A stretch of DNA of 64,000 bases from NCBI RefSeq assembly GCF_021654775.1, contig NZ_AP025343.1, positions 3,501,501 to 3,565,500 of the forward strand. Direction: 5' to 3'. Both the position numbers and the translations under genes were made by a program. Under the pieces are notes generated by a model. That model saw only the letters and a list, made by a program, of their open reading frames with translations, did no database searches and had not been told where the DNA came from. This DNA is from Paenibacillus azoreducens. Its GTDB lineage: Bacteria; Bacillota; Bacilli; Paenibacillales; Paenibacillaceae. Below are positions 1-64,000 of this stretch, piece by piece. Within the stretch, counting starts at the first letter, position 1, and the number at the start of each line of letters is the position of its first letter.

Positions 1-241
1 GGTAATTCGATAGGCCAATCCATTTGGGGGGCTCCAAAATATTAAAATAAGTGAAGCTTAACCCAAATGCCGTCAGAACAGGAATGATCGTAAACACCAG
101 AAACAGGATCATGAATGGAGCGAGAAAATAATACGATACCCTGTTTCGCACGATGTCCGTCCAAAGCCCCTTAAGCTTGGAGTCCGCCCTCAAGGGGCGT
201 ACCCGTTCGCTCGTTTTTGTCTCTACCGATATTTCACTCAT
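1..241 (-). CDS. Sugar ABC transporter permease, N-terminal part (runs off left edge)
   Basis: The first 80 residues are visible: a charged cytoplasmic leader, then a hydrophobic helix (YFLAPFMILFLVF) followed by TIIPVLTAFGLSFTYFN and a W-I-G-L-S-N-Y segment. This is the usual start of MalF/UgpA-type binding-protein-dependent permeases ('F..LxPxxxxFxxFxxxP' then 'GLxNY'). The ATG overlaps the stop codon of the upstream solute-binding protein gene as ATGA, so the two are translationally coupled in one operon. The remainder, including the EAA loop, lies outside the window. Start choice rests on the ATGA overlap. Substrate cannot be told from this part; the carbohydrate-binding modules of the partner suggest an oligosaccharide. 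Confidence 0.85.
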   Translation of the reverse strand, partial: MSEISVETKTSERVRPLRADSKLKGLWTDIVRNRVSYYFLAPFMILFLVFTIIPVLTAFGLSFTYFNILEPPKWIGLSNY

Positions 242-3201
242 CAGCTGCCGCCCCCTTTCCCGTCTCCTTCTTGTCCCTCTACGTCAAGCCCGAATTCCTC
301 ACGTTTCTTCCGCAGCTCTTTGTTAATTTCTTTAATGCCGTCTTCGACGGCTTCACGTACCGTTTTACCGTTCAGCACAATTTCGTTCCACATATTCGTA
401 ATATGGCGTGTCGTGAAATAAGCGCCAAGTACGATCTCGCGTTCCTTGAACCAATCCCACTGTTGCAGCACGGAATGAATATCCTGGGAAGACCATGGCA
501 GCCGTTTAAGCGCCTCTACGTTCGCCGTGTTCCAGCGCGCTTCGACGCCGAGAACCGATTCAAGCTCCGAACCGAATTGCTCTTGCACGTCGGCGCTGGT
601 CCACCATTTCAAATATTCCCAAGCTTCGTTTTTCATCTTCGTATCTTTGAATATAACCGCGGTTTGCGCAGCCCCCCCTGTTGAACGGTTGATTGTACCG
701 TCTTTGCCCGGAATGCCTGGCATCGGCTTCATCTCCCACCATCCGGTCAACTCCGGCGCCGCCGTGGACAGCAAAATATACGTCGAGTAGTCCGCTATGC
801 CGATCGGCATTTCACCGGTGCGGAATCGATTGTAAAAGTCCGCTTTTTTGTTGATTTTGTAGTTCGTAAACAAGTCCGTCCACATCTTCATCGCCTTTAG
901 AGCTTCCGGCGTATCGAGCGCAGAATATTTGCCGTTCTCGCGGTAATATTCGCCGCCATTCTGGAACAAGAACGGGGTGAAGTCGTCCGGCGAGTGCCCG
1001 TAATAAAAGTCCATGCCGTTCTGTTGCAGGAGCGGAATCAAATCCATAATGTCCTGCCACGTCTCGGGCGCCTTCTTGACGCCAAGCTGCTGCAAAATGT
1101 CTTTGCGGTAAAACAGCATGCTGAAGTTTTGATTTTCCGGAAGTGCATAATGCCCGTTATTGAATTGGTACGGAATGAGCGCCCCTGGCCGGAACCGTCC
1201 AGCGATTTCGTTATAATCCGGGAACTCACCCAGGTTGACAACGGCGTTTCTGACCGCGTAATCGATCGGAATATCCGCTTGTACTCCAAGCGCAACGTCT
1301 GGTGCCATTCCGGCGGTGCTTGACAGCATGAGCAGATGCATCGCTCCGGCCGGAATGACATTGATGTTCACCTTAATTCCGGTTTGCGGCGTAAATTCCT
1401 CGTCCGTCATCCGCTTGATGATATTCGCCCATTCCCGTCCGCGGGCTACCCAGACGTTCAGCACTTTGTCTTGTTCGCTGTACCGATTCCCGATACCGCC
1501 GTAGTCTTTGCGGAACGAGAGTAGAAAATCGTTCACCGAATTCCAGCTTTGAGCAGCCCAGCCTATGTTCGCATCCGGCCACGGCTGATCCGGCGACTTT
1601 ACGATAAAATAATCGAGCAGCAGCCCTTGTCCAGTAAGGGAGGTCATCCATGTCCCGAGCTCCGCCTGTTTGTCGGAGAACTGATCGAGCCTTGCCGTAA
1701 TCGTCTCCGGTTTCTTGGCCAAATCAAGCAGTTGGTCGCATGCCATGCCGAGTGTACTGACCTGGGAGCTGTCCTCTTCAACCCCAAGCGAATAGAGCAG
1801 CATCATGCCGTCCTGGAGATCTTTCGCCATCAGATTCAGTCTCGGAATTAAGTTCGGGATGCTTTTCTTAAGCTCGTAATCGCGGTTTGGATCGGGATTC
1901 GTTCCTGTCACGAGATAAATTTCCCGCTGCAGCAGCGACATGTGCTGCGTTACCTGCTGGACGATTTCGAACACTTCACCGAGCGAGCCGATCTGCATTT
2001 CCATCCGAATGCGGTGCTTTCCCTGCTCCAGATAAAATTCATACGGCTGCTCCTTGCCCCCGAAACCGGCGATTTGCCATCCGCTGCCATAATCGAAGCT
2101 GACCGCGTTCATCTCAGCGAACGGAATTTTGCCATCGATCGAAACCTTCCTCTGTACCGGAATGCCATTCAAGTAAGGATTTGAATACCGGGCGCCAATG
2201 TTGTACAACCCCGATGCGGGAACGTCGATTTCCCATTCAGCCCATTGACCGCCTTTGCGCCAGCCCGAGCCCCCGAATACGTTCTGAACGCTCTTATTGC
2301 TGTCATACGGCTCGGATGCCGGATTGCGGTCCTCTATCCTGCGCAAGGTTGGGTCGGATTTCAGTACCGCTTGCTCCGCTTGAAATTTCAGCAGTTTGTC
2401 TTTCGATTCCTGGCGTCCTTGCTGCAAATCTTGCTTATGTACATCTGCATATGAAGGCAGCTTATCCGGAGAAAAGACGTGAATTTCCCCGATCGCCGCC
2501 GGCTCGCGAATCACCGTCAGCCGAATCGTATGTTTTCCTTGGGTTAAATAAAACCGCAAAGGTTCAGATACCTTACTCTCGGCATCTTGAAACTCCTGGA
2601 ATTGCCAGCCCATGACCTCTTCCTGGCGCGGATTGAATTCATTGCCTTGATTGTCTTTCCACGGCTCTCCGGCTTCCTTCCACATCCGTTTGAAATCGAT
2701 CATTTTGGCCTGGAAAAACGGATATTTGCCGTCGATTTGCAGGCTGCGCAGGATGGACGCCCTCTTGCCAGGGATCGCATAATAGGTCATGCCAATTTGG
2801 TAAAACCCATCCCGCGGAATGTCTAAGGTGTATTCAGCCCAGCTGTTTTCGTCATTTTGGACGAGTGCAGTTCCGGCACGGCCACCAATAGAATCCTGCT
2901 TGCTCACGCCAAAATCGCTAACTGCCGCGTAATCTGCGCCCTGAATGACGATGTTCACGTTTTCGGCATCCTGTTTTCCTTCACCTTTCATTTGCTTGAT
3001 GTATTTCAAATAAGAAGGCTCCAGCTTCGACTTGATGTCTTCCCCAGCCAATATCGACTGTGTGTCGACATCGCTGTACTGGGGAATATCCGCGAGTGCC
3101 GTATAATCCGCTTTTCTTGAATAAAACCACCAGGTGAACAACGCAACAGCGATTACAACAAGCAATAGCTTCGGTATTTGTTTGCGAAATGTACGAACCA
3201 C
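241..3201 (-). CDS. Large extracellular solute-binding protein with two carbohydrate-binding-like domains
   Basis: About 986 residues. A basic N-terminus and one hydrophobic helix (LLLVVIAVALFTWWF) form a signal anchor. Two related beta-sandwich regions follow (about residues 75-245 and 280-420): both contain the pattern 'WAEY/WAEW..D.P..G.Y.IG..Y', 'S.DGK.PF' and 'FYL.QGKH.IR', typical of CBM6/CBM35-like modules. The C-terminal half (about 570-975) is a family 1 extracellular solute-binding fold (INVIPAGAMHLLMLSSTAGMAPDV..., YALPENQNFSMLFYRKD, STGGAAQTAVIFKDT). I chose the GTG at 3201 because GAGGGGG lies six bases upstream; an in-frame ATG 51 bases further up has no such site. It overlaps the permease start (ATGA). 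Ordinary members are about 400-550 residues, so the fused binding modules are notable. A cre-like site lies about 125 bases upstream of the start. Confidence 0.85.
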   Translation of the reverse strand: MVRTFRKQIPKLLLVVIAVALFTWWFYSRKADYTALADIPQYSDVDTQSILAGEDIKSKLEPSYLKYIKQMKGEGKQDAENVNIVIQGADYAAVSDFGVSKQDSIGGRAGTALVQNDENSWAEYTLDIPRDGFYQIGMTYYAIPGKRASILRSLQIDGKYPFFQAKMIDFKRMWKEAGEPWKDNQGNEFNPRQEEVMGWQFQEFQDAESKVSEPLRFYLTQGKHTIRLTVIREPAAIGEIHVFSPDKLPSYADVHKQDLQQGRQESKDKLLKFQAEQAVLKSDPTLRRIEDRNPASEPYDSNKSVQNVFGGSGWRKGGQWAEWEIDVPASGLYNIGARYSNPYLNGIPVQRKVSIDGKIPFAEMNAVSFDYGSGWQIAGFGGKEQPYEFYLEQGKHRIRMEMQIGSLGEVFEIVQQVTQHMSLLQREIYLVTGTNPDPNRDYELKKSIPNLIPRLNLMAKDLQDGMMLLYSLGVEEDSSQVSTLGMACDQLLDLAKKPETITARLDQFSDKQAELGTWMTSLTGQGLLLDYFIVKSPDQPWPDANIGWAAQSWNSVNDFLLSFRKDYGGIGNRYSEQDKVLNVWVARGREWANIIKRMTDEEFTPQTGIKVNINVIPAGAMHLLMLSSTAGMAPDVALGVQADIPIDYAVRNAVVNLGEFPDYNEIAGRFRPGALIPYQFNNGHYALPENQNFSMLFYRKDILQQLGVKKAPETWQDIMDLIPLLQQNGMDFYYGHSPDDFTPFLFQNGGEYYRENGKYSALDTPEALKAMKMWTDLFTNYKINKKADFYNRFRTGEMPIGIADYSTYILLSTAAPELTGWWEMKPMPGIPGKDGTINRSTGGAAQTAVIFKDTKMKNEAWEYLKWWTSADVQEQFGSELESVLGVEARWNTANVEALKRLPWSSQDIHSVLQQWDWFKEREIVLGAYFTTRHITNMWNEIVLNGKTVREAVEDGIKEINKELRKKREEFGLDVEGQEGDGKGGGS

Positions 3202-3281
3202 CGGATTCCCCCTCTTTGTGCCATACACAAAATTGTTTCGTAAAGCGCACATTCGTTAGTTTATTTGCACGAAAAATGCGC

Positions 3282-3442
3282 GCAAACGGCCGAGATGAGC
3301 ATCAGGACATTAGCCACCTCATATATGTAAGCGGATACATGATATGCGATTATTCTCCCAAAATATCGTTGCTTATGCCATGCAAAAACCGCTCCACTTT
3401 TTGACCATTTGTATTCAGGAATGTATATGTGCATGGTTTAAT
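3282..3442. repeat. Regulatory-region repeat, copy 1 (about 160 bp)
   Basis: This stretch matches 9768-9927 nearly base for base, apart from scattered substitutions. Copy 2 is the promoter region of an intact AraC regulator gene on the plus strand; here the corresponding downstream gene is absent and only the promoter-like end (TGGTTTAAT, against TGGTATAAT in copy 2) remains. It also lies upstream of the minus-strand solute-binding protein gene, so it may still serve that gene. Inference: a duplicated sugar-locus control region whose regulator was lost. Confidence 0.85.
3326..3339. promoter_or_regulatory. cre-like CcpA operator
   Basis: TGTAAGCGGATACA fits the catabolite-responsive element consensus TGWAANCGNTNWCA at 13 of 14 positions and sits in the larger dyad ATGTA-N6-TACAT. 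The same site is conserved in the second copy of this region. It points to CcpA-mediated carbon catabolite repression of the adjacent sugar-uptake genes. Confidence 0.65.
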
Positions 3443-3826
3443 AGGGGTACCGCCAGCAAAACGCAGATTTACAACGTTAAGGACTTGTGGACACAATAAT
3501 AGCCGGTTTTCACCACGTTAAGGGTGTAACCGGCTTTATGCCACCCTTGGTTCAGCGGCCGCAATGATTCTAAGGTGGTTACTCCTTTAGAATCGAAGCG
3601 GATACTCTCCAAGAAAGTTGATATGCTCCCATCCCAATGGAGACATATGTTTTAATAAGTCTTCTCGCAACGCTTCTTTCAACAGGCAGATGGTGATGGC
3701 CAAGCCAAGTCATTGCCTCCTGCAACGCCGCTTCTCTGGAGACCTTCTCCACGCTCTCCCAATTGTGAACGACCGGGCTCATCGAGACAAAGACGAGATC
3801 GAAGGCTTGGTTATAACTCCATTATA
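3443..3826. other. Intergenic stretch without a supported gene
   Basis: Between the repeat copy and the BlaI operators I see one strong hairpin (listed separately) and an open frame of 67 codons on the minus strand (3579-3782) with no convincing ribosome binding site and no recognisable family. The dense stop codons in other frames and the truncated promoter repeat beside it suggest degraded DNA. Confidence 0.5.
3501..3536. terminator. Hairpin, possible orphan terminator
   Basis: AGCCGGTT pairs with AACCGGCT across an inner CACC/GGGTG stem, followed by TTT on the plus strand. It is stable but has a weak T-run and no intact gene ends at it. Confidence 0.45.
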
Positions 3827-3912
3827 TACTACGATACGTAGTAATTGCCTAGGTAAGCCGGCTTGACATTCACTACATAGTGTAGTAACTTCTAATCACT
3901 ACGTAGTGTAGT
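3827..3912 (+). promoter_or_regulatory. BlaI-type operators (three) and promoter of the blaI-M56 operon
   Basis: Three dyads of the BlaI/MecI type (TACTAC.../...GTAGTA) are visible: TACTACG-ATA-CGTAGTA at 3827-3843, ACTACA-TAG-TGTAGT at 3872-3886 and ACTACG-TAG-TGTAGT at 3898-3912; the last two are spaced 26 bases start to start. A TTGACA at 3863-3868 with TAACTT 17 bases later places operator 2 over the promoter and operator 3 just downstream, so bound repressor would block transcription of its own operon. Confidence 0.85.
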
Positions 3913-3960
3913 AATTAGAATTGTTATGGACGCATAACAAAGAGTAAAGAGGTGTGCACC

Positions 3961-4335
3961 GTGAAACATGTTCAAAAATTATCGGACACGGAAATGGAAC
4001 TAATGGAGGTAATATGGGATTGTGAGCATCCAGTAACATCAACCGAATTATTGGGTATTTTCGCTCGTAAGGGTAAGGAATGGAAAGCACAAACGATCTC
4101 TACTTTTTTATCCCGGCTAGTTGAAAAAGGCGCTTTAATCGCTACGCGGCATGGCCGGACCAATTCCTATGTCCCCCGTCTTTCATCCGCAGACTACAAA
4201 CTATGGGAAACACAAAACGTATTAAACGGGTTGTACCAGGGTTCAGTAAAAAATTTGATTTCCGCGCTATATGATGGTGATAAGCTATCGGATGATGACA
4301 TTGCAGAACTGAAGCAATGGTTCTCGGAGAAGTAG
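3961..4335 (+). CDS. blaI: BlaI/MecI/CopY-family transcriptional repressor
   Basis: 124 residues, the normal family length. The N-terminal winged helix (LSDTEMELMEVIWDCEHPVTSTELLG..., TISTFLSRLVEKGAL) is typical of penicillinase repressors; the C-terminal part is the helical dimerisation and protease-cleavage region. The GTG at 3961 is chosen because AAAGAGG lies eight bases upstream, whereas an in-frame GTG three codons earlier would overlap that site. The downstream M56 peptidase gene starts nine bases after the stop. BlaI dimers would bind the three operators upstream and be inactivated by the partner peptidase when an envelope signal is sensed. No beta-lactamase gene is adjacent, so the regulated target is unknown. 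Confidence 0.93.
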   Translation: MKHVQKLSDTEMELMEVIWDCEHPVTSTELLGIFARKGKEWKAQTISTFLSRLVEKGALIATRHGRTNSYVPRLSSADYKLWETQNVLNGLYQGSVKNLISALYDGDKLSDDDIAELKQWFSEK

Positions 4336-4344
4336 GAGCTGCCT

Positions 4345-5805
4345 ATGGGACATTTTTTCGAACTGCTTGTCACGCTTACGATTGCGGGTAGTACCGTCGT
4401 AAGTTGTATACTGTTGCTGCGATTCTTTTCACCAACCATATTTCCTGCAAAATGGCGTTACGTAATTGGAAAAATGGCCGTATGGCTTTATTTATTGCCT
4501 GTGGCCTTTGTTTTGAAGAAGCTCATGGAGCTTTTTACTTCAAAACCGATTTTGACCGTTCTTACGCCCGGAATGGCCTCTGCGCCTGTTCAAGAAGTAT
4601 CGACTGAACGCATAACGGAGTGGGTTTCGGGACAGTCCATCTCCGCTGAAACGGCTTTGGTATTGTTGAGCTTATGGGGTGTTGGGGCTTTATCCTTTAT
4701 AAGTTGGCAGGTCTATTGTTACTACAGATTCATCAAAAGAATCCAAAGTACAAACGTGCCTGTGCCCAAGGATGGTGAAGAAGCCAAACAACTTGCTTCC
4801 AGGAAACAAGCGCTTGGGATAAATGGAACCGTACAGCTTGCATTTAACTCTAATGTCAGAAGCCCCGTTCTTGTCGGGTTGCTGAAACCAACCATATTGA
4901 TTCCCATGAGTAGTCAGGTGGATATGGACTTAGGCATGGTCATTCAACATGAACTTATTCACCTGAGACGAAAAGATTTATGGATAAAAATGCTCGTCGT
5001 GTGGATCAGCGCCTTACATTGGTTTAATCCCTTCGTTCACCTACTACGCAAGGACATCCATACATGGAGCGAGTTTTCCTGTGATGAAGAAGTCGTGAAA
5101 GAAATGTCTTATGCAGAACGGAAAAGATACGGTGAAACGATCCTGAACGTCATGATTGGTTCAAGGGGACTACCTGTCAGTTTTTGCTCTACTTTATCCG
5201 GTGACGGGAAACAATTGAAAAGGAGATTAATGATGATGCTTAATGTGAAAAAGCCGAAAAAGAAAACATTGTATCTTACGGTAACAGCTGTTTTTTTAGT
5301 TGCCGTAGCTAGCACATCAGCAGCGGTTTGGGCTTCCGGCAATGTACCCCCTGTAGCGGAGAGTAAAACTAACGATGCTGCAACTGCACCCCATGAGGAG
5401 AGTAAAACTAACGATGCTGCAACTGCACCCCATGAGGAGAGTAAAACTAACGATGCTGCAACTGCACCCCATGAGGAGAGTAAAACTAACGATGCTGCAA
5501 CTGCGCCCCATGAGGAGAGTAAAACTAACGATACTGCAACTGCGCCCCATGAGGAGAGTAAAACTAACGATGCTGCAACTGCGCCCCATGAGGAGAGTAA
5601 AACTAACGATGCTGCAACTGCACCCCATGAGGAGAGTAAAACTAACGATGCTGCAACTGCGCCCCATGAGGAGAGTAAAACTAACGATACTGCAACTGCA
5701 CCCCATGAGGAGAGTAAAACTAATGATGCTGCAACTGCACCCCATGAGAAGAGTAAAACTAACGATGCTGCAACTGCACCCTATGAAAATAAAACTAAGC
5801 GATGA
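4345..5805 (+). CDS. M56-family (BlaR1-like) membrane metallopeptidase with 11-fold repeat tail
   Basis: 486 residues. Predicted membrane helices lie near residues 5-28, 38-60, 103-125 and 312-330. The zinc motif H202-E-L-I-H is followed by LRRKDLWIKMLVVW and, further on, FSCDEEVV, the standard M56 layout. After the last helix BlaR1 normally carries a penicillin-binding sensor of about 250 residues; here there are instead about 11 copies of the 13-residue unit ESKTNDAATAPHE (residues 339-481) and a short basic end. The start has AGGAG six bases upstream and follows blaI directly. By family knowledge it should cleave, or trigger cleavage of, BlaI. The repeat tail may be a flexible cell-wall-spanning segment or a recent expansion; what signal it senses is open. 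Confidence 0.85.
   Translation: MGHFFELLVTLTIAGSTVVSCILLLRFFSPTIFPAKWRYVIGKMAVWLYLLPVAFVLKKLMELFTSKPILTVLTPGMASAPVQEVSTERITEWVSGQSISAETALVLLSLWGVGALSFISWQVYCYYRFIKRIQSTNVPVPKDGEEAKQLASRKQALGINGTVQLAFNSNVRSPVLVGLLKPTILIPMSSQVDMDLGMVIQHELIHLRRKDLWIKMLVVWISALHWFNPFVHLLRKDIHTWSEFSCDEEVVKEMSYAERKRYGETILNVMIGSRGLPVSFCSTLSGDGKQLKRRLMMMLNVKKPKKKTLYLTVTAVFLVAVASTSAAVWASGNVPPVAESKTNDAATAPHEESKTNDAATAPHEESKTNDAATAPHEESKTNDAATAPHEESKTNDTATAPHEESKTNDAATAPHEESKTNDAATAPHEESKTNDAATAPHEESKTNDTATAPHEESKTNDAATAPHEKSKTNDAATAPYENKTKR
5359..5787 (+). repeat. 39-bp tandem repeat, 11 units, inside the M56 gene
   Basis: Eleven direct 39-bp units encode 13 residues each with only a few base changes (GCTGCA or ACTGCA, GCACCC or GCGCCC, one AAC to AAT, the last unit slightly divergent). 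Because the unit is a multiple of three and lacks stops in all frames, long spurious open frames appear on both strands. The near-identity of units points to recent expansion by slippage or recombination, so copy number probably varies between strains. Confidence 0.97.
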
Positions 5806-6087
5806 TTTCTCCAAGTATCTGGGGTAGTACCATTGTAGCTGTCACCATGGGCAAAGAGGATGTCATTAAATTGGAAATTTATTGATGACCTCGTTATATT
5901 CCTGTTGGGCATCGCCGGCTGCTATGTATAACCGAGACGTTGTGCTTTTATCCACATGCGAATGACCTGGGAGAAAGAGTTTTTCTCCCGCGCCCCGGCC
6001 GTATCTGATAAATATTTAAATTACTTAAGCTCTTCAAGGGGTCCCGTCATTTGACGGCTCCCCTTTATGGAGTATCATGAATAAAGA
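5806..6087. other. Intergenic, no gene seen; one long hairpin
   Basis: No coding potential recognised. A hairpin at 6036-6065 (AAGGGG / CCCCTT outer stem, CCGTCA / TGACGG inner stem) could end transcription of the blaI-M56 operon but lacks a long T-run. Confidence 0.5.
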
Positions 6088-6131
6088 AAAAAATAGAGCA
6101 AGGTGAGAGTTTGCACCTTTGCTCTATTTTT
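6088..6131. terminator. Bidirectional intrinsic terminator
   Basis: A 17-base stem (AAAAATAGAGCAAGGTG with CACCTTTGCTCTATTTTT) flanked by A and T runs lies directly at the 3' end of the minus-strand L7/L12-domain gene and also faces the plus-strand operon end. Confidence 0.85.
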
Positions 6132-6415
6132 CATTTGTACTGTTTCTCCATATTGTCGATAAAATCTTTTGCATCCTTTAAGCTCAAATGAGTTGCTACA
6201 CGCAATTCTTTAATGGCCTTAATCTTTTTTTCTTCGGCGATTAAATTTAACAATCTTGCTTGCAGCTCCGGACTCAGCTCGAGCGGTTCGCTATTCGTGC
6301 GCAGATCCTGACGACGATATGGATCAGCACCGTTCTCACGGCTTTTGGAGCGGAGCAGCAGCAGAATAATGATGAGCAGTAAGGTAATGATGAGCAAATA
6401 AATCGTTTCCATCAC
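6131..6415 (-). CDS. Small membrane-anchored protein with ribosomal L7/L12 C-terminal-like domain
   Basis: 94 residues. An N-terminal transmembrane helix (IYLLIITLLLIIILLLL) is followed by a charged linker and a C-terminal segment, KKIKAIKELRVATHLSLKDAKDFID, that copies the signature of the L7/L12 C-terminal domain ('K..VIK.VRE.T.LGLKEAKD.V'). In the ribosome this domain recruits translational GTPases; in membrane proteins its role is not known to me. The start may be the GTG at 6415 (SD spacing seven) or the ATG directly after it. It is divergent from an L11 paralog, and L11 and L7/L12 are both stalk proteins, which makes the neighbourhood interesting. Confidence 0.8.
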   Translation of the reverse strand: MMETIYLLIITLLLIIILLLLRSKSRENGADPYRRQDLRTNSEPLELSPELQARLLNLIAEEKKIKAIKELRVATHLSLKDAKDFIDNMEKQYK

Positions 6416-6593
6416 TGTAACACTCCTTTGGTAAGTTGAACTACAAGTATATCAAATTATGCATGCCCTTATAAATGCTTTGATAGTTATGTTCTATACC
6501 AATAAGATTGGACGAATTGCTTGTTTTACATGGAGCTTGTTAAAGTTCCCTGCAGTTCAAATCATGGTTTGAAGCCTTATTTTAGATTATATC

Positions 6594-6632
6594 TTGAGGT
6601 TTACGCAACGTGATACTTTATACTTCACGTTG
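6594..6632 (+). promoter_or_regulatory. Candidate promoter with 19-bp spacer and dyad, upstream of L11 paralog
   Basis: TTGAGG at 6594-6599 and TATACT at 6619-6624 are separated by 19 bases, the extended spacing characteristic of MerR-activated promoters. An 8-bp inverted repeat (CAACGTGA, 11 bases, TCACGTTG) spans 6606-6632. The downstream operon encodes a MerR regulator, so autoregulation is likely. A TTTATA at 17-base spacing is an alternative -10. Confidence 0.5.
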
Positions 6633-6675
6633 TAAGGCGTTCAATACTCATAATCCAAGGTAAGGGTGAGAAAAT

Positions 6676-7104
6676 ATGGCCAAAAATAAAGAAGTTAAAC
6701 GAATCGTAAAACTGGAATTGGAAGCCGGAAAAGCGAATCCGGCAAGAGTAGGTAAGGATCTGGCGCCAACAGGTATAAATTTATTGCAGTTTTGTACGCA
6801 GTACAATGAAATGACCAAAGGCAAGCCGGGACTAGTGATCCCGGCCGAAATCAAGGTGTACGAAGATCGTTCGTTTGAAATTTTGTTGAAAACTCCGCCT
6901 GCTTCTTTCCTCCTGAAAAAGTTCGCCGGAGTAGATAAAGGTGCTGCAAAACCCGGAAGAATGGTAGTTGGCTCTATCACGCAGGAGCAACTTCGGCAAA
7001 TTGCGGAAATTAAATTGCCGGATCTGAACACGACCAGTCTAGAGAGCGCTATGAAAATTATCGCTGGTACGGCCAAAAATATGGGCATCCGTATCGATGG
7101 ATAA
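6676..7104 (+). CDS. Divergent ribosomal protein L11 paralog lacking thiopeptide-site prolines
   Basis: 142 residues, collinear with L11 over its full length: N-terminal domain (VKLELEAGKANPARVG..., INLLQFCTQYN, IPAEIKVYEDRSF, KTPPASFLLKK) and C-terminal RNA-binding domain (LRQIAEIKLPDLNTTSLESAMKIIAGTAKNMGI). In ordinary L11 the sequence after NP is x-P-P-V-G-P (E. coli P22, P23, P26). Here it reads A-R-V-G-K: one residue shorter, with the prolines at the positions of P22 and P26 gone. Substitutions at these prolines cause thiostrepton/micrococcin resistance. The gene stands alone, away from rplA and secE-nusG, and shares an operon with a MerR regulator. A second, housekeeping L11 is expected elsewhere. 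Likely a drug-insensitive replacement L11; not proven. Confidence 0.9.
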   Translation: MAKNKEVKRIVKLELEAGKANPARVGKDLAPTGINLLQFCTQYNEMTKGKPGLVIPAEIKVYEDRSFEILLKTPPASFLLKKFAGVDKGAAKPGRMVVGSITQEQLRQIAEIKLPDLNTTSLESAMKIIAGTAKNMGIRIDG

Positions 7105-7117
7105 AGGAGAGGTTTGG

Positions 7118-7552
7118 TTGGTTGAGGAGAATCAACTATTCACGACGCGTCAGTTGTCGGAATGGACAGGCGTTTCTGTCCGTAAGATCAGATGGTTCGA
7201 TAAAACACAATTATTGAAGCCTTACGAACGCAATTCATCGAACTATCGGTTGTACAGAAAACAGGAACTGATTACCTTGCTGATCATCATTTTCCTGCAG
7301 TTTTTCGGTTTTTCCTTTAAGGAAATTCGAACGATACTGAAATCCCCCTCGTTTGACGCGGCCGAAGTCCTGGCTGTCCAAGCCCGTGTAATAGATCGCG
7401 GGATTGATCAATTAATCGATGTGTCCGGTATTTTGAACTGTATCTCCTCATCAATTAACAAAAGTCAGCCGGTGGACATCGCAGAAATCGCAAAGCCATT
7501 CGCAATTATTACTGAATACGATCCGAAAAGTTGGTTTAAGCTGTTCGTTTGA
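7118..7552 (+). CDS. MerR-family transcriptional regulator
   Basis: 144 residues from a TTG start at 7118, chosen because AAAGGAG ends eight bases upstream; an in-frame ATG at 7097 lacks a binding site and overlaps the L11 paralog. The N-terminus is a MerR winged helix (FTTRQLSEWTGVSVRKIRWFDKTQLLKP..., NYRLYRKQELITLLIIIFLQFFGFSFKEI). A coiled-coil linker and a short C-terminal region follow; the effector part is too small to be a TipA-type thiopeptide-binding domain. The SD overlaps the stop of the L11 paralog, so the two are co-transcribed, and the candidate MerR-type promoter lies upstream of both. Effector unknown. Confidence 0.88.
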   Translation: MVEENQLFTTRQLSEWTGVSVRKIRWFDKTQLLKPYERNSSNYRLYRKQELITLLIIIFLQFFGFSFKEIRTILKSPSFDAAEVLAVQARVIDRGIDQLIDVSGILNCISSSINKSQPVDIAEIAKPFAIITEYDPKSWFKLFV

Positions 7553-7607
7553 GGGCTTCGCGGGAAGCTGCACTAACTTGCAGGGGATTTAAGGCGGATT
7601 AAAAGCA

Positions 7608-7645
7608 AAATAGCTCACATCTTGATAACAAGGTGTGGGCTATTT
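7608..7645. terminator. Terminator hairpin after the MerR gene
   Basis: AAATAGC...CACA.CTTG pairs with CAAG.TGTG.GCTATTT around a four-base loop, 55 bases after the MerR stop codon. Confidence 0.7.
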
Positions 7646-7690
7646 GACGCTTACTATTAAAGTTACAAATTGTCAATCTACCCTAAAACT

Positions 7691-7719
7691 AAAGAGAGGG
7701 AATGACCCCCTCTCTTTTT
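7691..7719. terminator. Bidirectional terminator between MerR operon and M60 gene
   Basis: AAAGAGAGGG pairs with CCCTCTCTTT, followed by T on the plus strand and by A-derived T on the minus strand; it closes both convergent transcripts. Confidence 0.85.
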
Positions 7720-7815
7720 GACGTGCTTTAACCATGCAATACTATTTGATAAGACGAGCATTTACCCATTCGGGACAGAAAACCAATCAATGTCGCTGAG
7801 ATACGTTGAAACAGG

Positions 7816-9609
7816 TTATGGTGTTATTGGATCGGTTTCAAAGATTTTAATCTCACTTGCAGATGCAAAACCATTTGTTCCACCACCTTGAGGTACTTCA
7901 AGTCGAACATATTTAGCAAGAGTAGGTGTAAAAGTTGCTGTCTTTTCTGTATTGTCCTTTGCCCAAGTACCTGTAGCAACCTCATTGAAGGATACCCCAT
8001 CAAGACTAGTTAGGATTCTATAATTTGTAATAATGCCATTTTCTCCACTTTGTCGTGGTAGATAGGTTAGTTTGGTGAATGTTGAGGGATTTAGGTACTT
8101 TGCTGTAATATTGTAAGGAAACTGATTTGGTTTACTCCATTCACTGTGCCACATAGTATTTGTATCTCCGTCAAATGCATATGCTGCGGCATTATTACTA
8201 CTTGATGTCTCTTCGCTATTTGTTGTTGCAGCAATGATACCCCCAATACCTTTTACCGTATCCATTCCATCAGTCGGTTTAATGATGTTATAGTCTGACC
8301 CAAACCAGATTGGTGCAGTTAGAAGAGGTAAATTCAATGATTTAATCTTGTTTCGTGTTTCTTCTGTTGCAGTCAAACCCCATTTATCAAAGAAAGGCGT
8401 CAAGTCATAGTGAGCTACTTTTGAAGTGCTTAGAATAAATGCCTGTTTTTTCTGATCATCAGTAGTTGGCAGATCAGCTTCTGCCATCTCACGATATAAT
8501 CGATGTAACTCTGGGTAGAAGTTATCCCCAAAAGCAAGATTAAGTTGCCACAACATTTCTAATTTTGAATTAGAGTCTGCAAAATTCTTGGTTGGCTGAT
8601 CTACAAACGTGAAAGCAGCTAAGTACTCGCCTTGTGACCTTGCAGGTTCAGTAGGTTTAAGAACCTTCTTAGCGGCTATAGAATATATATTTACATTCAC
8701 CTCGGTCATCCCATCCCAATTCCAAGGTGCTTGTTGTCTCAAATGACCTGCCTCATGATACTGCCCCCAACCCGTTCTTGTAAGGTCTAAAGTATCGGCA
8801 CTTGCTCCAGTATCTTTAGGCATAATTGCCCCATCCCAATTTGCATATGCGTACGCTCCTGGTATGGTGTTTTCTGATTCAACAAAGCCAATCAAATGCT
8901 TATCTAACCGATGTCTAGGATCAGAATCAGAACTAGATAGTCCAGATATTTGATCCTGTGCTGTAATAAACTTATCATAAGTCTGTAAAACAGGAATTGG
9001 GTCTTGATTCAAGATATGATCTTTAGCAGTAGCATAATAGAAGACAAAGAGAGCTCTTTCTGATTGAAGAACAACAGAAGGTGCATTAGGATAAGCATTC
9101 ATCATTGCCTGCCAATCCTCTTTTGTATTCTTGCCTAATACAAAGAATGGAACCGGACTCCCCCCACTCACTACATTTACATTAATACTACCTTCATTGT
9201 TGCTGTTATCAAAAAACAACAAACCGCCATTTGGTGAGGAAATTGTGTTTTTACCTGCTTTTAATGGATAACTAATCGCCCACTCTTTATCATGACGATG
9301 TACCCCAATAACCGCTGTAATTGGTTTGTTACCTGAGACTACAATCTCAATTTGTTCATTGGCTTTTGCATATAAACCTGTTGGCTGATATATTTTTCGA
9401 GCATTTATGAATCTACGCTCTCGCTCGCCTTCCGCCCATATATCTCCAAGCGCTTTTACTTTAAAATTTCGCTGAACAACAAGGTTACTTTGCTGTGTAA
9501 TGGCTGTCTCTGAAGTTTGGGCTAGTACCCCGGATGGCGGGACAACTACTACAACTGCTGTTACCACCATTAGAGATAAAACCTGAAGTGACTTCTTAAG
9601 TTTTCTCAT
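7816..9609 (-). CDS. Secreted M60-family (mucinase-type) zinc metallopeptidase with F5/8 type C domain
   Basis: About 597 residues. A signal peptide (RKLKKSLQV, hydrophobic core, VLAQ cleavage site) starts the protein at the ATG at 9609, five bases after AGGAGG; the ATG just before it is only two bases from the SD. The middle part carries the M60/enhancin gluzincin motif: GQYHEAGHLRQQ at about residues 285-289 followed by W-D-G-M-T-E-V-N-V-N, matching HExxH...E. The C-terminal 140 residues (EETSSSNNAAAYAFDGDTNT.WHSEW, YVRLEV, FASASEIKIFE) form a galactose-binding F5/8 type C (CBM32-like) domain. M60 enzymes cleave mucin-type O-glycoproteins. Codon use looks more AT-rich than the neighbours, hinting at separate acquisition. 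Confidence 0.92.
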   Translation of the reverse strand: MRKLKKSLQVLSLMVVTAVVVVVPPSGVLAQTSETAITQQSNLVVQRNFKVKALGDIWAEGERERRFINARKIYQPTGLYAKANEQIEIVVSGNKPITAVIGVHRHDKEWAISYPLKAGKNTISSPNGGLLFFDNSNNEGSINVNVVSGGSPVPFFVLGKNTKEDWQAMMNAYPNAPSVVLQSERALFVFYYATAKDHILNQDPIPVLQTYDKFITAQDQISGLSSSDSDPRHRLDKHLIGFVESENTIPGAYAYANWDGAIMPKDTGASADTLDLTRTGWGQYHEAGHLRQQAPWNWDGMTEVNVNIYSIAAKKVLKPTEPARSQGEYLAAFTFVDQPTKNFADSNSKLEMLWQLNLAFGDNFYPELHRLYREMAEADLPTTDDQKKQAFILSTSKVAHYDLTPFFDKWGLTATEETRNKIKSLNLPLLTAPIWFGSDYNIIKPTDGMDTVKGIGGIIAATTNSEETSSSNNAAAYAFDGDTNTMWHSEWSKPNQFPYNITAKYLNPSTFTKLTYLPRQSGENGIITNYRILTSLDGVSFNEVATGTWAKDNTEKTATFTPTLAKYVRLEVPQGGGTNGFASASEIKIFETDPITP

Positions 9610-9640
9610 CATATCCTCCTAAAAAATAGATTTATGCATA

Positions 9641-9660
9641 GCCAGCATTTAAATGCTGGC
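9641..9660. promoter_or_regulatory. Perfect 20-bp palindrome in the M60 leader
   Basis: GCCAGCATTTAAATGCTGGC is exactly self-complementary and lies about 20 bases upstream of the M60 Shine-Dalgarno. It could be an operator or an mRNA hairpin that shields the ribosome binding site. Confidence 0.6.
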
Positions 9661-9767
9661 ATATCCATCTTGGTAAGCATTAAATAGATTTCAGGCTAAT
9701 ATGACACAGGCTTAGTCTAAAACTTGTTTTCAATATCACGCGTCAAATTAACTACTTTGGTCTAACC

Positions 9768-9927
9768 GCAAACGGCCGAGATGAGCGTCAGGTCATGAAC
9801 CATCTCATTTTATGTAAGCGGATACATGACATGCGATTATTCTCCCAAAATATCGTTGCTTATGCCATACAAAAATCGCTCCTCTTTTTGACCATTTGTA
9901 TTCAGGAATGTCAATGCATGGTATAAT
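9768..9927 (+). repeat. Regulatory-region repeat, copy 2 (promoter of AraC gene)
   Basis: Near-identical to 3282-3442. It ends in an extended -10 (TGGTATAAT, 9919-9927) about 30 bases before the start of the AraC gene, so it is the regulator's promoter; the cre-like site sits about 95 bases upstream of the -10. Confidence 0.85.
9813..9826. promoter_or_regulatory. cre-like CcpA operator, second copy
   Basis: TGTAAGCGGATACA, identical to the site near position 3330 and 13 of 14 to the cre consensus. It suggests glucose repression of the AraC regulator and hence of the glycan locus. Confidence 0.65.
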
Positions 9928-9958
9928 ATCCCAAACCCATCATACAGGAGTTGAGGCG

Positions 9959-10855
9959 ATGAGAATTTTCATCAAGTTTCCTGATCTGACGAGTACGCTA
10001 TACATACGAAGCTCTCATGTAATTGTCCTGGAGCCTGGATATTTTTACCCTAACGAGCATCATCCCCTCTTTGAGCTCAATTATTGCTGGGCCGGGGAAA
10101 CAACGGTTTGGATTCAGGAGAAGCCTTGCCGGTTAAAAGCGGGCGATTGGCTGCTGATCAAATCCGGTCTCAATCACCGCACGATGAACCAATCTGGTTC
10201 ACCTTCAACGCTTGTTGTCATCCACTTCGATATCGACGATCCGATAATCAGGAAAACATTAACTTCCTCCGTCTCGGACATGGTATCGAAGGAGACGGCC
10301 GAACGGACCCTGCTCCCCCAATTTCTTGATCAACTTGAAGTGGTCGTCCAAAACATCCTTATACAAGCGCCTAAAACTCAAAGTTCTTTGTCGATACATA
10401 CATCCAGCAGCGATAACCTCAGCCTTCAAGCGATCGTCCTTCTCATCTTGAAGGAAATCATGAGCATTTTCGAACAGGATAACAAGGAACAGCAAGAGCG
10501 GCTTCAGCGGGAGTCAAGCCCATTAGATGTTGAGCTAGCCCACAAAATCGCGGAATGGTTAAACAATTCCGTCTATACTGTCGTCTCCGTTCAAGATATT
10601 GCCGACAACGTCGGTTTAAGCAGAGGGCAATGTACAAAAGTGTTTACAAAAATCTATGGCGTCTCTCCCAGACAATACCTCACGTCGCTAAAGCTGACCA
10701 AGGCGAAAGAGATGCTCATCGATTCGGATATGACTATCGAGGTCATTGCTGAGAGGCTCGGGTTCTCGTCATTAAGTCATTTCAGCAGGCAGTTCAAGCG
10801 TTGGACCGGCACTTCGCCTCAGCAGTTCAGACCTAAATATCGTTTATCGTTGTAA
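9959..10855 (+). CDS. AraC-family transcriptional regulator with cupin sensor
   Basis: 298 residues from the ATG at 9959 (AGGAG eight bases upstream; earlier in-frame ATGs overlap the promoter). The N-terminal cupin-like part (HHPLFELNYCWAGETTVWIQEKPCRLKAGDWLLIKSGLNH) is the sugar-sensing fold of AraC proteins. The last 100 residues contain the double helix-turn-helix: VQDIADNVGLSRGQCTKVFTKIYG and IEVIAERLGFSSLSHFSRQFKRWTGTSPQQFR. It is divergent from and adjacent to a run of minus-strand glycosidase and transporter genes, which it probably activates. The repeat copy near 3.3 kb suggests a sister regulator once existed there. Confidence 0.92.
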   Translation: MRIFIKFPDLTSTLYIRSSHVIVLEPGYFYPNEHHPLFELNYCWAGETTVWIQEKPCRLKAGDWLLIKSGLNHRTMNQSGSPSTLVVIHFDIDDPIIRKTLTSSVSDMVSKETAERTLLPQFLDQLEVVVQNILIQAPKTQSSLSIHTSSSDNLSLQAIVLLILKEIMSIFEQDNKEQQERLQRESSPLDVELAHKIAEWLNNSVYTVVSVQDIADNVGLSRGQCTKVFTKIYGVSPRQYLTSLKLTKAKEMLIDSDMTIEVIAERLGFSSLSHFSRQFKRWTGTSPQQFRPKYRLSL

Positions 10856-11033
10856 AATTCAGGTCCATTTCATTAGGAAAGGGATTGTCTTGCAACTTCA
10901 AACATCTTGTCCGGGGTTTCCCCGAAATTGAATAGGCTCTCGGAAGGTGAAAACTCAAAGCCAAAATTCTCTGTTAAGGAATTTCCCTTTCTTTTAGTAG
11001 CATTGGCGCTTTCAAAGTAGCTTTTGTGAAAGC

Positions 11034-11068
11034 AAAAAGGGCGGAAGCTTGATGCTCACGCCCTTTTT
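11034..11068. terminator. Bidirectional terminator between AraC and GH35 genes
   Basis: AAAAAGGGCG pairs with CGCCCTTTTT; A and T runs on both sides serve both convergent genes. The rest of the 300-base gap (10856-11159) shows nothing else. Confidence 0.88.
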
Positions 11069-11159
11069 CGCTATTTATCATTATCTCTTTACTTCATTTT
11101 TGACCGAAGTCGGACAGCCTTCCACGTGCCCACAAGCCTAGAATTTCAATCAAAATTAT

Positions 11160-12914
11160 TTATCCAAGAATAGCACTTTCGCGAAGAGTAACGACCAGCT
11201 CTTTGGCATCATGCAGCTCCAGCAGCACGAGCTCGTTCTCTCCTTTGCGGAGGAGAGGGCCAGGGATGTACAACGTTTTTTGCGGACCTACCGTTTCCCA
11301 ATATCGGCCAAGGTTGAAGCCGTTGATATACGCAACGCCTTTGTTCCAGCCTTTCAGTTCGAGGAATGTATCGGCTATCTCATCCACTTGGAACGTCCCT
11401 TTGTAGAAGGCCGGCTTGTCATCACGTTTCACTGCCGCTAGGGTATATTCCAGTTTCGACAAATCTTCCATTGGCAGCGTATGGATTGTCCAATGGTACA
11501 GGAACTGCGCCCCAAAGCGAATTCCTTCCGTAATCCCTTTCATGTCTCGCAAGTGTGGACCGTAGTTGGTCCGTCCCATATTTTCGACGAGCACGCTTAA
11601 GGTTACGCCTTCCGGCGGGATACTGAACTTAATTGGCTCCGCGTCTTTGTTCCAACGCTCAACGACGCCTTTAAATTCACCGTTGACAAAGATCTGCGCA
11701 CGGTCACGCACATGCTGCAGATTCAGCTTCGTTTCTTCCCGTGGTCCTGAGATCCGAGTTGTATACAGGATGAACCCGTAGTTCTGTCCCAGCAGCTCCA
11801 TAGGGTCTGGGCATGTTCTCTGAACCGGCGTAGAAAGTTTGTCAAGAGAATCGAACAGCAGCGCTTGCTGTGTCATGTTTACCTGTCCATACGCTTTCTT
11901 CGCAATGGGTTCCGGAAGCTCGAGCAGACCGAGATCAACGTATTTGGACAAGACCTCGCGCACAGCATGGAACTTGTCCGTCAAATCTCCGGATTCGCTG
12001 ACTGGTACATCGTAGTCGTAGCTTGTAATTGTCGGCATATATGTACCGTCGTCGTTCGCGCCGCTCCAGAAGCCGAAATTCGTTCCGCCGTGGAACATAT
12101 AGAAGTTAACCGATGCATTCATCGCCAGCATTTCATCGAATACTTTTGCCACATCGGCAGCATCGCGGGTATGATGCTGCTCGAACCAATGGTCGAACCA
12201 GCCGTTCCAATATTCCATACACATGATCGGACCTTCCGGCTGGTAAATACGCAGTTCAGCGAATGCTTCCTGCGGCCGCGAACCAAAATTGACAGTCTCG
12301 AGCACCCCCGGCACCATGCCGCCTTGCAGCATAAAGTCTCCTGGTCCATCGGAGGTGAATAGCAGCACGTCGATACCGCGTTTGATTTTGCTCTCTCTTA
12401 AATATTCAAGATACTGCGTGTCATTGCCATAGCTACCGTATTCGTTCTCGATTTGCATCGCGATGATCGGTCCGCCGTTTGTACAGAGCAGCGGAACCAG
12501 CTTCGGCATCAACACGTCGTAGTAGGCGTCAATTTTGTCAAGAAACGGCCGGTGGTAACAGCGAAGACGCATCCCGGGATCAGCCAGCAGCCAAGCCGGC
12601 AATCCGCCGAACTCCCACTCTGCGCAAATGTACGGACTCGGGCGAACGATGACATGCAACCCAAGCTCGCCTGTAGTCTCGATAAACTTGACGATGTCAG
12701 CGATACCCTCGAAGTTGAACTGGCCTTCATTTGGTTCGTGCAAGTTCCACGGAACATAAGTTTCGACCGTATTGAAGCCGCAGGCCTTCAGCTTCACCAG
12801 ACGATCCCGCCAATACTCGGGAACGACGCGAAAATAATGGATTGCGCCTGAAATGATTCTGATCGGTTCGCCATTAAATACAAATTGGTTTCCTTCCACA
12901 GCAAAAATAGACAT
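11160..12914 (-). CDS. GH35 beta-galactosidase
   Basis: 584 residues without signal peptide, so cytoplasmic. The TIM barrel begins GEPIRIISGAIHYFRVVPEYWRDRL, a family 35 hallmark. E158 in IENEYGSYG is the acid/base and E234 in MCMEYWNGWFDHW the nucleophile. C-terminal jelly-roll domains follow (LNLQHVRDRAQIFVNGEFKGVVER, GWNKGVAYINGFNLGRYW). GH35 enzymes release terminal beta-galactose, here probably from imported galactan or arabinogalactan oligosaccharides given the GH43, GH2 and LplA-type importer nearby. The SD GGAGG is 12 bases from the ATG, somewhat long. It follows the histidine kinase gene by 113 bases on the same strand. Confidence 0.95.
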   Translation of the reverse strand: MSIFAVEGNQFVFNGEPIRIISGAIHYFRVVPEYWRDRLVKLKACGFNTVETYVPWNLHEPNEGQFNFEGIADIVKFIETTGELGLHVIVRPSPYICAEWEFGGLPAWLLADPGMRLRCYHRPFLDKIDAYYDVLMPKLVPLLCTNGGPIIAMQIENEYGSYGNDTQYLEYLRESKIKRGIDVLLFTSDGPGDFMLQGGMVPGVLETVNFGSRPQEAFAELRIYQPEGPIMCMEYWNGWFDHWFEQHHTRDAADVAKVFDEMLAMNASVNFYMFHGGTNFGFWSGANDDGTYMPTITSYDYDVPVSESGDLTDKFHAVREVLSKYVDLGLLELPEPIAKKAYGQVNMTQQALLFDSLDKLSTPVQRTCPDPMELLGQNYGFILYTTRISGPREETKLNLQHVRDRAQIFVNGEFKGVVERWNKDAEPIKFSIPPEGVTLSVLVENMGRTNYGPHLRDMKGITEGIRFGAQFLYHWTIHTLPMEDLSKLEYTLAAVKRDDKPAFYKGTFQVDEIADTFLELKGWNKGVAYINGFNLGRYWETVGPQKTLYIPGPLLRKGENELVLLELHDAKELVVTLRESAILG

Positions 12915-13027
12915 AAAATGATTAACCCTCCGTATATCTATGAATTTAAATTTGTATGAATAGGTCAGATCAAGTGCTCATCGACAGTCATGTTGAACAT
13001 ATTGTTCATTAAACGACAATGAGGCTT

Positions 13028-14761
13028 TTAACTGACATCACTTTGAACAGACAACTCCCGGTATAAAGGAATGACGATCCGAACCGTCGTCCCCCTACCC
13101 AACTCGCTTTCAATTGTTACACCAAACGATTCTCCGAATTGCAGCTTGATCCTCTCATTCACATTCCGGATCCCATAACCAATACTCTGATCCTTAGATC
13201 CCAAAATTTTACTCATCGTTTCCTCGCTCATCCCGACTCCGTTATCAATGACTTTCATCACGATGGTCCCTTCCTCCTGATGGGCAACGATCCGGATATG
13301 AAGGGGCTCTTCAAACATGGCATGCTTCAAAGCGTTTTCAACAAACGGCTGCAAAATCAGTTTCACTGTATCATATTCCAAGACAGAGAAATGAATATCA
13401 AAGCTAACGTCAAGCCTGTCCACATGCTTTATCTTTTGAATGCCAATATAAGATCGGACCTGCTGGATTTCCTCGCGAATCGGGATGATCGACCTCCCCT
13501 GATTTAACGTCAGACGGTAGAACGTTGCCAGCTCGCTAACCATTTGGTGCAGCTTCTCCGTTTTTCCTAAGCGGGCTAGCCTGCTTATCGAAGATAACGT
13601 ATTGTACAGAAAGTGCGGATTAATTTGTGCCTGAAGCGCATCCAGCTCGGCTTCTTTCTTCTGCAAGTTGGTAACATAGACCTCCTGGATGAGGTCTTCT
13701 ATATTCTCGGCCATCTCATTGAACGCAACAGCAATTTGCGCGAACTCATCCGAGCCGGTATATTGGATTCGCTTCGCGAAATTCCCATCCTGAAATGCTC
13801 TGAGGGAACGGGCAATCCTGTAGATTTGCTTCGAAAATGTATTGGAAACAATCGCGCCGATCGCCACGAGTATCAAAAAACTCGCACCACAGATGAGCAA
13901 TGTCATATTTCTTACTTTCTGCGCAGCATGTTCCAGCTCCTGAAGCGGAACAAGTGCCATAATCCGAAAGTTGATGCCTTCGATGGACTCATGAATCTGC
14001 ATGTAAGCTTCCGCCTTCGCCTTCCAATCTTGCGGGAGCGGATTGCTCCTTTTCTCGTAAACGGTTTCATTCTGCTCGTTGATTACTGCAAAATACCCGG
14101 GAATGCCGTCTTCGCTGTCGCTATAATTCAGGTTTCCGAATAAATCATCCATTTTGACGGTAATCCGCATCGTACCAATTGGCTGAATGGTCCGGAAGTC
14201 CATCATTTTCCTAAGCCAAGAAACATTCCCAAACTTCGAATCCGAACCAATCTGCATCCATATGGAGTCTACAGGCATGTCGTCAAATCTCCTCACCCAA
14301 TCCAACTGCTCGATTTGATGGTAATGAATCAGATTATACCGTTTGCCATTCAAGAGCGGGTCCTCGCCGGTCTCTGTATCATAAATTTCTGGTAAGGTTT
14401 CATTATGCAAAAACAATTCAATCACGACGTTATTCGAGGACAAGTTCAATGCTGATTCCAGCTTTGGAATGATCTTTTCCTTAACGGTCTGATAACTTTC
14501 CAAGGGCTCATACCGTTTGTTTAATGCCTGCTGCAGCGATTGGTCCAGATAAAGCTGATTATCGACCTGTTCTACCGTTTTCATTCTTCCCTCGATGTTA
14601 TCGCGAACCTGCTTCAACGTGCTTGTGACATTTTGTATGGTCTGTTCTTTCACATATTGTACGGAAGTATAATACGCATAATAACCGATAGAAATGACAG
14701 GAACGATGACCAGCAGTACATAAGAAGCCATTAATTTATATCCGAAGGAGAAACGTTTCAT
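13028..14761 (-). CDS. YesM-type sensor histidine kinase
   Basis: 577 residues. Two membrane helices (about 10-32 and 285-307) enclose an extracellular sensor of about 250 residues; a HAMP linker (residues 308-360) follows. The His_kinase signature QINPHFLYNTLSSISRLARL places the phospho-acceptor at H383, and an HATPase domain carries VENALKHAM, DNGVGMSEE and GYGIRNVNERI. This is the usual Paenibacillus partner of YesN-type regulators controlling sugar ABC importers. Its ATG overlaps the stop of the response-regulator gene (ATGA), so the pair is coupled. The sensor probably monitors the ligand-loaded binding protein or extracellular sugar. Confidence 0.94.
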   Translation of the reverse strand: MKRFSFGYKLMASYVLLVIVPVISIGYYAYYTSVQYVKEQTIQNVTSTLKQVRDNIEGRMKTVEQVDNQLYLDQSLQQALNKRYEPLESYQTVKEKIIPKLESALNLSSNNVVIELFLHNETLPEIYDTETGEDPLLNGKRYNLIHYHQIEQLDWVRRFDDMPVDSIWMQIGSDSKFGNVSWLRKMMDFRTIQPIGTMRITVKMDDLFGNLNYSDSEDGIPGYFAVINEQNETVYEKRSNPLPQDWKAKAEAYMQIHESIEGINFRIMALVPLQELEHAAQKVRNMTLLICGASFLILVAIGAIVSNTFSKQIYRIARSLRAFQDGNFAKRIQYTGSDEFAQIAVAFNEMAENIEDLIQEVYVTNLQKKEAELDALQAQINPHFLYNTLSSISRLARLGKTEKLHQMVSELATFYRLTLNQGRSIIPIREEIQQVRSYIGIQKIKHVDRLDVSFDIHFSVLEYDTVKLILQPFVENALKHAMFEEPLHIRIVAHQEEGTIVMKVIDNGVGMSEETMSKILGSKDQSIGYGIRNVNERIKLQFGESFGVTIESELGRGTTVRIVIPLYRELSVQSDVS

Positions 14762-16344
14762 TTGCTGCCCTGACCTTGCTTACGGTAATCGGCCGGCGGA
14801 AGGCCGAAACTCTGTTTGAAATGCCTGCTGAACATGGTCAGATTCTGATATCCTACGAGATGGGCCGCTTCAAATATTTTCAACTTCGGATCCTGAAGAA
14901 ACTGACGAGCTTTTTCCATGCGTTTCCTCGTTACGAAGTCACCGAATTGTTCATCGGTTACCTCTTTAAACAAATATCCCAAATAGTTGGGCGAAAATCC
15001 GAACACCTTTGCTACATTCCGCAGTTGCAGTGAAGTCTCAAGATTCGCTTCAACATATCTTTCAATTTCATCAATCAGCTTTCGGTTCGGATTTTTCCTT
15101 TTGTTATGCAGATGCTCGGAAACTTCATACACTTGCCTGCGCAGCCATGACTTGATATCGTCAATCGTTTCAAAATCATAAAGCACGTTCAAATTTTTCA
15201 AGTCGATGCTGAGTAAATCATACAAACTGACGTTCAGCGACTGCAGGAAAAAATCAGTCTTTGAAATCGCATACAAGGCGAAGTTGTAAGCAGACAGCTT
15301 GTCCTTAAGACTTTGCACCAATATGAATAGCTGTTCCAGGCTGTCATGAATGAGGACTGGGTCGTAATTGACGGTGGCCGCGAACATTTTCTCCATGATT
15401 TGCTCAAGGTCCAGCGATTGTTTGACGATTTCACCCTCCGTCTGTTCCATCGTAATTACCCGGCATTTGCCGATAAACATTTTCGTTGCAAGCGCCTCAC
15501 TGGCTTTTAGATAAGAGTGAGGAGCATCTTGCAGGGAATCGACCGTTGAACCAAGTCCAACCGTGATGGTCAAGTTGGAATGGCTGCGGACATGATCAAC
15601 CAAAGTCTGCATCGTTTCCGCAGGATCGAGTTCGCAGCCTCCCATAACAATAACGATCTTATCATCTCCCGTCTTGCAATAAATCCCCAGTTGCCTTACT
15701 TGAATAAAATCGCTGATCAAGCGAAATACATGATCAATAGCAAATCTCCGCTGATCGTCTGAAAACGCCTTCAATTTCCACGCCATATCGTCCAATTCAA
15801 TAATGCTGACGCAGCATTGTCCGCCATGCCAGAAGAAGCCCCATTGTTCAAGAAAACGGTAGAGCTTACTGTATTCGATCGTTCCCCGCAGCCACTGATA
15901 CATCATTTCATTTTGCAGCAGCGGAATTGATGAGTCCATTTCCTCTTCCTTTTTCATTTGTTCCCGTTCGTATTTCAATTGTTCTCTGACAAGCTGCAAT
16001 GTGTTTAGCAGCTCTTGATCATCCACTGGTTTTAGAATGTAGGAACTGGCATTCATTGTGATCGCTTTTTTCGCATATTGAAAATCGTCATAAGCGCTAA
16101 TAAAAATAATTTTCAGATGGGGAAACAAGCTTCTTGCCTGCTCGGCCAGCTCCAATCCGGACATCATCGGCATTTGAATGTCGGTGATCAGAATATCCAC
16201 ATGCTTTTCCTGCAACAGGTTCAAGGCGGCCCCTCCCCCATGCACGGTTCCAACGATGACCATGTCAAGCTGTTCCCATGGCGTAAAACGTTGCAATACT
16301 TCCAAGTCCAACTGTTCATCGTCTACAAGCAATACGTTATTCAT
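14758..16344 (-). CDS. YesN-type response regulator with AraC output domain
   Basis: 528 residues. Receiver domain at 1-120 (LLVDDE, D55 in LITDIQMPMMSG, K in YILKPVDDQEL), a long central dimerisation region, and a C-terminal AraC double HTH (LQLRNVAKVFGFSPNYLGYLFKEVTDEQFGDFVTRKRMEKA and IFEAAHLVGYQNLTMFSRHFKQSFG). SD AAGGA eleven bases before the ATG. The gene lies at the head of an HK-containing operon downstream of GH43. The shared element CTATCAACGAA upstream of the LplB and GH2 genes is a candidate target. Confidence 0.94.
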   Translation of the reverse strand: MNNVLLVDDEQLDLEVLQRFTPWEQLDMVIVGTVHGGGAALNLLQEKHVDILITDIQMPMMSGLELAEQARSLFPHLKIIFISAYDDFQYAKKAITMNASSYILKPVDDQELLNTLQLVREQLKYEREQMKKEEEMDSSIPLLQNEMMYQWLRGTIEYSKLYRFLEQWGFFWHGGQCCVSIIELDDMAWKLKAFSDDQRRFAIDHVFRLISDFIQVRQLGIYCKTGDDKIVIVMGGCELDPAETMQTLVDHVRSHSNLTITVGLGSTVDSLQDAPHSYLKASEALATKMFIGKCRVITMEQTEGEIVKQSLDLEQIMEKMFAATVNYDPVLIHDSLEQLFILVQSLKDKLSAYNFALYAISKTDFFLQSLNVSLYDLLSIDLKNLNVLYDFETIDDIKSWLRRQVYEVSEHLHNKRKNPNRKLIDEIERYVEANLETSLQLRNVAKVFGFSPNYLGYLFKEVTDEQFGDFVTRKRMEKARQFLQDPKLKIFEAAHLVGYQNLTMFSRHFKQSFGLPPADYRKQGQGSK

Positions 16345-16345
16345 A

Positions 16346-16361
16346 GCAATCAGTCCTTATA
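16346..16361 (-). repeat. 16-bp element shared with 18855-18870
   Basis: GCAATCAGTCCTTATA on the plus strand occurs exactly in the leader of the response-regulator gene and again in the leader of the GH43 gene. On the coding strand it contains AAGGACTGATTGC and here serves as the ribosome binding site of the regulator. Confidence 0.6.
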
Positions 16362-16471
16362 TGAATGAATGAGTATTCAAATTATAGCATTGCTCTTCCA
16401 TTCGACAAACCTAAAGTCATTTGTAAATCCTCTTCATTCAGATCTAAATGAACACATACTTTTGTATGGAA

Positions 16472-18799
16472 TTAGTCTTGATCAGAAACGGTTTCAGACT
16501 TCACTTCATCACTCCACTCACTATAACCAGCAAAGTTTTTAGCCCTTATCCTTACCGTATGGCTGGAGCGCGGCGCAAGACCTGTTTGCGAGAAATCACT
16601 AGTAACATTACTTATCACTCTGTCATCAAACATCATGTCGTATTGTAGTGCTCCTGGTGAATCATCCCATTTAATATTTAGAATGGATGCATTTTCAGCC
16701 ACAACAGTCAAATTTTCTGGAATGGGAGATATTTGAGGGAATTCTCCTGAACCAAACATAAACCAGTTCAGTTTGCACATATTGTGACATGCACCATGAA
16801 ACACAAGATATACCTTTTGGATTCCAGCAACTTTTTTAGTAAGGTCACTCTTCACATTGACATACTGATCGATATCACCCGTATTTGGAATATGAAGTGT
16901 ACTTATTAACTCGCCATTCATGCGATCAAGTCTAACTTCAATCGTGCCTCCTGTTAAGGAACTTGCTACTCGCACATTAAACCATGCTGCATCACCAGCA
17001 CCGAAATCAACTTGATCATACTGCAGCCAATCTCCGTCTTTAAGATTCGATATACTTAAATTATAGTCACAGTTCGGATCATCACATGTCCATTCTGTTT
17101 TTGAGTTGATTTGCAGTTCCTTATCTGAAACAAACTTTTGATCGTCATAGCGCTCAGCATCAATTTTTCTATTTAATCCAAAGAGGTTACCCTGATGTTC
17201 TGTCGTTGTCAGTTCAAAGGAATCAACATCTACATATCCACCAAGCTTTATTGTTGCATAATTGAAAATACCAAATCGCATTCCGACATAGGTTCCGTAA
17301 CGCATATCGTATCTTCCGCCAAGTCTAGTAAAGTGAATACCATCTAGACTATATGAGAACTCCATTCGATATTCATGTCTTGGAGTCTCAGCTCTCAACC
17401 ACACATCTATAATCCCTGCAGATAGACTCATGGATGCATGTTCTGTCAAATTATCATGAATAACGATCGATTTATGACCATCCACATTTTTGATCCCGAT
17501 GAAGGTAAAACCTTTTTGTATTAAACATAGACCTGCCGTATCGCCATCGGCCATAAAACTCACATCTAGCTTAACAGTCCCTATACAATCAGGACCCACT
17601 ACCCTCTGTGTAAGCGTATTTCTTGCGTAGGTTAAGTTATTTGTTACGCTTGAAGTTTTAAGTCTCATATACCCTGGTCTTTCATCGAGACACCATTTCC
17701 CATTATCCGGATTGTGATTCCATTGCCATTGCAACCCGAGCTTATTCGTGCTAAAGTCATCCGAAGCTTGCAGCGCTTTGGGTTGGGCAGGCTCTAAATT
17801 GGGAATATTAGGCTTTCGATGTGTAACAACAGCCTTCTCCCCATCTACCTGCCCCATGTATGGCCAACCATTCTTCCATGTCACGGGCTGCAGTGTAGGA
17901 ACTCTTCCCAGTTTGGATCTATCTTGGAATATGATTGCCCACCATTCTGAAGCCCCATTTTCCTGAGGAACATCGACAATCCCTCCCTGATGAATGCCGT
18001 TCCCCCAGAAGTTCATGAAGCTTGTCATGATATCTTCCACTTCATAAGGTCCATTGGCTAAGTCCTTTGTTCGAATGGCAACTTCTTTTTTGGAACCATG
18101 CTTCCAAATTGGCGTTGTTAGAATATAGTAGAAGCCATTGATTTTATATACATGTGCGCCTTCATTATATCCATTGTAACGATGACCAGGGCATGGATAA
18201 GAATAGATCTTCTTACCGTTTCTTCTGGCACCAGGTTCTCTCTTGGATAGGATCGATAGCTGCCCTGTTTCATCGTCTACGATCTCTAACTCACTAAGAT
18301 AGAGTTCTCCTTGACCATGTACGACATAGATTTTTCCATCATCGTCAAAAAATAACCCTGGATCATAAAGTTCATCTTCCAGTTTAAACAGTGTCCAAGG
18401 CCCTTTCGCACAATATGCAATACTTACATATGCGGTATCATCATTGATATTAAACATGAGGTAAAATTTACCGTTGTGATACCGTAAGCTTGTTGCCCAT
18501 GGACCTTCATCGTACACATCGCCGTTGATAAGGTCGTATCTGTCGCCTTCCATTCGATCTACGGCATAACTTTCATATTCCCAATTCACTAAGTCTTTGG
18601 AACTCATAATGGGACACCCCGGAAATAAATGCATGCTTGTTGAAGACATGTAGTATGTGTCACCAACTCTGATAACATCATTATCCGGATAGTCGCCCCA
18701 CATTATTGGATTAGTATAGGTACCATTTCCATTGTCAGCAATCCATCCATACGTAGATGTACATGTAGGAGTCGTAATATCCGTAACTTTTCTTCTCAT
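16472..18799 (-). CDS. Multidomain GH43 glycosidase (arabinofuranosidase/xylosidase/galactosidase type)
   Basis: 775 residues, no signal peptide. Residues 25-330 are a five-bladed GH43 propeller: NPIMWGDYPDNDVIRVGDTYY holds the base Asp, DPGLFFDDDGKIYVVHGQGE the pKa modulator and YNEGAHVYKINGFYYIL the general acid. Residues 345-540 match the GH43 C-terminal beta-sandwich (LGLQWQWNHNPDNGKW, LTQRVVG, FSYSLDGIHFTRLGGRYDMRYGTYVGMRFGIFNYA). Residues 545-690 look like a CBM6-type module (LKDGDWLQYDQVDFG, WFNVRVASSLTGGTIEVRLD, KVYLVFHGACHNMCKLNWFMFG). The last 85 residues are a fibronectin type III domain (TVRIRAKNFAGYSEWSDEV). FN3 and CBM on an apparently cytoplasmic enzyme are unusual. The DNA is visibly more AT-rich than the GH35 and regulator genes. 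Confidence 0.93.
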   Translation of the reverse strand: MRRKVTDITTPTCTSTYGWIADNGNGTYTNPIMWGDYPDNDVIRVGDTYYMSSTSMHLFPGCPIMSSKDLVNWEYESYAVDRMEGDRYDLINGDVYDEGPWATSLRYHNGKFYLMFNINDDTAYVSIAYCAKGPWTLFKLEDELYDPGLFFDDDGKIYVVHGQGELYLSELEIVDDETGQLSILSKREPGARRNGKKIYSYPCPGHRYNGYNEGAHVYKINGFYYILTTPIWKHGSKKEVAIRTKDLANGPYEVEDIMTSFMNFWGNGIHQGGIVDVPQENGASEWWAIIFQDRSKLGRVPTLQPVTWKNGWPYMGQVDGEKAVVTHRKPNIPNLEPAQPKALQASDDFSTNKLGLQWQWNHNPDNGKWCLDERPGYMRLKTSSVTNNLTYARNTLTQRVVGPDCIGTVKLDVSFMADGDTAGLCLIQKGFTFIGIKNVDGHKSIVIHDNLTEHASMSLSAGIIDVWLRAETPRHEYRMEFSYSLDGIHFTRLGGRYDMRYGTYVGMRFGIFNYATIKLGGYVDVDSFELTTTEHQGNLFGLNRKIDAERYDDQKFVSDKELQINSKTEWTCDDPNCDYNLSISNLKDGDWLQYDQVDFGAGDAAWFNVRVASSLTGGTIEVRLDRMNGELISTLHIPNTGDIDQYVNVKSDLTKKVAGIQKVYLVFHGACHNMCKLNWFMFGSGEFPQISPIPENLTVVAENASILNIKWDDSPGALQYDMMFDDRVISNVTSDFSQTGLAPRSSHTVRIRAKNFAGYSEWSDEVKSETVSDQD

Positions 18800-18854
18800 C
18801 GTTCAAAGTACCTCCAATTTTATAAGGAATCATTACATAGTTCAATAAGAGTTG

Positions 18855-18870
18855 GCAATCAGTCCTTATA
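18855..18870 (-). repeat. Second copy of the 16-bp leader element
   Basis: Exact match to 16346-16361, 56 bases upstream of the GH43 ATG. Here it is too far from the start to act as the ribosome binding site, so it may be a duplicated leader or a regulatory site. Confidence 0.5.
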
Positions 18871-18948
18871 AAAAAATGAAGTTATCTGCTGTTCATTTTA
18901 TTCTTCGATGCGCAGTCTAATCATCAGATGCATCCCTACAGTTCTCAA

Positions 18949-19542
18949 CTAAACTTGGACAAGTAGCTTCTTATAGAAATCATCAAGCTCGATCGATTGG
19001 CCATTATTTAATCGGGACTGTTCCGCTGCAAACGCCATAAGATGGCTGCGGACCGAAGCCGATGCGGACGTTAGGCCCTCGCTACCATTGTAGCCGCACA
19101 CTTCCTTCAGGAAGCTCCGAACAATGCCGCTGTCTCCGCCCCCATGCCCCGACGTCTGCTCTGGGATTTGAATCTCAGTGTTTTCGTGGGTAACGAAATC
19201 CATAACCTTGATTTTGCCTTCCTCGCCGCGAATTTCACCCTTTGTACCCATAATCTGAATGCGCCGTTCCTGATGTCGAGTAAATCCGCACATACTGAAT
19301 GTTGCAGTTGCACCGCCTGTGAATTCCATGTTGACGACTTGATGGTCCACTACATTGTTATCGCTCTTGTAGACACAACGACCGTAATTTGTTTCCTTTA
19401 AGCCCTTCACAATGTTTTCCCGCGTAAGATCTTCGGTAAAATGCCGCGCCCAAGCTTGCCCTTCGCCTAAGTAGAAGCGTGGCGCCGAATATGGACAACT
19501 AGCTTCAATTGCACAGCCGATGCAAGTACAAACCAATTTCAT
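18949..19542 (-). pseudogene. Gfo/Idh/MocA-family oxidoreductase, C-terminal half only
   Basis: 197 readable codons covering only the second half of a roughly 430-residue family. The features are those of the C-terminal domain: CPYSAPRFYLGE, ENIVKGLKETNYGRCVYKSDNNVVDHQVVNMEFTGGATATF, RRIQIMGTKGEIRGEEGKI, HGGGDSGIVRSFLKEV. The N-terminal Rossmann domain with its GxGxxG NAD-binding motif and the catalytic EKP motif are missing; the upstream DNA is a terminator and then the solute-binding protein gene. A deletion therefore removed the 5' half. Such enzymes oxidise sugars in glycan loci, so the loss may have altered the pathway. Confidence 0.85.
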
Positions 19543-19573
19543 AACAGCCGAAATACTTCCAAATCCAAAAATT

Positions 19574-19604
19574 GAAAGAGTATACTATAAAGGTATATTC
19601 TTTC
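19574..19604 (-). terminator. Terminator of the LplA gene
   Basis: On the coding strand GAAAGAATATACC pairs with GTATACTCTTTC and is followed by AATTTTT, 19 bases after the LplA stop. Confidence 0.8.
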
Positions 19605-19622
19605 ATTTTCACAAACCTGAAG

Positions 19623-21251
19623 TTATTTGCCGTTCACTTTACTCAGATTATCCTGCCACTTCTTCTTTACAAACTCGAGCACTTTAGGAAAGCCGGCTTT
19701 ATTCATGTCTTCGTTCGCCTTGTTCAGAATCGATACCACTTCCTCGTCGCTCTTGGCATAAATCATTTTGGAAAAAGCTTCATCAAAAATATCCTTCACC
19801 GACTGCTGGATAATGCCTTCATCCGAATCCCCTTGCGGGTCTGTATTCGCAAAAGGCGTAATGTCCATCGACGTCTTCCAAGCGACATTCACCTGAGCCA
19901 TCGTTTGGAAATCCCGCTCCGCCTCAGGGAGAAGGTTTTCTCTGGCCACTTTGGCATTGTCGACCCATGTCGCATTTCCGGCCATTATATTATCGGCAAT
20001 TTGCAGCTTGTCCAGTTCGGCTTTGTCCATCGATTTATATTTATCGTTAGGCAACGGAAATCCATTCTCGTCCTTTTTATCCCAAAGGAATCCCGGGGGT
20101 CCGAAGAAGAGAACTGCTTGCCCCTCGTCGCTTGTAGCCCAATCGAGGTACGCAAAAATACGTTCAGGATCCTTCGCATTCTTTGTAATGACGATTTTCC
20201 CTCCGCCTTCTCTGCCGGTATAGTTAGGATAAATTTTGTTCTTGTCCAAACCTTCTTTGTGTACTGGCCAAATAAATTCGTAACCACCTTCAGGATCTTG
20301 GGCGCGGAGGGTCGAATTCGGAACGCGGGCTCTTCCCGATAAGTTCACATTTAGGGCAACAGCTACTCTTCCTTGACTTAGTTTCTCTATCATTTGATCA
20401 GACTTTTGTGTAAACACATCCTGTGTCATCAGCTTGTCGCGATATAATCGGCTGGCAAACAGAATGAACTCTTTGAAAGCTGGGTCTTCTGTAATCGGCT
20501 TCACCATGTCGCCGTCTGGATAGAACATTCTGCTCACAAAATACGGCGGGGTGTTTTCTTTAAATGCTGAGTACAACATCTTGATATCGTAAGGACCGCC
20601 GACTTCAAGTGGAATCACATTCGGATATTTTGCTTTGACTGCTCTCAGGTAGTTCTCTAGATCCGTTGTTGTCTCCAGCTTCGGCGAACCCATCTCTTTG
20701 TAGATTTTTCGGTTTACAGCATAACCGCCGTTTCCGTTTAGATGATCACCACCGACATACCAGTCTGGAACCATATACAATTTACCGTCATCCGAACGGT
20801 TGACATTAAGGATCATATCGCCAGCAGATTTCTTGAGATTCGGATATTTATCAAGGTACGAATCAAGTTCCACCACTTGGCCTTCGCTGATCAGCCGGTC
20901 GAGCTCCGGTCCCGGTCCAAGCGCAATCACGTCAGGCAGCTCACCGCTCGCATACATCGCGTTGAATCGTTGCTTTGCATTGCCGTTTGTCGGAAGATAA
21001 TCAACCGTTACCTTCTTGTTTTCCTGAATCCACTTGGTGGTTACCGTCTCTCCCCAAGCAGCAGGCTGCCATCCGTCGTCAAAGTTGTACATCGTAAACT
21101 TAAGCGGCTGATCCTTGCTTGCAGCTTCCCCTGCATTCCCATTCTGTTCTGCTGCTTTCTTCTCGTCTTTGTCGCTTCCGCAGCCAGCTAGCAGTGTACT
21201 GCAAGTTAGAACCGCGGTCAGCATACAGGTCAGCCATTTTTTCTTATTCAT
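19623..21251 (-). CDS. LplA-type sugar ABC transporter substrate-binding lipoprotein
   Basis: 542 residues. Signal peptide with lipobox LLAGC (Cys at about residue 24), then an acidic linker KDEKKAAEQ. The body has the features of the long LplA/YtcQ binding proteins: MYNFDDGWQPAAWGETVTTKWIQENKKVTVD, ASGELPDVIALGP, GGYAVNRKIYKEMGSPK, EFIWPVHKEGLDKNKIYPNYTGREGGGKIVITKNAKDPERIFAYLDWATSDEGQ. It follows the two permease genes in the order LplB, LplC, LplA. It captures an oligosaccharide outside the cell and delivers it to the permeases; the ATPase is not encoded here and is probably the shared MsmX type. Confidence 0.95.
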   Translation of the reverse strand: MNKKKWLTCMLTAVLTCSTLLAGCGSDKDEKKAAEQNGNAGEAASKDQPLKFTMYNFDDGWQPAAWGETVTTKWIQENKKVTVDYLPTNGNAKQRFNAMYASGELPDVIALGPGPELDRLISEGQVVELDSYLDKYPNLKKSAGDMILNVNRSDDGKLYMVPDWYVGGDHLNGNGGYAVNRKIYKEMGSPKLETTTDLENYLRAVKAKYPNVIPLEVGGPYDIKMLYSAFKENTPPYFVSRMFYPDGDMVKPITEDPAFKEFILFASRLYRDKLMTQDVFTQKSDQMIEKLSQGRVAVALNVNLSGRARVPNSTLRAQDPEGGYEFIWPVHKEGLDKNKIYPNYTGREGGGKIVITKNAKDPERIFAYLDWATSDEGQAVLFFGPPGFLWDKKDENGFPLPNDKYKSMDKAELDKLQIADNIMAGNATWVDNAKVARENLLPEAERDFQTMAQVNVAWKTSMDITPFANTDPQGDSDEGIIQQSVKDIFDEAFSKMIYAKSDEEVVSILNKANEDMNKAGFPKVLEFVKKKWQDNLSKVNGK

Positions 21252-21315
21252 TGCATCGATTACCCCTCTCGTACAATCTCTTTATGTTATCGCCTCGCAG
21301 GCGCATAACATCTAC

Positions 21316-22209
21316 CTATTCTTTCAATGAGCCGACAAGTACCCCTTTAACAAAATACTTCTGAACGAATGGATATACCATAACAATCGGTATAGTTGCT
21401 ACCATCGTTGTCGCCATCACGATTGATTTATGCGTGACGCTCTGCGCGTTCTGCAGAAATTCCTGTTTAGTTGCACTGATCGTCGTTGAGGCTTCGAATG
21501 ACAAGATCGATTGTATCGTTTGATTAAGAATCACTTGTAATGGCAGCAGCTTCTGATTCGAAATATAGATCGATGCGTCAAACCATGCGTTCCAGTGACC
21601 TACCGCAGTGAACAGCGATAACGTCGCGATGACTGGTCCCGATACCGGCAAAACGATTCGGAAAAACGTATTCATATGATTGCATCCATCAATTCTGGCC
21701 GATTCCTCCAGTCCATCTGGGAGTCCTAGGAAAAAGGTACGAAAGATGATCATATTCCAGACGCTGATGAGACCGGGTATAATCATCACCCAGAACGTGT
21801 CCATCAAGTGAATATCCTTGATTAACAGATAACTTGGGATAAGACCGCCGCTGAAGTACATCGTAATGACGCAAAGGATCATATAGAACTTTTTGCCGAC
21901 CAATCCACGCCTCGACATCCCGTACGCAAACATGGAGGTAAATAGAATGGATAAGACCGTCCCTGTAACTGTTCTAGCAACCGTGACCCATAAAGCGTTA
22001 ATTAATCGTGCGTCCTTGAAAACATATTTGTAGTTCTGTAGTGTAAATTCTCTTGGCCATAGGGTAACGCCCCCAGTCGCCGTATCATTTCCAGCATTGA
22101 AGGAAATAACCAATGAATTCCAGAATGGATACAAAGTGACAACGGCAAGCAACAACAAGATGGTATATACCACGATATCGATTATATTATCTTCGAGTGA
22201 ACGTTTCAC
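21316..22209 (-). CDS. LplC/YtcP-type carbohydrate ABC transporter permease
   Basis: 297 residues with six predicted helices. N-terminus LEDNIIDIVVYTILLLLAVVTLYPFWNSLVISFNAG is the family signature; the EAA loop reads GLEESARIDGCNHMNTFFRIVLPVSGPVIATLSLF; the C-terminus ends KYFVKGVLVGSLKE. It forms the inner-membrane channel with the LplB-type partner encoded 24 bases upstream. The start is the ATG at 22209, with an SD-like GAAAGGAGG eight bases ahead. Confidence 0.95.
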   Translation of the reverse strand: MKRSLEDNIIDIVVYTILLLLAVVTLYPFWNSLVISFNAGNDTATGGVTLWPREFTLQNYKYVFKDARLINALWVTVARTVTGTVLSILFTSMFAYGMSRRGLVGKKFYMILCVITMYFSGGLIPSYLLIKDIHLMDTFWVMIIPGLISVWNMIIFRTFFLGLPDGLEESARIDGCNHMNTFFRIVLPVSGPVIATLSLFTAVGHWNAWFDASIYISNQKLLPLQVILNQTIQSILSFEASTTISATKQEFLQNAQSVTHKSIVMATTMVATIPIVMVYPFVQKYFVKGVLVGSLKE

Positions 22210-22233
22210 AAGCTGCCTCCTTTCATGATGCCG

Positions 22234-23109
22234 TTACCATAAGCTGGAGTTCCCCAGTTTTCTGGCGATCCAGTTCGCGATCACAAGCATACCGACACTG
22301 ATCACGCCCTTGAACAAACCAGCTGCCGTCGCATATGAGAAACGATAGTTTTCGATCCCGACACGATAGACATACGTATCGATCGTTTCCGCCACCGGCC
22401 GGAGTACGACGTTCTGGCCCTGATTGGTAAGCAGCAATATTTCTTCAAAGCCCGCATTCAAGATTTGTCCAACCTGCAAAATGAGGAAAATGATGATCAC
22501 AGGTGCTATTGACGGAATGGTAATGGATATCAACTTCCGCATCCGTCCAGCGCCATCAATCGAAGCCGCCTCATACATGTGGGGATCAACTCCCGTAATG
22601 GCCGCCAAATATACGATTGCACCAAAGCCAATTTCTTTCCAGATCCCTGATGAGATCAGAATCCCCCAGAAGTAATCGGGAATGGATAACCAATGAACAG
22701 GCTCATCGATGATGCCAAGCTTCTGCAGCAGGATGTTCACACTGCCACTATCTACTGACAACAAAGAGATGACGAATCCTGACACGATGACCCATGAAAT
22801 GAAATGGGGCAAATAACTGACCGTCTGAACGAATCGCTTGAAGAACGCGTTTTTTACTTCATTCAGCATCAAGGCAAGAATGATTGGTGCAGGGAACGCG
22901 ATGAACAGCTTCAGAAGGCTGATCACGATCGTATTCCGCATAATCTGCCAAAATTCCGGTGCGTTAAAAAACATCTTGAAGTGCTTGAAACCTACCCACC
23001 CGCTTCCGAAAAAACCTTTCGCCGGACTATAGTCCTGGAACGCTGTGAGAATCCCCCACATGGGGATATACGAAAATATGATGATCATAATGATCGCAGG
23101 GATAACCAT
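22234..23109 (-). CDS. LplB/YteP-type carbohydrate ABC transporter permease; start codon unclear
   Basis: The ATG at 23109 gives 291 residues, but the family normally begins about 13 residues earlier with a basic stretch and 'WDLQ'. In frame upstream one reads L-A-K-R-F-I-R-Q-W-D-L-Q-I-M-V, and a strong AGGAGGGG ends six bases before a TTA codon at 23146-23148, exactly where a TTG start would be expected. Either TTG has mutated to TTA or translation begins at a non-standard codon; the internal ATG lacks an SD. The rest is complete: PMWGILTAFQDYSPAKGFFGSGWVGFKHF, EAA loop DPHMYEAASIDGAGRMRKLISITIPSIAPV, C-terminal YATAAGLFKGVISVGMLVIANWIARKLGNSSLW. Confidence 0.9.
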   Translation of the reverse strand: MVIPAIIMIIIFSYIPMWGILTAFQDYSPAKGFFGSGWVGFKHFKMFFNAPEFWQIMRNTIVISLLKLFIAFPAPIILALMLNEVKNAFFKRFVQTVSYLPHFISWVIVSGFVISLLSVDSGSVNILLQKLGIIDEPVHWLSIPDYFWGILISSGIWKEIGFGAIVYLAAITGVDPHMYEAASIDGAGRMRKLISITIPSIAPVIIIFLILQVGQILNAGFEEILLLTNQGQNVVLRPVAETIDTYVYRVGIENYRFSYATAAGLFKGVISVGMLVIANWIARKLGNSSLW

Positions 23110-23229
23110 AATCTGTAGATCCCACTGGCGAATAAATCGTTTGGCTAACCGGTTCCCCTCCTAGTTTCCTTCCTGATTGCTCTCTTAAAACGAAATTGCA
23201 GCCGTACACAAGGCTGAAAAATACGCATC

Positions 23230-23240
23230 CTATCAACGAA
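23230..23240. promoter_or_regulatory. CTATCAACGAA element upstream of the permease operon
   Basis: The same 11-mer, preceded by GCA and two variable bases, occurs upstream of the GH2 gene at 25805-25815. The distances to the two starts (82 and 77 bases) are similar, so this may be the binding site of the YesN-type or AraC regulator. Confidence 0.4.
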
Positions 23241-23268
23241 AAGCGGATTCTATCAATCAAGTTGATGA

Positions 23269-25728
23269 TTACGATGTGATTGTCAACTTGTGGGTAGCAG
23301 ATTTCAGCCCTCTTGCATGGCAAGTGACGTTCACTTTACCCGGTATCGGACGCGACTTTAGCAATACCGTCGCGATGCCCGCTTCCGCCTGAACCGGATT
23401 CTCACCCACGATGACAGCGGGACCTTCAACTTCAAAAGTCACTTCATGATTGGCTGAGACCACGACAGTGCCATTGACATCCTGTATTTCGGCGTAAGCG
23501 AAGACAAAATCCGATCCGTCTGCCACAAGTTCCCTGCCGCTTTTATCGATCCGAATAGAGAGCCTTTCAGGTTCAAGCGGGGTACGTACGTTGAACTCGG
23601 CCTTATCCACGCCTGCGATTCGTCCGATCGCTTTCAGTTCACCGGGCTCATACACAACTCCTTCGAAAGTAAACGGCGCCCTATCCAGATTACGACAATT
23701 CCCACCATCATACGTAGACACCATCAGGCTGCCGGCATCGGTTCTAGACTCCATGGTACCTTCTTTCCACTTATGCTGTTCCTCGTCGGTCAGCCAGTAA
23801 TCGACTTCATAACCTGTGATGCGCTCACCATATTCCGTGTCGGGTCCTTGATCAGGCTTTTGTAAGCCTACCGATTTACCGTTCACAAACAATTCGACTT
23901 CATCACAGTTTGAATAAACGACTATCTTGGCCGGTGAGACTCGTTCCGTCCACTCATTCGCGATGAAGGCCATGGGTCCGCTATCGATTTGCTCGTGAAT
24001 CACATCGGGCTTTCTCTGACTCTGAAAGAAGTAATATACGTATTTAGGTAAGCGGAAGGTATCCAAGGCTCCGCATTCCGCCACCCAGGGATAACATCCC
24101 CGATTATGATCAATACCGACCCACGAGGCGTCCCCTAGTGACCAGCGGTTGCTGCGGTTCCGATTCAACGACCATTGATAATTCCACGCTTGCAGCAGCA
24201 GCTTCTTCTCTCCAGCGCCTCGAGGTACGCGGCTAGTACTCTCATGACCGCCAAATTCATAATCCCCGTACTCCCTGTCAAATCCTGCCTTGTCTGGCAG
24301 AACATCCTCCAACGGGCGGGACATGGTGCTATCTTCCCAGATCGTATAAGGCACATCGAAATTGACGTAAGCGGGGTTTTCCCTTCCGATCGTATCTCCC
24401 GACGTGTTCATTTGGTCTCCCGGATATTCTTCATGGGCAATCAGATGGCATTCGTGGAAAAATTCATCTGTTGCGCCTCCACGTTTGTTGTACGTTTCAT
24501 TCAAGCTGACCTCCCACATGATCATACACGGATGATTACGGTCGCGGCGGATCATATCCCGAATATTTTGCTTGGCGATCTCTTGAAATTCTCCCAATGC
24601 GCAATACTGCCAGCCAGGAACCGGCTCAACGGTCATCAGTCCGAGCTCATCACATGCGTCCAAGAAAGCCGGAGATTGTGGATAATGGCCGAGCCGTACG
24701 AAATTGAATCCGCCTTCTTTCAACTTTACCGCATCGCGGTATTGGGCATTGTTCGAAGCAGCATTTCCGATATAAGGATATTGCTGATGGCGATTCGTCC
24801 CGCGGATGACCAACCTTTCCCCATTGATCATAAAACCGTTCGCCTTGGTGAACGAAATCGTGCGGATTCCGATGCGGGTGCGAAGTTCATCAACTTTTCT
24901 GCATTCACCATCGATAATCTCCGTCAACAAGGTGTACAAATATGGATGATCCGGGTGCCAAAGGTGAGGATCTGTAAGCGTAATCATTTGTGTGAATGTG
25001 TAATCACGGCCAGCCTGAACGCTCTCGATCATACTTTCGGTCGTCCCCACGATTGTTCCTTGCTTGTTCAGGATCGTTGATACGACTTTGACATCCTTGA
25101 CCTGATCGTGATCATTCAGCACATGAGTCTGAACTTCGAGCGTTGCAGATGCTTTCGAGACGTTGGAATATTTGACGAAGATTCCGCCTCCCGCCTGCTT
25201 GCCCGCATATACCGCATCCGTCACGTGAAGTTTCTCCATGATATGAAGCTTCACATTGCGATACAATCCGCCGAAATATGAAAAATCGAGGCTCTCCAGC
25301 GGCTTGCCAGGCGGTATGGAACCGTTGTTGCGATTATCGAGCCGAATAGCAATCACATTCTCCGCCCCGAACTCTATATCTTCGGAGATGTCGATCATAA
25401 ACGGCAAATAACCACCTTTATGAACCAGCTTTGATTCCCCATTCATCCATACATGGGCTTCATGCATCGCTGCTTCGAATTCGATGAAAATCTTCTTTCC
25501 TTTCCACGTTTCATCCGCAAGGAAGCGCTTGCGATACCAGCAAAAACCTTGATAGTGCAGATCAATATGAAGGGGTTCTATTTGAGGCGTATGCGGCAAA
25601 TAAACGCATTCCCATTCATCGTCGGGCGTGTGCCTCATTTCAGCCCCCATTGTATCCCCGAGAAGAAACTTCCAGTCTTTGTTAAAATTCAATGTACTTC
25701 TACTGAGATTCGAATATTGCATCATCAT
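23269..25728 (-). CDS. GH2-family glycoside hydrolase (beta-galactosidase/glucuronidase-like)
   Basis: 819 residues, cytoplasmic. N-terminal sugar-binding jelly roll (LNFNKDWKFLLGD, VYLPHTPQIEPLH...YQGFCWYRKRF, VWMNGESKLVHKGGYLPFMIDI), an Ig-like domain, and a TIM barrel (FMINGERLVIRGTNRHQQYPYIGNA, FVRLGHYPQSPAFLDACDELGLMTVEPVPGW). E411 in MWEVSLNET is the acid/base; FDREYGDYEFGGHESTSR marks a GH2 subfamily separate from LacZ. Two further beta-sandwich domains close the protein (VYSNCDEVELFVNGKSVG, ANHEVTFEVEGPAVIVGENPV). Three ATGs in a row follow AAGGGGG; the third has the best spacing. It heads the transporter operon, so it probably acts on the imported oligosaccharide. Exact sugar not determined. 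Confidence 0.93.
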   Translation of the reverse strand: MMMQYSNLSRSTLNFNKDWKFLLGDTMGAEMRHTPDDEWECVYLPHTPQIEPLHIDLHYQGFCWYRKRFLADETWKGKKIFIEFEAAMHEAHVWMNGESKLVHKGGYLPFMIDISEDIEFGAENVIAIRLDNRNNGSIPPGKPLESLDFSYFGGLYRNVKLHIMEKLHVTDAVYAGKQAGGGIFVKYSNVSKASATLEVQTHVLNDHDQVKDVKVVSTILNKQGTIVGTTESMIESVQAGRDYTFTQMITLTDPHLWHPDHPYLYTLLTEIIDGECRKVDELRTRIGIRTISFTKANGFMINGERLVIRGTNRHQQYPYIGNAASNNAQYRDAVKLKEGGFNFVRLGHYPQSPAFLDACDELGLMTVEPVPGWQYCALGEFQEIAKQNIRDMIRRDRNHPCMIMWEVSLNETYNKRGGATDEFFHECHLIAHEEYPGDQMNTSGDTIGRENPAYVNFDVPYTIWEDSTMSRPLEDVLPDKAGFDREYGDYEFGGHESTSRVPRGAGEKKLLLQAWNYQWSLNRNRSNRWSLGDASWVGIDHNRGCYPWVAECGALDTFRLPKYVYYFFQSQRKPDVIHEQIDSGPMAFIANEWTERVSPAKIVVYSNCDEVELFVNGKSVGLQKPDQGPDTEYGERITGYEVDYWLTDEEQHKWKEGTMESRTDAGSLMVSTYDGGNCRNLDRAPFTFEGVVYEPGELKAIGRIAGVDKAEFNVRTPLEPERLSIRIDKSGRELVADGSDFVFAYAEIQDVNGTVVVSANHEVTFEVEGPAVIVGENPVQAEAGIATVLLKSRPIPGKVNVTCHARGLKSATHKLTITS

Positions 25729-25804
25729 TAGCCCCCTTAATTAATCCATATTTTATCGTTTATCAACCTGCAAAAATACTTCATTTAGCAACGATTTCTG
25801 CACT

Positions 25805-25815
25805 CTATCAACGAA
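25805..25815. promoter_or_regulatory. CTATCAACGAA element upstream of GH2
   Basis: Second occurrence of the 11-mer, 77 bases before the GH2 start; see the copy upstream of the permease operon. Confidence 0.4.
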
Positions 25816-25924
25816 CTCCACGACTAAGAAGCAAGCGGATTTAAATCGCTTAAAAATGCTGATTAGTAACATTCACAGCTATTTACTTGGCTGGTAATAC
25901 GAAATGAAAGTTTTACATTATAAA

Positions 25925-25957
25925 AAGCACCTGAGTTTGAATTACAGTCAAGTGCTT
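25925..25957. terminator. Hairpin, possible terminator
   Basis: AAGCAC.TGA pairs with TCA.GTGCTT around a 14-base loop. No gene ends close by, so its role is uncertain. Confidence 0.4.
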
Positions 25958-26165
25958 GCATTCCTCATGCCAATTGCCGGGACACGGTGCCGTGCCACTC
26001 TTCGTTAACCTTTCCGGTAGCGATAAAATCTCTTTCATCCTCGGGGTGTTCTCGGCTGGTCCCTTCACCTTTTCAATATATATTTCGCTAAATACAATAA
26101 TTATTTATTGATTTACGATAAATTCCGTGATAATCTGTTACCAACATTCAATTGTGAGGTGTTCT

Positions 26166-26642
26166 ATGAAACAAGGCAAAACTACTTTCCTGAAGTTGGC
26201 TGTTGTGACTCTTGGCATTATTGCTCTTCTGTCCTGTATATTCTGGTTGCCGGAGTATTCCAGAAATTCAGTAGAGACGAATCCTGATTACACTTATTTG
26301 AGATATCCTTTGCTTATTTTCGTGTATATTACAGCGGTACCGTTTTATATGGCTTTATATCAGGCTTTAAAACTATTGCAATATATCGAAAGCAAAAATG
26401 CTTTCTCTGAATTGGCGGTAGAGTCTTTGAAACACATAAGATACTGTGCCATTGCGATCATCACGCTATATGTAATAGGTTTAATATTCCTGTGGTTCCT
26501 GAACGATTTGCATTCTTCAATCGCAATGATGGGAGCAGTCGTCATCTTCGCAACTTCGGCAGTCGCGGTTTTTGCAGCTGTTCTACAGGAATTATTAAAA
26601 AATGCACTTGAAATCAAATCAGAAAATGATTTGACGATCTGA
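26166..26642 (+). CDS. DUF2975 family membrane protein
   Basis: 158 residues from the ATG at 26166, with GAGGTG upstream; earlier in-frame ATGs lack a site. Four hydrophobic helices (FLKLAVVTLGIIALLSCIFW, YPLLIFVYITAVPFYMALYQALKLLQ, YCAIAIITLYVIGLIFLWF, MGAVVIFATSAVAVFAAVLQELLKNA) and the motif Y.AL.....NAFS are typical of DUF2975. This family is almost always followed by a small Xre regulator of the YozG type, as here nine bases downstream. Function unknown; the pair resembles membrane-protein/regulator modules. Confidence 0.88.
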   Translation: MKQGKTTFLKLAVVTLGIIALLSCIFWLPEYSRNSVETNPDYTYLRYPLLIFVYITAVPFYMALYQALKLLQYIESKNAFSELAVESLKHIRYCAIAIITLYVIGLIFLWFLNDLHSSIAMMGAVVIFATSAVAVFAAVLQELLKNALEIKSENDLTI

Positions 26643-26651
26643 GGTGCTTAT

Positions 26652-26873
26652 ATGGCGATCATAATCAATATCGATGTCATGTTGGCTAAAAGGAAAATGA
26701 GCGTTACGGAGCTTTCGGAGAAAGTGGGACTGACCATGGCGAATATCTCCATACTGAAAAACGGAAAAGCGAAGGCGATTCGCCTATCTACTTTGGATAA
26801 AATATGCGAAGTGCTGGATTGCCAACCCGGGGATATACTGGAGTATTCAAAAGATTCGACAACAAATGAATAA
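26652..26873 (+). CDS. Small Xre/Cro-type HTH regulator (YozG-like)
   Basis: 73 residues, nearly all of it one helix-turn-helix domain: AIIINIDVMLAKRKMSVTELSEKVG, LTMANISILKNGKAKAIRLSTLDKICEVLDCQPGDILEY. It follows the DUF2975 gene closely (GAGGTG SD between them) and is its usual partner. It probably controls this small operon. Confidence 0.92.
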   Translation: MAIIINIDVMLAKRKMSVTELSEKVGLTMANISILKNGKAKAIRLSTLDKICEVLDCQPGDILEYSKDSTTNE

Positions 26874-26942
26874 CAAAGTAGAGCCAAAGAATTGAAGGTA
26901 AAGAAATATTTTCTAAACATTTATATGGAGGTTGTGATCAAT

Positions 26943-27164
26943 ATGAAATTAAAATATCTTCCAGCATTATTGTTATTTATTGTAGGAATAGGCTGTTTAA
27001 TTGCCCATAGTATTATCGGTGCCAAAATCGGTTCAGACGGTATTCTTATCGAACCCTTTTTTCTTCTCCCGGTAGGATACTTACTTGCGGCTCTCGGTAT
27101 AATAATCGGACTTACAGTCGGTATTGTGTCGTTTTCCCGTAAGACTAAAAAGTCTTTTAAATGA
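26943..27164 (+). CDS. Small two-helix membrane protein
   Basis: 73 residues from the ATG at 26943 (GGAGG eleven bases upstream). Two hydrophobic segments (YLPALLLFIVGIGCLIAHSII and PFFLLPVGYLLAALGIIIGLTVGIVSF) and a basic C-terminus (RKTKKSFK). No family recognised. It lies in line with the DUF2975/Xre pair and DUF817 gene, with which it may be co-transcribed. Confidence 0.7.
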   Translation: MKLKYLPALLLFIVGIGCLIAHSIIGAKIGSDGILIEPFFLLPVGYLLAALGIIIGLTVGIVSFSRKTKKSFK

Positions 27165-27191
27165 TTATGGAATTTAGCTTGGGAGGCGCGA

Positions 27192-28019
27192 ATGCAAATA
27201 GAACAACCAAAGAGGATTGGATCAAGCAAGCGGCGCCGAATTCTTTGTGGGGAAGCACTCATGCAATTACTTCATTTCGGGTACCAACAGGCGATGAGCT
27301 GCATATTCCCAGTGACGATATTCGGAACGTTGGCTATCTCTAAATGGCTTAACGTCCCGTTTATCTACAGGTACGATCTCATTTTGCTGGTGCTGATTGC
27401 CGTGCAGTACTTGATGTACCGCAGCGGATTGGAGACGCTTGACGAAATCAAGGTCATTTGCGTGTTTCATATCATCGGTCTGGCTCTGGAACTTTATAAA
27501 GTGCAAATGGGCTCTTGGTCATACCCTGAAGAGGGGTATAGCAAATTGTTCGGGGTTCCTTTATACAGCGGTTTTATGTACGCAAGTGTGGCGAGTTACA
27601 TGTGCCAAGTGTGGAGGCGGCTCAAGATGGATATGACCGGCTGGCCGGGAATGGTCCCTGCCTCCGCGCTTGGAGCTGCGATATACTTAAACTTTTTCAC
27701 TCACCACTTTATCCCTGATTTTCGCTGGTGGCTCATGACGCTCGTGGCTATTGTTTTTTGGAAAACTTGGATTCATTACACTGTTCGTACAAAGACTTAC
27801 CGGATGCCGCTAACGATTGCCTTCTTGCTCGTTGGCTTTTTCATATGGTTGGCAGAAAACATCGCAACATTTTTCGGCGCCTGGAAATATCCCAACCAAC
27901 AAGAAATATGGCAGCCCGTCGGCTTTGGCAAAATCAGCTCATGGTTCCTGCTCGTCATCATCAGCGTCATTATTGTGGCGCAATTGAAGTTCGTGAAAGC
28001 GGGTAAACACAAGACATAG
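27192..28019 (+). CDS. DUF817 family membrane protein (YoaT-like)
   Basis: 275 residues, about eight hydrophobic helices. Characteristic blocks: LLHFGYQQAMSCIFPVTIFGTLAISK, YDLILLVLIAVQYLMYRSGLETLDE, FHIIGLALELYKVQMGSWSYPEEGYSKLFGVPLYSGFMYASVASYMCQVWR, FHHFIPDFRWWL-like region, WLAENIATFFGAWKYPNQ. These match DUF817 proteins such as B. subtilis YoaT. GGGAGG five bases before the ATG. No established function. Confidence 0.9.
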   Translation: MQIEQPKRIGSSKRRRILCGEALMQLLHFGYQQAMSCIFPVTIFGTLAISKWLNVPFIYRYDLILLVLIAVQYLMYRSGLETLDEIKVICVFHIIGLALELYKVQMGSWSYPEEGYSKLFGVPLYSGFMYASVASYMCQVWRRLKMDMTGWPGMVPASALGAAIYLNFFTHHFIPDFRWWLMTLVAIVFWKTWIHYTVRTKTYRMPLTIAFLLVGFFIWLAENIATFFGAWKYPNQQEIWQPVGFGKISSWFLLVIISVIIVAQLKFVKAGKHKT

Positions 28020-28238
28020 GAATTCGGTTTATGGAACACGAAAACAGTCGTTACGCTTAAAAAACATATGTTACCGAAGCGTGCATGAGAGCAGTTATCT
28101 GCTACACGTACTGAGTTCGTATGCGCTGGAATGTTCGCTTCTTGTAACGATTATCATGTCAATCAAACAAAGTTCCTTAGAAGATTTGATGTATTGCGCT
28201 TTAAAACTTGGAACGCACTTAATAGCTTTCTTAGTGTT

Positions 28239-28286
28239 GGTGGCGGACACACATGATTTTGGAAATCTCCACGTGTATCCGCCACC
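28239..28286. terminator. Long hairpin between convergent DUF817 and isomerase genes
   Basis: GGTGGCGGACACAC pairs with GTGTATCCGCCACC over a loop of about 18 bases; TTTATT follows on the plus strand. The remaining gap (28020-28366) shows no gene. Confidence 0.65.
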
Positions 28287-28366
28287 TTTATTACGACAAA
28301 TGATTCCAACTTGCCAAGAGAAAACATTTGTCGTTTGAACGATGTACGGGTAGCTCCGTGCGAAGG

Positions 28367-29317
28367 TTACCTGCAAAATTTATCTCTTAAAGCCAGCGTA
28401 TATTTGACAGATTGCTCGACACCTTTTGCCTGATCTTCAATCATCTCCTCCAAAAGCTCCTGCGGCGGATCATAGTAATCAAGCGGCTTGATGACAGACA
28501 AGTCGTACGGAGGTGATTCGACTTTGAACGCACCTTCGCCAACAGCGAACACACCGCCTGTTCCCGGGTCCCTTTTGAAGGAAGTCGCATAAGGAAAGCA
28601 CATTTCTACATTAATACGTGTCAACGTCGATTGCTCAACAAGAATTTGAAAGATCTTCTCCAAGTCGATGTTGCCAGTCCCTACAGGAACGCCGCATACC
28701 CGATAATCGTCCCCGTCATGAACGATAATATGGTCTTTGAAATGGGTTGTGAATGCATAAGGCGCCAATCTTTTGACAGCTTCAACCGGGTCTTCCCATG
28801 CCATCATGCTGTTTCCGATATCGCAATGCGCACGTACCCAAGGGCTATCGACTTCCTCAATGATACGAATGACCTCGCTCGTCAGCTCTTCCTCATGATT
28901 TTCTACAGCAAGTTTTATTCTGTATTTTTGCAGTAAAGGAATAATTCGCCGGATGTTATCGGGAGCTTGCTTCAGTCTTTCTGGATCATATGTGCCAAGG
29001 CAAGTATAGGTTCGGATAACATCGGCACCGATTTGGTGGGCGACCTCAATGACTTGCTTCAAATGCGCCGGATCCGTGCCATTCGTGTCAATTTCAGCGA
29101 AGAATCCGTATTTCTGAATTTCCGCCTTCACCTTTTCTAAATATTCTGGTTCAAACGATGCAAGCGTACCCCACCCGGGCAGATCCGGCCATTTCACGAT
29201 ATTGATCATGACTCCGTCCAAGCCCAGCTCTGCCGTTTTTTTGATAAATTGAAAAATATCCATTCTACCTGTCATAAACTGCAGATGATAGCTCTCAGTC
29301 TCCAAACCAATCTTCAT
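28367..29317 (-). CDS. Xylose isomerase-like TIM-barrel protein (sugar phosphate isomerase/epimerase)
   Basis: 316 residues of the AP_endonuc_2 superfamily: KIGLETESYHLQ, AELGLDGVMINI, YGFFAEIDTNGTDPAHLKQVIEVAHQIGADVIRTYTC, LAVENHEEELTSEVIRIIEEVDSPWVRAHCDIGNSMMAWEDPVEAVKRLAPY, THFKDHI, VPVGTGNIDLEKIF, NVEMCF. The conserved E, D, H, H, E metal ligands of this fold are present. GGAGA precedes the ATG. It is the last gene of the ABC/DeoR/HAD operon and probably isomerises or epimerises the imported sugar or polyol. Confidence 0.9.
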   Translation of the reverse strand: MKIGLETESYHLQFMTGRMDIFQFIKKTAELGLDGVMINIVKWPDLPGWGTLASFEPEYLEKVKAEIQKYGFFAEIDTNGTDPAHLKQVIEVAHQIGADVIRTYTCLGTYDPERLKQAPDNIRRIIPLLQKYRIKLAVENHEEELTSEVIRIIEEVDSPWVRAHCDIGNSMMAWEDPVEAVKRLAPYAFTTHFKDHIIVHDGDDYRVCGVPVGTGNIDLEKIFQILVEQSTLTRINVEMCFPYATSFKRDPGTGGVFAVGEGAFKVESPPYDLSVIKPLDYYDPPQELLEEMIEDQAKGVEQSVKYTLALRDKFCR

Positions 29318-29417
29318 GTTATTCTCTCCTTCAAGAATCCAATGACATATAGTCTGGCTGCCGTCTTAATAGCAAATTCCTGCTCGTACATACGTTCCAA
29401 CTGTACTTCACTTTCCG

Positions 29418-30170
29418 CTAGTCATTTTGCCAGATGAATCGTCCGTCTGCCTGAACGATGTCGGCAACCGTGGGGATCACAAAATCGGCATCCTGCAATT
29501 CAGACATGCCGCTCGCGCCTGATAGCACGCCAATCGCAAGACCGGCTGCACTATTTCTGGCAAACCGGATATCCGTCACGGTATCGCCTGCAACCGCTAC
29601 TTCTTCCGCACTCATACTGCCAACCTCGCAGAAAGCTTGAAGCATGCACGGACTTGGCTTCTTCTCGTAGCAATCCGATGTGCCAATAAAATCGAAATAA
29701 TCAGCGATTCCCGCAAGTTCCAAGAAAAATTCCGTCGATTCGAGGTCATCCGCTGTTGCAATGCCGAGTTTCAACCCATGGCGGCGAAGCTGCCCTAGCA
29801 AAAAGTGCAAATCCGCTGTTGGCTTTAAATTATGCCGATTGGACAACGTCAATTGGTGAAGCTTCCTGGTCAGCCAGTCCTCAAGATGTTCCAGTTTCTC
29901 CGGATTCACCTGCTTATCCCGCAGTATGCGAACGAACGCTTCTGACATCTCCTGAGTCGTGCCCGCTGCAAGTATCCCTGCCGGATCGATATTATCTCCA
30001 TGCAGACCAATGGCTTCAAGCAAACTTGCCTTGGTTGAAGGATCATCTTTTAAGCACACTTCCTCAACCAGTAGATCGGTAATTTGCGTCCCTACCGGGA
30101 ACCAACCGGAATAGAAGTCCATTAATGTACCATCTTTGTCAAACAAAATGCCTTTGATTTGCTGCAACAC
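29418..30170 (-). CDS. HAD-family hydrolase (phosphoglycolate phosphatase-like)
   Basis: 250 residues. Motif I: LFDKDGTLMDF (nucleophile Asp and acid Asp), motif II: GIATADD, motif III lysine in YEKKPSPCML, motif IV: VAVAGDTVTDIRFARNSAA. A helical cap lies between motifs I and II. These enzymes dephosphorylate small phosphometabolites. The start is GTG followed by TTG with only a weak SD (GGGTG), so the exact first codon is uncertain. Its position between a DeoR regulator and a sugar isomerase suggests that the imported compound is a phosphate ester or becomes phosphorylated. Confidence 0.9.
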   Translation of the reverse strand: MLQQIKGILFDKDGTLMDFYSGWFPVGTQITDLLVEEVCLKDDPSTKASLLEAIGLHGDNIDPAGILAAGTTQEMSEAFVRILRDKQVNPEKLEHLEDWLTRKLHQLTLSNRHNLKPTADLHFLLGQLRRHGLKLGIATADDLESTEFFLELAGIADYFDFIGTSDCYEKKPSPCMLQAFCEVGSMSAEEVAVAGDTVTDIRFARNSAAGLAIGVLSGASGMSELQDADFVIPTVADIVQADGRFIWQND

Positions 30171-30209
30171 TATTCACCCATTCTGTTGATTTCTGTTTGT
30201 TAATTATGT

Positions 30210-31001
30210 TCACTCTGCCGCTTTGTCGTCCGCGTTGATCCAATCGATATTTTCCAGATACGGCTTCCATGATGCCGGCTCCTCCTGATTGCACACAATC
30301 GCGTGAACCTGATCCAGCTGCGAAAATTTGCATAATGCTTCTAAGCCGATTTTGGAATGATCCACGAGAATGATGGCTTCTTTGGCGACCTGAATCATCT
30401 TCGATGAAATCGAGGACTCTTCCAAGGTATATTCCGTCACGCCGGCAAGCGAAATTCCGCCGGGAGAAATAAATGCTTTATTGACGCAGAACAAATCCAA
30501 CATGTTCTCGCACGCGGTACCGCGAGACGAATATTGTTCCTCATTTAACTCCCCTCCCAGCAGTATCACTTTACCATGAAATAAACCTTGATTCATCGAA
30601 TCCAATAATGCATTGGCCGTAGGCAATGAATTAGTCAGCATGGTTACTTTGTTGACGCCTCGAATACAATGAGCCATTTCCAGAATAGTCGTTCCACCAC
30701 CCATCACAATCGTATCGCCGTCTTTGACCATTTGTGCAGCCCGTTGCGCCACTTCTTTCTTTTCCTTCTGACGAACTTGTCTACGCTGAACGAACGGCGG
30801 TTCGCCCAGTTGGAAATTGACTTTCACGGCACCGCCATGTACGCGCTTGAGATACCCTTCCCTTTCCAGGACATCGAGATCCCTCCGGATCGTTTCCATC
30901 GATACATCCAGGAGTCGGGCCAAGTCGGCCGCATTTACTTTTCCATTCGCATGCAGCCTATCAAGAATTGCGGTTTTTCTTTCTACGGACAAGAATGACA
31001 T
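30210..31001 (-). CDS. DeoR-family transcriptional regulator
   Basis: 263 residues from the ATG at 31001 (GGAGG seven bases upstream). Winged helix: ERKTAILDRLHANGKVNAADLARLLDVSMETIRRDLDVLEREGYLKRVHGGAV, the DeoR signature. The C-terminal ISOCOT sensor domain has DTIVMGGGTTILEMA, VTMLTNSLPTANALL, VILLGGELNEEQYSSRG, KAFISPGGISLAGVTEYTLEES and DHSKIGLEA. DeoR proteins respond to phosphorylated sugars. It lies 13 bases after the ATPase gene, inside the operon it presumably controls. Confidence 0.95.
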   Translation of the reverse strand: MSFLSVERKTAILDRLHANGKVNAADLARLLDVSMETIRRDLDVLEREGYLKRVHGGAVKVNFQLGEPPFVQRRQVRQKEKKEVAQRAAQMVKDGDTIVMGGGTTILEMAHCIRGVNKVTMLTNSLPTANALLDSMNQGLFHGKVILLGGELNEEQYSSRGTACENMLDLFCVNKAFISPGGISLAGVTEYTLEESSISSKMIQVAKEAIILVDHSKIGLEALCKFSQLDQVHAIVCNQEEPASWKPYLENIDWINADDKAAE

Positions 31002-31014
31002 CAAGAGCCCTCCT

Positions 31015-32040
31015 CTACGCCAATAAAGTATATGCCTCGTCTGGAATTCGCACACGGATAAACAATCCCTCGTCGAGAACGACTTTATGCGGAACATTCA
31101 GCTCATCAATCGTCAAGATCACATCCTGTGTCCGTACCTGGTATCTGCGCACATTGCCGCGGACGGTTATGCTCGAAATAACCCCTTCCAACCATAGTCC
31201 TTGTCTTTGCGAAGAGGAATGCTCCTCGCCGTTCGGATACAGCTCCATGACCTCAGGACGGATCGCATACGTTCCTGGCCTAATCGAATGTCCCGTCAAG
31301 CGGATCAAATCTCTATCGGTCAAAACGTTATAGCTGCCGATAAAGCGGGCTACAAATTCATTTTTTGGAGAGGCGTAGATATGTTCCGGCTTACCTTGCT
31401 GAACAATGTTGCCGCCGTTCATAACCAAGATCCGATCCGAAATCGTCATGGCTTCTTCCTGATCATGCGTGACGAAAATCATCGTCATCTTCAAATCCCG
31501 CTGAATGCTGCGAAGATCGGTCTGCAAGCTTTTTCTGATTTTGGCATCCAGTGCGCTTAACGGTTCATCCAGAAGAAGAATATCCGGTTCCGTGACAAGC
31601 GCTCTGGCAAGAGCGACGCGCTGCTGCTGCCCCCCGGACAACTGATGCGGATAGGATAACTCTTTGCCGCACAGATGCACCAGTTCAATCGCTTGATTCA
31701 CTTTTGCTGTGATTTGCTCGCGAGCCAGTTTTTTCATTTTCAAACCAAAAGCGATGTTGTCGAAGACAGTCATATTGGGAAACAAAGCATAGGATTGAAA
31801 TACCATACCCACATTCCGGCGCTGCGGAGGAAGCTGAGATATATCCTTGCCGTTTACGCGAATCGTACCGCTGTCTATTGTTTCCAATCCAGCTATGCAG
31901 CGTAACAGTGTACTCTTGCCGCAGCCGCTGGGTCCAAGCAAGGTAACAAACTCCCCTTTTTCTACGCTGAGACACACCTGCTGCAAAACAACGGATTTCC
32001 CGAATTGTTTAAAGGCCTGATCAATTTGTACATAACTCAT
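31015..32040 (-). CDS. ABC transporter ATP-binding protein (PotA/FbpC/AEP type)
   Basis: 341 residues. Walker A GPSGCGKSTLL, Q-loop FQSYALFPNMTVFDNIAFGL, signature LSGGQQQRVALARAL, Walker B ILLLDEPLSALD, H-loop FVTHDQEEAMTISDRI. A C-terminal TOBE-like domain follows (YAIRPEVMELYPNGE, ITVRGNVRRYQVRTQDVILTIDE). The family energises importers for Fe3+, polyamines, thiamine or phosphonates. Its ATG overlaps the stop of the upstream permease gene. Confidence 0.95.
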   Translation of the reverse strand: MSYVQIDQAFKQFGKSVVLQQVCLSVEKGEFVTLLGPSGCGKSTLLRCIAGLETIDSGTIRVNGKDISQLPPQRRNVGMVFQSYALFPNMTVFDNIAFGLKMKKLAREQITAKVNQAIELVHLCGKELSYPHQLSGGQQQRVALARALVTEPDILLLDEPLSALDAKIRKSLQTDLRSIQRDLKMTMIFVTHDQEEAMTISDRILVMNGGNIVQQGKPEHIYASPKNEFVARFIGSYNVLTDRDLIRLTGHSIRPGTYAIRPEVMELYPNGEEHSSSQRQGLWLEGVISSITVRGNVRRYQVRTQDVILTIDELNVPHKVVLDEGLFIRVRIPDEAYTLLA

Positions 32041-32849
32041 GCTGCATTCTCCTTGTTCACTTCTTTCTGATTGAAACGTGTGCCCAGCTTCAGCATCAGC
32101 CAGGAAATCATCAACACGATGACGAAATAGGCAATTACGATGGCACTCGATAAATGTCCGTTCTCATTCAAACGCCGCATCAAATACATTTGAATCGTTT
32201 CGTAACTGCCGCCGACGAGAAAATTGGCCATGACAAATTCTCCGATCAAGATCGAAAACGATAATAGGGCGGAAATGATAATTCCGTTCATGATGTTGGG
32301 CACGATAATTCGAGAAAATGCCTTCATCTTACTTGCCCCGAGTATTTCGGCGGCTTCCATCAGCCTTCTGGCATCAATCGTACGCAAGCTGTTGCGGATG
32401 CCTTGATACATATAAGGGATAATCAACACATAATAAGCGCCGACCAGGATCCAAATGGTCCCGGACAACACGATCGGACCGCTGGAGTATACTTTAATCA
32501 ATCCTACGGCGGCAACCACGCCTGGAACGGCGAACGGGATCATCGTAATAGCTTGCAGATAACGCTCCAGTTTGGGTAGATACATATATACGACAAACAC
32601 CGTCACCGACATTGTGACAACGCTAGCCACGAGTGCGATAACAGATACAGTTAGCGTTCTACCAACCGCCGATAAAAAGCGTAAATCAGTAAACAATTCC
32701 TTGTACCAGTCGAGCGTGTACGAAATCGGGAGCACCGTATGGCTCCATTCCTTGGCAATTGAATACATAAAGGTTGCTGCAAGAGGTAATACAAGATAAA
32801 TCAATGTTGCGGAAACAATTAGTAAAGACAACCATTTTTTATTTTTCAT
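32037..32849 (-). CDS. ABC transporter permease (second of pair)
   Basis: 270 residues, six predicted helices; EAA-type loop RRLMEAAEILGASKMKAFSRIIVPNIMNGIIISALLSFSILIGEF. N-terminus LLIVSATLIYLVLPLAATFMYSIAKEWS. It overlaps both neighbours by four bases (ATGA), giving tight coupling within the importer operon. PotC/PhnV-like by position. Confidence 0.93.
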   Translation of the reverse strand: MKNKKWLSLLIVSATLIYLVLPLAATFMYSIAKEWSHTVLPISYTLDWYKELFTDLRFLSAVGRTLTVSVIALVASVVTMSVTVFVVYMYLPKLERYLQAITMIPFAVPGVVAAVGLIKVYSSGPIVLSGTIWILVGAYYVLIIPYMYQGIRNSLRTIDARRLMEAAEILGASKMKAFSRIIVPNIMNGIIISALLSFSILIGEFVMANFLVGGSYETIQMYLMRRLNENGHLSSAIVIAYFVIVLMISWLMLKLGTRFNQKEVNKENAA

Positions 32850-33694
32850 CGCAAATCTCTCCTGAACCGCTGCATCAGGCGTTCATTGATCCACATCGCC
32901 GCAACCATCATCAGTCCCAAAATAACAGCAAGTGCACTTCCAAGCTGAGGCTGCGTGGCTACGTCCCCCGCAATCAGCGAACCGATACGTATCGTCAATA
33001 AATTATAGTTGCTTCCTACAAGGGCATAAGCTGTTGCATAGGCCCCCATCGCATTCGCGAATAGGATGCTGAAAGTTCCGACGATGCTTGGCAATAACAC
33101 GGGAATGCCAATCCGCGTCCAAAATTGGAGATTCGACGCTCCGAGTAATGCGGCCGATTCGCGCCATTGCTTATGAATGCCTGAGTATGCCGGATAAAGC
33201 AGCAAAATGGCCAGCGGGACTTGAAAATATACGTAGACGAGGACCAGTCCGCTCCAACTGTAAAGACTGAACGCATCCGTCATACTCCATCCCCATTCTT
33301 TGAACAGGAGCGTGAAAAGTCCGCTGTTGCCTAGAAGAATAATGAATGCAAACGCCAGCGGTACGCCTGAGAAGTTAGACGTCAGATTGGAAAACGTAAT
33401 CATAAAGTTCTGGATCTTTTTAGACATTCGCGTAATGGAATAGGAGACAACGAATGCGATCACCATGCCAATGAAGCTGGAATAAAGCGAAATCTTCAAG
33501 CTGTTGACGATGCCTTTGGAATAATAAGGGCTGGTCAAAGCGGCAATATACTGCTCGAGCGTGTATGTCCTGCCGTCGGCGGCGAGGAAGCTGTCATGGA
33601 TCATGGCGAACAATGGCAGCATCAAGAACCCGACGACAAGCAGGGCAAACGGAAGCAGCGCAATGATAGCAAACAGCGTTACCTTACGATTCAT
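32846..33694 (-). CDS. ABC transporter permease (first of pair)
   Basis: 282 residues from the ATG at 33694; GTGAGGG eight bases upstream supports this start over upstream in-frame codons that overlap the binding-protein gene's end. Six helices; EAA-type loop QWRESAALLGASNLQFWTRIGIPVLLPSIVGTFSILFANAMGAY. N-terminus RKVTLFAIIALLPFALLVVGFLMLPLFAMIHDSF. PotB/PhnU-like by position. Confidence 0.93.
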   Translation of the reverse strand: MNRKVTLFAIIALLPFALLVVGFLMLPLFAMIHDSFLAADGRTYTLEQYIAALTSPYYSKGIVNSLKISLYSSFIGMVIAFVVSYSITRMSKKIQNFMITFSNLTSNFSGVPLAFAFIILLGNSGLFTLLFKEWGWSMTDAFSLYSWSGLVLVYVYFQVPLAILLLYPAYSGIHKQWRESAALLGASNLQFWTRIGIPVLLPSIVGTFSILFANAMGAYATAYALVGSNYNLLTIRIGSLIAGDVATQPQLGSALAVILGLMMVAAMWINERLMQRFRRDLR

Positions 33695-33735
33695 TCGGAT
33701 AACCCTCACCTGTCCTTCCGTCAAGCTATGAAAGT

Positions 33736-34845
33736 TTAGTTCATGTGAATTAAGACTTGATCCTGCCACATCATGGGCAATTGCTTGGATAATTCTTCCC
33801 ACGCCTTGTAATCTTTGATCGGCTTCGCATTTTTGTATTGCTCGGCAGGAATCAGCTTCTTGACTACATCATCCGGCAGCTTCACGCTCTCGCGGATCGG
33901 ACGGGCATAACCTTTCGCCAGGTTAATCTGTCCTTCGTCGCTCAGAATATATTCGCGCGTAAGTTTGGCCGCATTCGGGTGTGGCGCATACTTGTTGATG
34001 ATTGTCGTATATCCGCTGACAACACTGCCTTCTTGAAGAATGCTCACTTCGAAACGGTTCGGATCGATTTGGTCGCGATAGCCCAAAGCATTAAAATCCC
34101 ACAATAATGCAACGGACACTTCCCCTTTTTCCAAAACCCCCGTGTTGATTTCTAATGTCGTTAATCTATGCTGCTCAGCCAATTTTGCAAAAAAGTCCAA
34201 ACCAGGCTGTATGTTGCTCTCGTCGCCACCATGCGCCATCGCTGCCGCCAATACGGCCATTTGTGCCTGCGTTCCTTTGGTGACGTCCGTAATCGAAACT
34301 TTGTAATCGCCTTTCAGCAGGTCGTCCCAGGTTTTCGGCGGATTCTTCACCTGATTTTTATCGGTGATTACCGCAATCGTTCCCTGATAACCAACCATCC
34401 AGTGTCCATCCTTGTCTTTCGCCCAGTCCGGGATTTCATCCCAGTGAGCAGGCTTGTACGGCAGCGTTACCCCTTTGTCCTTTGCGATCGGTCCGAATGA
34501 AATGCCCACATCGCCGATATCGGCCGTCGGGTTATTCTTTTCCGCTTCGAATTTGGCGATTTCCTCTGCACTGGACAAATCAGTATCCGAGTGGGTTAAA
34601 CCATATTTGGCAGAAATGTCGCTCCAGGTTCCCTTCCAATTGGCCCAGTTGTCAGGCATTCCGACACTAACGATCTTTCCTTCTTGTTTTGCTTGTTTTT
34701 CTATCTCGTCTAACGTCATTTCTTTGGCAGGCGCGGCGTTGTCATTTGAAACAGGAGCCGCTTGCTGAGCGGAACCGCATGCCGAAATACCCAAAGCCAT
34801 TACACTAATAACTAAGGCTGATTTCCATGAATGTTGTTTGTTCAC
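33736..34845 (-). CDS. ABC transporter substrate-binding lipoprotein (Fe3+/thiamine/phosphonate type)
   Basis: 369 residues from a GTG start (GGAGA seven bases upstream). Lipobox GISAC with Cys at about residue 23. Body typical of family 1 small-ligand binders: EIEKQAKQEGKIVSVGMPDNWANWKGTWSDI, ADIGDVGISFGPIAKDKGV, GYQGTIAVITDKNQVKNPPKTWDDLLKGDYKVSI, VSGYTTIINKYAPHPNAAKLTREYILSDEGQ. First gene of a seven-gene operon (binding protein, two permeases, ATPase, DeoR, HAD, isomerase). A phosphorylated polyol or sugar would fit the operon, but the ligand is an inference. Confidence 0.92.
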   Translation of the reverse strand: MNKQHSWKSALVISVMALGISACGSAQQAAPVSNDNAAPAKEMTLDEIEKQAKQEGKIVSVGMPDNWANWKGTWSDISAKYGLTHSDTDLSSAEEIAKFEAEKNNPTADIGDVGISFGPIAKDKGVTLPYKPAHWDEIPDWAKDKDGHWMVGYQGTIAVITDKNQVKNPPKTWDDLLKGDYKVSITDVTKGTQAQMAVLAAAMAHGGDESNIQPGLDFFAKLAEQHRLTTLEINTGVLEKGEVSVALLWDFNALGYRDQIDPNRFEVSILQEGSVVSGYTTIINKYAPHPNAAKLTREYILSDEGQINLAKGYARPIRESVKLPDDVVKKLIPAEQYKNAKPIKDYKAWEELSKQLPMMWQDQVLIHMN

Positions 34846-34985
34846 GTTGTTCTCTCCTTCATGATTTTGGTAAAATGTTTGTTTATGTTGGTTTTAATGA
34901 CACTTTAATTATGAATTCGCAACATTAACCACAAATCAACGGGCTGTAAAAGTTTTGTAAATTGGCTTCTTTCAGAAAAAAGAAA

Positions 34986-35012
34986 AAGACACTAACAAAA
35001 CGTTAATGTCTT
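34986..35012 (-). terminator. Terminator of the sigV-rsiV operon
   Basis: On the coding strand AAGACATTAAC pairs with GTTAGTGTCTT and is followed by TTTCTTTTTT, just after the rsiV stop. Confidence 0.85.
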
Positions 35013-35023
35013 CTTCTGAATTA

Positions 35024-35899
35024 TTATTTTATATACGCATTACTTACTAAAGCATCGGCAATCACATGGGTCGGTATGATAAACTCGACCACGCCCATGT
35101 ACCCTGGAGCGACTTCGTATTTATCAAAGGAAATGACAAGTTTACCTTCATTGTTTATATAAAAGCTTTGATCTTTTTTGATAGGGTCAATGTCTAACTC
35201 ACCCTTCCCATCTATATCTTTCGTCCAATATGTCTTGTCAGGGTCTGACTTCATCTGCTGTCTCATTTGTTCTTTAATATTTTCACTGATCAGTTTGATA
35301 TAGCTGTCATCCTTAAATAAGCTTGGTAAGGTAATTAAAAGTTGATTTTTCTTGTCGATCGTGTCGTATTTAAATGTTGTCGACGATGAACCAACCGTAT
35401 TGACGACATATCTGCCGATGGCCAGAATCTGATCATTGTCGGTTTTGACTTCATAGCCGCTCTCTACCCCTGTATGACCCCCGCCATTTTTCTTTAATTC
35501 CTCCATTTCAGCCGTGAAATCGCTGTACAGCTTTTTGCTTTCTTGCAGGTATTTGTTATTAAGAGAAGCTTCTAACGTCTTATTTTCCAAATTTGTAATG
35601 GCAGGTACTTTGATATCGGCATTCGCAGTTTCCTCATCTACTTTAAATTCCGTGAAAGTCAGCACCTTGACGAGTGAACCGACCAATGGCACATCTGATA
35701 AGGCTTTTGCGAAGGCCGGGCTGGCATTAATCCCTGTTACAAAAATAATCGCCACTGCCCCGACACCGACGAGACTCTTCATCCAACCACCATGTCTTTT
35801 TTTGCTTTGTTTAATGGCTTTCTTGACAACGAAGTCAAGTTCATCAGGGATAGGCGTACTTTTATATTTGTCTTTTAACTGTTCCAGTTGTTCGTTCAT
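35024..35899 (-). CDS. rsiV: RsiV-like anti-sigma factor
   Basis: 291 residues. A cytoplasmic N-terminal segment with KAIKQSKKRHG precedes one membrane helix (SLVGVGAVAIIFVTGINAS) and a PAFAKALS stretch that resembles a signal-peptidase site. The extracellular part matches RsiV (DUF3298 fold): LENKTLEASLNNKYLQESKKLYSDF, YEVKTDNDQILAIGRYVVNTVGSSSTTFKYDTIDKKNQ, SFYINNEGKLVISFDKYEVAPGYMGVVEFIIPT. In B. subtilis, RsiV binds lysozyme and is then cleaved by signal peptidase and RasP, freeing SigV. It starts two bases after sigV with GGAGG, the standard sigma/anti-sigma order. Confidence 0.9.
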   Translation of the reverse strand: MNEQLEQLKDKYKSTPIPDELDFVVKKAIKQSKKRHGGWMKSLVGVGAVAIIFVTGINASPAFAKALSDVPLVGSLVKVLTFTEFKVDEETANADIKVPAITNLENKTLEASLNNKYLQESKKLYSDFTAEMEELKKNGGGHTGVESGYEVKTDNDQILAIGRYVVNTVGSSSTTFKYDTIDKKNQLLITLPSLFKDDSYIKLISENIKEQMRQQMKSDPDKTYWTKDIDGKGELDIDPIKKDQSFYINNEGKLVISFDKYEVAPGYMGVVEFIIPTHVIADALVSNAYIK

Positions 35900-35901
35900 T
35901 C

Positions 35902-36405
35902 CTATTTTACCTCCTCTAAAATTTCATCGCTCATTTTGATTCGGAGTTTGCGGAGCCCTTGATACAATCGTGTTTTGACAGTATTGACGTTTTCATTCAT
36001 GACTTCCGCAATTTCGTCGATTTTTAAATCTTCAAAATATCTAAGAACAATCACAGTACGAAACGCATGGGGCAATTCCTCCAAAGCTTTCTCCAGATCC
36101 ATGTCAGGGTAGGCATCTTCACCTGTAGGGCTGTGCAATTCCAAGGTCTTGTCATCTACAAATTGAATCCGTTTATGCTTTCTTAGGAAATCGATCGATG
36201 TATTCACCAGTATCCTATATAACCAGCTTTTGATTGAACCATCGGATTTCAAGGTTTCTGATGATGTCAGGGCTTTATGGATCGTATCCTGAACAATATC
36301 CAGTGCATTTTCAGTATTTTTTACATAACTGAAGGCTAAGCGATACATATTTTCTTTATTTTCCGTGATAAAATGGATGAGTAACTTTTCAAACTTTTTA
36401 TTCAT
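35902..36405 (-). CDS. sigV: ECF RNA polymerase sigma factor SigV
   Basis: 167 residues, usual for ECF sigma factors. Region 2: ENMYRLAFSYVKNTENALDIVQDTIHKAL and SIKSWLYRILVNTSIDFLRKHKR. Region 4: LEELPHAFRTVIVLRYFEDLKIDEIAEVMNENVNTVKTRLYQGLRKLR. Sequence style and the RsiV partner identify it as SigV/ECF30. It is preceded by a promoter of the type it probably recognises, so it should be autoregulated, and the same promoter type precedes the oatA and secreted-protein genes. Confidence 0.92.
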   Translation of the reverse strand: MNKKFEKLLIHFITENKENMYRLAFSYVKNTENALDIVQDTIHKALTSSETLKSDGSIKSWLYRILVNTSIDFLRKHKRIQFVDDKTLELHSPTGEDAYPDMDLEKALEELPHAFRTVIVLRYFEDLKIDEIAEVMNENVNTVKTRLYQGLRKLRIKMSDEILEEVK

Positions 36406-36455
36406 TATAAAGACTCTCCCTTTGATATGCGCATATCATTTCCTTGCTATACAAA

Positions 36456-36484
36456 TAAGACGTGGATGGTACCTAAAAAAGTTT
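36456..36484 (-). promoter_or_regulatory. SigV-type promoter of sigV-rsiV
   Basis: On the coding strand AAACTTTTTT then CGTCTTA, with 18 bases between AAAC and CGTC. Identical architecture at two other island promoters. A 14-bp palindrome GATATGCGCATATC lies between it and the start codon. Confidence 0.8.
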
Positions 36485-36594
36485 GTTTTCGTCTAATGAG
36501 TATGAGATGTAAAAATTTCAAGTTCAATTTCAACTCGCAAAGTAAAATACATTCCCAAGTGTAAATAGAAACGGCTAAAAGTGCCGACGGAATA

Positions 36595-36634
36595 AAAAAC
36601 TCGATGTTCCTTATCTTAAGGAAATCGAGTTTTT
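36595..36634. terminator. Terminator after the secreted protein gene
   Basis: AAAAACTCGAT.TTCCTT pairs with AAGGAAATCGAGTTTTT. A near copy lies at 40210-40251 behind the truncated paralog, showing that gene and terminator were duplicated together. Confidence 0.9.
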
Positions 36635-36742
36635 CATGCAATTCCAATTATCTCCATCTTATGTTTTATATCTGTATAGATCCTTTTTCATATCTTTTCT
36701 ATGATAAGTATTGAATTATCGGGTTCTTGAATCTGCAAAAAT

Positions 36743-37720
36743 CTATTTTAGCAATTTGAAAGAACTTTTAATATTCAAATCACGATAGAGTTGGTCAAAC
36801 AGCTTGCCGTCTTTCGATTGTGGATCAAACGGATTGGACTGCGGAGTTGTATACACATACACCATTCCGTTGGCTTCCGTAATTACGCTGCCTACAGGCG
36901 GGCCTTGTTGTTCGCTGGAGAGGCGACTCCAATCATTTTTGGAAAATACGGAGATCATCAGCAACATCTCACTGTCTTTTCCATTTTTCCCCTTGTAATC
37001 GAACTGGACCACATGCTTAGCCGATGGCATGATTTTATTTGCGCTTGCTCCTGCATATTGGTTTGCCTTGTAATATCCCTTCCATGAAACGGGCAATTTC
37101 AAACTGAAGTTGGCCTGAGAATTCGCGTATAGTTCTTGGTTATCGGCCACAACGCCTTTTGCCAAAACATCTTTAAGTTTATTCCCCTCCCAGGTTAAGA
37201 TCAGATGATCCACGTATCCGCCATTTCCTCCTTGAGGGGCAGTTACGATAATATCGTTCACTTTGTTACCTGTATAGTCACCAATAATCAAATTCGGTTC
37301 TCTTCCAAGCTCTCCGTACAATTTTCCGTCAGTTCCTTTGGACAACCAATCATATTTAACGTATTTTTTGGTTTTCCCATCTTGCACGATGACGGATAAA
37401 TTACTCGCATAAGCATCTAGTTTTCCGTTAATCTTTTCTTTTGTACCGACCAATATCACTTGATCTTTAACGGAATCCCCGGTAACATCGGATATTTTGT
37501 AATCAAGTGCATACGTATTTTCCTTCAGTTTAAGTTCGGGCACTCTAATTTTTTGACCAATTTCTATTTTCTGCAGTGTTTTTTGAGACTGCTGATTCAC
37601 CACTTTTGGAGCTGCGTTTCCCTGTTTTGCTAATGAAATTTGTGGCGACCCGATTCCAACCGCACAAATGAAACCCGCCAGGGCTAAATATGGAATTTTT
37701 TTTGCAATCTGCTTTTTCAT
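36743..37720 (-). CDS. Secreted protein of the SigV island, function unknown
   Basis: 325 residues. A signal peptide (KKQIAKKIPYLALAGFICAV..., cleavage near SLAK) directs export. The mature part begins with a basic Gln/Lys-rich stretch. Segments DYKISDVTGDSVKDQVILVG and LIIGDYTGNKVNDIIVTAPQGGNGGYVDHLILTWEGN resemble FG-GAP/VCBS-like repeats (D.TGD..D.). The C-terminal half (FSLKLPVSWKGYYK, MLLMISVFSKNDW) looks like a separate beta domain. GGAGG eight bases before the ATG and a SigV-type promoter upstream tie it to the lysozyme/cell-wall response. Only its signal-peptide region recurs in the truncated copy near 40.4 kb. I do not recognise a characterised homologue. Confidence 0.85.
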   Translation of the reverse strand: MKKQIAKKIPYLALAGFICAVGIGSPQISLAKQGNAAPKVVNQQSQKTLQKIEIGQKIRVPELKLKENTYALDYKISDVTGDSVKDQVILVGTKEKINGKLDAYASNLSVIVQDGKTKKYVKYDWLSKGTDGKLYGELGREPNLIIGDYTGNKVNDIIVTAPQGGNGGYVDHLILTWEGNKLKDVLAKGVVADNQELYANSQANFSLKLPVSWKGYYKANQYAGASANKIMPSAKHVVQFDYKGKNGKDSEMLLMISVFSKNDWSRLSSEQQGPPVGSVITEANGMVYVYTTPQSNPFDPQSKDGKLFDQLYRDLNIKSSFKLLK

Positions 37721-37761
37721 CTTACAGACCTCCGTTTATTCTTGTTTGTCCCTTACATAAG

Positions 37762-37790
37762 TAAGACGAATGAGGTAACCTAAAAAGTTT
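37762..37790 (-). promoter_or_regulatory. SigV-type promoter of the secreted protein gene
   Basis: On the coding strand AAACTTTTTAGG then CGTCTTACTTA; AAAC and CGTC are 18 bases apart, exactly as in front of sigV and oatA. Confidence 0.8.
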
Positions 37791-37832
37791 GTTTCCGAGT
37801 TGGAGAAAAATTTATTTTTTTACAAGTTGATC

Positions 37833-37916
37833 TTAAAAGAGGAGATGAAGTGCCTGCCACGCTAACCCGATCCATTCCCCATTATTTTTGAAAATGGTAT
37901 AGATTTGATTGTTCAT
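37833..37916 (-). CDS. Possible 27-residue peptide downstream of oatA
   Basis: A short open frame (MNNQIYTIFKNNGEWIG then a hydrophobic end) starts with an ATG ten bases after AAAGGAG and stops just upstream of the next SigV promoter. It could be a small peptide of the regulon or chance; there is no homology to lean on. Confidence 0.3.
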   Translation of the reverse strand: MNNQIYTIFKNNGEWIGLAWQALHLLF

Positions 37917-38069
37917 CTTACTTGCTCTCCTTTAAGGATTGGACTTTCATCTTTATTCATAACATCTGACGTCCCCTGATTGAGTCTTATTAATCACCGA
38001 ACATGTGTTTACAGGAGTAGCATGTTTAAATTAGAGGGAAAGTTGGTGTTATCAAAGTATCTTTTTTTA

Positions 38070-40040
38070 TTATTCCTTCCCTCTGATGGCATTAACAAGA
38101 ATCGTGGCGTAAAATTCCGCCCCCTCCCGTTTCAAATGTACTCCGTCGCGGTAGAAGTAGTCATCTTTTCCTTCACTAGCCGAATACCAATCTACTACCG
38201 TCGTATTGCTGAATTCCTTGGAAACTTTTTCAATCGCTGCATTAACGGTATCCTGCCAGTTTCTGGGGACACGGGAATTGACCAATATAATCTGTTTGGC
38301 ACCGTCAAGGGATTGGAGCAATTCCCGTAATTGCTTGGTATTAAACGGTCCGTTGGTACCAAGCTCAATAATGACACGATCCCCCATCTTACCTCCGGCT
38401 TTCAATTGGTCAACGACATCCTTGGCCTGCCGCATTTGGCGACCGACTTTACCGTTCACGACGATACCCGGCAGCATTTTTTCCAAAAACGGCTTTGCGT
38501 CCAATATGACGGAATCTCCAATGGCTGTGATCCCCTCTCCGGATTGGATCCCTGCTGTGATGGACTTCTTGGTTTCAGACCGATGCGGGTTGTCTGATGC
38601 AGAAGATACGGACGTTTCCTCCGTCTTCTTGGTTTCGTTTATCTCTGTAGTGGATTTTGATGGATTGGAAGTTTCCCCTTTATTGGGACTTTCTATTTGT
38701 TGATGCATTGCGTTACTTTCATTTGACCCCAAACTCTGCTGTATTTCGCCAGCCTCTTCGTTTTCAACTGGTGCCTTGGAATTGGACAAATTCGCATTGC
38801 AAGCAAGCGGAATGAAAATAACCAGCAATATCGCCGCGAGAATAACCGGACGAAGTCGGCGACGGTGACGGCGACGGCGAACCGGGAACCCATGGGCCCG
38901 GGATTCTCTGAATCTCCCGCGTCTCAGCGGCTCTTCGATATATTTAAAGGATAAAGCCGAAAGGATCAGGCTGGCGGCGAGCTGCAATATGATTCGGCCC
39001 ACGCTGATACCGTCCGTATTGACGGCAGGGCTCGTTAGAATAATAACGGGATAATGCCAGATATACAGGCTGTAAGATCGGATTCCGACCCAGCGCAGCG
39101 GCCTAAGGCCCATGATTCTGCCCACGAAGCTGGAAGGATGCGCAAGCACGGCAATGACCGCCGCAGTAATAAAGGAAACGAGCACAAACCCTCCGCGGTA
39201 AAGCGAGTCATCGTATTCATTAATGCGGTTCATCAGGACCAAAAGAACTGCAATCCCCAGCACCCCGGTGATATCAAGTACGCCGCGGGCTACGCCGGAT
39301 ACTTGCTCGCTGAGTTTTTGGCTCGGCCATACGATGGCCAGCGCTGCACCGATCAGAAGGGCGAAAGCGCGGGTGTCCGTTCCGTAATAAACTCTGCTTG
39401 GATCCGTACCGGGTACATAGGTGATAGCCATGGCCAAAGCGGATACAGCCGCCAAACCCAAAATCATTAGGACCAGTTTTCTCCGACGGCGTGTGAGCTT
39501 GAGTCCAAACACGAGCAGCAGCGGCCAAACCACATAAAATTGCTCTTCTATGGACAGCGACCAAAGATGGCCAATCGGCGAAGCCGGTCCAAAACTTTCA
39601 AAGTAAGATACTTCATGAAAAATGAGATACCAGTTGTTGAAGTAAAACAGGGATGACAGATAATCTCCTTTTAATGCTTCCAGGCGGGAAGCATCTATGC
39701 AGAGCAGCCATAATGCCACGAATAGCAGCATGGCAATCATCGCCGGCAGCAGTCTGCGGGCTCTACGGATCCAGAAATTCATCAGGTCGAGACTATCGTT
39801 CTTCTTCCATTCGTTTACGATTTGGTCTGTAATGAGATAACCTGAAATGACAAAAAAGATCCCAACGCCAAGAAGTCCTCCCTGCGCCCACTTCAAATTC
39901 AGGTGGTACGCTATGACGGCAAGCACGGACAAAGCTCTGAGGCCATCGATTCCCGGCATATAACGTTTACTATTTGTTCGCTGAAGAGATGACATTCTAT
40001 GAAAGTTTTGCTGTCTGAACAGCCTCGTGTTGTCTATCAT
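38070..40040 (-). CDS. oatA: OatA-type peptidoglycan O-acetyltransferase (acyltransferase 3 plus SGNH)
   Basis: 656 residues. N-terminal integral-membrane acyltransferase 3 domain with about ten helices: YMPGIDGLRALSVLAVIAYHLN, GGLLGVGIFFVISGYLIT, FWIRRARRLLPAM, GHLWSLSIEEQFYVVWPLLLV. A low-complexity Ser/Glu/Lys linker (about 410-490) leads to an extracellular SGNH domain: TAIGDSVILDAK (Ser block), IIELGTNGPFN (Asn block) and YRDGVHLKREGAEFYA (Asp-His). OatA acetylates MurNAc C6 and blocks lysozyme. In B. subtilis oatA (yrhL) sits in the sigV operon; here it is upstream with its own SigV-type promoter. Confidence 0.93.
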   Translation of the reverse strand: MIDNTRLFRQQNFHRMSSLQRTNSKRYMPGIDGLRALSVLAVIAYHLNLKWAQGGLLGVGIFFVISGYLITDQIVNEWKKNDSLDLMNFWIRRARRLLPAMIAMLLFVALWLLCIDASRLEALKGDYLSSLFYFNNWYLIFHEVSYFESFGPASPIGHLWSLSIEEQFYVVWPLLLVFGLKLTRRRRKLVLMILGLAAVSALAMAITYVPGTDPSRVYYGTDTRAFALLIGAALAIVWPSQKLSEQVSGVARGVLDITGVLGIAVLLVLMNRINEYDDSLYRGGFVLVSFITAAVIAVLAHPSSFVGRIMGLRPLRWVGIRSYSLYIWHYPVIILTSPAVNTDGISVGRIILQLAASLILSALSFKYIEEPLRRGRFRESRAHGFPVRRRRHRRRLRPVILAAILLVIFIPLACNANLSNSKAPVENEEAGEIQQSLGSNESNAMHQQIESPNKGETSNPSKSTTEINETKKTEETSVSSASDNPHRSETKKSITAGIQSGEGITAIGDSVILDAKPFLEKMLPGIVVNGKVGRQMRQAKDVVDQLKAGGKMGDRVIIELGTNGPFNTKQLRELLQSLDGAKQIILVNSRVPRNWQDTVNAAIEKVSKEFSNTTVVDWYSASEGKDDYFYRDGVHLKREGAEFYATILVNAIRGKE

Positions 40041-40079
40041 TCTAGTTCAGTCCTTACCCATGATTTCGTTGTATATAAG

Positions 40080-40108
40080 TAGGACGAAAGAGTGGATACA
40101 AAAAGTTT
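40080..40108 (-). promoter_or_regulatory. SigV-type promoter of oatA
   Basis: On the coding strand AAACTTTTTG then CGTCCTACTTAT; again 18 bases between AAAC and CGTC. Third member of the set. Confidence 0.8.
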
Positions 40109-40209
40109 TTATTATTGTTAAAGTTGATTTTTCCATTTATTTCTATATAACTGTAAAGTTACATTCGGTTCCATATATAGTGGGAATATCAACATAAGTT
40201 CTATGTAGT

Positions 40210-40251
40210 AAAAAACTCGATATTCCTTAACTACAGGAAATCGAGTTTTTT
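40210..40251. terminator. Terminator behind the truncated paralog
   Basis: AAAAAACTCGATATTCCT pairs with AGGAAATCGAGTTTTTT; near-identical to 36595-36634. Confidence 0.9.
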
Positions 40252-40284
40252 ATAACCGAAATACTCTTCTCTTATCGCGGTTCA

Positions 40285-40419
40285 TTATAAAGTGACGCAT
40301 GCTTTTGGGGCTGATGTTGCCTCTTTTGCAAATGAAACTTGAGGCGCACTCATGCTTACTGCACAAATGAAACTTGCCAGCGCTAAAAGAGGGATTTTCT
40401 TTGCATATTGATTTTTCAT
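40285..40419 (-). pseudogene. Truncated paralog of the SigV-island secreted protein (44 codons)
   Basis: Starts with ATG after AATGGAGG and encodes MKNQYAKKIPLLALASFICA..., a close copy of the first 40 residues of the protein at 36743-37720 (KIP.LALA.FICAV, APQVSFAK against SPQISLAK). It stops after 44 codons, and everything downstream up to the duplicated terminator is missing. What is left is essentially a signal peptide. Upstream lies a dead transposase fragment, so insertion and deletion probably destroyed the gene and its promoter. Confidence 0.85.
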
Positions 40420-40496
40420 TTCCTAAACCTCCATTTCTGACTTGTCAGCTTGGAGCGCCTGAGTGCCGATCCGAATCGAGTCGTGATTTTTAAAGC

Positions 40497-40649
40497 CTTG
40501 AAGGTCGTGAAATTCGAGTGGTTACCGATTTGTTGCAAGTAACTGCCGAGCAAATTGCTCAAATATACAAGGCCCGCTGGCAGGCAGAGGTCTTCTTTCG
40601 TTGGATTAAACAACATGACATAAAAAACGAACTATGTATTTATCCTTGA
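40497..40649 (+). pseudogene. IS4-type transposase remnant (C-terminal piece)
   Basis: The frame reads EGREIRVVTDLLQVTAEQI, then AQIYKARWQAEVFFRWIKQH. This is the Y-(2)-R-(3)-E-(6)-K signature and downstream helix of IS4-family DDE transposases. The upstream part shifts frame at about 40495 (VIFKA in another frame), and the downstream end runs into a stop soon after. No inverted repeats were found, so this is a relic. Confidence 0.75.
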
Positions 40650-40687
40650 GAATGTGTATCGTCCTATTGAAGGGATGAAAAAATAAC

Positions 40688-41617
40688 TTAAAACATGCTT
40701 AAGGAGTATTTATGAGACATCTTCTCCAATAACTTAATACCAGCTATACTATTCCCCTTTTCATCTAATGATGGACCGAATAATCCGATCCCGCATTTTC
40801 CGGGTACTGCACCCATAATCCCACCTGAAACACCGCTTTTTGCCGGAATACCAACTTTTATTGCAAATTCGCCAGAAGCATTATACATTCCGCAGGTGAC
40901 CATAAATGTCTTGCAGATGCGGGCAATGTCTTTGGGAATTATTTGCCTCCCGGTAGACATTTCAAACCCATCCATCGCTAAAACGCAACCGATTTTTGCT
41001 AAATCCATGCAAGTTACTTCAATAGCACACTGCTTAGTATAAAGGTTTATCAAATCCTCCACGTTTTCATCGATGACATTATGCTGTTTCAAAAAATAAC
41101 AAAGCGAACGGTTTAAGTTGGCTGTCTTAAATTCAGAGCTAGCGACCTCTTCATTTACTTTTATTTGATCATTTCTTGTAATGTCATGTATGAAGGTCAT
41201 TAATCTGAGTAATCGCTCCTCTATATTAGCACCTTTTATCATATGAGTAACAGCTAAAGCACCTGCATTAATCATTGGGTTCAACGGTTTCGAAGGTTTA
41301 TTCGTTTCTAATTTTGCAATCGAATTAAACGGATCTCCCGTTGGTTCTTGGCCTACTCTTTCAAAAACATATTCAGCACCTCTATCCATGATTGCAAGTG
41401 CTAAGCTTATCACTTTTGAAATACTTTGCAGCGTCATGGATTGATGGCAATCTCCAGCTGAAAATCCATGACCATCTGGGTAAAATATAGAGATTGACAA
41501 ATCATCTTGTTTTGCTTTTTTTAAAGCGGGAATATAATCTGCCACCTTCCCTTGTTTTGCATAAACTCTGCATTCATCCACTAATGCTTGTAATTCTTCG
41601 CTTGATTGACAATTCAA
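40688..41617 (-). CDS. glsA: Glutaminase
   Basis: 309 residues, the full length of bacterial glutaminases (L-glutamine to glutamate and ammonia), beta-lactamase-like fold. Catalytic S65-x-x-K68 in TLQSISKVISLALAIMDRG; other blocks ADYIPALKKA, FSAGDCHQSMT, VGQEPTGDPFNSI, PLNPMINAGALAVTHMI, NLNRSLCYFLKQHNVI, DLAKIGCVLAMDGFEM, GIPAKSGVSGGIMGAVPGKCGIG. TTG start with AGGTGGGGG upstream. It stands alone between the SigV island and the accessory region. Confidence 0.96.
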   Translation of the reverse strand: MNCQSSEELQALVDECRVYAKQGKVADYIPALKKAKQDDLSISIFYPDGHGFSAGDCHQSMTLQSISKVISLALAIMDRGAEYVFERVGQEPTGDPFNSIAKLETNKPSKPLNPMINAGALAVTHMIKGANIEERLLRLMTFIHDITRNDQIKVNEEVASSEFKTANLNRSLCYFLKQHNVIDENVEDLINLYTKQCAIEVTCMDLAKIGCVLAMDGFEMSTGRQIIPKDIARICKTFMVTCGMYNASGEFAIKVGIPAKSGVSGGIMGAVPGKCGIGLFGPSLDEKGNSIAGIKLLEKMSHKYSLSMF

Positions 41618-42224
41618 GTTTATCCCCCACCTGCAATGTTTTCTTCATTTTTCTCCAAAAATAAGTATACACTACCACATGGAAAATAAAAGGTAGAAAA
41701 GCTAGCGGGTAGTCTCGTCTCCTTCGTTCCATTCATACAGCAGTCCATCACCGTCATAACGATAATATGCCAAAGAAACCATATGGAAAAAAGTACTTCC
41801 ATGTGCTTAATTACTCCCTAGTTTACCTCTTATTCCATTGTTAATAAATATAAAGATCAAAGTCAAACTCAGCCTTTATTCTGTTGGCAAATGAAATCGT
41901 ATCATGTTCAAGACTCATCGCCGGAGTTTCGTTATTTTCGATTCTAATTGACAGGCTAAAAGCGAGACCGATCCCAAGATAAGAAGAATTGCAATCTCTG
42001 AGTTGTATCCTGGGAACTGCCGGGTGTATGATCCGTGTCATATTATATTCCCCATTTTTTCAGATGCAAAATAATAAGTTGGTTTTGAACATAAAACTGT
42101 TTAAATAAGCGATACAACTAAAACAGTTTTTCTATTCATGGACATTACTTGAGATACAATTACTGTTCAAGTCCTACAAAATTGCATCGCCAATTTTAAC
42201 CGTAACTTAAAAAAGCTGCTCCTG
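41618..42224. other. Gene-poor stretch downstream of DinB gene
   Basis: Only one plausible small open frame is seen (41841-42041, listed). The rest has short frames without ribosome binding sites. Confidence 0.5.
41841..42041 (-). CDS. Hypothetical 66-residue protein
   Basis: An ATG eight bases after TGGGG opens a 66-codon frame (TRIIHPAVPRIQLRDCNSSY..., ending FDFDLYIY). No family recognised, no signal peptide. It could be real, or a fragment like others in this decaying stretch. Confidence 0.3.
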   Translation of the reverse strand: MTRIIHPAVPRIQLRDCNSSYLGIGLAFSLSIRIENNETPAMSLEHDTISFANRIKAEFDFDLYIY

Positions 42225-42803
42225 TCAGTAAACAGAAGCAACTCGCTCGATACAAGCATCAATATGATAGTATTTTTCAATTATCTTAAAATGATGCATC
42301 TCATGAATCGCCAAGAGCTGAACGGCCTGAATGAGGTTAGGATACTTGGCAATCGGATCCAAAAACACAATATGTCCCGCAATATCTTCTTCAATATTGC
42401 CTACTAATGCTCGCATTTCATTTGTCTCCTTCAACAGCAATTGCACCAATTCTCGTCCATCCATAGCATAACGAATCTTTTTAGGCGGGATTAGAATCCA
42501 AGGAGCTTTCATCCCTCTTCCTTTTTTTTCTTTAAATTCTGTGTAAATATCATGTATTTCAGTCGCAAACGGTTTGTTTCTTTTCATTTTGGCATATGGA
42601 ATCAGCACAAATGACCATTTTGTTGCGATTTTAACCATTCTCATAATTAAATATAAATGGTATACATGCTCCCCGACAGACCATTTCCCCTCTTCGTTTC
42701 GATTCCATAACTTTTCTTGCGAGAGGTATGGTATTTTGATCAAAAATTGATTTCTCTGCTCGGTTAATGTTTGAAAATGTTTTGATATACTTTCAGACTT
42801 CAT
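42225..42803 (-). CDS. DinB-superfamily protein
   Basis: 192 residues from the ATG at 42803 (AAAGGA nine bases upstream). The DinB_2 metal-binding four-helix bundle is shown by GKWSVGEHVYHLYLIMRM near the N-terminus and AIHEMHHFKIIEKY near the C-terminus, giving the usual His triad. Such proteins are bacillithiol-dependent or metal-dependent hydrolases and transferases; the substrate here is unknown. It is unrelated in detail to the two duplicated DinB genes further along. Confidence 0.85.
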   Translation of the reverse strand: MKSESISKHFQTLTEQRNQFLIKIPYLSQEKLWNRNEEGKWSVGEHVYHLYLIMRMVKIATKWSFVLIPYAKMKRNKPFATEIHDIYTEFKEKKGRGMKAPWILIPPKKIRYAMDGRELVQLLLKETNEMRALVGNIEEDIAGHIVFLDPIAKYPNLIQAVQLLAIHEMHHFKIIEKYYHIDACIERVASVY

Positions 42804-42883
42804 TCGTAAGAATCCTTTCGTCATAAAAATACTTCACGTAATCCTTCGTCGGTGGTGAAGACGACATGCCGATGGTTCACTTT

Positions 42884-43307
42884 TCAAAAGCCGCGCAAAA
42901 ACTTAAAAATCATTTCATTTACTAATGTCGGGTTTTCCCTTAACATATGCGGTCTATGGCTCCCGCTAAGCTACTCTGTCCGAGTGATCAACGGCAAGAT
43001 GAAGTCCTACATTTGCTCCTAAGCTGTAACCGACCAGATGAGCGGTTGAGATATCCATTTGATTCATAAATTCAATTACATCATCGGCAATTTGAGGTGT
43101 AGACCACTCCAGGCTTTCACATCTTGTTCTGCCGTGCCCTCTGAAGTCGGGAAAATAACAGGTATACTTCCTTTGGAAGTCGAGCATTTGACTGGCAAAA
43201 GCCAGTATCCCTCGAGAAAAGCCGCTATGTAAAAATAACACCGGATCGCCGACGCCCATGCGCTCGTAATATATCTCCAAGTTACTACATTGTAGATATG
43301 GCATCAC
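42884..43307 (-). pseudogene. Alpha/beta hydrolase with internal deletion
   Basis: The N-terminal 113 residues are a normal alpha/beta hydrolase (YYERMGVGDPVLFLHSGFSRG, DFRGHGRT, nucleophile elbow VGYSLGAN) but a stop follows directly after HSDRVA. Twenty-odd codons of what should be the very C-terminus (HMLREN then NEMIFKFLRGF, stop) are readable just beyond. A deletion of about 110 codons thus removed the region with the acid and catalytic His. Non-functional. Confidence 0.8.
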
Positions 43308-43698
43308 TACTCAACTCCTTAATTTTAAAGATGTGTTTTTCCAAATTGAAGTAATGGTTGCATGTCTTTGCAGTAAACTCGAATACACAATAGTCCGGAT
43401 CATTAACACCAAGAGGATAATACTTCTCATCATCTTCAGCCCAAAGCATTTCTTTGCTTTCCCGATCCAGACAAACGTTCATTTCACCAATAAGCATTAG
43501 TCATTATTTCTTCCAACAAAATAAAGGCTGGCCTTCGGATTTTCCACAAATTGCTTAGTACGTAACGAAGACGTATTGGTCGAAAACCAAAACTTGTTTA
43601 ATCCATCGTGCGCACTTTTGAACATCTGTTTTCTGTTTTGAATTAGGATAGCCGTTCTCATTGACAGAACTAACTACAATCGTTTCTTTGTAGGCAGA
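43285..43698 (-). pseudogene. Pyridoxamine 5'-phosphate oxidase-like flavoprotein, broken
   Basis: Three frames carry one family: SAYKETIVVSSVNENGYP, then KQMFKSAHDGLNKFWFSTNTSS... and NPKASLYFVGRNND followed by a stop, then MLIGEMNVCLDRES and KYYPLGVNDPDYCVFEFTA to the end. This is the order of FMN-binding general stress protein 26-type proteins. One frameshift near 43650 and one stop or small deletion near 43500 inactivate it. Its end overlaps the start of the hydrolase pseudogene. Confidence 0.75.
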
Positions 43699-43711
43699 TA
43701 ATTTGAATTTG

Positions 43712-44245
43712 TTAAGCTAATTCTTCATCAACAAACTGTATTTTCCGCCCCGTCTCGTCAATATACGAAATAGCGATACAATCAAAGCCATCAAGCAAAA
43801 CCGTTTCCCATGATATTCGTCGACCATCAACTAAAATTACCAAACCTTTTTCATCAAAATCGTAATCTTCTTTTTCTTCTTCATAGTTTATACTATACCC
43901 TACTTCTATCATGATTTTTGAGGGTTGAATATCAAGCTTCTGTAAAGTTCGACTGGAGAGCTTTTCTGCATCATGTACATCACAAAACATATTGTTATAA
44001 CCATATTTACTTCCATCAAAGAGTATAATTTCTTCTCCCGTATCTGGCACTTTTGCCACAATCAACATAGGTGCTTGATCGGTATTAACAATGTAATTTT
44101 GCTCTTCATCTTTCACTAAAAACAAATGCCCATAATACCATATTTCAAACAACTCTTTACAACCATTAGAACACAATGTCATAGTTGCCAGCTCGTTGTC
44201 TTCATAATTTTTTATATACTTTTTTAAATAAGTTGGTACTTTCAT
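43712..44245 (-). CDS. Hypothetical soluble protein
   Basis: 177 residues from the ATG at 44245 (GAAGGA nine bases upstream). Begins KVPTYLKKYIKNYEDNELATMTLCSNGCKELFEIWYYGHLF; acidic overall, mixed alpha/beta, ending with a strand-rich segment (VILVDGRRISWETVLLDGFDCIAISYIDETGRKIQF). The composition resembles small immunity-type proteins, but no family motif is clear. It looks intact, unlike its upstream-strand neighbours. Confidence 0.65.
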   Translation of the reverse strand: MKVPTYLKKYIKNYEDNELATMTLCSNGCKELFEIWYYGHLFLVKDEEQNYIVNTDQAPMLIVAKVPDTGEEIILFDGSKYGYNNMFCDVHDAEKLSSRTLQKLDIQPSKIMIEVGYSINYEEEKEDYDFDEKGLVILVDGRRISWETVLLDGFDCIAISYIDETGRKIQFVDEELA

Positions 44246-44317
44246 ATATTTCTTTCCTTCTTTAATTTCGATTTGGCAAATCAAACTACTAAAATCTAAA
44301 AAAAGTATAAGAATCAT

Positions 44318-44560
44318 AACCACTCGTCAAACGAGTGGTTTGCTCTAAGGCTATGAGCCTTTATTGCCGTCTCGCGTCTAAAGGCGCTAGCTCTTTCACT
44401 TCGTACAAGCTACTATGCCATTGCCACTTTTGCCTACCCCTGAAGGGGGGCGTTTAATACCAGCCATCCCTTGAAGGGACTTTGATTCTCTTTCACACTA
44501 AGTTTGCCAAGTGCATTTAATAAGAGCCAGGTGTATCAATATTAACCATCCAAGAGTAGC
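44318..44560. mobile_element. IS200/IS605-like end remnant with subterminal hairpins
   Basis: A perfect 10-bp stem with a 3-base loop (AACCACTCGT caa ACGAGTGGTT, 44318-44340) is followed by a series of small hairpins (AAGGCTatgAGCCTT; CCCCTgaAGGGG; CCCTTgaAGGG). Such imperfect-palindrome clusters mark IS200/IS605 ends and the omega-RNA region of tnpB genes. No tnpA or tnpB coding remains. Exact boundaries are estimated. Confidence 0.45.
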
Positions 44561-44612
44561 TGTCAGGAGCTTTTACCTTTGTACCCTTGTTTTTTGAAAT
44601 AATAACACGTTA

Positions 44613-45104
44613 TTAGGCCCTGTTAGAGCCTCGCGAAAGTGATATAATCGATTTGGACAGGCTCTGCCGATTCGATCCGAAGTGCCCGGTTGATCTGTCC
44701 CCGGTGATATTGGCCATGTAAAAGGACCTGCAACAGGATGTCCCGAACGGACGTTCGGAACGGAACCCCGCTCTGGTTCGCATAATCGATCATCTCATCC
44801 AACTCGGATTCCTCGAGCCCTTCGATATAGACACGATATTGCTTGGCGTTTTCTTCGAACATCGTCCGGATCTCTGTCAGGTCTTCAGCCTCCTCCCACA
44901 ACGAATATTGAGCACTGGCTTTGCCCTGCAATCGGGAAAGCCAGACTCGTTCCGCGACCGCGATGTGCCGTACGAGCTTCAGAAGATCCTTATTCTTCGT
45001 CTCACTCTCTTCGAGCGCATCCAAGATGCGTACGTCCGCCCAGTACAGGTGGTCCATCATGCACTTGATCGTCTTCATTTCGGTTTCCCCCTCTTCGTTT
45101 CATC
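44613..45104 (-). repeat. 492-bp duplicated segment, copy 1
   Basis: Matches 48643-49134 at a constant offset of 4030 bases without indels. It contains the DinB gene with its ribosome binding site and a short 3' tail. Confidence 0.95.
44623..45078 (-). CDS. DinB-family protein, copy 1
   Basis: 151 residues with the DinB triad: MMDHLYWAD, VRHIAVAERVWLSRLQGK and VLLHGQYHRGQINRAL. GAGGGG nine bases before ATG. It is about 95% identical (eight differences in 151) to the copy at 48653-49108. DinB proteins bind a divalent metal through three His; many are induced by stress. Both copies are intact, which suggests recent duplication or selection for dose. Confidence 0.92.
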   Translation of the reverse strand: MKTIKCMMDHLYWADVRILDALEESETKNKDLLKLVRHIAVAERVWLSRLQGKASAQYSLWEEAEDLTEIRTMFEENAKQYRVYIEGLEESELDEMIDYANQSGVPFRTSVRDILLQVLLHGQYHRGQINRALRIESAEPVQIDYITFARL

Positions 45105-45143
45105 ACATCCCACAGATTACATAAGAAAGGACTGGATAATCTC

Positions 45144-45398
45144 ATGAATATCTTAATTATGATCAGTTTGTTTATTGTTCTGCTCGGAACAATTTATCAG
45201 TTGTTTCGTTATCAATTCAAGCCACGCTTCACTAACATTGGATTATCAATTATGGGGATTTTACTTGTTTTCTTAAGACAAGATTTTAAAGATGAGTATA
45301 TTTTCTTGTTCTACTTTTTTTTAATATCATTTGTTATCATGGGTGTATTACCACTAATAGATCTTATCTTAAATATATTGAAAAAGAGCAAAAGATAG
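45144..45398 (+). CDS. Small three-helix membrane protein
   Basis: 84 residues: hydrophobic segments ILIMISLFIVLLGTIYQLF, IGLSIMGILLVFL and YIFLFYFFLISFVIMGVLPLIDLIL, basic end KKSKR. AAAGGA twelve bases upstream. No family recognised. Divergent from DinB copy 1. Confidence 0.6.
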   Translation: MNILIMISLFIVLLGTIYQLFRYQFKPRFTNIGLSIMGILLVFLRQDFKDEYIFLFYFFLISFVIMGVLPLIDLILNILKKSKR

Positions 45399-45757
45399 CT
45401 TGTTTGCTACTTAACTGGTGGTTATTTAAGGATCAATTTATACAAACCGATAAAACCAGCGCTGCGGTCCCTGGAATGTTTCCACGTTTATTACTCCCCT
45501 TGAACGTTAAGCACTTTTCAACCTCTTCCGCATCACTTTCCTTACGTTAGATGTGCCTTTAAACAATAAACTTCGTAAAGACTGGATCACATAGCAGCCC
45601 TGACTTGGTCCAGTTTCTCATTTTGACCAGTGCTCTTATTGTAACTCCAGTCCTTTAATCCAGTGTCTCTCATCCCCTTCCTTGAGGCAGATCATGTCGA
45701 TGTCCACGATGATGCAGGACACTTCACGTCGTTCAAATCGTACAACTGAATACTGGA
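45399..45757. other. Intergenic with a degraded coding fragment
   Basis: On the minus strand, 45645-45765, an uninterrupted frame without start reads VRFERREVSCIIVDIDMICLK and ends WIKGLELQ. It looks protein-like but has no start or SD and abuts the kinase gene, so I treat it as a relic. Confidence 0.35.
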
Positions 45758-46282
45758 TTAAATTTTAACAATAAATCCAGTGTCATTAATTATTGCCTCT
45801 ACTATTTCTGTTGAATTTCTTAGAGTGGTGTCAAACAGAAATTGTTGATTCGAGGGGGTTGATTCTAGTTTGTTTAACAAAAACAAAGAGCGTTCTGTTG
45901 AATCAATATCCCCCCTCATACGTATGCGTTCAATTAGTTTTTCTTTACTTGCTCTCAATACGATATATTTCAATGTTACTTGCAAATCGGATATATGTTT
46001 ACAAAACCAGTCAAACTCATCTTCTACTACAAAGTCAACGACGACATTGAAGTCATTTTGAATTAAATTCCTGGTCAAAGTAAGAATATTATCCCACGTT
46101 AGACTTAGGCGCTTCTCCCAAGATGTTTCTGCTCCGTATTCAAACATTTGCAGGATAGAATCACCTTCAAGAAGAACACATTTCTTCACTACTTGAGCAA
46201 GTTTTTTTGATGTAGTAGATTTTCCAATCCCGACTGGACCTGAAACGAGATAAATTACATTTTTTTTGTTTTCATCTGACAA
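45758..46282 (-). CDS. P-loop small-molecule kinase / AAA-type ATPase
   Basis: 174 residues from a TTG start (GGAAGG upstream). Walker A GPVGIGKSTTSKKLAQ, a D-x-x-like LLEGDSILQMF, central VVVDFVVEDEFDW and an arginine-rich lid RASKEKLIERIRMRGDIDSTERS. This matches small NMP-kinase-like folds (gluconate, shikimate or antibiotic kinases). Substrate unknown. Confidence 0.8.
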   Translation of the reverse strand: MSDENKKNVIYLVSGPVGIGKSTTSKKLAQVVKKCVLLEGDSILQMFEYGAETSWEKRLSLTWDNILTLTRNLIQNDFNVVVDFVVEDEFDWFCKHISDLQVTLKYIVLRASKEKLIERIRMRGDIDSTERSLFLLNKLESTPSNQQFLFDTTLRNSTEIVEAIINDTGFIVKI

Positions 46283-46466
46283 TTGTGAACATCCTTCCTA
46301 AGCCAATTATTGAAGTACAAATAGCATATCATATAATCATACAAATAATTATGTGCTGGCGTTGAGTCTCCCAATCGTCCCCACAGCTATTATGTGGATA
46401 AATAATAGAAGGTTTTAAACTGCTGCATTCAATTAGCGTATTCCGTTAGCATAACCTCAAACAGAA

Positions 46467-46504
46467 AACAGCCATCTCCTCCCCAGCGGACGGAAATGGC
46501 TGTT
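46467..46504. terminator. Terminator after rarD
   Basis: AACAGCCAT pairs with ATGGCTGTT around an internal TCC/GGA extension. Confidence 0.75.
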
Positions 46505-46533
46505 ATGACGGTACCGGGCGGATGAGATTGCCT

Positions 46534-47412
46534 TCAACGCGCCTTCGCGAGTTTCGTGCCGCGAACCGATGCCGCAGCGTATACGACAAGCGCTGTCCAG
46601 ATGAGCGCGAAGCCGCTGAGAAGAACCGGCGAGACCGATTCCTTAAACACGAATACGCTCAGTAACAGCATGATCGTCGGCCCGATGTATTGTACGAAGC
46701 CGAGCGTGGACAGCGTCATCCGGGCGGCCGCTCGTGCAAAGAAAAGCAGCGGTAGCGCTGTGACCACGCCGGAAAGGAGCAGTCCGATGAACGTGGACAC
46801 AGGTAGCGTCCATGCCGTCGTCTTTCCCACGGCGGCCAAATAGATCCAGTAGCCGAGCGCAACGGGCAGGACTACAGCCGTCTCCGACAGCAAGCCTACA
46901 GAAGCATCTTGTCCGATTTTCTTCTTCGCGAGGCCGTACAAGCCAAACGTTGCGGCCAGTGAGATTGAGATCCATGGGAACCGTCCGTAGTCGATGGCGA
47001 TGATGAGCACCGCGGCGCCAGCGATGGCAATGGCGAGCCATTGGCCACGGTTTGGCTTCTCACGAAGGAAGACAACCGCAAGCAGCACGTTCAGCAACGG
47101 GTTCAAATAATAGCCGAGACTTGTCTCGACGACATGGTCGTTGTTGACCGCCCAGATGAAGATGAGCCAATTAGCAGCGATCAGCAGTCCGCTAGCGGTG
47201 AGCGCCAACAGGAGCGAGCGGCTAGCAGCAATCCGCTTCATGTCACCCCAGCGACGCTGGGCGGCGACGAGAATTCCCATAAAGACGAACGACCAGACAA
47301 CCCGATGCGACAGAATCTCGCCTGCCGGCACATCGTTAAACAACTTCCAATAAAGCGGGAGAACCCCCCACATGATATACGCGATAATAGCATTGACCAA
47401 TCCATTGTTCAT
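46534..47412 (-). CDS. rarD: RarD-type EamA/DMT transporter
   Basis: 292 residues from the ATG at 47412 (AGAGGG nine bases upstream). Ten hydrophobic helices; family signatures GLVNAIIAYIMWGVLPLYWKLFNDVPAGEILSHRVVWSF, NWLIFIWAVNNDHVVETSLGYYLNPLLNVLLAVVFLREKP and LPLLFFARAARMTLSTLGFVQYIGPTIMLLLSVFVFKE. RarD proteins are drug/metabolite exporters, of uncertain physiological substrate. The DNA is GC-richer than the surrounding accessory genes. Confidence 0.93.
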   Translation of the reverse strand: MNNGLVNAIIAYIMWGVLPLYWKLFNDVPAGEILSHRVVWSFVFMGILVAAQRRWGDMKRIAASRSLLLALTASGLLIAANWLIFIWAVNNDHVVETSLGYYLNPLLNVLLAVVFLREKPNRGQWLAIAIAGAAVLIIAIDYGRFPWISISLAATFGLYGLAKKKIGQDASVGLLSETAVVLPVALGYWIYLAAVGKTTAWTLPVSTFIGLLLSGVVTALPLLFFARAAARMTLSTLGFVQYIGPTIMLLLSVFVFKESVSPVLLSGFALIWTALVVYAAASVRGTKLAKAR

Positions 47413-47599
47413 AATCAATTTCCCTCTCCTCACTCCGATGTCTTAACGGATTATACGCCTCGATCACTGTTTAAGTAAAGGGAATATATTTTGTACCGAT
47501 AAAACAAAAAAAGCCGCGAAAATATCGACTATCAACGGGTCCATGTTCTTGACCCTCGACATTTTTCCCTATTAAAAATACTAAGTGTCAAAATAATCC

Positions 47600-48001
47600 C
47601 TATTTCTTTCGCTGACGCCAGATAATCCCGATCCCGCATTCTGCTTTGACACGTGCGTTCACGAGAGGTGCAGCGACCCTGAAAAATACCAATGGGCGTT
47701 CCTCGCGAGATTGGATTTTACCCCCTCCCCCGGCTAAAAAAGAGTTGGAGTTCACTCCTGTTCCTTCCAAATTCTTTGCCAATTTGAAAGCAAATATCGT
47801 CCTGGCGAACAGAGACTGGCTGGTTGCACGCATCGTGCTATACTGGTGCTCCATTTGAATATCATCGAAGTTAATGATGGAATTCTTCAAAAATCTAGGG
47901 TTGCCCGACACTGTGATGACGCGTGCAGGTCCGCTTTCTTGGAGGATGTCGAGCAACCGCTTAGTCAGCAGATAATGACTATGCACATTGACCGCTAACA
48001 T
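47600..48001 (-). pseudogene. Short-chain dehydrogenase/reductase fragment
   Basis: The middle of an SDR is readable (NVHSHYLLTKRLLDILQESGPARVITVSG, FAFKLAKNLEGTGVNSNSF). The N-terminal TGxxxGIG cofactor motif is absent, and the catalytic YxxxK is destroyed (RATSQSLFAR where YSQSKLAN is expected). The C-terminus is frameshifted but recovers PLVNARVKAECGIG. Non-functional. Confidence 0.8.
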
Positions 48002-48046
48002 ACGAGAGGTTAAAGCTTACGGTAAAGGATGTTCTCAATATCTTAA

Positions 48047-48418
48047 TCATTTTGATTTACTTCTAAAACATATGATGTTGCCATCAGGGTCTCGAAAATG
48101 TACGGACCTGACTCCCCATGGATAGGTTGTAGGCACAGTTACAAATTTAACATCAAATGCTTTTAGTCGCTCATACTCCACATCAATATCATCAACATCA
48201 AAACTCAGTGTAATATTGCCCGATCCCCAAAAACTTGAAAAATCAAATTTCATATCTGATTCTGCAGCTTTTTTCGAATATATCGTCAATCCAGTACCTT
48301 CCGTATAAATTATTGCATGGACATAATCCCCTTCGGCTTTTGCATGTAAAATAACTTCATAAAACTTAGTTAAAGTTGTTACATCCTCTGTAATTAGACA
48401 TACATCTGAAAAATACAT
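48047..48418 (-). CDS. VOC-family (glyoxalase-like) protein
   Basis: 123 residues from the ATG at 48418 (AAGGAG nine bases upstream). beta-alpha-beta-beta-beta modules: YFSDVCLITEDVTTLTKFYEVILHAKAEGDYVHAI and ITLSFDVDDIDVEYERLKAFDVKFVTVPTTYPWGVRSVHFRDPDGNIICF. The final RDPDGN block carries the usual metal-ligand neighbourhood. Could be a lyase, dioxygenase or antibiotic-binding protein; not determinable. Confidence 0.88.
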   Translation of the reverse strand: MYFSDVCLITEDVTTLTKFYEVILHAKAEGDYVHAIIYTEGTGLTIYSKKAAESDMKFDFSSFWGSGNITLSFDVDDIDVEYERLKAFDVKFVTVPTTYPWGVRSVHFRDPDGNIICFRSKSK

Positions 48419-48539
48419 AACCCTTATCTCCTTTGGAAAAGTTTTAGGGTCTGACACAAAAGTTACTACCTAATAGTGTAGAATTCTCGAAGCGAATGAT
48501 TTATTCCTTTCAAGTTACAACAATCCAGACCGATAGCGT

Positions 48540-48575
48540 AACACGGCTGCCGATCCATGCTGGCAGCCGTGTTTT
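48540..48575. terminator. Intrinsic terminator
   Basis: AACACGGCTGCC pairs with GGCAGCCGTGTT, followed by TTAGTTT. It lies between the VOC gene promoter region and DinB copy 2. Confidence 0.75.
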
Positions 48576-48642
48576 AGTTTATTTATTGAGCTATCGTGTT
48601 CCGTTAGGTCAATGCCAATCCCATTCCGAGTAATGTTGATTC

Positions 48643-49134
48643 TTAGGCCCTGTTAGAGCCTCGCAAACGTGATGTAATCGACTTGGACAGGCTCTGCCGA
48701 TTCGATCCGAAGTGCCCGGTTGATCTGTCCCCGGTGATATTGCCCATGTAAGAGGACCTGCGACAGGATGTCCCGTACGGACGTTCGGAACGGAACCCCG
48801 CTCTGGTTCGCATAGTCGATCATCTCGTCCAACTCGGATTCCTCTAGCCCTTCGATATAGACGCGATATTGCGCGGCGTTTTCTTCGAACATCGTCCGGA
48901 TCGCCGTCAGGTCTTCCGCTTCCTCCCACAACGAATATTGCGCGCTGCCCTTGCCCTGCAATCGGGACAGCCAGACTCGTTCCGCGACCGCGACGTGCCG
49001 AACCAGCTTCAGAAGGTCCTTGTTCTTCGTTTCACTCTCCTCGAGCGCATCCAAGATGCGTGCGTTCGCCCAGTATAGGTGGTCCATCATACACTTGATC
49101 GTTTTCATTTCGGTTTCCCCCTCTTCGTCTCATC
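48643..49134 (-). repeat. 492-bp duplicated segment, copy 2
   Basis: Indel-free match to 44613-45104. Confidence 0.95.
48653..49108 (-). CDS. DinB-family protein, copy 2
   Basis: 151 residues, same start and ribosome binding site as copy 1. The eight differences are scattered (for example D15/V16 to N15/A16, L116 to S-type change before QVLLHGQYH), none at the His ligands HLYW, HGQYH. Intact and presumably functional. Confidence 0.92.
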   Translation of the reverse strand: MKTIKCMMDHLYWANARILDALEESETKNKDLLKLVRHVAVAERVWLSRLQGKGSAQYSLWEEAEDLTAIRTMFEENAAQYRVYIEGLEESELDEMIDYANQSGVPFRTSVRDILSQVLLHGQYHRGQINRALRIESAEPVQVDYITFARL

Positions 49135-49165
49135 GATTACTTAAACTTACGGTTTCCCGATTGAA

Positions 49166-49519
49166 CTATCGTTTCCCGTTAGTTGAAAGCTGTAGCTCTT
49201 CTTCAATATTTTCCCATTCGACAGTAACATTGATTATTTCGTCTTTCTGCGCAACGGCACCATTACCTCCAGATTTATGAATGATTTCTTTGTGTTCTGA
49301 TAATTCTGTTTCTCCACTTCCTCCATTTGGTCCTGCAGAAAATTTATATTTGACTTTACCTACCTCAGAAGGGTTATCCCCTTTGTATGTTAATGTCAAT
49401 GTGTTAGTATGATACTCACCATTGAGGTTTGTAACGGCATAGCTTGCTGACCAGTTCTTACTTTCACCAGTAAATAAAATTAAGGAGCTATTTAAACATC
49501 CAGATAAAAAAATAACCAC
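49166..49519 (-). CDS. Small lipoprotein; apparent start codon ATA
   Basis: From the GTG at 49519 the protein has 117 residues with a lipobox FLSGC close to the N-terminus, too short a signal peptide. In frame nine codons upstream a better signal peptide begins (K-R-V-L-I-C-L-C-V-V-I-F-L-S-G-C), and GGGAGGG lies six bases before an ATA at 49544-49546 where an ATG would be expected. So either translation starts at ATA or ATG has mutated. The mature part is Thr/Ser/Gly-rich beta (YHTNTLTLTYKGDNPSEVGKVKYKFSAGP), family unknown. Confidence 0.65.
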   Translation of the reverse strand: MVIFLSGCLNSSLILFTGESKNWSASYAVTNLNGEYHTNTLTLTYKGDNPSEVGKVKYKFSAGPNGGSGETELSEHKEIIHKSGGNGAVAQKDEIINVTVEWENIEEELQLSTNGKR

Positions 49520-49546
49520 ACATAAACAGATTAGAACTCTTTTTAT

Positions 49547-49913
49547 TGGAATCCCTCCCTCGAGTATTAATGAAGCTCACATATTATAAAACGAAAGGGG
49601 AACTAATTTGTTACGTTATCCTGCCCGTGGGACTTGATCCCGTCAGCTATCTCCTTGAAAATAAAACGGATACTCATTTTGGTGTCCGTTCTTAGATGAA
49701 ATACTTATTCATTGAATTGCTCAAAAACTTCTTTTATTCAAATGTCATTGTTTGTACGATATATTCTTCTAGTTTAATGACCATATCAGCTAGTTCAGAT
49801 TTAGTAATATAGTAAAAAAGCTGGCGCCGGTAGGTTTCCGGAGCCAGCTTTTTTAGCTTCGTTAATTTCATTGTCCCTTAATCGGGGCAAAATAGAAGGC
49901 TTATTGATTGCAG
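49547..49913. other. Intergenic; two hairpins
   Basis: A hairpin at about 49669-49694 (AACGGA.AC / GT.TCCGTT) and the terminator listed next. No gene seen. Confidence 0.6.
49814..49854. terminator. Terminator of the M13 peptidase gene
   Basis: AAAAAAGCTGGC pairs with GCCAGCTTTTTT with an inner CCGG pairing; strong T-run on both strands. Confidence 0.9.
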
Positions 49914-49914
49914 C

Positions 49915-52272
49915 TTACCAAATGCTCACGCGGTCTTTAGGAGCGACGTACATGGCATCCTTTTCGGTTACTTCGTATGCTTTATAGAACTCCGGGAAGT
50001 TGGAAACGGTACGGTTTACGCGTACTTTGTTAGCTGAATGTGGGTCGATTGTCGACCGATATGCAGCCGACTCCTTACTCATGGTCATACGCCAAATCGT
50101 TGCATAACCTTCAAAGTAGGCTTTGAAGTCTGGGTTTTCCATTTTGGACAGCACTTGAAGCGATACGGCCATACCGCCAAGGTCGGCGATGTTTTCGCCT
50201 ACTGTCAGCTTGCCGTTATTGTACACGCCAGGAATCACTTCAACATGATCATAGTAGGAAATAACCTGATCGCATTTTTCCTGGAACTTTTTAAAGTCTT
50301 CCGGAGTCCACCAGTTGACCGCATTTCCGTTTTCATCGAATTCAGAACCTAAATTATCAAAAGCATGGCTGATTTCATGCGCAATGACCATGCCGATCGC
50401 TCCCAAATTCGTTTCATGTTTGGCTTTGATATCATAAAACGGAGCTTGCAGAATACCCGCCGGGAACACAATTTCGTTATTCAGCGGAATATAATAAGCA
50501 TTGACCTCATAGACGCTCATCATCCAGCTGCTCTTATCGACAGGTTTTCCAAGCGAAGCGATCCTTTGTTTTTTGGCTTCTTTATTGATTGCCACCATGT
50601 TGTCAAACAGCGATCCGCCGTCCGCAAAAGTTTTAATGGAAACATCCTTCAAGGAATCTTTCCACTGATCCGGATATCCGATTTTGATCGTCATTTTATC
50701 CAGCTTTTTGATGGCTTTAGCTTTGGTTGCTTCAGACAGCCAGTCCAGCGTTTGGATCCGTTCTTTATAAACCTCGATGAACTGCTTAACCATTTGTTCA
50801 ACGTCTTTCTTGGCCTCTTTCGTGAAATATTTTTCTGCGAATTCCTGGCTGAGATACTGACTCATGACGGCTTGGGTGGTCATAACCGCCATTTCTTCAT
50901 TTGTCTTTTCGCCTTCAATTCCAAACCGTTGGGCTTCAAATTCATTTGCCAATTTCAGAAAATCTTCCGATAAACTGCCGCCGGCATTCATCAACAAAGT
51001 GGCTTTGGCGTAGGCTTTGAGCTTGTCCAGATTTTTCTCGTTCAAAACTTCCGCTGTTTTATTTAATAATCCAACGTCGGTTACAATCACTTTGTCTGCT
51101 TTATCGACTTGGAATTCTTTCATATATTTGCCCATATCGATCGTTTTAAAGAGCTGAACGAATTTTTCTTTGGTGTAAGGATTATAGGAAATTTCCACAT
51201 TTCCCTGAATTTGTGGGTCCATAGTGGATGCAGCGAGTTCTTTTTCGAATGCATACACATCTTCGGCTTGCGCTTTTGCCGTTTTCTCGTCGGTACCGGA
51301 CAGTACAAACAATTTGGCTAGATAGTTCGTGTACACTTTTTTGGTCTTTTCGTCGTTGGAGACATAGCTGTTTTTGTCAAGGCTCGTGTTAAGGCCAAAG
51401 AAATACAGCGTATTGACATTACTGTCCTTCGCGTCGCCTAGCACGGCAAAAGACAACAAAGCGCCTTTCGAGATTTCGTTCTCCATCTTCATGCTGGCAG
51501 CAAATAATTCCTTGACGGAGGAAGCCTTGTCCAGAGCGTCCAAATAAGGTGCAATCGGCTTGATTCCTTGCTTGTTGCGGTTTTCTATATCGAATACCGA
51601 TTTGTAGAAATCGGCGATTTTTTGCTCTTTAGAGCCTGCTGGGTTTTGTTTTTTTACAAGTTCATCGATGATTGCTTTAATCCGGTCCTCGTTGGCTTTT
51701 GCCAGCTCTTTAAACGCGCCGTTGGACTTTTCGCCTGCCGGGATCTTGGAGTCGTTCAGCCATTTTTTATTGACGTATTCATAATAATCATCACGTGGAT
51801 TCGTGCCTTCAAGGGCCATGAAACGTTTTGTCAGCGTAATCAGTTGTTCTTTCGTAAGATGATCGGAAACGCCGAGTTTGCCGTCCGGATAACCGGTGAT
51901 CACACCAGAAGCGATCAGCTTGCCGATTTCGTCTTGTGCCCATTTCGGCACGTCGGTAAAGGATGCGGAGGTATTGGCTACGCGCAAATCATGGCCTTTT
52001 GGCGCAGGCAGGTCCGAAAACGCGCGGCCAAGCATGATCAAAGCTTCAATTCTGGAAACTTCCTGATCTTCTCTCGCCTCTCCTTTGCCGTAACCTTTCA
52101 AAATATCTTCTCTTTTGATGCCCGGATTGTAGAAATCTGCGGCATTCAGCAAAAACTCTACAACTTCTCCCCGTGTCATTTTGTTCGGTTTGGTTTGTTG
52201 TGCCAGCGCGGATGTCGGCAACGCGGTCAGAAGCAATGATGTGGACAATAATAACGCTGCAATTTTTTTCAA
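49915..52272 (-). CDS. SLH-domain M13-family (PepO/neprilysin-like) metallopeptidase
   Basis: 785 residues from a TTG start at 52272 (AGGGGGAG five bases upstream). Signal peptide KKIAALLLSTSLLLTALPTSALA. Residues 25-150 contain SLH-type modules (MTRGEVVEFLLNAADF, SRIEALIMLGRAFSDLP, FTDVPKWAQDEIGKLIASGVITGYPDGKLGVSDHLTKEQLITL). The M13 body starts at RDDYYEYVNKKWL; zinc ligands are H632 and H636 in VIAHEISHAFDNLGSEFD, with the third ligand in VGENIADLGG; substrate-binding NAYYIPLNNEIVFPAGILQ. The C-terminus RVSIW matches the family. SLH modules would tether the enzyme to pyruvylated cell-wall polymer. Degrades peptides outside the cell. Confidence 0.95.
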   Translation of the reverse strand: MKKIAALLLSTSLLLTALPTSALAQQTKPNKMTRGEVVEFLLNAADFYNPGIKREDILKGYGKGEAREDQEVSRIEALIMLGRAFSDLPAPKGHDLRVANTSASFTDVPKWAQDEIGKLIASGVITGYPDGKLGVSDHLTKEQLITLTKRFMALEGTNPRDDYYEYVNKKWLNDSKIPAGEKSNGAFKELAKANEDRIKAIIDELVKKQNPAGSKEQKIADFYKSVFDIENRNKQGIKPIAPYLDALDKASSVKELFAASMKMENEISKGALLSFAVLGDAKDSNVNTLYFFGLNTSLDKNSYVSNDEKTKKVYTNYLAKLFVLSGTDEKTAKAQAEDVYAFEKELAASTMDPQIQGNVEISYNPYTKEKFVQLFKTIDMGKYMKEFQVDKADKVIVTDVGLLNKTAEVLNEKNLDKLKAYAKATLLMNAGGSLSEDFLKLANEFEAQRFGIEGEKTNEEMAVMTTQAVMSQYLSQEFAEKYFTKEAKKDVEQMVKQFIEVYKERIQTLDWLSEATKAKAIKKLDKMTIKIGYPDQWKDSLKDVSIKTFADGGSLFDNMVAINKEAKKQRIASLGKPVDKSSWMMSVYEVNAYYIPLNNEIVFPAGILQAPFYDIKAKHETNLGAIGMVIAHEISHAFDNLGSEFDENGNAVNWWTPEDFKKFQEKCDQVISYYDHVEVIPGVYNNGKLTVGENIADLGGMAVSLQVLSKMENPDFKAYFEGYATIWRMTMSKESAAYRSTIDPHSANKVRVNRTVSNFPEFYKAYEVTEKDAMYVAPKDRVSIW

Positions 52273-52471
52273 GTCTTCTCCCCCTACAATTTGGATTGAA
52301 CACCTCATAGATTCCATAGACCTAAATGGTATTTTTTCAACAATTCATCAGTTATGCTGACTCCAAACTCAAAAGTTCTTCGCTTTTGCTCTTCATAAAT
52401 CGGTTTAAGGCAATCCTTTTCCAGAGGGGCAAATTCATTTCCTTATTTTGTCAAAATGATAAATCCTAAAC

Positions 52472-53221
52472 TTAAGCATCTCGTTTACGGTAAAATACAA
52501 TAGCTGCTGTAATAAAGATCAGTGTCCATAACATTGAAATGCCTGTCCCTTGCATTGGTGTAAGGACATTGATTTCATCAGAGGAAGGCGGCATATACAT
52601 ATAAGATCCTGCCGTATCCGGCAAATATTTAGGTAGAAAATCTCTCGTCAATGGACTGACAATGTAATAATAACCAAGCAGTATCACTAAAGCAGGAGTG
52701 GTTCGTCTTAATAAAGCACCAATAGCTGCACTAAGAAGTGTAGTTAATGTTAGATAGCCTGTTGCACCTACTAATGTTTTTATCATTATGTCTATTTCAA
52801 ACCCTACCGCTGTGTCTCTCAACCTAATAAAAGTATAAAGTACACCTGATGCAGCAATAATAAAAGCCGCTGGAATGGTTATCGCTGCCAATGCCAAATG
52901 CTTCGCGGATAATTGAATCCCACGCCAGGGTATCGCAGTTAAAGTAGTTCGAATCTGTCCGCCAGTATACTCCGAACAAGTAGCTGAAACACCAAGAATA
53001 ATGAACCCTGCTTGAAGATATCCCATAGAAGCAAGTCCTATATTCAGTATATTTTGCGTTCCTGCTGCCCCTTGCAGACCAGCCGAAGTAAAAGCTGCGG
53101 CTAAAACTAAATTAAGAATGAATGTACCAATAAGAGTGCGCCATATCAATGGTAATGTAACTAATTTTTCCAGTTCAGCACCAAGGATTTGGGTTATCTT
53201 TCTACTCGAAGAGACACTCAT
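52472..53221 (-). CDS. ABC-2 type permease (exporter subunit B)
   Basis: 249 residues, six hydrophobic helices: LIWRTLIGTFILNLVLAAAF, YLQAGFIILGVSATCSEYTGGQIRTTLTAIPWRG, TIPAAFIIAASGVLYTF, VGATGYLTLTTLLSAAIGALLRR, ALVILLGYYYIVS, ISMLWTLIFITAAIVFYRKRDA. The motif SEYTGGQIRTTL is typical of bacitracin/lantibiotic-type ABC-2 permeases. It overlaps the upstream permease by ATGA. Confidence 0.9.
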   Translation of the reverse strand: MSVSSSRKITQILGAELEKLVTLPLIWRTLIGTFILNLVLAAAFTSAGLQGAAGTQNILNIGLASMGYLQAGFIILGVSATCSEYTGGQIRTTLTAIPWRGIQLSAKHLALAAITIPAAFIIAASGVLYTFIRLRDTAVGFEIDIMIKTLVGATGYLTLTTLLSAAIGALLRRTTPALVILLGYYYIVSPLTRDFLPKYLPDTAGSYMYMPPSSDEINVLTPMQGTGISMLWTLIFITAAIVFYRKRDA

Positions 53222-53982
53222 GATGCAACGTCCCTCCTATGGAATACAATAGCTGCAGCAATGAAAAGAACGACTACCCAGGCAAACATGACTAAACCGC
53301 CTGTGAATGGGGTGTAAAATTTGTCGAATATGCCGTGAGATCTGTCGTTAAAAAACATAAACATTTCAAGACCAGCCCGATCTGGTAAGTAAAACGCCAA
53401 CTTTGTAACCTTAGAAAGCAGGACACTAAATGATACAACGGATGAATTTATGATGAGCACAGCAAGCGGGATAATGCCATTCTTCATTAGAACAGTCATC
53501 CCAAATGCTAAAAGAGCATTGAATGTCCAGTAACAAACCACGCCGATAAGTCTAGACCATTCAAAAAATACAGGGGCGTATTCACCAAGAATAAGCTGCG
53601 TTGCTGACGCAGTTGTCATCATAGCAATAATACAAAGCAGTATGCTGATCACGGTCACAGCGCCTGCTTTTGCCAGCAAAAAATGAAGCCTTGATGAAAC
53701 AACAGTTAAACTTGTTGTAATCTGTCGCCCTCCACCAGATTCACTGCTCTCTGTCAAATACTCGCTGCTGACAGCAAGCACACCAAGAATAATGACACCT
53801 TGCACGCCAAAACCTAATCCATCATAGCCGGCTTCCGATAACCCTGTAGCTATAATCTCCGCTTTTTGTTGTGTAATGACCAAGGCTGCAATGACCGCTG
53901 GGGCAAATGCTCCAATAAGAAAGGCAAGCCAAATGCCCGGCAGGGAGAACAATTTAGATAGTTCCGCGTTGAATGCTCTCAT
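53218..53982 (-). CDS. ABC-2 type permease (exporter subunit A)
   Basis: 254 residues with the same layout as its partner: LPGIWLAFLIGAFAPAVIAAL, GVIILGVLAVSSEYLTESSESGGGRQITTSLTVV, ILLCIIAMMTTASATQLIL, VLIINSSVVSFSVLL, MFAWVVVLFIAAAIVFHRRDV. Probably arose by duplication. ATGA overlaps on both sides tie ATPase and two permeases into one operon. Confidence 0.9.
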   Translation of the reverse strand: MRAFNAELSKLFSLPGIWLAFLIGAFAPAVIAALVITQQKAEIIATGLSEAGYDGLGFGVQGVIILGVLAVSSEYLTESSESGGGRQITTSLTVVSSRLHFLLAKAGAVTVISILLCIIAMMTTASATQLILGEYAPVFFEWSRLIGVVCYWTFNALLAFGMTVLMKNGIIPLAVLIINSSVVSFSVLLSKVTKLAFYLPDRAGLEMFMFFNDRSHGIFDKFYTPFTGGLVMFAWVVVLFIAAAIVFHRRDVAS

Positions 53983-54692
53983 ACAACATCACCTGCATGT
54001 TCAGATGTCAGGGCAAAAAAGGCTTCCTCCAGCGTAGAATGGTTACCTATTATTTCTTCCAATGTTCCATCTGCAACGATTTTTCCATGGTTAATAATCA
54101 CCACATCATCAACCGTCTCTGCAAGCTCTCCCATGAGATGACTGGATAGCAACACCGTGTTACCAGACGCAGCACGTTCACGTAAAAATGTCCGAATCCA
54201 GCGAATTCCTTGTGGGTCGAGCCCATTTACGGGTTCATCCAAGACCAATATTTCGGGATCACCAAGTAGTGCAGCTGCCATTCCAAGTCTTCTCCCCATA
54301 CCGAGGGAATAACTTCCAACTCTTTTGCCAGCTGCATTCGTAAGACCTACCATTTCTAGAACTTCCTCTACACGTGAGCGAGGCAATCCTGCGGCACGAG
54401 CAATCCAACGTAAATGTGCCCGCCCTGTTCGCATACGATGAGCTCCAAATCCATCAAGTGCGGCACCTATTGTTGCTAGAGGATTATGTAATTCTGCGAA
54501 TGGCTTTCCATTAATTAGTGCACTCCCCGAGGTGGCACGATCTAATCCAAGCAGGATGCGAAGCGTAGAACTTTTACCTGCCCCATTTGGACCTAAAAAA
54601 CCAGTTACTCTTCCCGGTCTAGCTTGAAAACTGATGCCTGATAAGATTTCCCCAGTTCCGCGATGTTTGACTAAGTTATGAATGGTAAGCAA
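53979..54692 (-). CDS. ABC transporter ATP-binding protein (antibiotic-exporter type)
   Basis: 237 residues from a TTG at 54692 with AAGGA ten bases upstream; an upstream ATG frame has no site and overlaps the promoter. Walker A GPNGAGKSSTLR, signature YSLGMGRRLGMAAALL, Walker B ILVLDEPVNGLD, H-loop LLSSHLMGELAETVDDVVIINHGKI. Typical of CcmA/BcrA-like exporters. It should supply energy to the two ABC-2 permeases, exporting or detoxifying a peptide-type antimicrobial; this role is inferred from family and the adjacent two-component system. Confidence 0.92.
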   Translation of the reverse strand: MLTIHNLVKHRGTGEILSGISFQARPGRVTGFLGPNGAGKSSTLRILLGLDRATSGSALINGKPFAELHNPLATIGAALDGFGAHRMRTGRAHLRWIARAAGLPRSRVEEVLEMVGLTNAAGKRVGSYSLGMGRRLGMAAALLGDPEILVLDEPVNGLDPQGIRWIRTFLRERAASGNTVLLSSHLMGELAETVDDVVIINHGKIVADGTLEEIIGNHSTLEEAFFALTSEHAGDVV

Positions 54693-54722
54693 CCATAACA
54701 CTTCCTTTCTGTTATGGTTCTC

Positions 54723-54788
54723 ATTATAAAGAAGCAAAGTTACATCTCGGTTATCAACCTGTTTACTTCTGGGTTAACTTTAGGTTAA
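54723..54788 (-). promoter_or_regulatory. Promoter and OmpR-type direct repeat for the ABC operon
   Basis: On the coding strand two TTAACC half-sites lie 11 bases apart (one helical turn, 54772-54788), the pattern bound by OmpR-family regulators; a third, weaker GATAACC follows. TATAAT sits at 54723-54728 with no good -35, as expected for an activated promoter. The second half-site overlaps the stop of the kinase gene. The adjacent response regulator is the likely ligand. Confidence 0.6.
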
Positions 54789-55807
54789 GCTCTACCAATA
54801 GCTACTCTCGTGCCATTTTCATTAGATGTAAAGTCAGCTTTCAGCTTCATTTTTTTCAACATAAAATTTGATGTCGACAAACCAATCCCCGCCCCACGCT
54901 CAGAGGAAGAGTTATCCATACCTGGGCCTCTGTCTGCAACAATGATCTGTTCTTTTTCTACATCAACCACAATGTTTGCATATTTCCCCTCTGCTGCATG
55001 GCGAACAATATTCTGAAATAAATTATCCAGAACCCGTGACATCCATTTAGGATCTGCTTCCCAATAAAAAGTCTCCTCTGTCGGTAAATCAACATCGAGC
55101 TGAATTTCTTTTTCTTCAAATACAGGATACCACGCAGCAACAGACGCTCTTACTAAACGTCCAATATCTGTTGAAGCGGGATGAAAAGGATGTTTCCCTG
55201 ATGTAAGCAATGTATAGGAAAGTAAGTCATCCATTAGCTCTCCGACTCTTGTAATCGTATGGTTCATCTCTGTTAATGAGTTTTGTCCTTCTAAACTCAT
55301 TGATTCTTTATTTAATCTGGTGATATGTCCTCTCAAAATGGTAAGTGGCGTTCGTAAGTCGTGAGATAGATTCGCAATGAGACGATGTCGTAATAATTCC
55401 TCTTCATATTCTCGCTTGCGACTGTCTTCAAGCTGCTGAATCATCCAATTAAAAGAACTTCCTAACTGGTCTATCTCATCCATACGATCCGTTTGAACAG
55501 ATATAGGTTTAGGATATGAGTTATTTTTAGCTGAAAATGACATGACTTCCTGTAAGCGTGTAAGACGTTTACGAAGTCTCAAGAAGAACAGCCAAGATAA
55601 TATAACAAATGCGACAATAATAAAACCAAACAATAGCAAGGTAACGTAAAATAGATGTAACGTATTTAGATCTTCACTATTGATAGAATCTCCATTGATA
55701 GAAAACCCAACAAACGCACTCAAGAAAATAAGCACAATGGGCGGAAGAAAGATAAATAGAAAATGTCCTTTTAGAAAACGACGAAATAATGATCTGTTCT
55801 GTTTCAT
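54785..55807 (-). CDS. Sensor histidine kinase of the ABC exporter system
   Basis: 340 residues. Two N-terminal helices (FLKGHFLFIFLPPIVLIFLSAFVGF and LHLFYVTLLLFGFIIVAFVILSWLFF) with a short loop, HAMP linker, H-box LIANLSHDLRTPLTILRGHI, N-box LDNLFQNIVRHAA, G-boxes VADRGPGMD and GAGIGLSTSNFML. The very small extracellular loop resembles intramembrane-sensing kinases, which detect antibiotics through the partner transporter. ATGA overlap with the response regulator gene. Confidence 0.93.
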   Translation of the reverse strand: MKQNRSLFRRFLKGHFLFIFLPPIVLIFLSAFVGFSINGDSINSEDLNTLHLFYVTLLLFGFIIVAFVILSWLFFLRLRKRLTRLQEVMSFSAKNNSYPKPISVQTDRMDEIDQLGSSFNWMIQQLEDSRKREYEEELLRHRLIANLSHDLRTPLTILRGHITRLNKESMSLEGQNSLTEMNHTITRVGELMDDLLSYTLLTSGKHPFHPASTDIGRLVRASVAAWYPVFEEKEIQLDVDLPTEETFYWEADPKWMSRVLDNLFQNIVRHAAEGKYANIVVDVEKEQIIVADRGPGMDNSSSERGAGIGLSTSNFMLKKMKLKADFTSNENGTRVAIGRA

Positions 55808-56481
55808 AGTTTCACCCGATAGCCTATTCCCTTCAGCGTTTCAATAATCTCTGGGGAATCTGGATGACGTTCCAGCTTTTGACGCAGTCGATGGATATGC
55901 ACCATTAATGTTTTATCACCCGTTATATAAGCTTCTTCCCAAATAGCTTCATAAATTTGTTCTTTTGGTAAAACTTGATTAGGGTGCCGTAAGAAGTACA
56001 TTAAAATTTGATGTTGTTTCCCTGTCAATATAATTTCTTCTCCCGTGCGTTTGTCATATACCATTTGGACTTCCGGATCTACTTCAATATGATCTCCTAA
56101 TGAAATGCGTTCGGATTGTGTTCCACCACTTCGACGGATTAATACTTCTAATCTTGCAACCAATTCATCCGTATGGAATGGTTTCGTTAAATAGTCATCA
56201 GCAAATTGTAAACCATCTACCTTATCATTTATCGATGTTCGGGCAGATAACAGCAATATAGGAACAGCAGGAGCTGCCTTTTTTAATCGTTTTCCCACTG
56301 TAAATCCGTCTAAACCGGGTAACATGATATCCAAAATAACGATTTCATGCTGATGTACTTCTGTTTCGGCTCCTTCACCAGAAAGCAGCCACTGAACTGA
56401 AAATCCTCGCTGTTCCAATTCTTCTTTTAGCAGGCTGCCTATTTTCTCATTATCTTCAATATATAATACGTTTCTTTTCAA
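55804..56481 (-). CDS. OmpR-family response regulator
   Basis: 225 residues. Receiver: VLYIEDNEKIGSLLKEELEQRG, phospho-Asp in EIVILDIMLPGLDGFTVG, LSARTS, DDYLTKPFHTDEL. Trans_reg_C winged helix: EEIILTGKQHQILMYFLRHPNQVLPKEQIYEAIWEEAYITGDKTLMVHIHRLRQKL, GIGYRVKL. Probably activates the exporter operon through the TTAACC direct repeat downstream. Confidence 0.95.
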   Translation of the reverse strand: MKRNVLYIEDNEKIGSLLKEELEQRGFSVQWLLSGEGAETEVHQHEIVILDIMLPGLDGFTVGKRLKKAAPAVPILLLSARTSINDKVDGLQFADDYLTKPFHTDELVARLEVLIRRSGGTQSERISLGDHIEVDPEVQMVYDKRTGEEIILTGKQHQILMYFLRHPNQVLPKEQIYEAIWEEAYITGDKTLMVHIHRLRQKLERHPDSPEIIETLKGIGYRVKL

Positions 56482-56847
56482 GTAACTTCCCTCTCTCTAA
56501 ATTGAGTTCACTATTAGACAGATTAACATAATCTAAAAAATGGTTTCCAGTTAAGACAGTTTTATCGTTCGTTAATAGAGTTTCATAAAAAAGAGGCACG
56601 TCTAACTGATTGGCTCTTTCCGAGTCGTTCGAAGAACAGGACGGCATCGACGCCTTTTCCTTCAAACAACTTGAGGAAGCACTCACGATGGCTTTTGATG
56701 CTCGCGAGTTCTCTTTATCAACGGCAGACTCGATGGAGCTGGCTGACACAATCTTCCTGTCCAGTATTGATTTATTTACCAAAATAGGTTATTTTATAGA
56801 CAGCTTAGTGATAAGCAAGTTCCTGACACGAAGGGAGATGTGTTTTA

Positions 56848-56880
56848 ATGGCAACTACTTATATGGTGGTTTGGTCTTAA
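56848..56880 (+). CDS. Candidate leader peptide (10 codons)
   Basis: MATTYMVVWS, stop; GGGAG ten bases upstream. Its position ahead of two terminators and a ribosome-GTPase gene suggests stalling control, but a peptide this short can occur by chance. Confidence 0.4.
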   Translation: MATTYMVVWS

Positions 56881-56977
56881 AACTGAATAGCAGGCATACG
56901 CGAAAAAAAGCGGGAAAACGCCCGTATTATTTGGTATGCCATCCAAAGTAACCTTTCGTGAATATTGCTGTTTGCAG

Positions 56978-57004
56978 GATACGATGAAGGTCGTATCTTT
57001 TTTT
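56978..57004 (+). terminator. Leader terminator 1
   Basis: GATACGA pairs with TCGTATC around a six-base loop, followed by seven T; a perfect intrinsic terminator upstream of the coding region it serves. Confidence 0.85.
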
Positions 57005-57013
57005 GCGTCCTGA

Positions 57014-57062
57014 TGCCGCGCGACAGCAGCTTCTTTAGAGGCTGCTTGTCCGCGGCATTTTT
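57014..57062 (+). terminator. Leader terminator 2
   Basis: TGCCGCG.GAC.GCAGC pairs with GCTGC.GTC.CGCGGCA, followed by five T, 25 bases before the rsgA SD. Confidence 0.85.
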
Positions 57063-57101
57063 GCGTCCAAAAAACAACATTAAAGGAGCTAACAAAAAAC
57101 C

Positions 57102-58175
57102 ATGATGGATTTGAAAACCTATGGCTACACAGAAATAGAAGCAATTCAAGGCGGATTATTGCCTGGCAGGGTGACGGAGCTTCGGCGTGAGCGCTTCACG
57201 GTCATGACCGAGCGCGGCGAAGTAGCGGCTGTGCTCAAAGGAGCCTTCTATCACAGCGCGGAAACGCGCGTAGACTTTCCGTGCGTCGGTGATTTTGTAT
57301 TACTGCACTACAACGAGAGCGGAGATTCTCTCATCGTTAGGGTACTGCCCCGCCGCTCCAAGTTTTCACGCGCGGATTACTCAGGGCATGCGGCAGGCTA
57401 TGCCAAAACCGTGCGGGAACAGGTCGTTGCAACCAACTTTGACTATGTGTTCATCCTTTCTTCTCTGAATTGGGATTTCAACATTACCCGCATCATGCGG
57501 TATCTGACACAAGCCAGGCAGAGTGGCGGCCAGCCGGTCATCATTCTGACCAAGGCTGATCTCGCCCCAGATTATAATCTCACGCTCGCAGAAGTCACGC
57601 AAAGCATCCCTGATGTGCCGGTTCACGCGATCTGCAGTCATACGGGCCTAGGGATGAACGAACTCGCTCCCTACTTGATGCCTGGTAAAACAGTCGTCTT
57701 TCTCGGCATGTCCGGCGTCGGTAAATCGTCTCTGCTAAATGCGTTGATAGAACAGGACGTAATGAAGGTTCAGGCGATCCGGGAGGTCGACAGCCGGGGG
57801 CGGCATACGACAACGCACCGTCAACTGTTCATGCTCCCCTCCGGTGCGATGGTCATCGATACGCCGGGAATGCGTGAGCTTGGGCTTTTTGATGCCGACG
57901 AAGGCATACGTGCAAGCTTTACCGATGTGGAGGAATGGTTCCTGCAATGCCGATTTACGGATTGCCGCCATCAAGCCGAGCCGGGCTGTGCCATTCTTGC
58001 CGCACTTGCCGACGGTTCGTTGCCGCGTGAACGCTGGGAGCATTATGTTGCCCAGCAGCATGAGAACAAGTATGTCCAGGATAAAACGAGCTACCTTATC
58101 GACAAGAGGGCTCGAAACAAGACGATCGCCATGTGGAGCAAGCAAACGAAGAAAAACGGAGGATGGAAGAAATGA
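57102..58175 (+). CDS. rsgA: RsgA-type ribosome small-subunit-dependent GTPase
   Basis: 357 residues. OB-fold N-terminus (LPGRVTELRRERFTVMTERGEVAAVLKG, CVGDFVLLHY), then circularly permuted GTPase: G4 TKAD, G5 CSHTG, G1 GMSGVGKSS at about 201-209, G2 HTTTHR, G3 DTPG at 253. Zinc site CRFTDCRHQAEPGC. RsgA checks 30S maturation. It is longer than the usual Firmicute protein (about 295 residues) and not in the prkC-rpe context of the housekeeping gene, so this is probably an accessory copy. Leader attenuators upstream and a coupled APH-type kinase downstream suggest a drug-response role; inference only. Confidence 0.93.
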   Translation: MMDLKTYGYTEIEAIQGGLLPGRVTELRRERFTVMTERGEVAAVLKGAFYHSAETRVDFPCVGDFVLLHYNESGDSLIVRVLPRRSKFSRADYSGHAAGYAKTVREQVVATNFDYVFILSSLNWDFNITRIMRYLTQARQSGGQPVIILTKADLAPDYNLTLAEVTQSIPDVPVHAICSHTGLGMNELAPYLMPGKTVVFLGMSGVGKSSLLNALIEQDVMKVQAIREVDSRGRHTTTHRQLFMLPSGAMVIDTPGMRELGLFDADEGIRASFTDVEEWFLQCRFTDCRHQAEPGCAILAALADGSLPRERWEHYVAQQHENKYVQDKTSYLIDKRARNKTIAMWSKQTKKNGGWKK

Positions 58176-59188
58176 ATATTAAATTCGAAACGCTGATCAA
58201 TGCCTTAAGCCGACGATTCAAGAAGGATATCATCTCGGCAGACTATCAAACCATGCCGTTACAGGGCGGAACTGTGGGAAATGTGCAACTGGTAACGGGG
58301 ATCGCCGAAACCGCGGATGGCGACAAATTGCCGTACCGCATCGTGCTGAAAATCCAGAAGAAATGGGAGCGTTACGGCGATCCGGGTTCATGGCGACGGG
58401 AATATGATCTCTATGCGTCTGACTTGGAAGCGACGTTCTCGGATACCTTCCGCTGGCCGACATGTTATCACGCCGAGATCAATGCCGAAGAAACAGAATT
58501 CGAGCTGTGGCTGGAATATATCGATGGCGTAACCGGTTTAGACTTGACCGGTGACATGTATGAACAGGCCGCGCTGGAGTTAGGACGCTATCAAGGCAAA
58601 CTGTATGCGGAGCAGCCCGATGTGCTGCAGAGCCTGAACAACCTGAGCCATGCGGATCTCATGAAGAATACGTATCTGCATTACCGCTCATGGCCGGTCG
58701 TCTACGATTATATACGCTCGGAGGACTGCGAATTCCCGCAGCACGTGCGGCAAATGCTCATCGACATCGATGAGCACGCAGACGAGATACTCGCCCGCAT
58801 CGAAAAATTGCCCCTCGTGCTATGCCACCGGGACTTCTGGGTGACCAACCTGATCTATGCCGACGGAAAAATCGCGATCATCGACTGGGATACATCCGGA
58901 TGGGGCTACCTGGGCGAAGATCTCGCAAGCCTGATTGCGGATGAAGCGGATGTCGATCACATGGTCGAATACTACCAGCGATGTGTCCCCGCGTATTACA
59001 AAGGCTTTTCGGAGTATGCGGATGTATCCCCAATCGCCGATGATTGCGTCTACGAGATGATTCTTCTCGTATTCGGGTACAGGCTTGTGGAGTGGTATCT
59101 CCACACAGAGGACGATGATGAGAAGACGAAGCATGTCCATACGCTCCAAAAAATCTATGAAATGAAGAACAGCCCTGCGCAGGGTTGA
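58172..59188 (+). CDS. APH/choline-kinase-type phosphotransferase
   Basis: 338 residues from the ATG at 58172, which overlaps the rsgA stop (ATGA) and has GGAGG nine bases upstream. Brenner motif LVLCHRDFWVTNLIYA (catalytic Asp and Asn), metal-binding IAIIDWDTSGWGYLGEDLASLI. The N-lobe has PLQGGTVGNVQLVTGIAE and a KIQKKW lysine. The family includes aminoglycoside, macrolide and hydroxyurea kinases as well as metabolic kinases; the substrate is unknown. Coupling to an RsgA paralog behind a leader attenuator favours an antibiotic substrate. Confidence 0.88.
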   Translation: MNIKFETLINALSRRFKKDIISADYQTMPLQGGTVGNVQLVTGIAETADGDKLPYRIVLKIQKKWERYGDPGSWRREYDLYASDLEATFSDTFRWPTCYHAEINAEETEFELWLEYIDGVTGLDLTGDMYEQAALELGRYQGKLYAEQPDVLQSLNNLSHADLMKNTYLHYRSWPVVYDYIRSEDCEFPQHVRQMLIDIDEHADEILARIEKLPLVLCHRDFWVTNLIYADGKIAIIDWDTSGWGYLGEDLASLIADEADVDHMVEYYQRCVPAYYKGFSEYADVSPIADDCVYEMILLVFGYRLVEWYLHTEDDDEKTKHVHTLQKIYEMKNSPAQG

Positions 59189-59195
59189 CTCTAAA

Positions 59196-59242
59196 AAAGA
59201 ATTCCGAAAACCCTTGAATGTAGTGGGTTTTCGGAATTCTTT
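59196..59242. terminator. Strong bidirectional terminator
   Basis: AAAGAATTCCGAAAACCC pairs with GGGTTTTCGGAATTCTTT. On the minus strand it directly follows the guaA-end fragment and carries TTCTTTTTT, so it is probably guaA's own terminator; it also closes the rsgA-aph operon. Confidence 0.92.
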
Positions 59243-59244
59243 CA

Positions 59245-59305
59245 TTACTCCCATTCGATCGTCGCCGGCGGCTTGCTGGTGATGTCGTAGAACGACGTGA
59301 GGCAC
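59245..59305 (-). pseudogene. guaA: guaA 3'-end fragment (GMP synthase C-terminus), possible attachment-site scar
   Basis: The minus strand reads YDITSKPPATIEWE, stop, the invariant end of GMP synthase, preceded in the +1 frame by GVPHVV as in GuaA's ...VNRVVYD region; one extra base separates the two. Nothing else of guaA is present. The 3' end of guaA is a known integration site of genomic islands and ICEs, which leave such copies at one junction. No integrase is seen in the window. Confidence 0.8.
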
Positions 59306-59422
59306 TCCAGTCGGCGAATCGAAAGTGGGATTGGGCATGCATCCAAAAATCGAAGTCTGAGGCGATTATCGCTGTCGATTACATTTCACCCTCCATATAA
59401 TGCCCCTAGGGAGGTGACGTGA

Positions 59423-59812
59423 ATGGCGAAAACTGTACAGCCGATAACTATTGGAGCGAATAGTATTGCAAAGATCGGCAACCAATTTTTCCTAATTGTT
59501 GAAGTGGAGGCTAAGGCACCTGGGGTTGAAATTGACCCGGTATTTGCCGTCCGAACGACTGCCAAACAAGCTGCGAGCCTCATTCGTGCAGGCGTGATGC
59601 GGACCATCTTTCGAGATACGCCTCCAAAACCGAGTGCTGGAAAGAAAGTTGAGTTGAAAGGCGTATTGTTTGCTAATAATCGGATTTTTTCAGTCTTTGA
59701 CGTTGAAAACTCGACAGACGTTTCTGTTTTAGTAAGAATAAACCGTGACGAAGCAAATAAGCTTATCCGAGGCGGTGCACGCATCATCAAAGTAATAAGA
59801 AAGCCATTTTAA
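59423..59812 (+). CDS. Conserved-looking hypothetical protein
   Basis: 129 residues, AGGAGG-like GGGAGG eight bases before ATG. Sequence AKTVQPITIGANSIAKIGNQFFLIVEVEAKAPGVEIDPVFAVRTTAKQAASLIRAGVMRTIF, then a duplicate-like C-terminal half ending SVLVRINRDEANKLIRGGARIIKVIRKPF. The two halves share the pattern 'F.V....T..A..LI.AG....I', suggesting an internal repeat of about 60 residues. No known family. Confidence 0.7.
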   Translation: MAKTVQPITIGANSIAKIGNQFFLIVEVEAKAPGVEIDPVFAVRTTAKQAASLIRAGVMRTIFRDTPPKPSAGKKVELKGVLFANNRIFSVFDVENSTDVSVLVRINRDEANKLIRGGARIIKVIRKPF

Positions 59813-59841
59813 GCCTCCAATGAAAAGCGATCATTTTTGAT

Positions 59842-61647
59842 TTAATCATCCATGATACAGATATTTGCGAAGGGGCTGTCCAATAAGTCCCCAAAATAAA
59901 AAGTTGGACGGGAAAACGTCATGTTTTCCGTCCAACTTTTTTTGTTCTGTCGCTTTTGCAGGAAAGTGGCTGAGCGGATGCCCGCCACCTTCAGTAGATT
60001 GTGGGCCAAAGCCACAATCCCAAATTCGGTGTGAACCTTCTCCATCCCTCGCAAGGAGAAGCGACGGAACGAGCGATTGCCCTTGATGTGACCGAATACG
60101 CTTTCTACCTCGACTTTACGCCGAGCATAGATCGCAGATCTCTCGTCATCCTCAAGGGCTTTCTTGGCCTTTGCTTTTAACTCTTCCCAGATTGTATTCC
60201 AGTGTACCTGGCGGTTCCCCTTGGCCTTGGTGCAGCTTGCCTTGAGTGGACAATCACTGCAATCTTCACATTCATAAATCTTAAAGCTTTGCTCCAGGCC
60301 AGACGCGTTTTTCTTCATTTGGTATTTCTTAAAGCGAACGTACTGGCCATTCGGGCAAATAAATCGGTCATCTTGCTCTTCATACGTCCAATTGGAGGCA
60401 TGTCGGATGTCCTTCTTGTAGCGACGCGCTTTCTCTTTCATATAACTGCCGTAAGGAATGAGAAAATCAAAACGAGGCTCTTTTTCTTCGCCCACCGCAT
60501 ACAAGTAATTTTCCTCGCTGCCATAGCCTGCATCGGCAATCACCGTTTTCGGCATCGGCAAAGCAGACGCAGCCAATCGCTCCATATGGGGGATGAAGCA
60601 ACGTGTATCTGTAGGTCGCTGATGAAGGCTGTAAAACAAAATGAACTGGTTTTCTGTCGCTATTTGCACATTGTAACCCGGTTTCAGTTGACCATTCTTC
60701 ATGTGGTCTTCCTTCATCCGCATAAACGTGGCATCTGGATCAGTTTTGGAGTAGCTGTTGCGATTGCCAAAGCAGGCTTTCTGCTGCTCATACTTGGCGA
60801 GCCGCGGAAGAAAGTCCTCCCAAATTTGTTTCAGTGGCTGCTTCAGGGCACTGCGCTCTTTGCGTAAGGCTTTTCTCGCTCCGCTGTCGTTTGCCTGAGC
60901 CATTTGTTCGGTGAAATCCTCCACTTTTTCTTCCAGTAGGGCGGCTGCTTCTTCGAGTCTTACAGGAAGTTCATCCGGGGCTGCCGCCGCGTATTCGTCG
61001 GCTTCTTGCTGTGTGAGCGTATGAATATGCGCAAGGGTCGCCTGTACCTTTTCCTTGAGCTTCTCTTCAAAGTGAAGGGTGGATTTTTTCCACACAAAAG
61101 AATACTTGTTAGCATCAGCTTCGATCTTCGTGCCGTCTAAAAAGTAGTTCTCCATCGTGATGTAATTGTCTGCGATGAGCTTTTGGATCATTGTTTCAAA
61201 CAGCTCGTCCATAAATGCTTTCATACGCACGCCACGGAAGTCGTTCAAGGTACGGAAGTCGGGCTGTTGCATCGCCGCCAGCCACATCGCCGGGAGGTTC
61301 TCTTGCAGCAGCTTTTCAATGCCTCGGCAAGAGTAAACCTTTTGCGAGTAACCGTAAAGGATCACCTTGAGCATCATTTTGGGATGGTAGGGACTGCGGC
61401 CTCCGCCTGTGTAGTGGGCAAACAGTTGCTGATCTGGAATGGATTCGATCATTTCATCAATGACATGTGCCACATGGTGGTCAGGAATGAATAGTTCCAA
61501 ATTCAGAATCATCTGAGCTTGCTTGTTATCGTACGGCTTGAAGGTAGGGGCAAGATTTCGTTTAGGTATCACTTTTTCTTCCACATCCTCTAGAGGAAGT
61601 GTCACTTGCATGGTATACTGTTCGGTAGTAGTCGTTAGATTACGCAA
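59842..61647 (-). CDS. IS1182-family transposase
   Basis: About 601 residues from a TTG at 61647 (GGAAAGGG eight bases upstream); longer frames start at codons without a site. Domains: N-terminal DUF772-type (PYDNKQAQMILNLELFIPDHHVAHVIDEMIE, GGGRSPYHPKMMLKVILYGYSQKVYSCRGIEKLL, DFRTLNDFR), DDE core (FLDGTKIEADANKYSFVWK, VIADAGYGSEENYLYA) and C-terminal (CPNGQYVRFKKYQMK, EVESVFGHIKGNRSFRRFSLRGMEKV). The frame passes through the inverted repeat and stops 30 bases outside the element, so the last ten or so residues come from host DNA. Confidence 0.93.
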   Translation of the reverse strand: MRNLTTTTEQYTMQVTLPLEDVEEKVIPKRNLAPTFKPYDNKQAQMILNLELFIPDHHVAHVIDEMIESIPDQQLFAHYTGGGRSPYHPKMMLKVILYGYSQKVYSCRGIEKLLQENLPAMWLAAMQQPDFRTLNDFRGVRMKAFMDELFETMIQKLIADNYITMENYFLDGTKIEADANKYSFVWKKSTLHFEEKLKEKVQATLAHIHTLTQQEADEYAAAAPDELPVRLEEAAALLEEKVEDFTEQMAQANDSGARKALRKERSALKQPLKQIWEDFLPRLAKYEQQKACFGNRNSYSKTDPDATFMRMKEDHMKNGQLKPGYNVQIATENQFILFYSLHQRPTDTRCFIPHMERLAASALPMPKTVIADAGYGSEENYLYAVGEEKEPRFDFLIPYGSYMKEKARRYKKDIRHASNWTYEEQDDRFICPNGQYVRFKKYQMKKNASGLEQSFKIYECEDCSDCPLKASCTKAKGNRQVHWNTIWEELKAKAKKALEDDERSAIYARRKVEVESVFGHIKGNRSFRRFSLRGMEKVHTEFGIVALAHNLLKVAGIRSATFLQKRQNKKSWTENMTFSRPTFYFGDLLDSPFANICIMDD

Positions 61648-61784
61648 AAAAATCGCCCTTTCCTGAGTTGGTTGTGTGGTAACTTCCATTCTACAAGAAT
61701 TGGCGTTTTTTTTGTTCCTTTTTTTAACATCCAACAAAAACGGGGCGTCCAGCATCAGCTTTTACTGACTTTCTGGACAGCCCC
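59872..61784. mobile_element. Insertion sequence of the IS1182 family, complete
   Basis: Terminal inverted repeats GGGGCTGTCCAATAAGTC (left, plus strand) and GGGGCTGTCCAGAAAGTC (right, minus strand) bound 1913 bases. The transposase is intact, so the element may be active. I see no clear target-site duplication at the flanks. Confidence 0.9.
59898..59946 (-). terminator. Terminator inside the IS end
   Basis: AAAAAGTTGGACGG pairs with CCGTCCAACTTTTT around GAAAAC/GTTTTC; located within the last codons of the transposase frame. Confidence 0.75.
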
Positions 61785-61798
61785 GTTTTTATGTTCGT

Positions 61799-62065
61799 TT
61801 AATTCAAGTCACCATGAAGTATTTCACCCTCAATTTTTCCTTCAGATTGGTATACTTGGTCTGTGAATTGAGCTAATTTGATCTCGCAATGATCTAATTG
61901 ATTTCTCGCCAAAGGCGCATTAGCACTTCGGAAAATGAGAAAAACAACTGCCGATGATACCCATAGCATTATAAATCGGTTAGAAAACAGTCCAAGCTTG
62001 ATTAAAGGCTCCCTTTCTGTTGTTATTTGCTGTAGCGGATGATTTATTTTCACGATGCAACTCAT
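61799..62065 (-). pseudogene. P-type cation ATPase C-terminal remnant
   Basis: 88 codons. HPLQQITTEREPLIKLGLFSNRFIMLWVSSAVVFLIF resembles the last transmembrane section of Ca2+/cation P-type ATPases ('LGLFSNR...W'). The catalytic and remaining membrane parts are absent, and the C-terminal third (QLDHCEIKLAQFTDQVYQS) no longer resembles the family. The IS1182 element sits directly at its 3' side. Confidence 0.4.
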
Positions 62066-62144
62066 TTATGGGGATAAGAAAACCGAAATAGGTGAAAATG
62101 ATTAATTACTGGACGGTATTCTTTCAAACAGGAGGAATCTAATT

Positions 62145-63431
62145 GTGGGACATTTAGTCAACTGGTTAGAGCATTACGGATACCTTATTCTTTTTGTTGG
62201 CCTCTTTCTTGAAATGCTTGCCTTACCGCTTCCGGGAGAAATACTAATGAGTTATGCGGGTCTTCTTGTTTTTCAAGGGAAGTTGAGTTGGTTCTTCTCC
62301 ATTTTATCTTCTGGTCTTGGTGCTATATTCGGAATGACACTAGCCTATTGGATCGGTTCGCGATTAGGTACTCCATTTTTCGAAAAATATGGCTCATACA
62401 TTCATTTGGGAACGGATAAACTTCATAAAGTTTCACACTGGTTTCAAAAGTACGGAAACAAGTTAATATTCATTGCCTTTTTCATTCCTGGAGTTCGCCA
62501 TATCACGGGTTATTTTTCCGGTGTGACACGTATTTCGTTTCGAAAATATGCTCTTTTTGCTTATAGCGGCGCTTTCTTCTGGACTACTACCTTTATCTCC
62601 TTCGGTAAAGTGCTGGGTCCAAAATGGGAGCTGTATCATCATAAATTTAGCAGGTATATGCTTATTGCCGGATTTATCGCGGCAGGCGTCGTTATCGTTT
62701 TCTATCTGTATCGGAAGTATAAAGAGTCGTTAACAAGAAAATTGATAAATGCCTTGGAAAAGGGACTTCTACGATTTCAATCCTTAGGTAAAATTCGCTT
62801 TTTTATTCTGGCCATGTTCACTTTATTTGTTACCTGTATTTCTCTCATGATCGGTTTAATTCAGGATTATTTAGCGAAGGAGTTTAGCGAGTTTGATGAA
62901 ATCACTACTTTCATCATTCACAGTATATTTGGTCCAAGCTGGGGCGCATGGATGAATTATTTCACCCTTTTAGGAACCTACTACGTGTTTGTACCAATAA
63001 TCATCATAACAAGTCTGTGGATTTTGTTTAGGGGGAAAGATCGTTTGCTGGAATTAACATCCTTCGCATGGGTGATAGTAGGTGGAGAAGCGCTGGATGA
63101 AGGACTCCGTTTGCTGTTTCATCGCATTGGACCTGCCTCCATTGGCTCTAATTCGCCTTATACCTTTCCAAGCGAGCAAACGTTAATATCTATGACGGTA
63201 TGCGGATTTGCAGCTTATTTATTAATTCGGCATTACGGCAATGCTTTAATTCGGGCAGTAGCAATATTCTTTGTTGTTTTCCTATGTTTGCTTGTAGGCA
63301 TAAGTCGCGTCTACTTTAACATACAGTATCCAAGTGATGTTGTTTCTGGTTATGTATTTGGTGGGGCGTGGCTGAGCCTAAATATCATTCAATTAGAAGT
63401 TTTTCGGATACTTAAAAAAGATGCGAAATAA
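62145..63431 (+). CDS. DedA-PAP2 fusion membrane protein with degenerate phosphatase site
   Basis: 428 residues from a GTG start nine bases after AGGAGG. Residues 1-190 are a DedA (SNARE-associated) domain: LEMLALPLPGEILMSYAG, FGMTLAYWIGSRLG, FIAFFIPGVRHITGYFSGVTRISFRKYALF. After a basic linker, residues 215-425 are a PAP2/phosphatidylglycerophosphatase-like domain with five helices. Its motifs are altered: PSGH reads PSEQ and SRxYxxxHxxxD reads SRVYFNIQYPSD, so both catalytic His are Gln; motif 1 (K..RP) is RLLFHRIGP. The enzyme half is therefore probably inactive, leaving a lipid-binding or transport role (DedA proteins flip undecaprenyl phosphate or PE). Confidence 0.9.
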   Translation: MGHLVNWLEHYGYLILFVGLFLEMLALPLPGEILMSYAGLLVFQGKLSWFFSILSSGLGAIFGMTLAYWIGSRLGTPFFEKYGSYIHLGTDKLHKVSHWFQKYGNKLIFIAFFIPGVRHITGYFSGVTRISFRKYALFAYSGAFFWTTTFISFGKVLGPKWELYHHKFSRYMLIAGFIAAGVVIVFYLYRKYKESLTRKLINALEKGLLRFQSLGKIRFFILAMFTLFVTCISLMIGLIQDYLAKEFSEFDEITTFIIHSIFGPSWGAWMNYFTLLGTYYVFVPIIIITSLWILFRGKDRLLELTSFAWVIVGGEALDEGLRLLFHRIGPASIGSNSPYTFPSEQTLISMTVCGFAAYLLIRHYGNALIRAVAIFFVVFLCLLVGISRVYFNIQYPSDVVSGYVFGGAWLSLNIIQLEVFRILKKDAK

Positions 63432-63533
63432 CAATTCGTTGGGATTTAGCCACTGATTGCGAGGGATTCTTCGACCCGGAGTTGCCCAGGATCGGGAGTG
63501 TATCAGACGGCACGATCTCGACAAACGTAATGC

Positions 63534-63635
63534 TTACGTTTTGCCCCTGTTCCATCTTCGGCTTGCCATTTGTTTCGGGAGCTTAAGGTTTTTAGCGATT
63601 GCCTTATCGTCCTCAACCAAAAATATTCGTAGCAT
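63534..63635 (-). pseudogene. Response-regulator N-terminus, truncated
   Basis: GGAGG eight bases before an ATG opens LRIFLVEDDKAIAKNL, the first strand and acidic pair of a receiver domain; after 16 residues the sequence diverges and stops at 33 codons. The phospho-acceptor and output domain are missing. Confidence 0.65.
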
Positions 63636-63706
63636 TAGCCAGACCTCCGTTTCCTTATCCATACTTGATAGTCCATTCCGAAAATTTCTTACTCGCCGCT
63701 TATGAC

Positions 63707-63735
63707 AAAAAAACCGCATCCGTCAGACGCGGTTG
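63707..63735 (-). terminator. Terminator of the DUF1801 gene
   Basis: On the coding strand AACCGC pairs with GCGGTT, followed by seven T. Confidence 0.75.
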
Positions 63736-63757
63736 TATCTCGTTGCATGCACGGGAA

Positions 63758-64000
63758 TCAGCGTACTTCCAGCCACTTGCGGATCACTTCGGCAAGCTGC
63801 TCCTTCTTGGCTATCACATCCGCCATATTTTTCAGCTTAACCGTTGCGCGGTCGGCGGCGGCCCATTTCAGCAAACCTGTCGTATCGTCAATCAAAGGCT
63901 CGTTGCCCGCCCGTTCCTTCACTTTCGCTCCGCAGTGAAACACGAGTAGAAATCCGTCTTTCCCCCGCAAATTGAATGTCACGCGGTCCTCACCTTGATA
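63758..64000 (-). CDS. DUF1801-family protein, C-terminal part (runs off right edge)
   Basis: The last 80 residues are visible: YQGEDRVTFNLRGKDGFLLVFHCGAKVKE, EPLIDDTTGLLKWAAADRATV, MADVIAKKEQLAEVIRKWLEV. This matches the C-terminus of DUF1801/YdhG-like proteins, small soluble proteins of unknown function. The start is outside the window. Confidence 0.8.
   Translation of the reverse strand, partial: YQGEDRVTFNLRGKDGFLLVFHCGAKVKERAGNEPLIDDTTGLLKWAAADRATVKLKNMADVIAKKEQLAEVIRKWLEVR

Follow-up and report, generated by a model that had tools for sequence, protein, structure and literature searches.

A proline-deleted ribosomal protein L11 paralog behind a TipA-class promoter in Paenibacillus azoreducens and other Bacilli: a candidate for ribosome protection

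Introduction

What might a stand-alone second gene for ribosomal protein L11 be for, when it lies beside a short MerR-type regulator in a Paenibacillus azoreducens chromosome? L11 belongs to the GTPase centre and takes part in activating RelA. In non-producers, resistance to thiopeptides is known to arise by drug sequestration, by efflux, by 23S methylation or by rplK point mutation and, to our knowledge, the L11 paralogs described so far lie in producer clusters. According to the part of the review PMC3917276 that was available, 26-membered-ring thiopeptides bind between L11 and 23S rRNA. The initial annotation of the 64,000-nucleotide stretch analysed here (the window) proposed an L11 replacement under a MerR-type switch, and we sought to place this gene among its relatives, its possible regulators and the thiopeptide-type genes of its genome. 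In the following, G000 is the genome of the window, the remaining G-numbers are other genomes and L-numbers are fetched loci.

Results

An L11 paralog with an altered thiopeptide-contact loop

Both L11 domains of the paralog (Table 1) passed their Pfam cut-offs (PF03946, 65.5 bits; PF00298, 96.1 bits), the TIGR01632 score was 181.8 against a cut-off of 141.85, and the rRNA-binding domain is complete (PF00298 positions 1-69 of 69). The second L11 match in G000, a genome of one contig (7.3 Mb), is the housekeeping rplK (G000:C1:6671642-6672055, minus strand), which lies in the order nusG-rplK-rplA-rplJ-rplL and has an ordinary loop, PAPPVGPALGQ, so that the window gene is not the only L11, a case the initial annotation had allowed for. 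In the alignment, KANPA-RVGKDLAPT of the paralog stands against KANPAPPVGPALGQA of the organism's own rplK: of P22 and P23 one residue is missing and the other is replaced by R, and K stands in place of P26, in agreement with the first description of a collinear L11 that is one residue shorter and has lost the prolines at P22, P23 and P26. The predicted structure has a mean pLDDT of 88.4, with a helix at residues 22-32, at the altered loop.

Table 1. Coordinates of the features of the paralog locus within the window.
Feature	Position	Strand	Description
TipA-class MerR promoter/operator	6594-6624	+	-35 TTGAGG (6594-6599), 19-bp spacer with TTACG-CAA-CGTGA, -10 TATACT (6619-6624)
Second, longer inverted repeat overlapping the -10	6606-6632	.	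CAACGTGA-11-TCACGTTG; arms 6606-6613 and 6625-6632, read from the sequence
L11 paralog, proline-deleted clade	6676-7104	+	142 aa, full length
Altered thiopeptide-contact loop of the L11 paralog	6733-6768	+	ANPA-RVGKDLAP replacing ANPAPPVGPALGQ
Short MerR regulator, 151 aa	7097-7552	+	HTH plus coiled coil without TipAS; 8-bp overlap with the L11 stop

The residue after the FC motif is T in the paralog (FCTQYN) and K in the housekeeping L11 (FCKEFN), and we take this K to be the PrmA methylation site. Such a substitution, together with the role of L11 in the GTPase centre and in RelA activation, would suit an alternative L11 for stress, a variant that adjusts the coupling of EF-G, release factors or RelA when general drug or stress signals arise. 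We consider this improbable, however, as the uniform change sits in the drug-contact loop and the promoter class described below has a thiostrepton-induced founding member. A decoy, that is a paralog acting outside ribosomes by binding drug or free rRNA, would have a parallel in TipAS, which itself acts through sequestration (PMC7762955, in the part available), but the rRNA-binding domain is complete, and a drug trap would need to keep the drug-contact prolines that the paralog has lost; we regard a decoy as very improbable.

Substitutions in this loop have been linked to drug sensitivity. In the available part of PMC12285270, rplK P26S was the only difference found in one isolate that was less sensitive to micrococcin P1 (and nisin), and an insertion beside the rplK loop was the only difference found in the other less sensitive isolate. 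The variant PAPPVGTVLGPA, with P26T as in the TclQ proteins of thiopeptide clusters, occurs in 42 of 106 L11 genes from fetched loci, a sample biased by its retrieval through similarity to the paralog and including two paralogs, and since P26T is natural in these 42 genes, P26T alone is weak evidence of resistance.

Adjoining the paralog, on the minus strand (6131-6415), lies a gene for a small membrane-anchored protein with part of an L7/L12 C-terminal domain (PF00542 positions 8-40 of 67; 31.8 bits, cut-off 25.9). It was considered as a partner of the L11 paralog and set aside, as none was noticed beside the other paralogs when the ORF lists were read by eye. Elsewhere in the window, a BlaI-type repressor gene (3952-4335) precedes that of a BlaR1-type M56 peptidase (4345-5805, plus strand) with tandem copies of about 13 residues (ESKTNDAATAPHE) near its C-terminus, and an M60 (enhancin-like) peptidase with an F5/8 type C domain is encoded at 7816-9612 on the minus strand.

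A clade marked by the proline deletion

Proteins with the same deletion were found in a search of 5.8 billion proteins. In the list of the 120 best matches, the deletion is found in all of P0001-P0054, and the remainder, P0055-P0120, are ordinary L11s with PAPP[VI]G; a second, alignment-based search added P0122-P0126, P0130 and P0133, and 61 protein clusters of the clade were seen in all, many of them from short metagenome contigs. The deletion at P22/P23 is present in 61/61, the remaining P22/P23 place holds K or R in 56 (M, T, H or I in the others), and the P26 place holds K in 50 and R in 11. Members named in the search come from Paenibacillus, Bacillus horti, Siminovitchia, Ornithinibacillus, Evansella, Paraliobacillus, Kroppenstedtia, Desmospora, Planifilum, Shouchella and Virgibacillus.

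A tree was built from 63 rows, and all 27 paralogs among them form one branch (support 100/99), apart from TclQ and all ordinary L11s sampled. With the loop columns removed, paralogs and the two TclQ rows are still apart (SH-aLRT 97), and no starred branch then separates the paralogs from every other L11. Inside the clade the window paralog groups with P0002 and P0003 (93/77, a branch that is not starred), the G177 protein (P0009) with that of Bacillus horti (99/86), and P0012 with Kroppenstedtia, Siminovitchia and others (97/81). The Paenibacillus rows are scattered within the clade and the occurrence of the gene is patchy, which suggests, as far as sequences can tell, a history of transfer or of many losses.

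In overlapping samples, the paralog was found in 2/100 genomes of the genus, in 4/394 of the family (three intact and one broken, in G367), in 6/398 of the class, its own genome included, and in 1/398 of the phylum, which is its own genome. Smaller sets gave 2/10 genomes in the family of G661 and 1/5 in the order of G431, all three already counted, and 0/219 in the order of G483, a set that holds no positive control. Among plasmids, the 78 records retrieved were all below 60% identity to the paralog and included no close relative, the best match being a TclQ gene. A scan of contigs with the paralog alignment kept 80 loci, mostly ordinary rplK since the search patterns were stretches common to L11s, and L034 was the only locus with the paralog loop among those that could be extracted. 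In L158, from G367, a degraded MerR-like stretch (a likeness judged by eye) comes after the decayed copy, which matches the gene order of the window.

The patchy distribution and the decayed copy in G367 are what a chance pairing or a decaying duplicate without function might leave behind, but clade, promoter and loop are all conserved, nine loci are intact, and the one usable pair is under purifying selection (dN/dS = 0.12 for G613-G505, the sole pair with dS < 1, the others being mostly saturated). We find an explanation without function hardly credible and regard the paralog as a real gene that looks functional, better supported than its own sequence alone could tell.

A TipA-class promoter precedes every intact paralog locus read

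The initial annotation had pointed to a MerR-type promoter with a 19-bp spacer and a dyad, and its -35, its -10 and the longer repeat were all confirmed (Table 1). The TipA-class operator pattern TTG-N4-T-N-ACG-N3-CGT-N-A, to which the full pattern adds a -10 at the 19-bp spacer, matches the window at 6594-6613, where chance would give 0.01 matches in 64 kb. A generic sigma-70 scan did not list this promoter because its spacers covered 16-18 nt only.

Such a promoter stands before all nine intact paralog loci read. Eight are exact (the window, G061, G177, G431, G661, G613, G505 and G429), 60 to 82 bp upstream of the paralog start codon, and that of L034, with one mismatch, lies 65 bp before the start; the broken copy in G367, where no site was found, is not counted here. 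The 128 other L11 genes from fetched loci all lack an exact site upstream. Common descent may explain part of the agreement, and the nine loci are not nine independent events; the free positions of the site do vary between paralog loci.

How specific is this site? Across 23 hand-picked genomes, nine carrying the paralog (in one case a broken copy) and 14 lacking it, the pattern gave 69 sites, 0 to 7 in each, and the reversed pattern gave 1. The paralog promoter is the sole exact site of its genome in both G505 and G429, and G661 has just two, one before its MerR-TipAS gene and one before the paralog. The TipAS genes of G000 (L163), G061, G177 and G367 are also preceded by a site. At least one site is present in 13 of the 14 paralog-free control genomes, and four of the six sites of G000 belong neither to the paralog nor to a TipAS gene. 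The site class is not exclusive to TipAS targets; since sites are also found upstream of other genes, among them one for a MerR without TipAS, it marks a MerR subclass that includes TipA. Read by eye, the other sites of G000 precede, in L200, a MerR gene without TipAS and a membrane-protein-like gene after it; in L201 and L202, uncharacterised genes; and in L203, a hydrolase-like gene.

TipAS regulators adjoin the paralog in five relatives

The MerR protein of the window had been called not TipA-like, which holds for its C-terminus, where PF07739 (TipAS) is absent from the protein and from its place in the genome, but not for the rest: its best solved relatives are MtaN, SkgA and 3qao, with TipA fifth (1jbg, 7cla, 3qao; 2vz4 fifth). 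It aligns with MerR-TipAS regulators over the HTH and coiled coil at 29-36%. A search for relatives among 5.8 billion proteins gave 14 candidates and only the protein itself, so that the conserved pairing of L11 paralog and MerR expected from the window did not hold, and what is conserved is the promoter class.

A MerR-TipAS gene adjoins the paralog in five of the nine intact loci (G431, G661, G429, G505 and G613), as found in a PF07739 search of nine genomes that included the broken G367 and left out L034. The replacement under a MerR-type switch, as first proposed, is thus partly supported, by the promoters (9/9) and the MerR-TipAS neighbours (5/9), and the pairing with this particular MerR is not conserved. 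In G431 and G661 the regulator gene lies upstream, about 75-93 bp before the paralog, and each of these two regulator genes has its own TipA-class promoter, whereas in G429, G505 and G613 the TipAS gene follows about 23-51 bp downstream. The TipAS domains score 128 bits in G431 and 129 in G661, and are divergent in G429 (61), G505 (38-41) and G613 (40); four of the five proteins were also scanned singly, all above the cut-off. The G661 regulator aligns over its length with SkgA, MtaN and TipA, and its C-terminal part with the TipAS entries 1ny9 and 2mbz/2mc0, the latter presumably thiopeptide complexes. TipAS genes lie away from the paralog in G061, G177, G367 and G000, which has two such proteins, and no regulator was noticed beside the paralog in G061, G177 and L034 when the ORF lists were read by eye.

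Forms of these regulators that lack TipAS, TipAN and MtaN, are constitutively active according to the part of PMC7762955 available. As the local MerR likewise lacks TipAS, the window paralog may either be expressed at all times or respond in trans to the two TipAS proteins that G000 encodes elsewhere.

A thiopeptide-type cluster on the same chromosome

It had been stated that no thiopeptide biosynthesis genes are near the paralog, and this is true locally, with no YcaO match in the window, but a thiopeptide-type cluster with a precursor lies about 440 kb off on the same chromosome, at about 3.058-3.075 Mb (L160, G000:C1:3056000-3075900). The precursor (L160:1592-1762) scores 27.9 bits with TIGR03892 against a cut-off of 25, and 26.6 with a second model, NF033400, under its cut-off of 30. 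The cluster also encodes a LanB N-terminal domain protein, a thiopep_ocin protein, two YcaO and two SagB-type proteins, and a TbtD-like pyridine synthase whose 68.8 bits are far under the equivalog cut-off of 325. YcaO genes of G000 lie at 0.88, 3.06, 3.07 and 3.58 Mb, with the paralog at 3.51 Mb; the nearest, about 69 kb from the paralog, belongs to a cluster of a different kind with ocin_ThiF_like and SagB proteins. Two further YcaO clusters of the genome were thus seen, the one with ocin_ThiF_like and SagB proteins at L159:9239-14778, about 10 kb past the end of the window, and another at L161:6442-11909, where a polyprenyl synthetase accompanies a weak TbtD-like match.

Could the paralog then guard the ribosomes against the product of this cluster, with the HTH-only MerR keeping expression on? 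A cluster with a precursor is present on the same chromosome, and the regulator TclU of the micrococcin P1 cluster is likewise an HTH-only MerR, aligning with the window MerR at 30% over 116 aa. Cluster and paralog are moreover both rare and yet meet in G000, as the closest homologue of the pyridine synthase outside G000, among 388 family genomes, is only 43% identical. However, the two lie about 440 kb apart, the second precursor model stays under its cut-off, and of the 17/388 family genomes with a pyridine-synthase-like gene only G000 has the paralog, the 16 others having none. No YcaO gene was found in G505 and G613, which have an intact paralog, or in G367, which has the broken one, and G061 and G177 are not among the pyridine-synthase matches, from a sample of 388 that may not include G061, G177 and G367. 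We consider self-immunity possible, although on the doubtful side; it is a strain-level special case of the sensor-controlled L11 exchange discussed below, and the two likelihoods overlap. Since G505 and G613 keep an intact paralog and have no YcaO gene, the function of the paralog is not tied to thiopeptide production; its family-wide role is not producer immunity alone, and in the strain of the window it may be immunity.

Comparison with known systems

TclQ/TclT of the thiocillin and micrococcin P1 clusters resemble the paralog in being a second L11 with an altered thiopeptide loop that is proposed to replace the native L11, and these clusters, like the window locus, include a short MerR, TclU (PMC12724294 and PMC10704990, in the parts available). 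Unlike the paralog, the two TclQ proteins read keep P22, P23 and the full loop (PAPPVG), with T at P26; they lie in a different part of the L11 tree, with no common ancestry found within L11, they belong to a biosynthetic cluster, whereas the paralog does not, and there is no exact TipA-class promoter upstream of tclQ (0/2). The promoter architecture of the paralog is the same as that of TipA-class regulators (TipAL of Streptomyces lividans, Mta and SkgA), although these, in contrast to the window MerR, have a TipAS domain. Zinc-responsive alternative ribosomal proteins (L31, L36) are, in the accounts available in part, also regulated copies thought to replace a ribosomal protein, but they are other proteins under a zinc signal, whereas the paralog has a drug-sensor-type promoter. 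None of the matches listed from open-access full text, a collection that mostly excludes subscription journals, described an L11 gene controlled by a TipA-class regulator. The parts are already known, and their combination was not among these matches; the proline-deleted clade differs from TclQ in loop, ancestry, setting and promoter.

Discussion

The RNA-binding domain of the paralog is intact, its loop is rebuilt and its promoter is of a thiostrepton-switched class, and therefore a replacement ribosomal part is the best reading of the gene. We think it likely that the paralog protects ribosomes through L11 exchange under a TipA-class sensor, and hold our confidence lower than it might otherwise be since sites of this class are found in front of other genes as well. 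In this mechanism, a thiopeptide would be sensed by a TipA-class (MerR/TipAS-type) regulator, which would turn the paralog on; the C-terminal domain of the replacement would still fit helices 43/44 of 23S rRNA, while its N-terminal loop would lack the prolines contacted by 26-membered thiopeptides, and ribosomes built with the variant would continue translation, with the housekeeping rplK serving normal growth. In the strain of the window, where the local MerR is the DNA-binding half only, expression may be constitutive or may run via one of the two distant TipAS proteins. Resistance to thiopeptides, incorporation into the 50S subunit and the identity of the acting regulator are what we infer here from genes and sites.

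Several observations count against this mechanism. The review PMC3917276, in the part available, cites L11 mutations that do not prevent thiostrepton binding. TipA-class proteins serve other drugs too, for example AlbA for albicidin. The window paralog itself is adjoined by an HTH-only MerR, three intact paralogs have no regulator noticed beside them, and three of the five adjoining TipAS domains (G429, G505 and G613) are divergent.

A bolder version, which we hold tentatively and with a little more doubt than belief, is that the paralog is part of a stand-alone resistance cassette that spreads horizontally in Bacilli, in which a TipA-class sensor would order the exchange of L11 and the ribosome would be remodelled on demand; in the strain of the window the TipAS-less regulator would make a constitutive or self-sustaining switch that fits the strain's own thiopeptide-type product.

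Taken together, sensor-controlled L11 exchange, if true, would mean that TipA/Mta-type regulators of Bacilli control a target-replacement gene, and the exchange of a ribosomal protein controlled by a drug sensor would be a case of regulated ribosome heterogeneity with a clear purpose. The sequence mark, typically ANPA-[KR]VGKDLAP, lets such genes be recognised where they are annotated merely as "50S ribosomal protein L11", and the role of TipA-class sensors in non-producing Bacilli becomes a directly testable question.
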